Source: a virus
IMG/VR virus record: IMGVR_UViG_3300045944_000044
Coordinates: 1-25,427 of that record
Length of the DNA stretch: 25,427 bases
Reading direction: 5' to 3' (one strand)
In this document: one piece after another, positions 1-25,427 of the stretch
Layout: every line of letters begins with the position of its first letter
Position numbering within the stretch: position 1 is the first letter of the stretch
Translations under genes and position numbers: made by a program
The notes under the pieces: model-generated
Seen by the model: the letters and a program-made list of their open reading frames with translations, nothing else
Database searches by the model: none
Told to the model about the DNA's origin: nothing

Positions 1-12
1 CTAAACCAGAAA

Positions 13-40
13 AGGGGCCCCGCTCTGAGACGGGGCCCCT
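13..40 (-). terminator. Intrinsic terminator, minus strand
   Basis: A perfect 10-bp inverted repeat (AGGGGCCCCG / CGGGGCCCCT) flanks an 8-nt loop at 23-30. Read on the minus strand the stem is followed directly by TTTTCTGG, the layout of a Rho-independent terminator for leftward transcription. On the plus strand no T run follows, so it is directional. It lies downstream of the immunity-type operon and of a second hairpin at 173-211. Confidence 0.75.
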
Positions 41-143
41 CGCCGATGTTCTGCGTGTCCGGCACCACCCAGGACCACAACCAACAACCGCGTCGTCAGC
101 ATGCACCACGGCACCGACACATTGCGTGAATTCGCTCGGAAAG

Positions 144-166
144 TTGTCCACAGATCCTGTGGGTAA
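144..166. promoter_or_regulatory. Imperfect palindrome, possible operator
   Basis: TTGTCCACAG and CTGTGGGTAA form a 23-bp interrupted palindrome around a 3-bp centre; 8 of 10 positions match between the half-sites and the inner CCACAG/CTGTGG arms are perfect. It sits between the two minus-strand hairpins. Each half also resembles a DnaA box, but an isolated pair here is better read as a protein-binding site of unknown partner. There is no functional evidence beyond symmetry. Confidence 0.3.
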
Positions 167-172
167 AAACGA

Positions 173-211
173 AACCGCCCCACTGACCACGCGGGGCCTG
201 GCGGGGCGGTT
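173..211 (-). terminator. Probable intrinsic terminator, minus strand
   Basis: AACCGCCCC (173-181) pairs with GGGGCGGTT (203-211) in a 9-bp stem with a 21-nt loop. Read leftward, the stem runs into TTTCGTTTTTACC, a T-rich tail. The loop is long, so this is weaker than the hairpin at 13-40, but both point the same way and together suggest a tandem terminator at the end of the leftward immunity-region transcript. Confidence 0.5.
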
Positions 212-306
212 CGGGAGAGAACAGCAGGCTACGACGAACCCGACAACGCTGTCACTTCACCCAAGCTGCGCCTGGCCGCTGCGCTGCGCGGGGTGATGAT
301 GAGGGC

Positions 307-522
307 ATGGAGTTTCGGCGGTACCAGCGGTCCGGGGTGTGCACAACGTGTGACGGCACGGCCCGGTTCTACCCCGCCCCGGTGTCCGATGTCCAGGCGT
401 TGGCCGAGTCGCCCGACGACGTCGAAACGACCGGCGAATGGGTGCACCTGAACCCCGCCGACTGGATCGACAACCCGCACCCGGTCACCGTGGCGGGTGT
501 CATAGCCGGGGCGCGCTACTGA
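307..522 (+). CDS. Small CxxC/His protein, only plus-strand gene
   Basis: A 71-residue product of unknown function. Visible features are a CTTC knuckle (residues 12-15) and a later WVHLNPADWIDNPHPV segment whose two histidines could complete a metal site with the cysteine pair; small proteins with a WVHL...DW.DNPH pattern are familiar in actinobacteriophages, from memory. The ATG at 307 is preceded by GATGAGGGC as a modest ribosome site. Codon third positions are strongly G/C, supporting this strand over the 83-codon antisense frame at 229-480. It is the only convincing plus-strand gene here, and its last 7 bases overlap tail to tail with the end of the 516-890 gene. No promoter is recognisable just upstream. 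Confidence 0.6.
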   Translation: MEFRRYQRSGVCTTCDGTARFYPAPVSDVQALAESPDDVETTGEWVHLNPADWIDNPHPVTVAGVIAGARY

Positions 523-890
523 TTCGGCCCCGAACTGGGGAAAAGGTAACGGGCGATCACGTACAGCACACCGATCGTCTCAGCGACCACCGACGCGAAA
601 TACGCGATCATCACAGTGGCCTCGATCTCACCCCACTGCGAGACGACGTAGGCGGCCATGAACGCTGTGGCCGCGGACGTCAGACCGCCGACAACCCGCA
701 GAGTCCACTTCACCAACGCCCGCCGATAGGTGTTGGCAGCCCGAACCGCTTTGTAGTTCTCGTCGAGGATCCGTTTCTCAACCGACGGGTCGGTTCGGCT
801 TGCCGACGGAGTGGCCTCTAGCTGGCCACGACCTGCGTTGTCGAATTGGACGCTGTCCTCGGTCCCAACATCGAGCTCATCGTCACTCAC
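516..890 (-). CDS. Two-helix membrane protein downstream of ImmA
   Basis: A 124-residue protein started by GTG at 890, whose GTGA overlaps the stop codon of the ImmA/IrrE gene, so the two are probably translationally coupled. The first 35 residues are acidic and polar, then a charged helical stretch (about 36-62) leads into two hydrophobic segments (about 63-84 and 91-113) joined by a short acidic turn, ending in RYLFPSSGPNQ. This is a two-TM hairpin with a cytosolic N-terminal arm. The second helix (VMIAYFASVVAETIGVLYVI) looks like a conserved family signature, but I cannot name the family. Small membrane proteins in prophage immunity regions sometimes act in superinfection exclusion or as abortive effectors; here that is inference from context. 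Confidence 0.8.
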   Translation of the reverse strand: MSDDELDVGTEDSVQFDNAGRGQLEATPSASRTDPSVEKRILDENYKAVRAANTYRRALVKWTLRVVGGLTSAATAFMAAYVVSQWGEIEATVMIAYFASVVAETIGVLYVIARYLFPSSGPNQ

Positions 891-1375
891 TGTCGCCGCG
901 CCAGCCGATTCAGCCGGGTGTTCAGCGCCGGCGGGGAAACACCGAAATGGGCGGCCATCTCGACGTTCGTTTTCCCCCTGGCTCGCAGTCGATCGATCTC
1001 GCCGGCGGGCATGAGCAGGTTTCCGGCGAACTCGTCTGCGTAGAACTCGTGCAGGTCGTAGGTTCGGCCGCGCTCGTCGATGAACGCGAAATCGTTGTGC
1101 CCCTGGTTGATCCGCTCCACGTAGTGGCCGAGCTCGTGGGCGATGGTGAAGCGTTGCCGGGCCTCGTTCTCGGCGGCGTCGACGTAGATGACAGGCACGT
1201 TCGGGGGGCGCGACCGGATCATCCCGGACACCCCGTCCCGCAAGTACGTGTACTCGATCCGGATGCCCATCCGGGCGGCGATGGCTTCGACGTCGACGGG
1301 GAACACCCCGGGGTGCGAGTAGTCCCGGGCGGTCGCTTCCGCGTCGTCCCTGGCGCTGTCGATCACAAGCGCCAT
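887..1375 (-). CDS. immA: ImmA/IrrE family metallopeptidase
   Basis: A 162-residue zinc peptidase of the ImmA/IrrE family. In ICEBs1-like elements ImmA cleaves the element's repressor during the DNA-damage response, and IrrE/DdrO is a parallel case; the substrate here is unknown. The zinc site is clear: HELGH at residues 80-84 and the downstream glutamate in YADEFAGNLLMP (E115). The last 40 residues resemble a small helix-turn-helix. ATG at 1375 is chosen because AGGAGGT sits 7 nt upstream; a GTG at 1384 would overlap that ribosome site. The gene follows the HTH gene after a 107-nt gap and is coupled to the two-TM gene. Its presence supports a temperate lifestyle. Confidence 0.92.
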   Translation of the reverse strand: MALVIDSARDDAEATARDYSHPGVFPVDVEAIAARMGIRIEYTYLRDGVSGMIRSRPPNVPVIYVDAAENEARQRFTIAHELGHYVERINQGHNDFAFIDERGRTYDLHEFYADEFAGNLLMPAGEIDRLRARGKTNVEMAAHFGVSPPALNTRLNRLARRQ

Positions 1376-1483
1376 CGCAACCACCTCCTGTCCTGTCGGT
1401 GATCGTATCGTCTCTACCTGGCCATATAGGGCAACACCGCACGTGTGACGCCAGCGCTTCCTGGGTGCCGCGCGCGTTCGGTC

Positions 1484-1777
1484 TCAGCCGGTGAGGTCGG
1501 TGCGGGCGCCGCGCCCGGGCCGGCGGGCGTTCCATTCGTCGATCGTTTCGGTGAGCCATCCGCGCGCGGTGCCGCGGGGCAGCGTTCCATCGGGATTGAT
1601 CGGGCCGATCACGGCATCGGCCGGCGGCAGGTGGTAACGGCTCATCGTGTTCGGTGCGACACCGATCCGCTCGGCGAATTCTGCGAGGTTGAGGTAGCGG
1701 ACCGCCGGCCGCTGTCTGGGCTGCGGCTTATTGGCGAGGTCTCGGTAGTACTCGTCCATGCTGGCGTAGGACTTCAC
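1484..1777 (-). CDS. Small helix-turn-helix DNA-binding protein
   Basis: A 97-residue protein with a helix-turn-helix at about residues 29-50 (YLNLAEFAERIGVAPNTMSR), then a turn rich in proline and glycine and a C-terminal RGWLTETIDEWNARRPGRG helix. This order is typical of the winged-helix, AlpA/excisionase/MerR-like class of phage regulators rather than a XRE-type CI repressor. GTG at 1777 is preferred: its GTGA overlaps the stop of the 51-residue gene and GAGGA lies 8 nt upstream. ATG at 1786 is an alternative, giving a 13-nt overlap. It lies between micro membrane proteins and the ImmA gene, so it could be the immunity regulator or an excisionase (Xis/Cox) homologue; sequence alone does not decide. 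Confidence 0.82.
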   Translation of the reverse strand: MKSYASMDEYYRDLANKPQPRQRPAVRYLNLAEFAERIGVAPNTMSRYHLPPADAVIGPINPDGTLPRGTARGWLTETIDEWNARRPGRGARTDLTG

Positions 1778-1929
1778 CGCGACCATCCTCGAATGACGCG
1801 GTTGCCGAGCTGGTAGGCGACGACGGTGCCCCAGACCGCCCAGAACGGCCAGGGCGCGCCGACGATCAGTAGCACGCCGGCGGTGGCGATGCTGCCGACG
1901 ATGTCGTAGTTGGCTCTGATGGTGTACAT
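1774..1929 (-). CDS. 51-residue membrane protein
   Basis: A small gene with a strong ribosome site (AGGAGG, nine bases before the ATG at 1929). The product has a short polar N-terminus, then two closely spaced hydrophobic stretches (about residues 9-25 and 27-42, the second rich in tryptophan and broken by the APWPFW turn), and a basic end (NRVIRGWSR). It could span the membrane once or as a tight hairpin. Its stop codon overlaps the preferred GTG start of the HTH gene. Function unknown; it may be a membrane anchor, inhibitor or exclusion factor. The good ribosome site, the coupling to a recognisable gene and the clean hydrophobic pattern argue that it is real. Confidence 0.72.
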   Translation of the reverse strand: MYTIRANYDIVGSIATAGVLLIVGAPWPFWAVWGTVVAYQLGNRVIRGWSR

Positions 1930-1982
1930 CTAGTGTTTCCTCCTGTTCGCAATGTGTCGGTATCCTGGAAGCCCTGGAGGGT

Positions 1983-2007
1983 CCCCCGGCGCTTTCCTCG
2001 CCGGGGG
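1983..2007. other. Strong GC hairpin between two small genes
   Basis: CCCCCGGCG (1983-1991) and CGCCGGGGG (1999-2007) form a perfect 9-bp stem with a 7-nt loop. With a small bulge, four more pairs can form on the outside. It sits between the 43- and 51-residue genes of the leftward operon. No T run follows on either strand, so it is not a typical intrinsic terminator; it may be an RNA-processing or attenuation structure. Confidence 0.45.
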
Positions 2008-2016
2008 CCTCTCAGG

Positions 2017-2148
2017 TCACCGTTTCCGGTGACGGCCTCGGCTTTTACGCCGCTTCCCCGTCCGGGGCTTCCGATTTTGGATCACCTGCACGATCTGCAC
2101 GATCAGGCTGGTTGCCGCGATCAGTAGTCCCCATCGGGATTCGTTCAA
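2017..2148 (-). CDS. 43-residue membrane protein with basic tail (TTG start)
   Basis: The first gene after the promoter at 2182-2210. AGGAGG at 2157-2162 lies 8 nt before a TTG at 2148; in-frame GTGs at 2154 and 2157 overlap or crowd that site, so TTG is the best-spaced start. The product is one hydrophobic helix (about residues 6-23, RWGLLIAATSLIVQIVQVI) followed by about 18 strongly basic residues (RKPRTGKRRKSRGRHRKR). That gives a single-pass protein with a positively charged cytosolic tail, which could bind nucleic acid or acidic lipid, or inhibit a partner. No family recognised. The 3' end contains a perfect 7-bp hairpin (GTCACCG TTTC CGGTGAC, 2016-2033). Confidence 0.65.
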   Translation of the reverse strand: MNESRWGLLIAATSLIVQIVQVIQNRKPRTGKRRKSRGRHRKR

Positions 2149-2181
2149 ATTCACCACCTCCTCTCGTTGTCGACACCACTA

Positions 2182-2210
2182 ACTATACAGTATCACCATG
2201 TGTAGTGCAA
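2182..2210 (-). promoter_or_regulatory. Leftward SigA-type promoter of the immunity-type operon
   Basis: TTGCAC (2210-2205) and TATAGT (2187-2182) are separated by exactly 17 bp, with transcription expected to start near 2175, about 25 bases before the TTG start of the 43-residue gene. The -10 box overlaps a small palindrome, ATACTGTAT, and ACAGT..ACTGT (2210-2224) lies just upstream of the -35 box; either could be an operator. The 2149-2346 stretch holds no convincing gene, only this promoter and short GC hairpins such as GCGCA TCC TGCGC. Confidence 0.7.
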
Positions 2211-2346
2211 CAGTTCCGGACTGTAAAGTAGTGGGATTCTCGCTTAATCTGGGGGGCGGACGCCTGCCGGCACTTCATGTCGGTGTCCGGGGATTTCCGG
2301 TGCCGCGCAGGATGCGCAGGTCAGGCCCAGCGACAGATGGGGCCGC

Positions 2347-3129
2347 TCACCCGGTGAACCGCTCGACGGTCGTGAGGTCCACCGTCACAGGCGTGTACGC
2401 GTCGTCCACACGCACATCAGCCGGGACCGGGCCGGTCAGCGACGACTTCGCCACCAGCGGCGACGGATTGCCCGCGCCGAGCGGCCCGGTGAACGTGACC
2501 GTGAACTGGTCGGCGCCCGGGCCGGCGGCCACGGTCACGTTGACGCCGATCGGCGCGATCGCCCGCAACTGTGTCTGCAGCTCACCGGCCGACACCGCGC
2601 GCGCCATCCCCGGCGTGGTGATGTTGTCGTAGAGCAGCCGCCACGAACCGCCCGTCGGGCCGCCCGTGATGCTGATGATCTGCACCCGCCCGGCCGCGTA
2701 ATCGGCCGGCTCGATCACCGGCAGCGCGAACGTCACCGGATCGTACTGGTAGGCGCGGCCGTTGATCGTCGCCGGCTCGAAAGCCACCGTGCACAGCAGC
2801 GGCGTGTCACCCAAACCCATCAGCGACGACTTCGCGATGATGCCCACACCGTCGTCGCCGGTGTTCTGGCCGGGCAGCCGCAGCACACCGGCCTCCACGC
2901 GGGCCGCCACCGGGATCAGCAGCACGGTGCGCGGCGGCGACGCCTCGATGAGCCGCAGCTCCGGGGTTTTCGACTGTCCCGCAACGCGTACCGTGATCTC
3001 GGCGTCGATCCACGGCGCGTATAGGTCCGGGCGGGTGTCGGCGTCGCCGAATGATCCGACGGTGTCGGCGACGACCCCGCTGTAGAGGCCGATCAGCCGG
3101 CAGTAGGTCAGCGCATCGTAATCGGCCAC
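2347..3129 (-). CDS. Structural-looking protein downstream of lysis genes
   Basis: A 260-residue protein, GTG start at 3129 with AAGGA about nine bases upstream. No signal peptide or membrane segment is seen. The C-terminal third (about residues 150-245) has the pattern GGSWRLLYDN ... ELQTQLRAI .. IGVNVTVAAGPG .. FTVTFTGPLG, which resembles an all-beta repeat found in phage and bacterial surface proteins (GT-x-L-x-F/Y ... NVTVTGG ... YTVTFTG). The N-terminal part is also beta-rich by eye. A decoration, fibre or minor tail role is plausible, but its place after the lysis cassette and micro membrane genes, not with the other tail genes, is unusual. It is the last gene of the late unit; no clear terminator follows. 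Confidence 0.75.
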   Translation of the reverse strand: MADYDALTYCRLIGLYSGVVADTVGSFGDADTRPDLYAPWIDAEITVRVAGQSKTPELRLIEASPPRTVLLIPVAARVEAGVLRLPGQNTGDDGVGIIAKSSLMGLGDTPLLCTVAFEPATINGRAYQYDPVTFALPVIEPADYAAGRVQIISITGGPTGGSWRLLYDNITTPGMARAVSAGELQTQLRAIAPIGVNVTVAAGPGADQFTVTFTGPLGAGNPSPLVAKSSLTGPVPADVRVDDAYTPVTVDLTTVERFTG

Positions 3130-3167
3130 GGCTCAATCCTTTCGACGCTTCGAGATGGGCACCTATT

Positions 3168-3539
3168 TCACACCGGGCACGGTGTCAAGGGATGATTACG
3201 GACGGCTTCGGTGAGCGCGGCGCGGGCCTGGCGGGCGGCGTCGATGTCGGCGAGCACATCGTCGGCCTGCTCCGGGGTGATCCGCTGGCCGCTGGCCGCG
3301 CCTTCGACCACGCCGCGCAGCGCCTCGTCGCGGGCGTCGTAGGCCGTCTCGGATGTCACCCGGGCTTGCAGGAACGCGGTCAGGAAGTTCACCGTGGAAG
3401 CGATGCACTGCTCCTGGGTGGTGTCACGGCGCAGGGTGTCACGCACATAGGAATTGAAGCGGGCGGTGTTGATCATCGACAGCACCGCCACAGCGAGGAA
3501 GACGGCGGCGATCGCGATTTGGGTGACCCGGCTGTTCAT
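3168..3539 (-). CDS. Membrane-anchored helical protein of the lysis region
   Basis: A 123-residue protein beginning two bases after the stop of the holin-like gene, with GCGGAGC upstream of the ATG at 3539. One hydrophobic helix near the N-terminus (about residues 6-25, TQIAIAAVFLAVAVLSMI) is followed by about 95 residues of charged, alpha-helical sequence (RDTLRRDTTQEQ ... ADDVLADIDAARQARAAL). The topology is that of a type II or signal-anchored protein with an extracytoplasmic helical domain. Similar small signal-anchor proteins follow holin candidates in mycobacteriophage lysis cassettes, where they may act as holin partners or spanin-like factors; no catalytic motif is visible. One Cys near residue 44 and one near the C-terminus are present. 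Confidence 0.78.
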   Translation of the reverse strand: MNSRVTQIAIAAVFLAVAVLSMINTARFNSYVRDTLRRDTTQEQCIASTVNFLTAFLQARVTSETAYDARDEALRGVVEGAASGQRITPEQADDVLADIDAARQARAALTEAVRNHPLTPCPV

Positions 3540-3541
3540 GC

Positions 3542-3757
3542 TTAAGCTCCGCTCTCGTTGTGTCCGTTGCCGTTTCGTTTGGCCGCCGCGGTGGCCGCGA
3601 ACCACCAGCCGATCAGCAAAGGCATCGCGGCGTCGAGGATCGCCGCTTCCGGCCACGGCCTCCAGATCCGCACCACCGCGGTCGCGATCCACGCCGCCAC
3701 GATGACCACGGTGAGCAGGTTGACCATCTGCTGACGGTCCAGCTTCGGCACCGTCAT
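3542..3757 (-). CDS. Two-helix holin-like membrane protein
   Basis: A 71-residue protein with two hydrophobic segments (about residues 12-30, LLTVVIVAAWIATAVVRI, and 36-54, AAILDAAMPLLIGWWFAAT) and a polar, charged C-terminus (KRNGNGHNESGA). Size, two TM helices and position after LysA/LysB make it the best holin candidate in the window; holins permeabilise the cytoplasmic membrane to trigger lysis. The ATG at 3757 overlaps the TGA of the 34-residue gene (ATGA), so translation is probably coupled. Other membrane proteins of this cluster are competing candidates, and holins share too little sequence to assign by inspection. Confidence 0.75.
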   Translation of the reverse strand: MTVPKLDRQQMVNLLTVVIVAAWIATAVVRIWRPWPEAAILDAAMPLLIGWWFAATAAAKRNGNGHNESGA

Positions 3758-3858
3758 CGCGGCCCCCGATTGTGGCGGGCCAGCGTGAATGCGGCGATCA
3801 TCGCCGCGACGGAAAGGCCGACGAGGACACCGCCGCCGAGGATGACGAGGTCGGTCAC
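3754..3858 (-). CDS. 34-residue single-helix membrane protein
   Basis: A GTG-started gene of only 35 codons that bridges its neighbours exactly: its GTGA overlaps the stop of the upstream 71-residue gene and its TGA overlaps the ATG of the holin-like gene. The product is a short start (MTD), one hydrophobic helix of about 23 residues (LVILGGGVLVGLSVAAMIAA and a few more) and a basic tail (RHNRGPR). It has the build of a minimal membrane peptide such as an antiholin, holin subunit or toxin-like pore peptide. Double coupling and a clean hydrophobic pattern make chance less likely, but there is no independent ribosome site. Confidence 0.6.
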   Translation of the reverse strand: MTDLVILGGGVLVGLSVAAMIAAFTLARHNRGPR

Positions 3859-4070
3859 GGCCCGAACGCCAGCACGAGATAGAGCGCGGCGTCGAGCCAC
3901 ACTCGGTTATATGTGCGCGGCGGGACGTTTGGGGGCGCGGAGTCATAAGTTTTGACAGGTATGGCGTCGGGGCGGTCAGTGCTAGTTGGGTTTAATTCCG
4001 GCGGGGCAATTAAAGCCAAAGCGGGTTTCGCTTTAATTTCGCTGGTCGGGCGGTCGTCGAGCGTCGTCAT
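3855..4070 (-). CDS. 71-residue protein with C-terminal hydrophobic segment
   Basis: ATG at 4070 overlaps the TGA of the 94-residue gene (ATGA). The first 50 residues are polar and proline-rich with several Thr/Ser (PPELNPTSTDRPDAIPVKTY); the last 14 (VWLDAALYLVLAFG) are hydrophobic, and the 34-residue membrane gene begins in the overlap with its stop. The codons for about residues 10-30 are rich in A/T-ending triplets (gaa, att, aaa, tta), unlike the GC-rich neighbours, and this is where the TTTAATT repeats at 3991-4038 fall. No family recognised. It could be a tail-anchored accessory protein of the lysis cassette. Confidence 0.68.
   Translation of the reverse strand: MTTLDDRPTSEIKAKPALALIAPPELNPTSTDRPDAIPVKTYDSAPPNVPPRTYNRVWLDAALYLVLAFGP
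3991..4038. repeat. Triple TTTAATT/AATTAAA inverted repeat in an AT-rich patch
   Basis: TTTAATT at 3991-3997, AATTAAAGC at 4008-4016 and GCTTTAATT at 4030-4038 form two alternative hairpins sharing the middle arm; the second has perfect 9-bp arms and a 13-nt loop, with a competing inner AAAGCG/CGCTTT stem. The patch lies inside the 71-residue gene and is strikingly AT-rich for this sequence. It could be a protein-binding site or an RNA switch. Confidence 0.5.
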
Positions 4071-4351
4071 AATTGCTGCACCTGCCCATCGCTCCATTCG
4101 ACCCGCGTGCCGTAGTCGGGGTGGGCGTAGATGTGGACACCGAAGAGGTCTTCGAGCTTGTCCCACCAGACGCATGAACCCGCTCCGATCAGCCACCGCT
4201 GGGCCACCCGTCCATCGGGGAACACCGCGATCTGAAACTGCGGTTGATCGGGCTCGCCGTAGTTGTGTGCCTCGATTTCAGGCTTGAGTGCCTTGGCCTG
4301 GGTCCGGTAGACGGTCGCGGTTCGTATCGCCAGATCGTCGAGCAGTGTCAT
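4067..4351 (-). CDS. Hypothetical 94-residue protein after LysB
   Basis: ATG at 4351 overlaps the LysB stop codon (ATGA). The product is soluble-looking, without signal peptide or membrane helix: a helical N-terminus (LLDDLAIRTATVYRTQAKAL) then a likely beta-rich part with several aromatic residues (FQIAVFPDGRVAQRWLIG, CVWWDKLEDLFGVHIYAHPD, VEWSDGQVQQL). No catalytic motif is recognisable. Its stop overlaps the start of the next small gene, so it belongs to the lysis transcription unit. A role in lysis is suggested only by position. Confidence 0.72.
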   Translation of the reverse strand: MTLLDDLAIRTATVYRTQAKALKPEIEAHNYGEPDQPQFQIAVFPDGRVAQRWLIGAGSCVWWDKLEDLFGVHIYAHPDYGTRVEWSDGQVQQL

Positions 4352-5322
4352 GTCATCCTTCCGCTCAGGTAGGCGACAGCTGGACCGATGTCGTAGGAAA
4401 CATGCGGCGCCGTTTTCTTTCCGAAGAAACTCCCGGCGTCCAGGATCGCCTTGACCGCCGCGAATCCTTCCGTGACCGGGCGGCCGGCCAGTTCGCACAA
4501 CTGCTCCAAAATGTTGTCCGGGCCCGCCCACCACTGATTCCCCATGACGATGCGGCAGATGGCCCGTTTGAATTCGCCTTCGTCGTCGTCGAGTTCGCAG
4601 TCGGTGTACAGGTCGCCTTTGTGGGCGAATTCCCGCCACCACGACGGGGTTTGGTCGAGCCGGTCGACCATGATGCCCGCGGTCGCCGACGATGCGGGCG
4701 GGCCGCCGCCGTCAGCGGACACGATGCCCTGCTGGCGGCAGGGGTTGCCGAACATCACAGCTTTCTTCACGCGGTCGTGGAGATCGTGCAGCACCCCGCC
4801 CAGTCCAAAGCTGTATTTCCACAGCATGCTCATCACCACGGCGCCCTGCGAGTAGCCGACGAGCCACAGGTCATGCCCGGCGCCGCCCCACTTGCGGGCC
4901 TGCACCTCACCCGAGGCGACCCCGGCGGTGATCGACGGCCACATCGGGAACGGTTTGGCCGGCCAATCCCCGAGCGGCTGGAACTGCGCCTTGCCCGCCT
5001 TCTCGAGCACGCGGCCCACGTCGGCGGGGGGTCCGGTCCACATGTCCACCCCGGTGCCCTGCGCGCACAGGATGACCGGCAGTTTCGGCTTCGTGGTGGA
5101 GATGAGGCCGAGCGCGACGAGGTCATGATCGGACACCTCCCCGGTCTGCGGCTGCCCGGTGCGGCGCTGGTATTCCTTCTGCACGTCGCGGTCGCTGTAG
5201 CCGAAGAAACCGTCGATGCGCAGCACACCGCCGTCGGATTCCCTTGCGTAGGCGCTGAACCGGCGCACCATCACCTTCTGCCACGCGCTGACGAGCGGGC
5301 CCTGTGTGCCGACCTTCATCAT
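4348..5322 (-). CDS. lysB: LysB mycolylarabinogalactan esterase
   Basis: A 324-residue alpha/beta hydrolase of the LysB family, which releases mycolic acids from arabinogalactan so that the mycolate outer membrane is breached in the last step of lysis. Residues 3-72 look like a divergent peptidoglycan-binding-type module (VGTQGPLVSAWQKV ... RIDGFFGYSDRDVQKEYQRR). The hydrolase follows: a cutinase-like opening (LPVILCAQGTGVDMW), the nucleophile elbow GYSQG with Ser158, a likely acid in GDLYTD (D237 or D241), and a likely catalytic His307 in PHVSYD. The start used is ATG 5322, overlapping the upstream stop as ATGA; ATG 5319 is equally possible. LysB is a strong sign of a mycolate-containing host. 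Confidence 0.94.
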   Translation of the reverse strand: MMKVGTQGPLVSAWQKVMVRRFSAYARESDGGVLRIDGFFGYSDRDVQKEYQRRTGQPQTGEVSDHDLVALGLISTTKPKLPVILCAQGTGVDMWTGPPADVGRVLEKAGKAQFQPLGDWPAKPFPMWPSITAGVASGEVQARKWGGAGHDLWLVGYSQGAVVMSMLWKYSFGLGGVLHDLHDRVKKAVMFGNPCRQQGIVSADGGGPPASSATAGIMVDRLDQTPSWWREFAHKGDLYTDCELDDDEGEFKRAICRIVMGNQWWAGPDNILEQLCELAGRPVTEGFAAVKAILDAGSFFGKKTAPHVSYDIGPAVAYLSGRMT

Positions 5323-5594
5323 CGCTTCAGCCACTCGCTGAGGTCGAACAGGGCGGACAGGACCGGCACATCCACGTCGGGGATCAGGTTGATCTGCTGG
5401 CGCACCTTCTCGGCGAGGTCAGGCAACTGCGGCAGCTGCCCCAGGTCCGGCAGGTGGACCTTGAGCTGGTCGGCGACGGCCCGGGCGGCCGCGGCGGCGA
5501 CCAGCGGCAGCAGCGCCGACACCTTCTCCACCAGGATCGGGACGAGAACGGCGACCAGCTTGGCCACCAGCTTGTCGGTCAGTGAATCCAGCAT
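5319..5594 (-). CDS. 91-residue amphipathic/hydrophobic protein between LysA and LysB
   Basis: AAAGGAG lies eight bases before the ATG at 5594. Residues 5-40 are one long hydrophobic or amphipathic stretch with regular lysines (KLVAKLVAVLVPILVEKVSA, then LLPLVAAAAARAV), followed by a proline-containing helical part (LPDLGQLPQLPDLAEKV) and a C-terminus ending LFDLSEWLKR. The pattern suggests a membrane-inserting or membrane-peripheral helix bundle. Position between the two endolysins fits a holin-type or lysis-accessory protein, but the charges inside the hydrophobic stretch make a simple TM helix less certain. It is coupled to LysB by an overlap. Confidence 0.75.
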   Translation of the reverse strand: MLDSLTDKLVAKLVAVLVPILVEKVSALLPLVAAAAARAVADQLKVHLPDLGQLPQLPDLAEKVRQQINLIPDVDVPVLSALFDLSEWLKR

Positions 5595-5610
5595 CGCGAT
5601 GCTCCTTTTC

Positions 5611-6390
5611 TCACGGTTTGATCCCGTACTTGGCGAGATGTTTGCGGGTGATCGGACCCACGACGCCGGACACTTCCATCCCGACGCGGCGCTGAAATTC
5701 CTTGACCGCCAGCTCGGTTCGGGGACCGAAGTCACCGTCGACGACCAGCGGCAGGCCCGGATAGGACGGGAACACCCGGTTCATGCCGTCCTGGAGCCGT
5801 TTGACGGCGTCCCCGTGCGAGCCGTATTCGAGGCGCTCGCCCGCGCCGGGCGCGGGTACCGGCGTGGAGCGTTCCGGCCCGCCGGGGGTGTAGATGCCGA
5901 GGTAGCCGTTGCGAAGCTCGTTGGCCAGCTTCGCGATACGGCCGTCGCCTTCGGGGTAGTTGAGCTGAAAGTGCATCGGGTCTTTCGGGCTCGACCAGTC
6001 CTGCCCCCACCAGATACAACCCTTGAACAACGCCAATCCGCGTCGCACAGTGGCGATTTCGGCGGCCGTGAATCCTCCGTACGAGACGTGAAACGGGTGA
6101 TCGGACCAGTTGAGGTCCATCGCCGTCCCGGACAGGTGGTTGCTCGAGGCGACGCTGTTGGTCCAGGTGAAGGAACCTTCGTCGGTGTGGCCGCGGCCTG
6201 GGTTGTCAAGGGATTCGACGTTGGCGTTGAACCAGGACGCCCACGCCGTCAGGATGGTCTGGGCGTCGCCGGTGCGGAACGGCAACGACAACCCGGTGCC
6301 GGGGATCTTCGCGGTGGTGCAGCCGGCGGCGTCGACCATCCGCCAACCGTTCTCGCTGATGGTGTTTCCGTAGACGGTTCGGAATGCCAT
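5611..6390 (-). CDS. lysA: LysA endolysin, M15 peptidase plus peptidoglycan-binding domain
   Basis: A 259-residue endolysin that should cut peptide links in host peptidoglycan. Residues 1-145 form an M15-type (D-Ala-D-Ala carboxypeptidase/LAS) domain: H85 and D92 in NHLSGTAMDLNW and H140 in DPMHFQ are the expected zinc ligands. After a proline-rich linker (about 168-186), residues 188-255 are a PG_binding_1 domain (YGSHGDAVKRLQDGMN ... VDGDFGPRTELAVKEFQRR). ATG 6390 is chosen because AAAGG lies 7-10 nt upstream; ATG 6426 would add 12 residues without a better site. No signal peptide is seen, so export depends on a holin. Many mycobacteriophage LysAs also carry an amidase or glycosidase domain; this one has a single catalytic domain and is short. 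Confidence 0.92.
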   Translation of the reverse strand: MAFRTVYGNTISENGWRMVDAAGCTTAKIPGTGLSLPFRTGDAQTILTAWASWFNANVESLDNPGRGHTDEGSFTWTNSVASSNHLSGTAMDLNWSDHPFHVSYGGFTAAEIATVRRGLALFKGCIWWGQDWSSPKDPMHFQLNYPEGDGRIAKLANELRNGYLGIYTPGGPERSTPVPAPGAGERLEYGSHGDAVKRLQDGMNRVFPSYPGLPLVVDGDFGPRTELAVKEFQRRVGMEVSGVVGPITRKHLAKYGIKP

Positions 6391-6434
6391 GTGGGGCCTT
6401 TCTTTCAGGGAGGCAAGGTGATTCATGGTGTGTC

Positions 6435-6767
6435 CTAGTCGTGCAGCACCCGATCGGGGTTCAGTGGGCGGATGTCGGCCTCGGTGATGTCGTCGAGGTC
6501 GATGACGCCCGCCGCGCTGAGGGTCATCGGGTGCGACAGCTTCTGGGCGGCGGTGAACCCGCGGTCGGGGCGGTGACCGTAGACGATGTGGGTCCACGTC
6601 CCCATCGGCACCAGGATTCGGCAGTTGCCCAGCAGCACCCCGCCAGCAGTCATGCCCCAGGTGATCTGGCCGCGCTGGTAGTCGGGATCGGACAGCGGTT
6701 CATCGCCGAACCGGTTGACCGCACCGGCATGATTCGGCCAGATGACCGCGCTGAGGATGCCTTCCAT
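6435..6767 (-). CDS. Hypothetical 110-residue protein before LysA
   Basis: ATG at 6767 (or the adjacent GTG at 6770) follows the previous stop by about 16 bases. The product is soluble, about 12 kDa, with repeated Gly/Thr and beta-type segments (GQITWGMTAGGVLLGNCRIL, VPMGTWTHIVYGHRPDRGF) and an acidic C-terminus (DLDDITEADIRPLNPDRVLHD). No catalytic motif, signal or TM helix. Its place between the tail fibre-type genes and LysA is typical for small minor tail or assembly proteins, but I do not recognise the family. It could be a tail-tip accessory or a chaperone for the fibres. Confidence 0.75.
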   Translation of the reverse strand: MEGILSAVIWPNHAGAVNRFGDEPLSDPDYQRGQITWGMTAGGVLLGNCRILVPMGTWTHIVYGHRPDRGFTAAQKLSHPMTLSAAGVIDLDDITEADIRPLNPDRVLHD

Positions 6768-6783
6768 CACGAATGCCTGCGGC

Positions 6784-7134
6784 TCAGGTGATGGTAAAGC
6801 TCGGCGTCACGACCACCTGGCCCTGGGCGCTCATCACCACGTCGGTCACGTCGGCGGCGTCGATCATGTTCGCACCGGAGACAGCCGAGGCGTTGATGAT
6901 GTGCGTGACGGTGCCCGTCGGAACGTCGATGGTCACCGCGCTGCCGTTGATCACACCACCGGTCGCGCTGCTCCATGTGGTGGCCTTGCGGGCATACGCC
7001 GGGGTGCCACCTGTGACCTCGTTGGCCGGGGTGGACGTGGTGCCGGGGTTGGCGGTCGCCAGGCCGATGTAGTTGCCCAGCGTTCCATATCTGTCGGCCA
7101 GGTTCTGCCTGGTCGTGGCTACTGCGATTGCCAT
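6784..7134 (-). CDS. Small beta-rich tail-associated protein
   Basis: A 116-residue protein with a perfect ribosome site (AGGAGGT, five bases before the ATG at 7134). The sequence is typical of a small family common in mycobacteriophage tail regions: MAIAVATTRQNLADRYG, then GLATANPGTTSTPANEVTGG, GTPAYARKATTWSSATGG and a C-terminus ending VVVTPSFTIT. It is Thr/Ser/Gly-rich and almost certainly all-beta. The family is usually annotated as hypothetical or minor tail protein. Its own strong ribosome site suggests high translation, as expected of a virion component present in several copies. Location directly after the glycine-rich fibres supports a fibre-associated role. Confidence 0.82.
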   Translation of the reverse strand: MAIAVATTRQNLADRYGTLGNYIGLATANPGTTSTPANEVTGGTPAYARKATTWSSATGGVINGSAVTIDVPTGTVTHIINASAVSGANMIDAADVTDVVMSAQGQVVVTPSFTIT

Positions 7135-7161
7135 TTCCTACCTCCTGAATTTCTTTGTCTC

Positions 7162-8208
7162 TCAGACCCATTCCACGCGGGTGAATCCGTCTGTTCCGTC
7201 GGCACCCTGACCGGCAGATGCCCCGGCGTTGCGACCGCCGCCACCACCACCACCGCCGCCATAGGGTGTTCCGACAGCTCCGGCCTGAGCACCGGTGTTG
7301 CGTTTCCCGTCGCCGCCGTCGCCGCCGTCGCCGCCCAGTCCGGTCGGTGTGCCGCCGGATGAGGTGCCGCCGGCGCCTCCGACCCCTGCACTGGTGTCGC
7401 GGGCACCGCCGCCGCCACCACCACCGGAGCCGGCGCCGTTGGTGTTCGATCCACCGGCAAGCCCACCGCCGCTGGCCGAGCCGCCGTTGCCGCCGCTTGA
7501 ACCGGATGCGGTGGTGACACCGGCCAGACCCGAGACGGTCGCGGTTCCACCGGTTCCGGCACTCTGACCGGATGCGTTGGCACCACCGTTGGCGGTCAGC
7601 GTGATGGGACCGGAGGAGAAGATCGAGTTCCCGGCGTTGTGCAGGCCCCGTGCGACGCTGTAGGTGGGGCCGAGGCTGGCGGCCGGGATGAAGTGACGCC
7701 CGATGCGGGCACCGCCGCCACCGCCACCGCCGCCTTTGCCGGAGGTGTCATGGGCTGTTCCGGCCCCACCCTTGGCGCCAGCCCCGATAAGGGTGACGTA
7801 GCAGCCGGCGCAACCCACCGGGACCGGGTCGCCGCTGACGTTGATGTTCTCGACGGTGAATGGATTGAAGGTGCTCATCGTGGCCGACAGAGATCCCGTA
7901 CCGGACAACGGTGCCGACCTGTCCGCCCTCGGGACCACGGTCAGGGTCGCCGCCAGGGCACCTGCAGCCGCGAGCGGTGCCGTGACGGGGTACTTCTGGG
8001 TGACGGCCCCCACCAATGCGCCTGTACTGCCCAGAGGTGCGGGCCTGCTGTGGCGTCCGAGGATGACGGCGTCCAGGGAGCCGCTGCCGACCAGTTCTGC
8101 GCTGCGGGTGTCGGACAGGATGGTCGTCGCCGACAATGCACCGCCGGCTGCGAACGGGGCGCCGGATACTGCTCCCACGGCGATGACGGCAGACAGGGTT
8201 CCGGGCAT
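7162..8208 (-). CDS. Glycine-rich minor tail protein with 20-residue repeats (second copy)
   Basis: A 348-residue protein, ATG at 8208 sharing one base with the upstream stop (TGATG). Three parts are visible. Residues 1-110 are a repeat array with a glycine at 3, 23, 43, 63, 83 and 105, each in a PLxxxGxLxA-type unit (APLAAAGALAATLTV, APLSGTGSLSATM). Residues 111-190 are a short domain (NPFTVENINVSGDPVPVGCA) leading into the third part, a glycine-rich domain with Gly runs that ends in DGFTRVEWV. The upstream neighbour has the same plan and the same last residues. The layout suggests a fibre or tail-tip protein that exposes a polyglycine surface, possibly for host binding. No enzymatic motif. 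Confidence 0.87.
   Translation of the reverse strand: MPGTLSAVIAVGAVSGAPFAAGGALSATTILSDTRSAELVGSGSLDAVILGRHSRPAPLGSTGALVGAVTQKYPVTAPLAAAGALAATLTVVPRADRSAPLSGTGSLSATMSTFNPFTVENINVSGDPVPVGCAGCYVTLIGAGAKGGAGTAHDTSGKGGGGGGGGARIGRHFIPAASLGPTYSVARGLHNAGNSIFSSGPITLTANGGANASGQSAGTGGTATVSGLAGVTTASGSSGGNGGSASGGGLAGGSNTNGAGSGGGGGGGARDTSAGVGGAGGTSSGGTPTGLGGDGGDGGDGKRNTGAQAGAVGTPYGGGGGGGGGRNAGASAGQGADGTDGFTRVEWV
7879..8202 (-). repeat. 60-bp-period coding repeat array (five to six units)
   Basis: In the encoded protein the unit glycines fall at residues 3, 23, 43, 63, 83 and 105: four gaps of exactly 20 and one of 22. The unit reads approximately A-x-P-[LF]-x-x-x-G-x-L-x-A followed by eight variable residues. 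DNA identity between units is modest, so the array is old or held by selection on the protein fold. Confidence 0.8.
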
Positions 8209-9644
8209 CAGACCCACTCGATCTTGTTGTACCCGATGCCACCGGCACCGCCGCCGCGCCCGGTGTTGTCGGCACCACCGCCACCGCCACCGGCCCCGTA
8301 GGTGCCGCCGGCACCGCCGACACCGGCTACACCGGAACCGGGGGCACCACCGCCGCCACCGCCACCGGGCTGACCGGCCCCAGCATTGCCACCAGGCGAT
8401 CCGTTGCCGCCCGAGAAGTTGGAGGCACCACCGGTCGCCGCTACTGAGTTGCCGCCGTTGCCGCCGCGCCAGTAGACCGGCCCAACGGTGCGGGAACCGC
8501 CGGAACCACCGCCAGGAGCACCGCCGGTTGTGTTGTTGACAGCATTGCTAGCGGTGCCGCCCAACGATGCTGCGCTACCGGCTGTGCCGTCGTCGGTGTC
8601 GAGAGTGCCTGCGCCACTTGAGGTCGCTATTCCGGCAGCCCCGGCGATCCCGGCGGAACCGCTGGCACCGGCGCCGCCCACGCCACCACCGTTGGCGGTG
8701 ACACTGCATGATCCAGATGTGAAGGTGCTGGCGGTACCGGCGGTCGATGAGACTCCACCGTTTCCACCAGCGCCACGAGTGAGGCTGTAGGTGGCTCCCA
8801 TCAGGGAACGGGGGATGTAGGAACGGTTGACTACGGCGGCTCCACCACCGCCGCCACCGCCGCCGACAGCCGCGCCGACTGCATTGGTGCCACCCTTTCC
8901 ACCAGCGCCGCCACCGCCGCTCATGGTGAGCCAGCAGCCGCTGGCATTCGTCGGGACGGGCTGGTTGGTGTGCGTGACGTTCTCATAGGTGATCGGGGTG
9001 AAGGGGATGTTGGCCGTGGCCGACAGGGAACCACTGCTGGACAGGTTTCCGGTGGCGCTCATCAGGACCGTCGTCAGGGCGCTGAGCGCACCGTTGGAGG
9101 ACAGTGCGGGCGACAGGCGGTAGAGCTGGCTGATCAGCGAGGCCAGTGATCCCTGGCTGCCCATGGGCTGGGGGTAGAAGGGGTGGATGGACGCCGAGAG
9201 CCCCTCGGTCAGCAGGTGCCCGCCGGCGGTGTCGGCGAGCAGGGTGCCGTCGGAGCCGAAGCGGGCGGGGTAGATGCGCCCGATGATCCCGGCCAGGCCG
9301 TCTTCGACAACGTGCTCGAGCACACCGGCGGCGGTGAAGGACATGATGACGGCGCGGATCTCGTGGATCAGGGTGCTCAGATACCCGACCGACGAGAACA
9401 GGGCGTTGCGGTACTCGATGGTGGACCGGCTGGCCTGCAATGACCCGTCCGTGCCGAACTCCGCGACGGCGTGACAGATCGGGGTTATAAGTGCGCTCAG
9501 GCTCCCGTTCCCTGAATGCATCCCGACCTTGTCCAGGCTGGCCGTCCAGCCCCCGGAACGGGCCTGGGCTGTCGACGGCGGGTGGGCGAACCAGCCGCCA
9601 CTGCGGGGCGGGGTTGTGTCGACGGGAGTCGAGGACCAACTCAC
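8208..9644 (-). CDS. Glycine-rich minor tail protein with 20-residue repeats (first copy)
   Basis: A 478-residue protein. GTG at 9644 is preferred because GTGA overlaps the upstream stop, the pattern used throughout this operon; an ATG at 9662 would add six residues. Residues 1-44 are Pro/Gly/Trp-containing (SGGWFAHPP, SGGWTASLD). Residues 45-210 are a GxLxA repeat array with unit glycines at 47, 67, 87, 107, 133, 165, 185 and 205 and shorter irregular units between 107 and 165. Residues 211-290 (NIPFTPITYENVTHTNQPVP, ASGCWLTMSGGG) match the corresponding segment of the downstream paralogue, and the rest is a Gly-rich domain ending IGYNKIEWV. Likely a tail fibre or tip component. Confidence 0.87.
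   Translation of the reverse strand: MSWSSTPVDTTPPRSGGWFAHPPSTAQARSGGWTASLDKVGMHSGNGSLSALITPICHAVAEFGTDGSLQASRSTIEYRNALFSSVGYLSTLIHEIRAVIMSFTAAGVLEHVVEDGLAGIIGRIYPARFGSDGTLLADTAGGHLLTEGLSASIHPFYPQPMGSQGSLASLISQLYRLSPALSSNGALSALTTVLMSATGNLSSSGSLSATANIPFTPITYENVTHTNQPVPTNASGCWLTMSGGGGAGGKGGTNAVGAAVGGGGGGGGAAVVNRSYIPRSLMGATYSLTRGAGGNGGVSSTAGTASTFTSGSCSVTANGGGVGGAGASGSAGIAGAAGIATSSGAGTLDTDDGTAGSAASLGGTASNAVNNTTGGAPGGGSGGSRTVGPVYWRGGNGGNSVAATGGASNFSGGNGSPGGNAGAGQPGGGGGGGAPGSGVAGVGGAGGTYGAGGGGGGADNTGRGGGAGGIGYNKIEWV
9015..9512 (-). repeat. 60-bp-period coding repeat array (eight or more units)
   Basis: Encodes about eight to ten copies of the same GxLxA unit as at 7879-8202 (GNGSLSALI, GTDGSLQAS, SSVGYLSTLI, GSDGTLLAD, GSQGSLASLI, SSNGALSALT, SSSGSLSATA). 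Six of the gaps between unit glycines are 20 residues or consistent with it; the central units between residues 107 and 165 are shortened or merged. Confidence 0.75.
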
Positions 9645-11638
9645 TGGTCGCCGCCGGTCCATTGGCGAACCGCACCCGGTGCCGACTGGGTGAGGAAGAT
9701 CGGCCAGTCGCGGGCGAATCCCCCGAAGCCGCAGCACCGGAAGGCACTGCCCATCATCGATCCGGTGTCGGGCGCCCCGGTGACCCCGTTGCCGTTGTGC
9801 CTGCCCTCCAGGTACCGCTTGGAGCCTTCCTTGCCGCACAGCAGAGTCAGGGCAGAACCGGGGCCGGGGTCCGGGCCGGAATAGGTGTCGTGGCAGACCT
9901 CGGAGTAGACCCCGTTGATCACGCGGTAGATCCAGGAGTTGCCGTTGCCCATGCGGAACTCGATGTAGTTGAGGTTGTCCGCCGACATGCGGCCCAGCAC
10001 CATGTTGTAGGCGGCGTTGCCGGTCAGCCCGGTCAGTAGGGGCTTCTCGGCCTGGCTGTTCAGCGCGATGCTGATGATCTGATCGTCGTCCAGTGTGACC
10101 AGTGGAATGTGGCGGGCGATGTAGATCCGGTCGGACATGCCCGACTTGGAGAAGTAGGCGTTGTGGCCGTCGGTGCGGACGGTGCCCGCCGACCCCAGGT
10201 AGGTGACATGCCAGTCCGCCCCCAGGTTGGAGCCGCTGCGCTCGAAACTGTCGGAGGCGTAGTTGCCCCCCGACAGCCGGTTGGTCAGGTCGGTGACACG
10301 GGAGGTCAATCCGGCCAGGGTGTCCGAGACGTGGGCCAGGGCATTGGAACTGTCGGTGTGGGAGTAACCCGACCCGCCGATGCCGAGGAGACTGCGGACG
10401 TTGTTGTCGATCTCGGTGAGCACACCCGGCAGGAAGTTGTTACCGATGCTGCCCTGGTTGACGTTGGACCCGTTGAGCGGGGAGAGCTGGTCCAGGAAGC
10501 TGTCCTGGCGTTCGGCGATGTCGGCTAGCAGGCCACTGGGGTGCAGGATCTCCCGCAGAGCCGTCAGATCACCCTGCAGTGCCCTCTCCAGAAGGCCGGC
10601 GGCGTTGGAGATGATGCCGGTGAACAGGTTCTCGATGTCGTTGGTCAGGGTGTCCCCGGCGTCGGTGCCCATGACCAGCAGCTGCTGCAGCAGCCCGACC
10701 TTGTACAGGCTGCTGTCGTCCCACCAGACGGTGCCTGCGGTGGCCGAGGGGGTGAGGGTCAGCCGCACCCGGATGGCATCGACGTTCTCGGGCACGGTGT
10801 AGCTGCCCGACAGCTTGACCCAGTCGCTGGTGGGCGGCGTCAGTGCATGGCTGGCGATCACCGGCTGGCCGACAGCCGAGTTGGAGAGGTAGGTGGTGAC
10901 ACCAAGCTGGATCGGGGTGCCCGAGCCGGTCATGCCCGACCACTTCGTCCAGACCGACAGGTCGAACCGCTGGCCCAAGCTGGCCGGGATCAGGTTGGAC
11001 AGCAGATCCTTGGAGCCGGTGCCGTCGGCGGTCATCTTGGCCGATCCCCCGACCGGGGAGTGGCTGACATCGGGGTCGAAGTCCCAGACCGAGGAGTTCT
11101 CGGTCTTCAGGTTCTCGAAATGCGGGTTGGCGATCAGGTTGTTGTCGAAGACCTCGCCGATGGTCGCCACCGACACCTGGGGGATGCGGTGCGCAAGCAC
11201 CGGCCCGAAGAGGTTGTCCCGCAGGAAGCTGCCCAGCGCGGCCAGGTCCCCGCCGGGATCACCGGTCAGCTGCGCGTACAGCTGCGACCAGTCCGCCCCG
11301 GGCAGCAGCGGGGACAGGATGTGTTCGGCGAACCACCGGACGGCGGCGTCAGGGTCGAAATCGGTTGCGGCGAAATCGATCCCGGAAAACATTGCCAGCA
11401 GGTTGTCCCAGGTGCCGGCCAGGTCGCGGAGGTCCAGTCCGGTCAGGTCCTTGATGAGATCGACGATGCCGTCGAATGCGCCGAGGATCGCGTCGTTGAT
11501 CTGCCCGCCGGCGGCTTTCGCCGTTTTGTCGATCGCCGTCATCGGGTCCGTCCACGGCAGCCCGCCGCGGGTCGGCGAGTACAGCGACGACCCGCCCTGA
11601 CCGCGCTGCGTGGGGTACTTGTCGTAGCTGCGAGGCAT
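9641..11638 (-). CDS. Minor tail protein with two beta-sandwich-like domains
   Basis: A 665-residue protein; ATG at 11638 shares a base with the upstream stop (TGATG). The N-terminal 165 residues are helical and rich in Leu/Asp (GGQINDAILGAFDGIVDLIK). About residues 168-310 look like a carbohydrate-binding-module-type jelly roll: NNLIANPHFENL at its start, LSVWTKWSGM in the middle and VRLTLTPSATAGTVWWDDSS at its end, the last being typical of CBM4/9/22-like domains. A helical linker (about 311-455) follows, then a second beta-rich domain (YASDSFERSGSNLGADWHV ... YIEFRMGNG) to the C-terminus, which has a CC pair in AFRCCGFGG. It probably contributes to recognition of surface glycan at the tail tip. 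No catalytic motif seen. Confidence 0.87.
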   Translation of the reverse strand: MPRSYDKYPTQRGQGGSSLYSPTRGGLPWTDPMTAIDKTAKAAGGQINDAILGAFDGIVDLIKDLTGLDLRDLAGTWDNLLAMFSGIDFAATDFDPDAAVRWFAEHILSPLLPGADWSQLYAQLTGDPGGDLAALGSFLRDNLFGPVLAHRIPQVSVATIGEVFDNNLIANPHFENLKTENSSVWDFDPDVSHSPVGGSAKMTADGTGSKDLLSNLIPASLGQRFDLSVWTKWSGMTGSGTPIQLGVTTYLSNSAVGQPVIASHALTPPTSDWVKLSGSYTVPENVDAIRVRLTLTPSATAGTVWWDDSSLYKVGLLQQLLVMGTDAGDTLTNDIENLFTGIISNAAGLLERALQGDLTALREILHPSGLLADIAERQDSFLDQLSPLNGSNVNQGSIGNNFLPGVLTEIDNNVRSLLGIGGSGYSHTDSSNALAHVSDTLAGLTSRVTDLTNRLSGGNYASDSFERSGSNLGADWHVTYLGSAGTVRTDGHNAYFSKSGMSDRIYIARHIPLVTLDDDQIISIALNSQAEKPLLTGLTGNAAYNMVLGRMSADNLNYIEFRMGNGNSWIYRVINGVYSEVCHDTYSGPDPGPGSALTLLCGKEGSKRYLEGRHNGNGVTGAPDTGSMMGSAFRCCGFGGFARDWPIFLTQSAPGAVRQWTGGDQ

Positions 11639-12759
11639 CAGGTCACCGGGAACAATCTCACCGACAGGTGCGAACCCGCGGCGGCGTAGGCGACCGATCC
11701 CGACCCGCCGATCCGGTACAGCAGAACCGAATACACCATCGCCTGGCCGGCGGGCACCCTGCCCACGCCGGATTCCGGTGCCACGGCACGCGACGGGTCG
11801 GAGGTGTCCGACCAGTGCTCGCGGATGTGCGCGATCGTCTCGGCGTCCAGGGTGGACGGATCGTAGAGAGCCCGCGCGCACAGTGTCCCGGTCTCCGGCG
11901 CCGCCGTCGATCCCTGCGGCAGGCACCGCACCTGAACTTCGACTTGGGCGCTGTTGAACAGCCCGCTGCGCTTCCACCGGACGTGCCCGTCGATGTCGGG
12001 GTAGTAGGCCTCGTCCTGGCCGGGCACGATCAGCGTGGCAATCACGTTCCACGTCCCCGAGAATGTGCCCGCCGGCCCGAAAGACCCCTCGGGGATCGAC
12101 AGTTTCACCACCCGGCCCGCGTCGGGGGAGCCGCCGCGGACACCGCCGGCCCCCGACCGCAGCGACGCGTCATAGACCAGTGCCTGCCCGTCGCCGATCG
12201 GGCCCACGAAGTCGTCGGCCTCGAGGATTTTCGCGTTGTCGCCCTGCGGGCCGGGGATCAGCGGGATGTCGACGGAGAAATGCGGTTCCAGGGTGGTGCC
12301 GGTGTCGGCGACGTTCAGGTCGAGCGGGTAGGTGATTCCCCCCGACGGTGGTTCGACACCGCGGGCGGTGTTGTGGACGTCCGGGGTGGGTCCGGGCGGG
12401 CCGGGGATCGCGCCCAGGACGATGCGCCACCCGTTGCCGTCCCACAGATGCCAGTAGCCGTCGATGTACCAGCCCATTCCGGCGTCGTCGTCGCCTAGGG
12501 TCTTGGGCAGGTCGGACACCAGCGCGATCGTCGACCCCCACTGGGGCCGCCAGAACGGCGCCGGGTCGCCCTTGTCGCCCTTGTCGCCCTTGATGGCGTC
12601 CAAGACGATGTTGTCCTCGCCGGGCATCAAGGTGAACGTGCCGATGATGGTCTGCGGGTCGCCGGGGTTGCGGACCGCGGCGTAGAACAGGACACGCACG
12701 ACCCGTTCGCCGAGGAAGATCGGCTCACCGGTGGTGATCGTCGACGTGGTGATCGTCAC
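11638..12759 (-). CDS. Minor tail protein with short collagen-like segments
   Basis: A 373-residue protein. GTG at 12759 overlaps the previous stop as GTGA. After an N-terminal beta-type segment (ITTGEPIFLGERVVRVLFYA) there is a short Gly-x-y stretch (IKGDKGDKGDPAPF, about residues 55-68), then a segment with LWDGNGWRIVLG and a second collagen-like motif (GPPGPTPDV), then IPGPQGD. The C-terminal half is beta-rich (GPAGTFSGTWNVIATLIVPG, VPAGQAMVYSVLLYRIGG) and ends HLSVRLFPVT. Collagen-like triplets in phage tail proteins usually mark trimerisation or shaft regions, so this is probably a trimeric fibre or tip component acting with the adjacent 665-residue protein. Confidence 0.86.
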   Translation of the reverse strand: MTITTSTITTGEPIFLGERVVRVLFYAAVRNPGDPQTIIGTFTLMPGEDNIVLDAIKGDKGDKGDPAPFWRPQWGSTIALVSDLPKTLGDDDAGMGWYIDGYWHLWDGNGWRIVLGAIPGPPGPTPDVHNTARGVEPPSGGITYPLDLNVADTGTTLEPHFSVDIPLIPGPQGDNAKILEADDFVGPIGDGQALVYDASLRSGAGGVRGGSPDAGRVVKLSIPEGSFGPAGTFSGTWNVIATLIVPGQDEAYYPDIDGHVRWKRSGLFNSAQVEVQVRCLPQGSTAAPETGTLCARALYDPSTLDAETIAHIREHWSDTSDPSRAVAPESGVGRVPAGQAMVYSVLLYRIGGSGSVAYAAAGSHLSVRLFPVT

Positions 12760-13295
12760 GAATCGTCCTCCTGCGCTTGATGATCGGATTCGCCGCGCTG
12801 TTCGGCCGCGGTGTCGGCGAGTTGGTCGGCGGCTTGGCCGGCGCGGGCGATGAACAGCTCGCGGATCGCGGATCGCACGTCGGGGTCGAGTTCCTCGATC
12901 TGCTTGACGTGGGCGGCGGCTTCCCGGCGCGCGTCGCGGGCGCGGTCCTTCGGGGTGTCGTCCTTGATGACGACCCACTCGACGGCATCCACGTACCGCC
13001 CGGCGGCGTCGGGCAGCCGGCGCGCCCGGATGAACGCGCCGGCGCCGGTGGCGGGGTCGAACTGCGGATAGGTGGTGTCCACGTCCACGCCGGCCAGCGC
13101 GCCGTGAAACATCAGCAGCTGCAGATGATCCTCGGGCAGACCCAGTGACCAGCCCTGGATGCCGACCGCGTCGCGGAAGGCCTCCACGAGCCGCTGCTGA
13201 CGCGCGGTGATCACGTCCTGCTCGGCCTGCGTGAACCGCCGCTCGTACGGGAACGACGGAAAAACCTTGCCCTTGTTGCGGTTTCGTCTGCTCAT
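12756..13295 (-). CDS. Helical tail-region protein
   Basis: A 179-residue protein, ATG at 13295 overlapping the HNH gene's stop (ATGA). The N-terminus is basic (MSRRNRNKGKVFPSFPYERR), followed by a mixed region (FTQAEQDVITARQQRLVEAF, LPEDHLQLLMFHGALAGVDV) and a strongly helical, charged C-terminal third (RDARREAAAHVKQIEELDPD, then IRELFIARAGQAADQLADTA). Small basic-to-helical proteins of this type lie between the Gp37-like protein and later minor tail proteins in related phages, but I know of no assigned function. It probably followed the Gp37-like gene directly before the HNH gene was inserted. Confidence 0.8.
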   Translation of the reverse strand: MSRRNRNKGKVFPSFPYERRFTQAEQDVITARQQRLVEAFRDAVGIQGWSLGLPEDHLQLLMFHGALAGVDVDTTYPQFDPATGAGAFIRARRLPDAAGRYVDAVEWVVIKDDTPKDRARDARREAAAHVKQIEELDPDVRSAIRELFIARAGQAADQLADTAAEQRGESDHQAQEDDS

Positions 13296-13936
13296 GCGGC
13301 TGCGCTCCGAAACCGTGCGCGCTGAATCACGCACGACTTGCAGTTCCGGCCGCCACCAGCCCGCCAGTAGATGTTGTCGGGGGTGAATTCGTGACCGTTC
13401 TTGCAGTGCGTCTTATCCTTGTTGCCCTTCCCATTCGGCACGTACGAGCTGGGCCGCAACTTCCAGCAGGCGCGGCAGTCGCGGCCGCCGTCGCCGCGGG
13501 CGTATGTGTTCTCGGGTGTGAATTCGTGGCCCCGGACGCAATGGGTCTTCATCCAGTTCTGGTTGCCGATCCCGTTGCGTGCCATGTCCCGCTTGTTGGC
13601 CAGGCTGGTGTCCCACCGCAGATTCGACAGGTGGTTATTGCCCGGATTGTCATCCCAGTGGCACGCCTCCATCCCCTTGGGGCACGGGCCGACGAACGCG
13701 AGCAGCACCAGGCGATGCACACGCTCAGCGTGACCTTCCCCGGCCAACTGCAAGTTGACCCAGCGGCGGCGGTACTTGTCGGTCGCTTGCCGCAATATCC
13801 GCTCACGGTATGAGCGTGATTGGCCACACGGCAGCGCAACAGTCCGGGCATCTGATCGAACCCGGCCTGAATCGGACACGGAATAGCAGCCCTCCCATCC
13901 CGGGATCGGCCGCCATGTCTCGTGTGTGATTTCCAT
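13292..13936 (-). CDS. NUMOD4/HNH homing-type endonuclease with zinc knuckles
   Basis: A 214-residue free-standing endonuclease inserted between minor tail genes. Residues 7-30 are a NUMOD4 motif (WRPIPGWEGCYSVSDSGRVR); residues 73-110 form the HNH_3-type core (VHRLVLLAF, then ACHWDDNPGNNHLSNLRW) with H93, N101 and the NNHLSNLRW signature. The C-terminus carries two copies of a Cys/His knuckle: CVRGHEFTPENTY ... CRAC and CKNGHEFTPDNIY ... CKSC, likely zinc-binding DNA contacts. ATG at 13936 has AGGGAG a few bases upstream, in a 9-base gap after the Gp37-like gene; its 3' end overlaps the next gene (ATGA). Such enzymes nick or cut cognate sites lacking the gene and spread by recombination. It is not needed for virion structure. 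Confidence 0.92.
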   Translation of the reverse strand: MEITHETWRPIPGWEGCYSVSDSGRVRSDARTVALPCGQSRSYRERILRQATDKYRRRWVNLQLAGEGHAERVHRLVLLAFVGPCPKGMEACHWDDNPGNNHLSNLRWDTSLANKRDMARNGIGNQNWMKTHCVRGHEFTPENTYARGDGGRDCRACWKLRPSSYVPNGKGNKDKTHCKNGHEFTPDNIYWRAGGGRNCKSCVIQRARFRSAAA

Positions 13937-13945
13937 TGTCTCCCT

Positions 13946-15676
13946 TTAAAAAAGTGACCCGCTACCCGCGAGCATGCCGGCGAATGAGGCGACGTTGCCG
14001 ATGGTGCGGAACCCGCGGGCGATGGGGTCCTCTTCGCGGGTGTCGTCGCCGAAGCTGACCGTGGGCCGCCCGCTCGAACTGCGGTCGCCTTCGGCTCGGA
14101 CGGCCATGATCTGGTCGGTGTAGACCACGCCGCGGATCTCGGCGGACACGCGGTCGCCGAGCCGGAAGTCTTCACCGAGCACGAACGGTTGGCCGTCGCC
14201 GACGTCGAACTTCATCGAGCGGTAGGCCTTCATCGCGTAGTCGCCGGACGCCAGGTCCTGGATCGCGTTGATCACGTAGGCGGTGCCGTGGCCCTGGTGG
14301 AAGTATTCGCGGAACGCGTACGGTCCGGCTTTGGCTGAGCGGATCGGGTTGACGAACCTCTGGAACGCGAGGAACACGTCATCGAGGTATCCCTGGTAGA
14401 GGTTGTCGAGGCCTTCGGCGCCGGGTGTGGCGTAGGTGGGGCCGATGCCGGTGGTGATGGTCTGACCGAGTTGAGAGAGCCCATAGCGGATGGCCCAGGT
14501 GATGGCGGCGTTCAGCCATGCCGGTGACCGCCCGCCGACGACGATGTCGGTGCCCTGCTGTTTGTGGATCACCCGCCGCGACTTGCGGACGTTGCCGTAG
14601 CCGACGTCGCGGTACACGAACGGCGGCGGGGCCGGGGCGACTATCAGCAGTTTGCGGAAGAACGGGTCGGTGTCGCCGTCGCGGTCGGCGTCCAGCGGGA
14701 TGAGGGTTTCGGTGATCAGGTCGTCGAGGGTCGCGGCGAACAGGTTGATGGCGCCGTCGGCCAGGGTGCCCGTCGGGCCGGTGACCCCGGATTTGTCCTC
14801 GAAACTCAGGATCACGCATGCCCTTGGGGGGCAGAGGATCGCGCCGAGCACATCGCCGAACACCTCGGTGTAGGGGGGCGGGTCACCGGGCAGCCACGTG
14901 TAGGCGCGGCAGATGACGCCGGCGTCCTTCATCGCCGGCGACAGGACGGTGTGGGCGTCCTTCCAGCGCGATCCGATGGTGCACCAGCGGGACTGGTCGA
15001 GGATCGGGTTGACGGGCATGACCTGCACCGGCCAGTTCAGCGGCGACAGGTTCTCCAGCAACGACGTGGGGTCGAACAGGTTGCGCGGCAACGGGAACCA
15101 GCCGTTGAGGCTGTGGAGGCGGAAAAGGTTGATCCACACCGAGGTGGCGCAGGTGGTGACCGTGGGGCCACCCCACAGGAACATGCGCGGCAGCTGCACC
15201 TCCATGGGAAAAATGGGGTTGGCCGCCAGATAGATACCTTTGAGGTGGCGCCGGTTGGAGATGCAGTTCAGGGTCGTGTGCGACGTTTCGCCGGGGTTGT
15301 CCTCGTCGTCGATGGTGAGGACCTTCCCGCCCCAGCGGGACCGCCAGTCGTGCGGTTTGTCGGGGTCGGGGTCGATGGTGATGTGGACGTCTTCGTCGTC
15401 GCCGATCTGGTAGGTGACGATCTCGCGGAGCCAGTCGTTGGCCTGCCCGGAGAACGTGACGTGGGCTTCGCCGTCGTCGGTGGCCAGTTCCTCCCAATCC
15501 CACCGGTCCAGGTTCTCCAGGCGGGCGACGAACTGCATGTCCTTGTCCCACAGGCGGATCAGGGGTTGCTTGGTGCGCCGGTTCATGTACGCCCAGCGGC
15601 GTTCCAGCAGGTGCATCTGCAGCTCGGCGGTGAACTGCCCGTCGAGGGTTTTCGGGTCCAGGGTGGCGGTGCTCAC
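13946..15676 (-). CDS. Gp37-like minor tail protein (tail-associated)
   Basis: A 576-residue protein. GTG at 15676 is preferred (GTGA overlap with the upstream stop). The segment KQPLIRLWDKDMQFVARLEN (about residues 36-55), followed by WDWEELATDDGEAHVTFSGQ, is the hallmark of the siphovirus ReqiPepy6 Gp37-like family, whose members form the baseplate/Tal-like part of the tail tip. Downstream beta-rich parts (DDEDVHITIDPDPDKPHDWR, GDGQPFVLGEDFRLGDRV) and a C-terminal small-residue tail (GSGSLF) fit. Position directly after the Dit-like gene agrees with a Dit-Tal pair. The gene ends in a run of six T before TAA, just upstream of the HNH gene. Confidence 0.88.
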   Translation of the reverse strand: MSTATLDPKTLDGQFTAELQMHLLERRWAYMNRRTKQPLIRLWDKDMQFVARLENLDRWDWEELATDDGEAHVTFSGQANDWLREIVTYQIGDDEDVHITIDPDPDKPHDWRSRWGGKVLTIDDEDNPGETSHTTLNCISNRRHLKGIYLAANPIFPMEVQLPRMFLWGGPTVTTCATSVWINLFRLHSLNGWFPLPRNLFDPTSLLENLSPLNWPVQVMPVNPILDQSRWCTIGSRWKDAHTVLSPAMKDAGVICRAYTWLPGDPPPYTEVFGDVLGAILCPPRACVILSFEDKSGVTGPTGTLADGAINLFAATLDDLITETLIPLDADRDGDTDPFFRKLLIVAPAPPPFVYRDVGYGNVRKSRRVIHKQQGTDIVVGGRSPAWLNAAITWAIRYGLSQLGQTITTGIGPTYATPGAEGLDNLYQGYLDDVFLAFQRFVNPIRSAKAGPYAFREYFHQGHGTAYVINAIQDLASGDYAMKAYRSMKFDVGDGQPFVLGEDFRLGDRVSAEIRGVVYTDQIMAVRAEGDRSSSGRPTVSFGDDTREEDPIARGFRTIGNVASFAGMLAGSGSLF

Positions 15677-16770
15677 GCGAGCGCGCTTTCGAAGCGCTGC
15701 GGGCACTGCGCCCAGATCCGGCCGCCGGGGCGGCTGTGCGAAACGGGCAGCGTCGCGACGGATCTCGGTGGGATCGGCACCGAGAATCCCTGGCCTTTGA
15801 ACCGCTGCAGCAACGGCAAGCCCGAATCGCCGTACTCGCCGAGCAGCCAGTCGAGCAGCTCGGCGTTGCGGACGAACTTCTTGACGATGTTGTCGACGGG
15901 ATCTTTGGTGCTGATCGCGATCCGGTGCGTCGGGTCGGTGTCGATGATGGCGTGCTCACCGTCGGCGAGTTCGGGGACGTCGATCATCACGGCGTCACGG
16001 CTGTAGGTGAACGAGCCCGACACGGCGTCGGCGAACGGTGTCCCGAACAGGCCGGCCACGCGCGGCCAGTCGTCGAGCAGGTTGCGTTCCCCGGTGACGA
16101 AACCGTTGGGCCCGTCGCCCAATCGCACCTTGCCGGGTGCGGTGACGAAGAAGATCGGCCACTGCGGTTCGGTGCTGCGGTTGGCGATCCGGATGAACCC
16201 CGCGTGCGGCCCGTACAGGTACGGCGACGACACGAACGGCGCCGGGGCGGTGTCGGGGCGATGCCAGCGCGGTTCCCCGTCGACGGCCAGGACCACGTCG
16301 TGCAGGGAGACGCCCTGCAGGGCGGGGTCGTCGGGCAGCGCGCACTTGGGTGCCTCGAGGAGCTGGGCGGGCACCCACAGTTGCCCGAACCGGCGGGTGG
16401 TCAGCGCGAACCATCCGGTGGCGTCGCGGCGGCAGCCGCGCCAGAACCGGGATTCGACGTCGTACCAGCCCAGCGGCGCCCAGGAACGCAGGCCGAGGGT
16501 GAAGCTGATTTCGCGGCGCGAATCCACTGTGCGTTCGAATCGTGGTGGCCCGTAGGCCGGTTTGGTCCAGATGCCTTCGAAGGGGACGTGCACGATTCCG
16601 TCGATGGGGCCGGAGATGAACGCGCCTGCGCTGCCGCCCATCTGCCCGGCCAGCGGCCAGAACGCGCCGTCGGAGCCGATCCAGGTGATGGTGACGCCTT
16701 CACCGCGCGCGGCCGGCGACAGTTCGCTCCACTTGACGGTGCGCCGGCCGGTGATGATCGTTTCGGCCAT
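15673..16770 (-). CDS. Distal-tail (Dit-like) minor tail protein
   Basis: A 365-residue protein; its ATG at 16770 shares one base with the tape measure stop (TGATG). Position immediately after the tape measure gene is that of Dit, which caps the tail tube and forms the baseplate hub. The sequence is beta-rich with many aromatic residues (ITWIGSDGAFWPLAG, REISFTLGLRSWAPLGWYDV, PQWPIFFVTAPGKVRLGDGP, SFTYSRDAVMIDVPELADGE), consistent with an N-terminal Dit-like barrel plus an inserted galectin/jelly-roll-like domain, as in larger actinophage Dits. No signal peptide or catalytic motif. Family assignment rests mainly on gene order and length. Confidence 0.85.
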   Translation of the reverse strand: MAETIITGRRTVKWSELSPAARGEGVTITWIGSDGAFWPLAGQMGGSAGAFISGPIDGIVHVPFEGIWTKPAYGPPRFERTVDSRREISFTLGLRSWAPLGWYDVESRFWRGCRRDATGWFALTTRRFGQLWVPAQLLEAPKCALPDDPALQGVSLHDVVLAVDGEPRWHRPDTAPAPFVSSPYLYGPHAGFIRIANRSTEPQWPIFFVTAPGKVRLGDGPNGFVTGERNLLDDWPRVAGLFGTPFADAVSGSFTYSRDAVMIDVPELADGEHAIIDTDPTHRIAISTKDPVDNIVKKFVRNAELLDWLLGEYGDSGLPLLQRFKGQGFSVPIPPRSVATLPVSHSRPGGRIWAQCPQRFESALA

Positions 16771-19700
16771 CAGCCGACGCCGATCTGCGCGGGTGCCGAA
16801 TAGGTGCCCAGCCGTGGTGTTTTCAGGATGGTGCGCCGCGTCCGGTCGGCGATGGACTGCTCATCGCCCTGCGGGTTGTTGATGGTGACGTGCGTGGACT
16901 GGTCCACCGGGCCGGGCGCGGCGCCGCCGCCGGTGTGGACGGTGGGGGCCGACGGGTCTGTCGGGCTGGTCGGCAGCAGCGAGCTGACCCCGGGGATCAT
17001 CCCGAACGGCAGGCCGCTGGTGCCGGCGCCGGTGTCGGCCATCCCGGAGAACGGATCGGTTGCACCCGCCGTGGAGGTTTGCGCCCCCTGGTCGGCGGCC
17101 GCGCCGGCGACGTTCTTCGCGAACCCCAACACCGCGCCCAACGATTTCACCGCGGGCAGATCGGAAATGTCGGGAAACAGCGAACCGTCCAGGCCGAACG
17201 TTTCCTTCATGAACGAGCCGAAAATGTTGCCCAGTTCACTGAATTCGCCTGACCCGCCGCTCTTGCCGGCTTTCTGCTTGTCGGCTTGCTTCGCCTCGGT
17301 GAAGGTGCCCTTCTTGGCTTCGTCGGCGTCGGCGCGGGCATCCTCGGCTTCGCGGCGCGCCTTGACGGCATCGGCCTGGGCTTTGCGGACCGCTTCCTGC
17401 GCGGACAACCGCTGCGATTCCGACGCGTCGGCGTCGAGTTCGTTGAGCCGGGCCTGCGCAAGCGCAACCGCCGTGTCAGCGTCAGCGATGCGGTCCATCG
17501 CGTCGGCGGCGCGCTGATCGGCCTCACGCACCGCTTTCGGGTCCGCCCGCCAAAATCCCTGATTGCCGTGCTCGTCGACACCCGGTGTCCCGGGCCCGTA
17601 CGCGGGGTTCGTGTTGCGGGACAAGTCGATCGGCGAACTCGCCGACGAACTCAGACCGTCAAGTGCCGCCGGGAAACCCGCCCCGCCCGGCATGGGGATC
17701 GACAGACGTTGCCGGGTGTGGACGTGGTTCATGTGATCGGCCCAGTCGTCGCGGTAGTAGCCGCCCGGCTGTGTCACCACATCGCCGCCTGGTGTCAGGC
17801 CGAGCACGTTGCGGGTGTTCGGGTTCTGCCAGATAACCTGTTCGAGGCCTTGAGGTTTGGTTTGCGTCAGGTACTCGGCGAACCGCTGCATGTCGGCGAC
17901 CGACCCCGACCAGTCGATGCCCTGGTTCTGCCCGGACCCTTCCTGGTGGCCCGGATAGGTGGACGGCTTGAGGTTGAACCCCGCAGCGACCTGGTTGACC
18001 CAATCGGGGAACGTGACCCCACCACCGCCGTAGCCGCCGCTGTCAGACCCCGCCGCCAACCCGTAGGGCACCTGGCCCAGCGCCGGCGCTGAGGCACCGG
18101 GCGTGCCGGTCAGGCCGGACAGCAGCGCCGCGGCGTTCTCGCGTCCCGGCAGACCGGCGCCCCAGTCGGAACCAGACGGATTGCGGTGCAGTATGCGCGC
18201 CGCGACGACGGCCTGCTCCTGGGGCGAGGCTTCGCCCGCGGTCGGCGCGAAACTGGTGCCGCCGTTGGCCGCCCACGTGCTCTTGGCGATCTGAAAGAGT
18301 CCGCTGGCTTCGTTGCCGCCGGTGTTCGCGTCGATCACCTGCTGCGGGACGTCGGGCCGGCCGCTTGATTCCCGCTCGATGAGCGCGGCCCACGCCGCGT
18401 CCGGCGACGTCCATGTGCCGCCGGCCCCCCGCGTCAACGGCACCGTTGCCGATGCTGCGGCTGCCGCAGCCGGAGCGGCGGTCGCGGGGAAATCGAACCA
18501 GCCGCGCTGCCCGGCTGGGCGGGTCGCTTCCAGCTTGTCCCGCAACGCATCCAGGTTGTGGCCGCTGGTCTTGGCTTGCTCACCGAGATCGTGGAGCTGT
18601 TCGCGGGCCGCGTCGAAGTCCAGGCGGTCCGAAGCTTCGTTGAGCTTCTTGAGTCCCTCGCCGAGGGAAAACATCTCCTCGGCCTGCTCACGCAGCTGCC
18701 GCGCGGTTTCGTGATCACCACGAATGTCGGCCTTCCACGCCTCGAACTTGTACAGCGCGCCGAGCGCGTCACCGATCGGGGCGATGATTCCCCCGATCGC
18801 GCCGGCGGCGTCGCCGAGTGCTTTGACCATCCACTCGGCGGCGGTGATCGACGCGTCACCGAGGGTGACGAAGAAGTCGATGACCTCGCCGCGGTGGGCC
18901 GACACCCAATCAGCGAGCGCGCTCAGCTGCACGCCGACCAAGTTGAAAAGCGTTGTACCCAAAGGCTCCAACGCGATCTTGGCTTCGTTCTGCAGCAGCG
19001 GCCAGCGCTCCGACCAGTCGGAGGTGTCGGCGGCCAGCTGGTTGATGTCCACCCCGGTGGACTGCAACGAAGCCGACAGGGTCTGCAGATCCAGTGCGCC
19101 GCGCTGGATCGCGTCGAGGAACTGCCCGCCCTTGGCTCCGAAATATTTGTTCGTCAGGGTCTGCGCGTCGGTGATGTTGCCCGCGTCGATCAGGCCCTTG
19201 ATCTGCCCGACGACTTCCCGTAGGCCGGCCGCCCCGGTTTTGCCTTCCTTGGCCAGCGTGGCCAGGCCTTTGTTCAGGCCGCCGCTGATCATCTTCTCGG
19301 CGTTCAGGCCCGCCGCGTCGAGTTGGGTGATGAGAGCGGCGGACTCGCCGAACCCGAACCCGAACTGCCGCAGCGCGGCCCCGCCCTTGTTCATCGACGC
19401 GACGAGCTCGTTGATCCCGATACCGGTCGCCTGTTGAACACCGGCCAGCGAATTCAGTGCGGCTGCTTGGTCTTTCGCGTCGACACCGAACCCGTGGAAC
19501 GCCTTGCCCAGCTCGCGGACGTTGACCGCTTCGCCGGTCATCCGGTTCCAGTTCGCGATGCGGCTGGTGACGTCGTCGAACGCCGACCCGGTCAGGTGCA
19601 GGTTGCGCGTGACGTCGACGGCCACATCGCCTATGTCGGCGAACGACGACGCCACAGTGGTTGTCCCGAGACGCTCGATCGAATCGACGAGGCCTTCGAG

Positions 19701-20327
19701 CTGCGCACCCGAGGCGCCCGTCGAGATCTGCAACTTGTCCCGCAGATCGTCGAACTGCGCGCCCAGGTCGTAGAGTTCACGGGCCGCTTTGATCGCGCCC
19801 GCGCCCAGGGCCGCCAGGGCGGTGACCGCAGCGCCGGCGGCGACACCGGCCATCGCGCCCATCGACGCACCGAGGCCGGCCATCTTGCCGTCCAGATCGC
19901 CGGCGCCGTCGCCGAGACGTTTCTGCGCCGACAGCAGCGACTTGTGGCCATCGTCGGCTTCCCGCGACGCGCGCGCGGAATCCCTGCGCGCCTTGGCCAG
20001 ACGCTCCTCGGCGGCCACTATCTGATCGTTCTTACCGCCGGCGCGGGCCTTGGCGAGTTTCTCCTCCTCGGTGCGGATCTTGCCGAGCGCGTCAGCGGCC
20101 TTGTCACGCAACTTCGCGTAGGCGTCGGCGGCCTTCTTGACCTCTGCCTCAGTCGATTTCAGGCCGTCGCCGAGCCCTTTGCCGAGATCCTTCCCGGATC
20201 GTTTACCGATGTCGCCGAGGCGGCCGAGCGCCTTGCCGACACCGTCATTGACCTGCTTATCGATGCCCTCAAACGACACCAGAACGGGCATCGCGTAGTA
20301 GCCGAGGTCACCCTTACCGGCGGACAT
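16770..20327 (-). CDS. Tape measure protein with Rpf-like and M15-like domains
   Basis: A 1185-residue protein setting tail length and passing through the tube during DNA entry. ATG 20327 has AGGTGA upstream. Residues 50-145 are coiled coil (EEEKLAKARAGG); about 150-180 hydrophobic (GVAAGAAVTALAALGAGAIK). The middle to about 540 is helical. Residues 644-725 are a resuscitation-promoting-factor/transglycosylase-like domain: IERESSGRPDV with E653 as expected catalytic acid, ASGLFQIAKSTWAANGGTSF and EQAVVAARIL. Residues 790-875 carry a second, metallopeptidase-like module: GHQEGSGQNQGIDWSG (H794, D805) and DHMNHVHTRQ (H868, H870), like M15/LAS peptidases. Another coiled coil lies at about 950-1035. 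Rpf motifs in mycobacteriophage tape measures (for example TM4) help infection of stationary cells. Confidence 0.93.
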   Translation of the reverse strand: MSAGKGDLGYYAMPVLVSFEGIDKQVNDGVGKALGRLGDIGKRSGKDLGKGLGDGLKSTEAEVKKAADAYAKLRDKAADALGKIRTEEEKLAKARAGGKNDQIVAAEERLAKARRDSARASREADDGHKSLLSAQKRLGDGAGDLDGKMAGLGASMGAMAGVAAGAAVTALAALGAGAIKAARELYDLGAQFDDLRDKLQISTGASGAQLEGLVDSIERLGTTTVASSFADIGDVAVDVTRNLHLTGSAFDDVTSRIANWNRMTGEAVNVRELGKAFHGFGVDAKDQAAALNSLAGVQQATGIGINELVASMNKGGAALRQFGFGFGESAALITQLDAAGLNAEKMISGGLNKGLATLAKEGKTGAAGLREVVGQIKGLIDAGNITDAQTLTNKYFGAKGGQFLDAIQRGALDLQTLSASLQSTGVDINQLAADTSDWSERWPLLQNEAKIALEPLGTTLFNLVGVQLSALADWVSAHRGEVIDFFVTLGDASITAAEWMVKALGDAAGAIGGIIAPIGDALGALYKFEAWKADIRGDHETARQLREQAEEMFSLGEGLKKLNEASDRLDFDAAREQLHDLGEQAKTSGHNLDALRDKLEATRPAGQRGWFDFPATAAPAAAAAASATVPLTRGAGGTWTSPDAAWAALIERESSGRPDVPQQVIDANTGGNEASGLFQIAKSTWAANGGTSFAPTAGEASPQEQAVVAARILHRNPSGSDWGAGLPGRENAAALLSGLTGTPGASAPALGQVPYGLAAGSDSGGYGGGGVTFPDWVNQVAAGFNLKPSTYPGHQEGSGQNQGIDWSGSVADMQRFAEYLTQTKPQGLEQVIWQNPNTRNVLGLTPGGDVVTQPGGYYRDDWADHMNHVHTRQRLSIPMPGGAGFPAALDGLSSSASSPIDLSRNTNPAYGPGTPGVDEHGNQGFWRADPKAVREADQRAADAMDRIADADTAVALAQARLNELDADASESQRLSAQEAVRKAQADAVKARREAEDARADADEAKKGTFTEAKQADKQKAGKSGGSGEFSELGNIFGSFMKETFGLDGSLFPDISDLPAVKSLGAVLGFAKNVAGAAADQGAQTSTAGATDPFSGMADTGAGTSGLPFGMIPGVSSLLPTSPTDPSAPTVHTGGGAAPGPVDQSTHVTINNPQGDEQSIADRTRRTILKTPRLGTYSAPAQIGVG

Positions 20328-20544
20328 GGATCACCTGCCGCGGCGCGTCCTCGTCGACGGTGACGTGCGCGGGCCGGCGGTCGCGCCGGCGTCGCAGTGT
20401 GGCGGCGACGTCAGCGGCGAGGCGGCGCGCCCACCGCCACCACGGCTCGACCCGCTCGTTGACACGCTGTGTCCCGATGAGGGTGAAGTCCTTGTCCCAC
20501 AACCGCACCAGGGCGTGGGTGCGGTAGCGGCGCCAGTGGATCAT
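20314..20544 (-). CDS. 76-residue basic protein with LWDKD motif
   Basis: ATG at 20544 follows the chaperone-like gene's stop by seven bases; the end overlaps the tape measure start by 14 bases. The N-terminal third (RTHALVRLWDKDFTLIGTQR) matches the signature of the Gp37-like tail protein (KQPLIRLWDKDMQFVARLEN), including an identical 14-base stretch at 20488-20501 and 15539-15552. The rest is very basic and helical (WWRWARRLAADVAATLRRRR). It occupies the position where many phages have the downstream part of a frameshifted tail assembly chaperone, but it lies in the +1 frame with no slippery site, so it is probably a separate small gene. Function unknown. Confidence 0.7.
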   Translation of the reverse strand: MIHWRRYRTHALVRLWDKDFTLIGTQRVNERVEPWWRWARRLAADVAATLRRRRDRRPAHVTVDEDAPRQVIHVRR

Positions 20545-20551
20545 CAGCGGC

Positions 20552-20848
20552 TCACAGGATGCATTCGGTGTGCAGCTGTTCGACGGCCGGCAACGCGAAC
20601 GCGTTGAAGTCGTCGAGGGTGGCGGCGACCGTTTTGAGCCGTTTCCAGTCGTCGGCGCCGAGGAGTTCATTGAATGCGCGGGGCAGGTTTCCGCGCCCGA
20701 ACTGCAGCACCGCCTCGACGGGCCAGCGGCCGCGGCGTTTGGGCACCTCGAACGTCAGGCCACGAAAACCCAGGGTGACGGTTTCGTCGTCGGGATCGAC
20801 GGCCGCGTCGTCGTCGGTTTGCGTGTCAGTGGTTTTCGTCTTGCTCAT
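20552..20848 (-). CDS. Tail assembly chaperone-like protein (G-type)
   Basis: A 98-residue protein from ATG 20848, which shares a base with the upstream stop; GTG 20851 is the alternative. An acidic N-terminal tail (TDTQTDDDAAVDPDDE) precedes a compact domain: LGFRGLTFEVPKRRGRWPVE, FGRGNLPRAFNELLGADDWK and LDDFNAFALPAVEQL. The order hairpin, W-P, LLGxxxW, then a final helix is typical of actinophage tail assembly chaperones (lambda G role), which coat the tape measure protein and start tube polymerisation. The adjacent 239-residue protein has the same opening motif. No XXXYYYZ slippery sequence is visible near the end. Confidence 0.75.
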   Translation of the reverse strand: MSKTKTTDTQTDDDAAVDPDDETVTLGFRGLTFEVPKRRGRWPVEAVLQFGRGNLPRAFNELLGADDWKRLKTVAATLDDFNAFALPAVEQLHTECIL

Positions 20849-21567
20849 CACGCCTGCCCTAGTTCGCGTCGCCGGTTGGCTTCGGCTTCGGCCAGCGCCG
20901 CGGCGACCGGATTGCCTGGTCGGGATGCGTATTCGGCTTCCCTTCGCCTCAACCTAGCTTCATGTTCGGCTTGGGCCTGCACAGCTTCGATCGCCCTGGT
21001 GAGCTCGTCGGGTTTGAGCGGTCGACCCGGGTACACCTTCCCGGTGAGGGCCTGATAGACGGCGGCGGCGATGTACATCAGTTCGGTCCATTGTTCGTTG
21101 CCGCCGTTGACCGCCCGGGCGAGGGCGGAGGTGGCGGGCAGCCGCCGGATATAGGTCCAGATGCGCCGCAACGTCAGTGTGCCGGTGAACCGGTCGGCGT
21201 AATCGACACCCCAGAACCGTTTCAGGTCGGATGCGACGTCGTCTTCGTAGTCGTCGAGCAGCCACAGCAGTGTCTGCACGCCGCCGAACCAACTGTCCGG
21301 CGCGGCCGGGGTTTCCGGCAGTCGGGCCACCCCGGCGGCGGCGGCCATCGCGTCGGAAAGCTCACGGGCGTCGTCGAGCAGTGGGCGTGGCCCCAGTGCG
21401 GTGTCGGCCTGCTCGCCGAGCAGCGCCAGCGTCGCGGCCAATGGGTGGGTGCGCACCAGGGTCGCCGGCCACGCTGCGATGTCCAGCGGGATGGTGACCG
21501 CAACGCCCCGGAAATCGAACGTTGCCTCGTGCGCGCCTTCGGCTTCCAGGCGTGCCGCGTGGCTCAT
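20848..21567 (-). CDS. Tail assembly chaperone-like protein with G-like and T-like parts
   Basis: A 239-residue protein, ATG at 21567 overlapping the previous stop (ATGA). The opening ATFDFRGVAVTIPLDIAAWP resembles the first motif of the 98-residue neighbour (LGFRGLTFEVPKRRGRWP), suggesting a shared G-like fold. The central part (LLWLLDDYEDDVASDLKRFW, GVDYADRFTGTLTLRRIWTY, IRRLPATSALARAVNGGNEQ) has the pattern of the T-type or DUF5361-like domain of actinophage chaperones (rFWGvDyxDxxxGxLtLRRlxxxIrxLPxxSALARA). The C-terminal 50 residues are a charged helix. Because one gene carries both parts with its own start, no frameshift is needed to make a GT-type product. Assignment is by pattern and by position between tube and tape measure genes. 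Confidence 0.72.
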   Translation of the reverse strand: MSHAARLEAEGAHEATFDFRGVAVTIPLDIAAWPATLVRTHPLAATLALLGEQADTALGPRPLLDDARELSDAMAAAAGVARLPETPAAPDSWFGGVQTLLWLLDDYEDDVASDLKRFWGVDYADRFTGTLTLRRIWTYIRRLPATSALARAVNGGNEQWTELMYIAAAVYQALTGKVYPGRPLKPDELTRAIEAVQAQAEHEARLRRREAEYASRPGNPVAAALAEAEANRRRELGQA

Positions 21568-21893
21568 TCCAGGCCGAGCGCGTCCGCGAGTTCGTTCTTG
21601 GTCAGCGCGGCGGCACCTTCGACGCCGGCGGCTACGGCGGCGGCCAGCAGGTCGGACTTCAGCGAATCCCGCGACACCGCAACGTCTTCGGCCGACAGCT
21701 GCGTGTCCTCGACCGGGCCGGCGACGGGCTGCCCCGACAGGTCTGCCCGCTGCGGCTGCGGCACGGCATCGTCGGCGACCTCTTCGGCGTCACCGCGGCG
21801 GATCAGCGCCGCCGCGGAGTTCTCGTCGACGGTGAGCAGCTGCCCCGCGCGGTGACCGGGCAGCGCATTGACCAGCTCGACTGCCTTCATCAT
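21564..21893 (-). CDS. Small protein with C-terminal LEM/SAP-like helix pair
   Basis: A 109-residue protein just after the tail tube gene; ACAGGA precedes the double ATG at 21893. The N-terminus (MMKAVELVNALPGHRAGQLL then TVDENSAAALIRRGDAEEVA) is a small module that looks like the start of the 107-residue protein downstream of the capsid gene. A proline/acid-rich linker follows, and the C-terminus (RDSLKSDLLAAAVAAGVEGA, then LTKNELADALGLE) has the two-helix, T-K-x-E/Q-L pattern of HeH/LEM/Rho-N-terminal domains. In actinophages such small proteins are head or tail accessory proteins without known function. Its stop overlaps the start of the chaperone-like gene. Confidence 0.75.
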   Translation of the reverse strand: MMKAVELVNALPGHRAGQLLTVDENSAAALIRRGDAEEVADDAVPQPQRADLSGQPVAGPVEDTQLSAEDVAVSRDSLKSDLLAAAVAAGVEGAAALTKNELADALGLE

Positions 21894-21911
21894 CGGATCC
21901 TGTTCTGCCGC

Positions 21912-22463
21912 TTAGGCGGCGCTCTGTTGCTGGACCTTGTAGAGCTCCATGGTCGGTGAGGGGAACGCCGTCACGGTCACCTCGCGCGGCGGTGCGTCGC
22001 CCTCGGCGTCCTTGATGGTCGGCACCCAGAACTTGCCCCGTTCCGCCGAGATCGCGCGGTGCTTGCCGCCGGTGGCGGTGCGCTTCTCCAGCGCATAGTG
22101 CGCGTAGAGCGGCTTGGGCACCACGATGGACGTCGCTGTGGACCCCGGCCACATGATCTTCTGCATCACCGCGTTGTCCTCCAGCGCGGACACCTTGGTT
22201 TCCAGCACGAAGTCCTTCACCGGGGCGGCGACGACACCGTAACCCCACGCGGTGATCTTCTTCTCGTCCCAGTTGCGGTTCTGCTCAAGACCCGATTCAC
22301 CGACCAGCAGGCCCAGGAAACCCCATTTCTCGTCGCCGGTGTCGAAAGGGTCGGTGATGGCTTCGGGCAGGTCGGCCTCGGTGGGCGGCGTGCTGCCCAG
22401 CCACAGCAGGACGTCGGCCTCCGACCAGAGCCGGGACTGCACGTTCGCGGGTATGCCGGCCAT
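21912..22463 (-). CDS. Major tail (tube) protein
   Basis: A 183-residue protein with a strong ribosome site (GAGGAGAACCACA before the ATG at 22463), as expected for a major virion protein. It forms the hexameric rings of the tail tube. Sequence features are a polar N-terminus (IPANVQSRLWSEADVLLWLG), then beta-rich stretches (KKITAWGYGVVAAPVKDFVL, NAVMQKIMWPGSTATSIVVP, REVTVTAFPSPTMELYKV) typical of actinophage tube proteins with the siphophage tail-tube fold. Gene order (after the terminator gene, before chaperone and tape measure genes) fully agrees. No odd features. Confidence 0.9.
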   Translation of the reverse strand: MAGIPANVQSRLWSEADVLLWLGSTPPTEADLPEAITDPFDTGDEKWGFLGLLVGESGLEQNRNWDEKKITAWGYGVVAAPVKDFVLETKVSALEDNAVMQKIMWPGSTATSIVVPKPLYAHYALEKRTATGGKHRAISAERGKFWVPTIKDAEGDAPPREVTVTAFPSPTMELYKVQQQSAA

Positions 22464-22478
22464 TGTGGTTCTCCTCTT

Positions 22479-22910
22479 CTAGACGGTGATGGTTGTCAGC
22501 GTCGCTGTGACGGTGAAGGACGCCAGGTCGGCGCCGGTGTCGGAGTCGCGGCCGGTCACCAGGCCCGCGCCGTTGCGGGACACGTAGGCCAGCCCGGCGG
22601 GAACGTGCTCGTGCAGATGGCCCTGCGCCCAGGTGGCCACCTTCTTGGCCAGCGGCAGGCCGCGCGCGCGGACGGTGACCCGGATGATCGGGTCCCGTTT
22701 GATCGGCCACTGCTCGGGGCCGCCGTCGTCGTGGACCGTGACCAGCGGCGCGTCGGTGTCGGGCGTCCACGGCGACGGCCCGTCGGGGTCGGGGACCTGT
22801 TCGGCGACCACACGGACCACCCCGAATGCGGCCACCGCGGCGGCGGTGGCGGTGAAGAATTCCCGCAGCGCCTCGGTCACCATCGGCGTCGGATCGGCGT
22901 GCACCCTCAT
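22479..22910 (-). CDS. Tail terminator protein
   Basis: A 143-residue protein; ATG at 22910 overlaps the previous stop (ATGA). It opens with a helix (PTPMVTEALREFFTATAAAV) and continues in alternating strands (DAPLVTVHDDGGPEQWPIKR, DPIIRVTVRARGLPLAKKVA) and a C-terminal strand pair (DLASFTVTATLTTITV). The small alpha/beta build and its place directly before the tail tube gene match the tail terminator (lambda U/HK97 gp11-type), which stops tube growth and joins the tail to the head. Called by position and fold-like pattern, not by a unique motif. Confidence 0.8.
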   Translation of the reverse strand: MRVHADPTPMVTEALREFFTATAAAVAAFGVVRVVAEQVPDPDGPSPWTPDTDAPLVTVHDDGGPEQWPIKRDPIIRVTVRARGLPLAKKVATWAQGHLHEHVPAGLAYVSRNGAGLVTGRDSDTGADLASFTVTATLTTITV

Positions 22911-23149
22911 GAGAGCCTCAGCCCCAGAGCGCCGGCCGCCTTCGTCGCCGCCCCGTCCTTGGCTTGGGATTCGCCGTCGACGACGACAGCGGCCATGAAC
23001 CGGTCGGTGACGTAGGTTTCGACCTGGCCGCCGGAGCGCTCGGCCAGCTTGTCGGTCAGCTCCGTGACCGCGGCGATGATGCCCGGATCGGTCTTCGCGA
23101 TATTTCCGATTCCGGCGCGGTTCGCCACGAATCCCTGCTTGCGTGCCAT
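22907..23149 (-). CDS. Small neck protein (HK97 gp10-like position)
   Basis: An 80-residue protein; ATG at 23149 shares a base with the stopper stop (TGATG). It starts basic (MARKQGFVANRAG) and is mostly helical (DPGIIAAVTELTDKLAERSG), with a central segment (VETYVTDRFMAAVVVDGESQ). Short proteins between stopper and tail terminator are the HK97 gp10-like class, which helps complete the neck or tail end; at 80 residues this one is shorter than typical gp10 proteins. No motif is decisive. Confidence 0.75.
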   Translation of the reverse strand: MARKQGFVANRAGIGNIAKTDPGIIAAVTELTDKLAERSGGQVETYVTDRFMAAVVVDGESQAKDGAATKAAGALGLRLS

Positions 23150-23832
23150 CAGGTGACACCCCCGGCGCGGGACTGGGCGAGCACCACCAGCTGGTTGCGG
23201 TCGGCCCACTGGGAAAGCTGTTCCTGTATCAGTGCGCGGCAACGTCTCCCGCGCACGATCAGCGTGTCGCCGCCGCGGATCTGGGTGTCCAGGTCGAACA
23301 CCACGGTGAAGTCGGCGGCCACCAGTTCGCCGGCGGCCCCGAACCGCCGTGTCGTGTCACCTGCGGTGACCGCGCGGGCGGTCACGTCGGCGGGCGCACC
23401 GGCGGCGCCGTAGCTGCCGTCGTCGTCACGTGCTGCGGCCGCGATGATCGTCACCCGTTCGCCGATGCTGACGTCGTCGGCCCAGATCGCCTCGGCGCGA
23501 ACATGATCGGGGTTGCCGTCCAGATCGTCGCGGCGGATGCCGGGGCCCTGCATCTCGAAGAGGCGGCCGTCGTATTCGACGGCGTCGACGGCTGCCAGGG
23601 TTTCGGTGTCGGCGTCAACGACCAGATGGCCGACCGCCTTGATCACCGCCACCTGCACACCGGCGATCTCCTCGACCGCGGGATGCTGCGCCCACGAGCA
23701 GCCTGTCTTGTCGATGCGGGTTTCGGCCATCTCGGGCCGGTTGTGGTCGTCGAACAGCGGACCGTCGGGCGCGGCGCGGCGTTTGACCAGCGTGACGGTG
23801 TCGGGGCCGGGATCGAACAGGCTCACGGTCAC
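23149..23832 (-). CDS. Head-to-tail stopper (head closure) protein
   Basis: A 227-residue protein. GTG at 23832 gives the usual GTGA overlap; a second GTG at 23835 is possible. The N-terminal part (DTVTLVKRRAAPDGPLFDDH, then DKTGCSWAQHPAVEEIAG) and the C-terminal part (DFTVVFDLDTQIRGGDTLIV, RGRRCRALIQEQLSQWADRN) are both beta-barrel-like, with a GDTLIVRGRRC segment common in head-closure proteins of the SPP1 gp16/HK97 gp9 type. The protein is longer than single-domain stoppers (about 110 residues), which may mean two related domains or a fusion. Its place after the adaptor supports a role in sealing the DNA-filled head. Confidence 0.78.
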   Translation of the reverse strand: MTVSLFDPGPDTVTLVKRRAAPDGPLFDDHNRPEMAETRIDKTGCSWAQHPAVEEIAGVQVAVIKAVGHLVVDADTETLAAVDAVEYDGRLFEMQGPGIRRDDLDGNPDHVRAEAIWADDVSIGERVTIIAAAARDDDGSYGAAGAPADVTARAVTAGDTTRRFGAAGELVAADFTVVFDLDTQIRGGDTLIVRGRRCRALIQEQLSQWADRNQLVVLAQSRAGGVT

Positions 23833-24230
23833 CACGCCCCGCTGTAGACCCGCGGGTCGATCGGATCGACCTGGATGCGGGGCCGCGCCGACGTCGACAA
23901 CCCGAGCATTTCGCGGTGCCGGTCGGTGAACTCCAGCAGTTCGGCGGCCGCTTCCAGGGTGTAGCCCATGGTGCGGTCGTCGGTGGTGCGGGTCACCTGC
24001 GTGAAACCGGCGTACTGCGCGGGCCGCGCCAGGGCGGCCTTGACCACGTCGAAGGTGACGAGCTTGGCTTCGCTGCTCGACACGGGCAGATCAGGCAGTC
24101 GCGACGGGTCGCGGATCCAGTTCGCGGCCGCCTGACACAGCAGGGTCGCCAACACGCGCTCGGGGACCGACAGGGCCCGGGCGAACATGCCCTGGAACCC
24201 GTCGACGTCCAGGAACGGCGTGGTCTCCAT
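23829..24230 (-). CDS. Head-to-tail adaptor
   Basis: A 133-residue protein; its ATG at 24230 abuts the upstream TAG with no gap. The sequence is largely helical (DVDGFQGMFARALSVPERVL, ATLLCQAAANWIRDPSRLPD, LEAAAELLEFTDRHREMLGL), matching the helical-bundle adaptors (HK97 gp6/SPP1 gp15 type) that bind under the portal after DNA packaging. It ends in IQVDPIDPRVYSGAW. Order capsid, small protein, adaptor, stopper, terminator is standard for actinophages. Confidence is high for the position and moderate for the exact family. Confidence 0.82.
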   Translation of the reverse strand: METTPFLDVDGFQGMFARALSVPERVLATLLCQAAANWIRDPSRLPDLPVSSSEAKLVTFDVVKAALARPAQYAGFTQVTRTTDDRTMGYTLEAAAELLEFTDRHREMLGLSTSARPRIQVDPIDPRVYSGAW

Positions 24231-24554
24231 CTACCTGGTGGCTTCCTGCAGCTGCTTTTTCGTCATCTGCGCGGCGTCGGCTTCCGGTGTTCCGGTCGCG
24301 ATGGCGTAGGCGCGCCACACCTCGACGGTGGCCGCGTTCTTCGGCCGCTCCGCAGCATCGCCCACCACCACGGGCTCCTCCGGTTGCGGTGCGGGCGTGG
24401 CCCGTTCACCTTCGGCGGTGATGGCGCCGCTGCCGAGCAGTTGCGCGGTCCGCTGCGCCGACAGGGCGGGCAGAACGTCGCCGCGGGTGTAGCGGGTGCG
24501 GCGTCCGTCGGTGGTGCAGTAGAACACCGAAGCGGCCAGGACGTAGCTGCTCAC
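24231..24554 (-). CDS. Small protein with C-terminal LEM/SAP-like helix pair, after the capsid gene
   Basis: A 107-residue protein. GTG at 24554 overlaps the capsid stop (GTGA). The N-terminus (SSYVLAASVFYCTTDGRRTR, then GDVLPALSAQRTAQLLGSGA) is a small module; a proline/alanine/glutamate-rich linker follows; the end (TVEVWRAYAIATGTPEADAA, QMTKKQLQEATR) has the helix-turn-helix-like pattern of HeH/LEM/Rho-N domains. The second small protein, after the tail tube gene, has the same three-part plan. Proteins of this type directly after major capsid genes are common in mycobacteriophages and remain functionally undefined; a head-decoration or assembly role is inference. Confidence 0.78.
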   Translation of the reverse strand: MSSYVLAASVFYCTTDGRRTRYTRGDVLPALSAQRTAQLLGSGAITAEGERATPAPQPEEPVVVGDAAERPKNAATVEVWRAYAIATGTPEADAAQMTKKQLQEATR

Positions 24555-25427
24555 ACGATGTCCGTCAGCCAGATCGCGGCCTTGGGCTGATCGAGCCCGT
24601 ACACCCGGATGTGGGACGCATCCGAACGCCACGACTCGGTCGGGCCGCCGTTGGGGCCGCCGCCCTCCGGGTACAGGCCGGTGAACTCCAGGGGCCGTTC
24701 ATCGGAGTAGAACCCGACGACGCCGCGCTGCAGCAGCAGGATCTTGTCGTCCGGGAACGCCATCGACGTGACGACCTGCATGCCGAAGATCCGGTCGGGC
24801 AACTCACCTTTGAGTTCCACGGACATGTCGGCGACGTTGCCCTGATACACCTTGAGGAACTTCTCGTTGTCCATCAGCACCGGCAGCAGGCCGTCGTTGA
24901 TCACGACGGTGTCGGGCCTAAACCCGTACCACTCCTGAGCGGAGCCGCCCGCGTCGGCGTCCGGGGCTGCCCGGGTGACTTCCTTGCGGGCCAGCGCGAG
25001 GTCCAGGCGCGGGTTGCCCTCGGCGGTGTCCCACGGCTCGTCGACGGGCAGCGTCGGCACGGCCGCCGATCCCAGCAGCGCCTTGATGACGTTGTCGTCG
25101 GCCCGTTCGAACGTGTTGGCCAACTGGGTCATCTGCTTGTTGACCGCGTCGATCTTGTTGCGGTCGCGCATCTCCCGCGACACCCGCACACCCAGGGCGC
25201 GTTTGGTGCCGACCGCGATGCGCGGCACACCCATCCGGCCCGCCGCGACCGGGATCTCGGCGAACTCGGCGACGTCCTGCACGTCGGTGTCCAGGAACGA
25301 CGGATCACCCTCGGTGTAGCTCACCAGCCCGTTGTTGTTGCCGCCGGCGTTGCGCAGCAGCGTCGTACTGATGAAGATGTTGGCCATCCGCTCCTTGAGC
25401 TTGGTGGGGATGGCCAGTGGGTTGCCG
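24551..25427 (-). CDS. Major capsid protein (5' end beyond window)
   Basis: An HK97-type major capsid protein, partial. The in-frame ATG at 25387 is probably not the true start: the frame stays open to the window edge and the upstream codons read GNPLAIPTKLKER, a usual N-terminal segment of actinophage capsids (xPTxLKE). Visible parts include NNNGLVSYTEGDPSFLDTDV, EFAEIPVAAGRMGVPRIAVG, TKRALGVRVSREMRDRNKID (the conserved RALGVRVSxEMRD block) and a C-terminal domain (LPDRIFGMQVVTSMAFPDDK, ILLLQRGVVGFYSDERPLEF). About 291 residues are in the window. No scaffold or protease can be judged from here. Confidence 0.9.
   Translation of the reverse strand, partial: GNPLAIPTKLKERMANIFISTTLLRNAGGNNNGLVSYTEGDPSFLDTDVQDVAEFAEIPVAAGRMGVPRIAVGTKRALGVRVSREMRDRNKIDAVNKQMTQLANTFERADDNVIKALLGSAAVPTLPVDEPWDTAEGNPRLDLALARKEVTRAAPDADAGGSAQEWYGFRPDTVVINDGLLPVLMDNEKFLKVYQGNVADMSVELKGELPDRIFGMQVVTSMAFPDDKILLLQRGVVGFYSDERPLEFTGLYPEGGGPNGGPTESWRSDASHIRVYGLDQPKAAIWLTDIV

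What the first reader, a model, noticed from the sequence alone, without database searches (positions are those of the whole stretch)
20314..20544. Small gene carrying the LWDKD signature of the Gp37-like tail protein
RTHALVRLWDKDFTLIGTQR in this 76-residue protein mirrors KQPLIRLWDKDMQFVARLEN in the 576-residue tail protein about 5 kb away, with a 14-base exact match (20488-20501 and 15539-15552). It may be a duplicated N-terminal fragment now acting as a decoy or chaperone for assembly around the tape measure protein, or a shared binding motif.
Basis: seen in the sequence. Interest (0 to 1): 0.52.

Follow-up and report, generated by a model that had tools for sequence, protein, structure and literature searches.

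The report
Small hub-hairpin protein beside tape measure
A mycobacterial virus carries a tiny gene whose protein copies a short, strongly conserved piece of the virus's tail-tip hub and adds a new helix, and the same piece turns up inside an unexplained protein that slows host growth in other mycobacterial viruses, so it looks like a reusable part whose job can now be tested.

Summary
In detail: 20314-20544 (minus strand) is a real gene between a tail-chaperone gene and the tape measure gene, and its LWDKD stretch matches the Gp37-like protein. The 14-base DNA match is ordinary (42 such repeats in the window), but the protein similarity is real: about 24-28 residues, found in both directions by profile searches. 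The Gp37-like protein is the baseplate hub, and the shared piece is the first beta-hairpin of its core. Stand-alone orthologs sit in the same slot in phiT46-1-type prophages and one other lineage; the gene is under purifying selection, was gained once and lost once, and is not a conserved frameshift product. Beyond the hairpin it has its own Trp/Arg-rich helix. The same hairpin-helix module ends phrog_2822 proteins of cluster K mycobacteriophages (right arm, fused to a major-tail-protein fragment) and is a whole 39-50 aa protein in Nadezda and Typha. All three cluster K homologues that I matched to published screens inhibit M. smegmatis growth (Waterfoul gp81, Adephagia gp86, Hammy gp84). Best reading: a hub-mimicking accessory factor of tail-tip assembly; a host-directed inhibitor is the main rival. 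The mechanism is inferred, not shown.

The parts
20314..20544 (-). Small gene, 76 aa: beta-hairpin plus Trp/Arg-rich helix (the 'hub-hairpin' gene)
   Evidence: (GC3 0.92 in this frame; dN 0.33, dS 0.85 against L010 over 58 codons)
20446..20526 (-). Predicted beta-hairpin, residues 7-33 (strands 7-16 and 22-33)
   Evidence: AlphaFold2 on 3 sequences, mean pLDDT 63.9, low confidence
20488..20502 (-). LWDKD core, residues 15-19
   Evidence: W16 and D17 invariant in 5 orthologs
20389..20442 (-). Predicted amphipathic helix, residues 35-52, next to and including most of the EPWxxWxRR motif (residues 33-41)
20552..20851 (-). 99-aa G-like tail assembly chaperone gene
   Evidence: phrog_10551 E 1.2e-13
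20848..21567 (-). 239-aa tail assembly chaperone gene
   Evidence: phrog_15731 E 2.7e-83
16770..20327 (-). Tape measure protein gene; its start overlaps the end of the small gene by 14 bases
   Evidence: phrog_9228 E 1e-133; coordinates
15673..16770 (-). Minor tail protein, in the position of the distal tail protein
   Evidence: phrog_106 E 2.3e-57; distal-tail role inferred from gene order
13946..15706 (-). Gp37-like protein = baseplate hub protein
   Evidence: PF14594 E 6.2e-34; PDB 9d93 gp25 E 2.3e-28; Foldseek 9d93 E 1.9e-28, 8zdo E 6.8e-24
15518..15562 (-). Hub hairpin homologous to the small protein, residues 49-63 (LWDKD at 15539-15553)
   Evidence: P48 L49 R51 W53 D54 K55 invariant in 23 hubs; strands 49-53 and 59-63 predicted

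Best explanation
SHOWN: this is a genuine, selected small gene, one of a group of stand-alone copies of a roughly 45-residue module. The module is a beta-hairpin related by sequence profile to the first hairpin of the baseplate hub's core fold, followed by a basic Trp-rich helix. The gene lies in a tightly packed late tail cassette (chaperone - small gene - tape measure) with overlapping or nearly touching starts and stops. INFERRED: the protein is a diffusible hub mimic that works in tail-tip assembly. Its hairpin takes the place of the hub's hairpin at a neighbour of the hub (distal tail protein ring, tape measure C-terminus or another hub chain) and its helix holds it there or on the chaperone-tape-measure complex, so the tip is held back from closing or clumping until the real hub arrives. 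It is accessory, because close relatives with nearly the same hub do without it.
For: Position and coupling: the small gene follows the G-like chaperone gene and overlaps the tape measure start by 14 bases; in L010, L009 and phiT46-1 its GTG start overlaps the chaperone stop. Similarity to the hub hairpin in both directions (hhalign 96.7%, 28 columns, single comparison; 52 of 59 hub ORFs hit at E<=1 by a 15-sequence module profile built without hubs). The same strand-turn-strand is predicted for both proteins. Purifying selection: dN 0.33, dS 0.85 between window and L010; the two shifted frames show the reverse. Vertical inheritance: carriers are 6 of 41 tips in one hub clade, 2 parsimony changes. 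Literature: the hub's core beta fold binds the distal tail ring, and the tape measure C-terminus inserts into the hub lumen in phage Douge (PMC13033339, section 11; PMC13252515, section 6).
Against: No interaction or phenotype is known for this protein. Phages with a 74%-identical hub (JustASigh) lack the gene, and window-like tape measures (L082, 49% identical) sit directly behind the chaperone without it, so it is not required. The module also occurs in right-arm regions of cluster K, Nadezda and Typha genomes, away from the tail genes, which does not suggest a tail-only role. The predicted fold has no significant PDB match and low confidence.
Confidence: 0.4

Rival explanations
1. Host-directed inhibitor: the hairpin-helix module acts on the bacterium (envelope or an essential protein); the window gene is a late-expressed stand-alone version of the growth inhibitors of cluster K phages.
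For: All three homologues that I could match to published overexpression screens inhibit M. smegmatis: Waterfoul gp81 +++ (more than 3 logs; one of 6 such genes among 92 tested, PMC9339283 section 11), Adephagia gp86 small colonies, ratio 0.05 (PMC11373665, passages), Hammy gp84 score 1 (PMC10700055, passages); the genes were matched by sequence. The helix is basic and amphipathic (Eisenberg moment 0.51-0.58, net charge of the protein +8 to +10).
Against: The cluster K proteins also carry a hydrophobic helix (max Kyte-Doolittle average 1.1-2.05 over 19 residues; in Waterfoul gp81 the maximum, 1.09, lies elsewhere, near the N-terminus) that the window protein lacks, so toxicity may not come from the module. 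Many phage proteins are toxic when overexpressed, including tail proteins in the same Waterfoul table. No overexpression result for a stand-alone module was seen.
Confidence: 0.22
2. Minor virion component: a few copies sit in the finished tail tip or tube lumen and stabilise the hub or tape measure.
For: Late tail operon position and similarity to a ring-forming virion protein.
Against: Close relatives have the same tail gene set without it. In the passages I read of the two mycobacteriophage baseplate papers, no stand-alone copy of this hairpin was named; those phages are not known to carry it.
Confidence: 0.15
3. Weapon against other phages: the module and the tail-tube/hub chimera of cluster K poison tail assembly of a competing phage.
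For: The cluster K protein joins a major-tail-protein fragment to the hub hairpin (phrog_117 E 5.4e-6; phmmer against Cain major tail protein down to 9.4e-8), both tail-derived.
Against: CrimD gp87 on a plasmid gave no immunity to any cluster K phage (PMC3203893, passages). No PADLOC model matches. The window gene lies among late tail genes.
Confidence: 0.1
4. C-terminal part of a frameshifted chaperone: the frame stays open upstream to 20754, so the small protein could be the tail of a chaperone fusion.
For: Open frame of 146 codons; joined (frameshift) chaperone genes are annotated in several relatives.
Against: The frame relative to the chaperone differs: +1 in the window, -1 in L010, L009 and phiT46-1. 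GC by codon position of the upstream extension (0.46/0.84/0.71) is unlike coding frames here.
Confidence: 0.05

Closest known systems
phrog_2822 (cluster K right-arm proteins: Thyatira gp82 and Rando14 gp81 by hmmscan; Waterfoul gp81, Adephagia gp86, Hammy gp84 and Pixie gp85 matched by sequence or by the module profile)
   Same: Same C-terminal module: W-R-R start, [VIL]-[RT]-[LFT]-W-[DST] hairpin and E-x-x-x-x-W-[LA]-x-R helix
   Different: Those carry about 100-190 extra residues (major-tail-protein fragment in most, and a hydrophobic stretch) and lie outside the tail operon; the window protein is the module plus a short C-terminal tail, inside it
Mycobacteriophage Nadezda Nad_00090 / Typha gp95
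   Same: Stand-alone 39 and 50 aa proteins that consist of the module
   Different: Right-arm location next to unrelated genes, not beside the tape measure gene
Gp37-like / baseplate hub protein (PF14594; Bxb1 gp25, PDB 9d93; Douge hub, PDB 8zdo)
   Same: First hairpin of the core fold, 24-28 residues
   Different: The remaining 500 or so hub residues are absent, and the helix after the hairpin is not in the hub
Rem711 gp20 (67 aa, phrog_31419)
   Same: Stand-alone protein with a similar hairpin, RIRFWDRDFNLVADN, between major tail and chaperone genes
   Different: No EPWxxWxRR helix; different position; profile support weaker (E 0.005-0.029)

Membership tests
phrog_2822 C-terminal module | Profile match over hairpin and helix | tested here: met
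   Window E 8.8e-6, residues 3-50 to 158-204; L010 2.9e-4; L009 6.3e-5; phiT46-1 2.1e-6
phrog_2822 C-terminal module | N-terminal major-tail-protein fragment and hydrophobic middle stretch | tested here: not met
   Window protein is 76 aa and has neither, so it is filed as a stand-alone relative of the module, not as a full phrog_2822 member
Baseplate hub (PF14594) | Pfam family match over the hub domains | tested here: not met
   0 Pfam families for the small protein at E<=1
Baseplate hub (PF14594) | First hairpin of the core fold with R-x-W-D | tested here: met
Frameshifted tail assembly chaperone (GT type) | Conserved relative frame across orthologs | tested here: not met
   +1 in the window, -1 in L010, L009 and phiT46-1
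Cluster K growth inhibitors | Inhibits M. smegmatis on expression | not testable with these tools
   Known only for three cluster K homologues from papers
Known anti-phage defence protein | Match to a PADLOC model | tested here: not met
   0 families for 6 proteins

The most novel reading that the evidence does not exclude
Mycobacterial phages have turned the first hairpin of their own baseplate hub into a portable interaction part, hub hairpin plus amphipathic helix. It is used alone in the tail operon and, joined to a tail-tube fragment, as a growth-inhibiting right-arm protein of cluster K phages, so that one surface that normally docks the hub also controls tail assembly and disturbs the host or rival phages.
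Probability: 0.2. Interest if true: 0.75.

Novelty: new variant of a known kind. Interest (0 to 1): 0.52.

Why it matters
It links a protein family with no known function, highly toxic to mycobacteria in one published screen, to a structurally characterised tail-tip protein. That gives a structural handle on this family and makes a direct test possible: do hub, stand-alone module and cluster K inhibitor bind the same partner? If the module controls tail-tip assembly, it would be a tail chaperone made from a piece of the machine it serves.

Tried and rejected
The 14-base match as evidence of duplication: rejected (42 such repeats in the window). Programmed frameshift fusion: rejected on frame and composition. 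Close homologues by tblastn or back-translated patterns with the window protein alone: none in phages or viral contigs; with the alignment none in genome contigs; the L010 protein found none in phages and only its own two contigs in viral contigs, as did the alignment. The chaperone as bait in viral contigs found nothing.

The small-gene profile over 401 genomes gave 9 matches: 1 ortholog, 4 hub ORFs and 4 others that are not hubs (identity checked). Dropped rows and limits: 13 labels named in the script as near-duplicate or redundant, and hubs in which the motif search failed or that were too short, were left out of the 41-tip tree. Of 209 phage records matching Thyatira gp82, 60 were listed; all 60 matches reach the module region, the other 149 were not examined. 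Remnants of the gene in 11 gaps of non-carriers: none convincing. phrog_2822 in 397 Mycobacteriales genomes: only two matches, in the major-tail-like half. Foldseek of the small model: best E 0.47. NCBIfam gave only chance matches; Rfam gave none in the window. A papers search for five gene and family names found only PMC3203893; a search for tail-mimic or tail-assembly inhibitors gave 4 papers by listing, none opened for this; no wider novelty search was made.

Full report
WHAT IS THERE. The window is an IMG/VR virus record of 25,427 bases. Its tail genes run on the minus strand: major tail protein (21912-22463), a 109-aa protein, a 239-aa tail assembly chaperone (20848-21567), a 99-aa G-like chaperone (20552-20851), the small gene (20314-20544), tape measure (16770-20327), a minor tail protein (15673-16770) and the Gp37-like protein (13946-15706). 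The nearest annotated relatives by the Gp37-like protein are Mycobacterium abscessus phages and prophages of the phiT46-1 type (about 76% identity), JustASigh (74%), Rem711 (70%) and Giles (71%).

THE OBSERVATION. Coordinates, the 76-aa protein and the 14-mer are correct. The 14-mer is not evidence in itself: 42 maximal direct repeats of at least 14 bases occur in the window. The protein similarity beats most shuffles (19 of 5000 reach it), and at family level it is clear. The profile of five small-gene orthologs hits 46 of 51 hub ORFs at E<=1 and 9 of 12,002 other ORFs, with 0 reversed ORFs. These loci were mostly fetched because they hold a hub and several are near-duplicates, so the numbers are not independent. 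In a set of 401 genomes drawn without regard to hubs the same profile gave 9 matches: one ortholog, four hub ORFs and four non-hubs. In the other direction, a profile of 23 hub N-termini has the small genes as its best non-hub hits (window 7.5e-5, phiT46-1 6e-4, L010 0.014, L009 0.088), with Rem711 gp20 (0.029) among them and one stray ORF (0.43). hhalign gives 96.7% over 28 columns for this single comparison.

THE HUB. The Gp37-like protein matches PF14594, the Bxb1 hub gp25 in PDB 9d93 (phmmer 2.3e-28, which aligns plirlwdkdmqfvarl with plirlwdgdyklrgql), and by fold 9d93 and the Douge baseplate 8zdo. In 23 hubs, P48 L49 R51 W53 D54 K55 are invariant. The motif is the first hairpin (strands 49-53 and 59-63) of the core beta fold in the model (mean pLDDT 61.6 overall, but block means of 76-90 over residues 41-160). 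In Douge the hub has an N-helix (1-41) and core beta fold (42-147 plus 487-560), joins the distal tail ring, and receives the tape measure C-terminus in its lumen (PMC13033339, section 11 read). Domains I and III form the trimeric ring that meets the distal tail proteins (PMC13252515, preprint, section 6 read). The small protein is predicted as strand 7-16, turn, strand 22-33, helix 35-52, with the turn at the same DKD, at low confidence (mean pLDDT 63.9, 3 sequences), and has no significant PDB match (best E 0.47).

ORTHOLOGS AND EVOLUTION. Stand-alone orthologs lie in the same slot in phiT46-1 (gp16, hypothetical), prophi58-1 (gp64), L009 and the matching genome of Mycobacteroides franklinii (L048, L058), and L010/L011. 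Invariant residues outside the hairpin core (W4 R5 R6, E33 P34 W35, W38, R40 R41) show a conserved second half. Window and L010 differ by dN 0.33 and dS 0.85 over 58 codons, while the shifted frames show the reverse pattern. On a hub tree of 41 tips (near-duplicates removed), carriers are 6 tips in one clade with 2 parsimony changes; one gain and one loss in the JustASigh-L012-L047 branch is my reading. In relatives L079, L082 and L084 the G-like gene is followed directly by the tape measure start, so insertion of the small gene is the simpler reading. Giles, JustASigh and Rem711 lack it at this place, and no remnant was found in 11 gaps.

EXPRESSION. In L010, L009 and phiT46-1 the gene begins with a GTG that overlaps the chaperone stop; in the window an ATG lies 7 bases after it, in a different frame. 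Termination-reinitiation therefore fits better than frameshifting (inference). The upstream extension of the frame does not have a coding composition.

THE MODULE ELSEWHERE. phrog_2822 matches all four small genes tested across hairpin and helix. Members were found through weak tblastn hits: Thyatira gp82 (E 1.7e-69) and Rando14 gp81 (6.9e-67). In these, residues 40-101 resemble a major tail protein (phrog_117 5.4e-6 for Thyatira; phmmer against the Cain major tail protein down to 9.4e-8), a hydrophobic stretch follows in most, and the C-terminal 50 residues are the module. The major-tail likeness is weak or absent in LaterM, Hammy, Adephagia and Pixie, so the module is the better conserved end. 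The 60 listed of 209 matching phage records are all Mycobacterium phages with the match at about 51-58 kb in genomes of 57-64 kb, and all 60 reach the module. In Cain, Validus, Peanam, LaterM, Adephagia and Hammy the gene lies one or two genes after an annotated RtcB-like RNA ligase. In Nadezda and Typha the module is a whole protein of 39 or 50 aa. A module profile from 15 sequences without hubs hits 52 of 59 hub ORFs at E<=1 (best 1.8e-5); three of 12,065 reversed ORFs reach E<=1 (best 0.051). Pixie gp85 reads RGPLIRLWDAEYNLV where the window hub reads KQPLIRLWDKDMQFV.

WHAT IS KNOWN OF RELATIVES. [quoted passage not shown] CrimD gp87 on a plasmid gave no immunity (PMC3203893, passages). Overexpression screens scored Waterfoul gp81 +++ (PMC9339283, section 11), Adephagia gp86 as small colonies with ratio 0.05 and no informative structural match (PMC11373665, passages) and Hammy gp84 as 1 (PMC10700055, passages). 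I matched these genes to the module by sequence. In the Waterfoul table a 590-aa minor tail protein, gp21, is ++; by gene order this is probably the hub (inference), and its Hammy homologue gp22 was not toxic.

HOW IT MOST LIKELY WORKS. A conserved hairpin like that of the hub, expressed next to the chaperones and the tape measure, most simply binds what the hub hairpin binds. I therefore favour an accessory hub mimic in tail-tip assembly (0.4). The cluster K data make a host-directed inhibitor the main rival (0.22), weakened because those proteins carry other parts and because overexpression toxicity is common among phage genes. Every mechanistic step beyond sequence similarity, position and selection is inference.

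NOVELTY. The stand-alone gene and the link hub hairpin - small gene - cluster K inhibitor were not found under the five names searched; wider literature was not searched. I rate it a new variant of a known kind.

Noticed in passing
20552-21567: Chaperone genes look rearranged: the 239-aa chaperone carries a G-like domain and a separate 99-aa G-like gene follows it, next to the tape measure; phrog_5813 hits both, and the G-like profile also hits the long chaperone in L010, L011, L015, L016 and L017. In Gordonia-type relatives G comes first and GT is annotated as a joined CDS. A separate G gene might make the usual frameshift unnecessary.
   Followed up: partly
L005:386-589: Rem711 gp20 (also in L019 and L035, and in NM241) is another stand-alone small protein with a hub-like hairpin, RIRFWDRDFNLVADN, between major tail and chaperone genes, without the helix.
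   Followed up: partly
L085:1473-2784; L088:2800-4099: In cluster K phages the module gene overlaps the start of a second gene (phrog_2493 in Thyatira and Rando14); in Waterfoul the next gene, gp82, is also mildly toxic. Possible functional pair.
   Followed up: no
16770-20327: The tape measure protein carries a transglycosylase-like domain (PF06737, E 2.5e-10, residues 643-716).
   Followed up: no
13292-13936: 214-aa ORF directly after the hub gene that reads like an HNH homing endonuclease (from the sequence and recall; not tested).
   Followed up: no
L007:2072-2230: Giles has a different 52-aa, very basic, probably helical protein (gp19) in the same slot between the G-like gene and the tape measure.
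   Followed up: no
L028:2024-2776 and similar: Major tail proteins of Gordonia-type relatives begin with NVKLWDGADVLI, superficially like the hub LWD hairpin.
   Followed up: no
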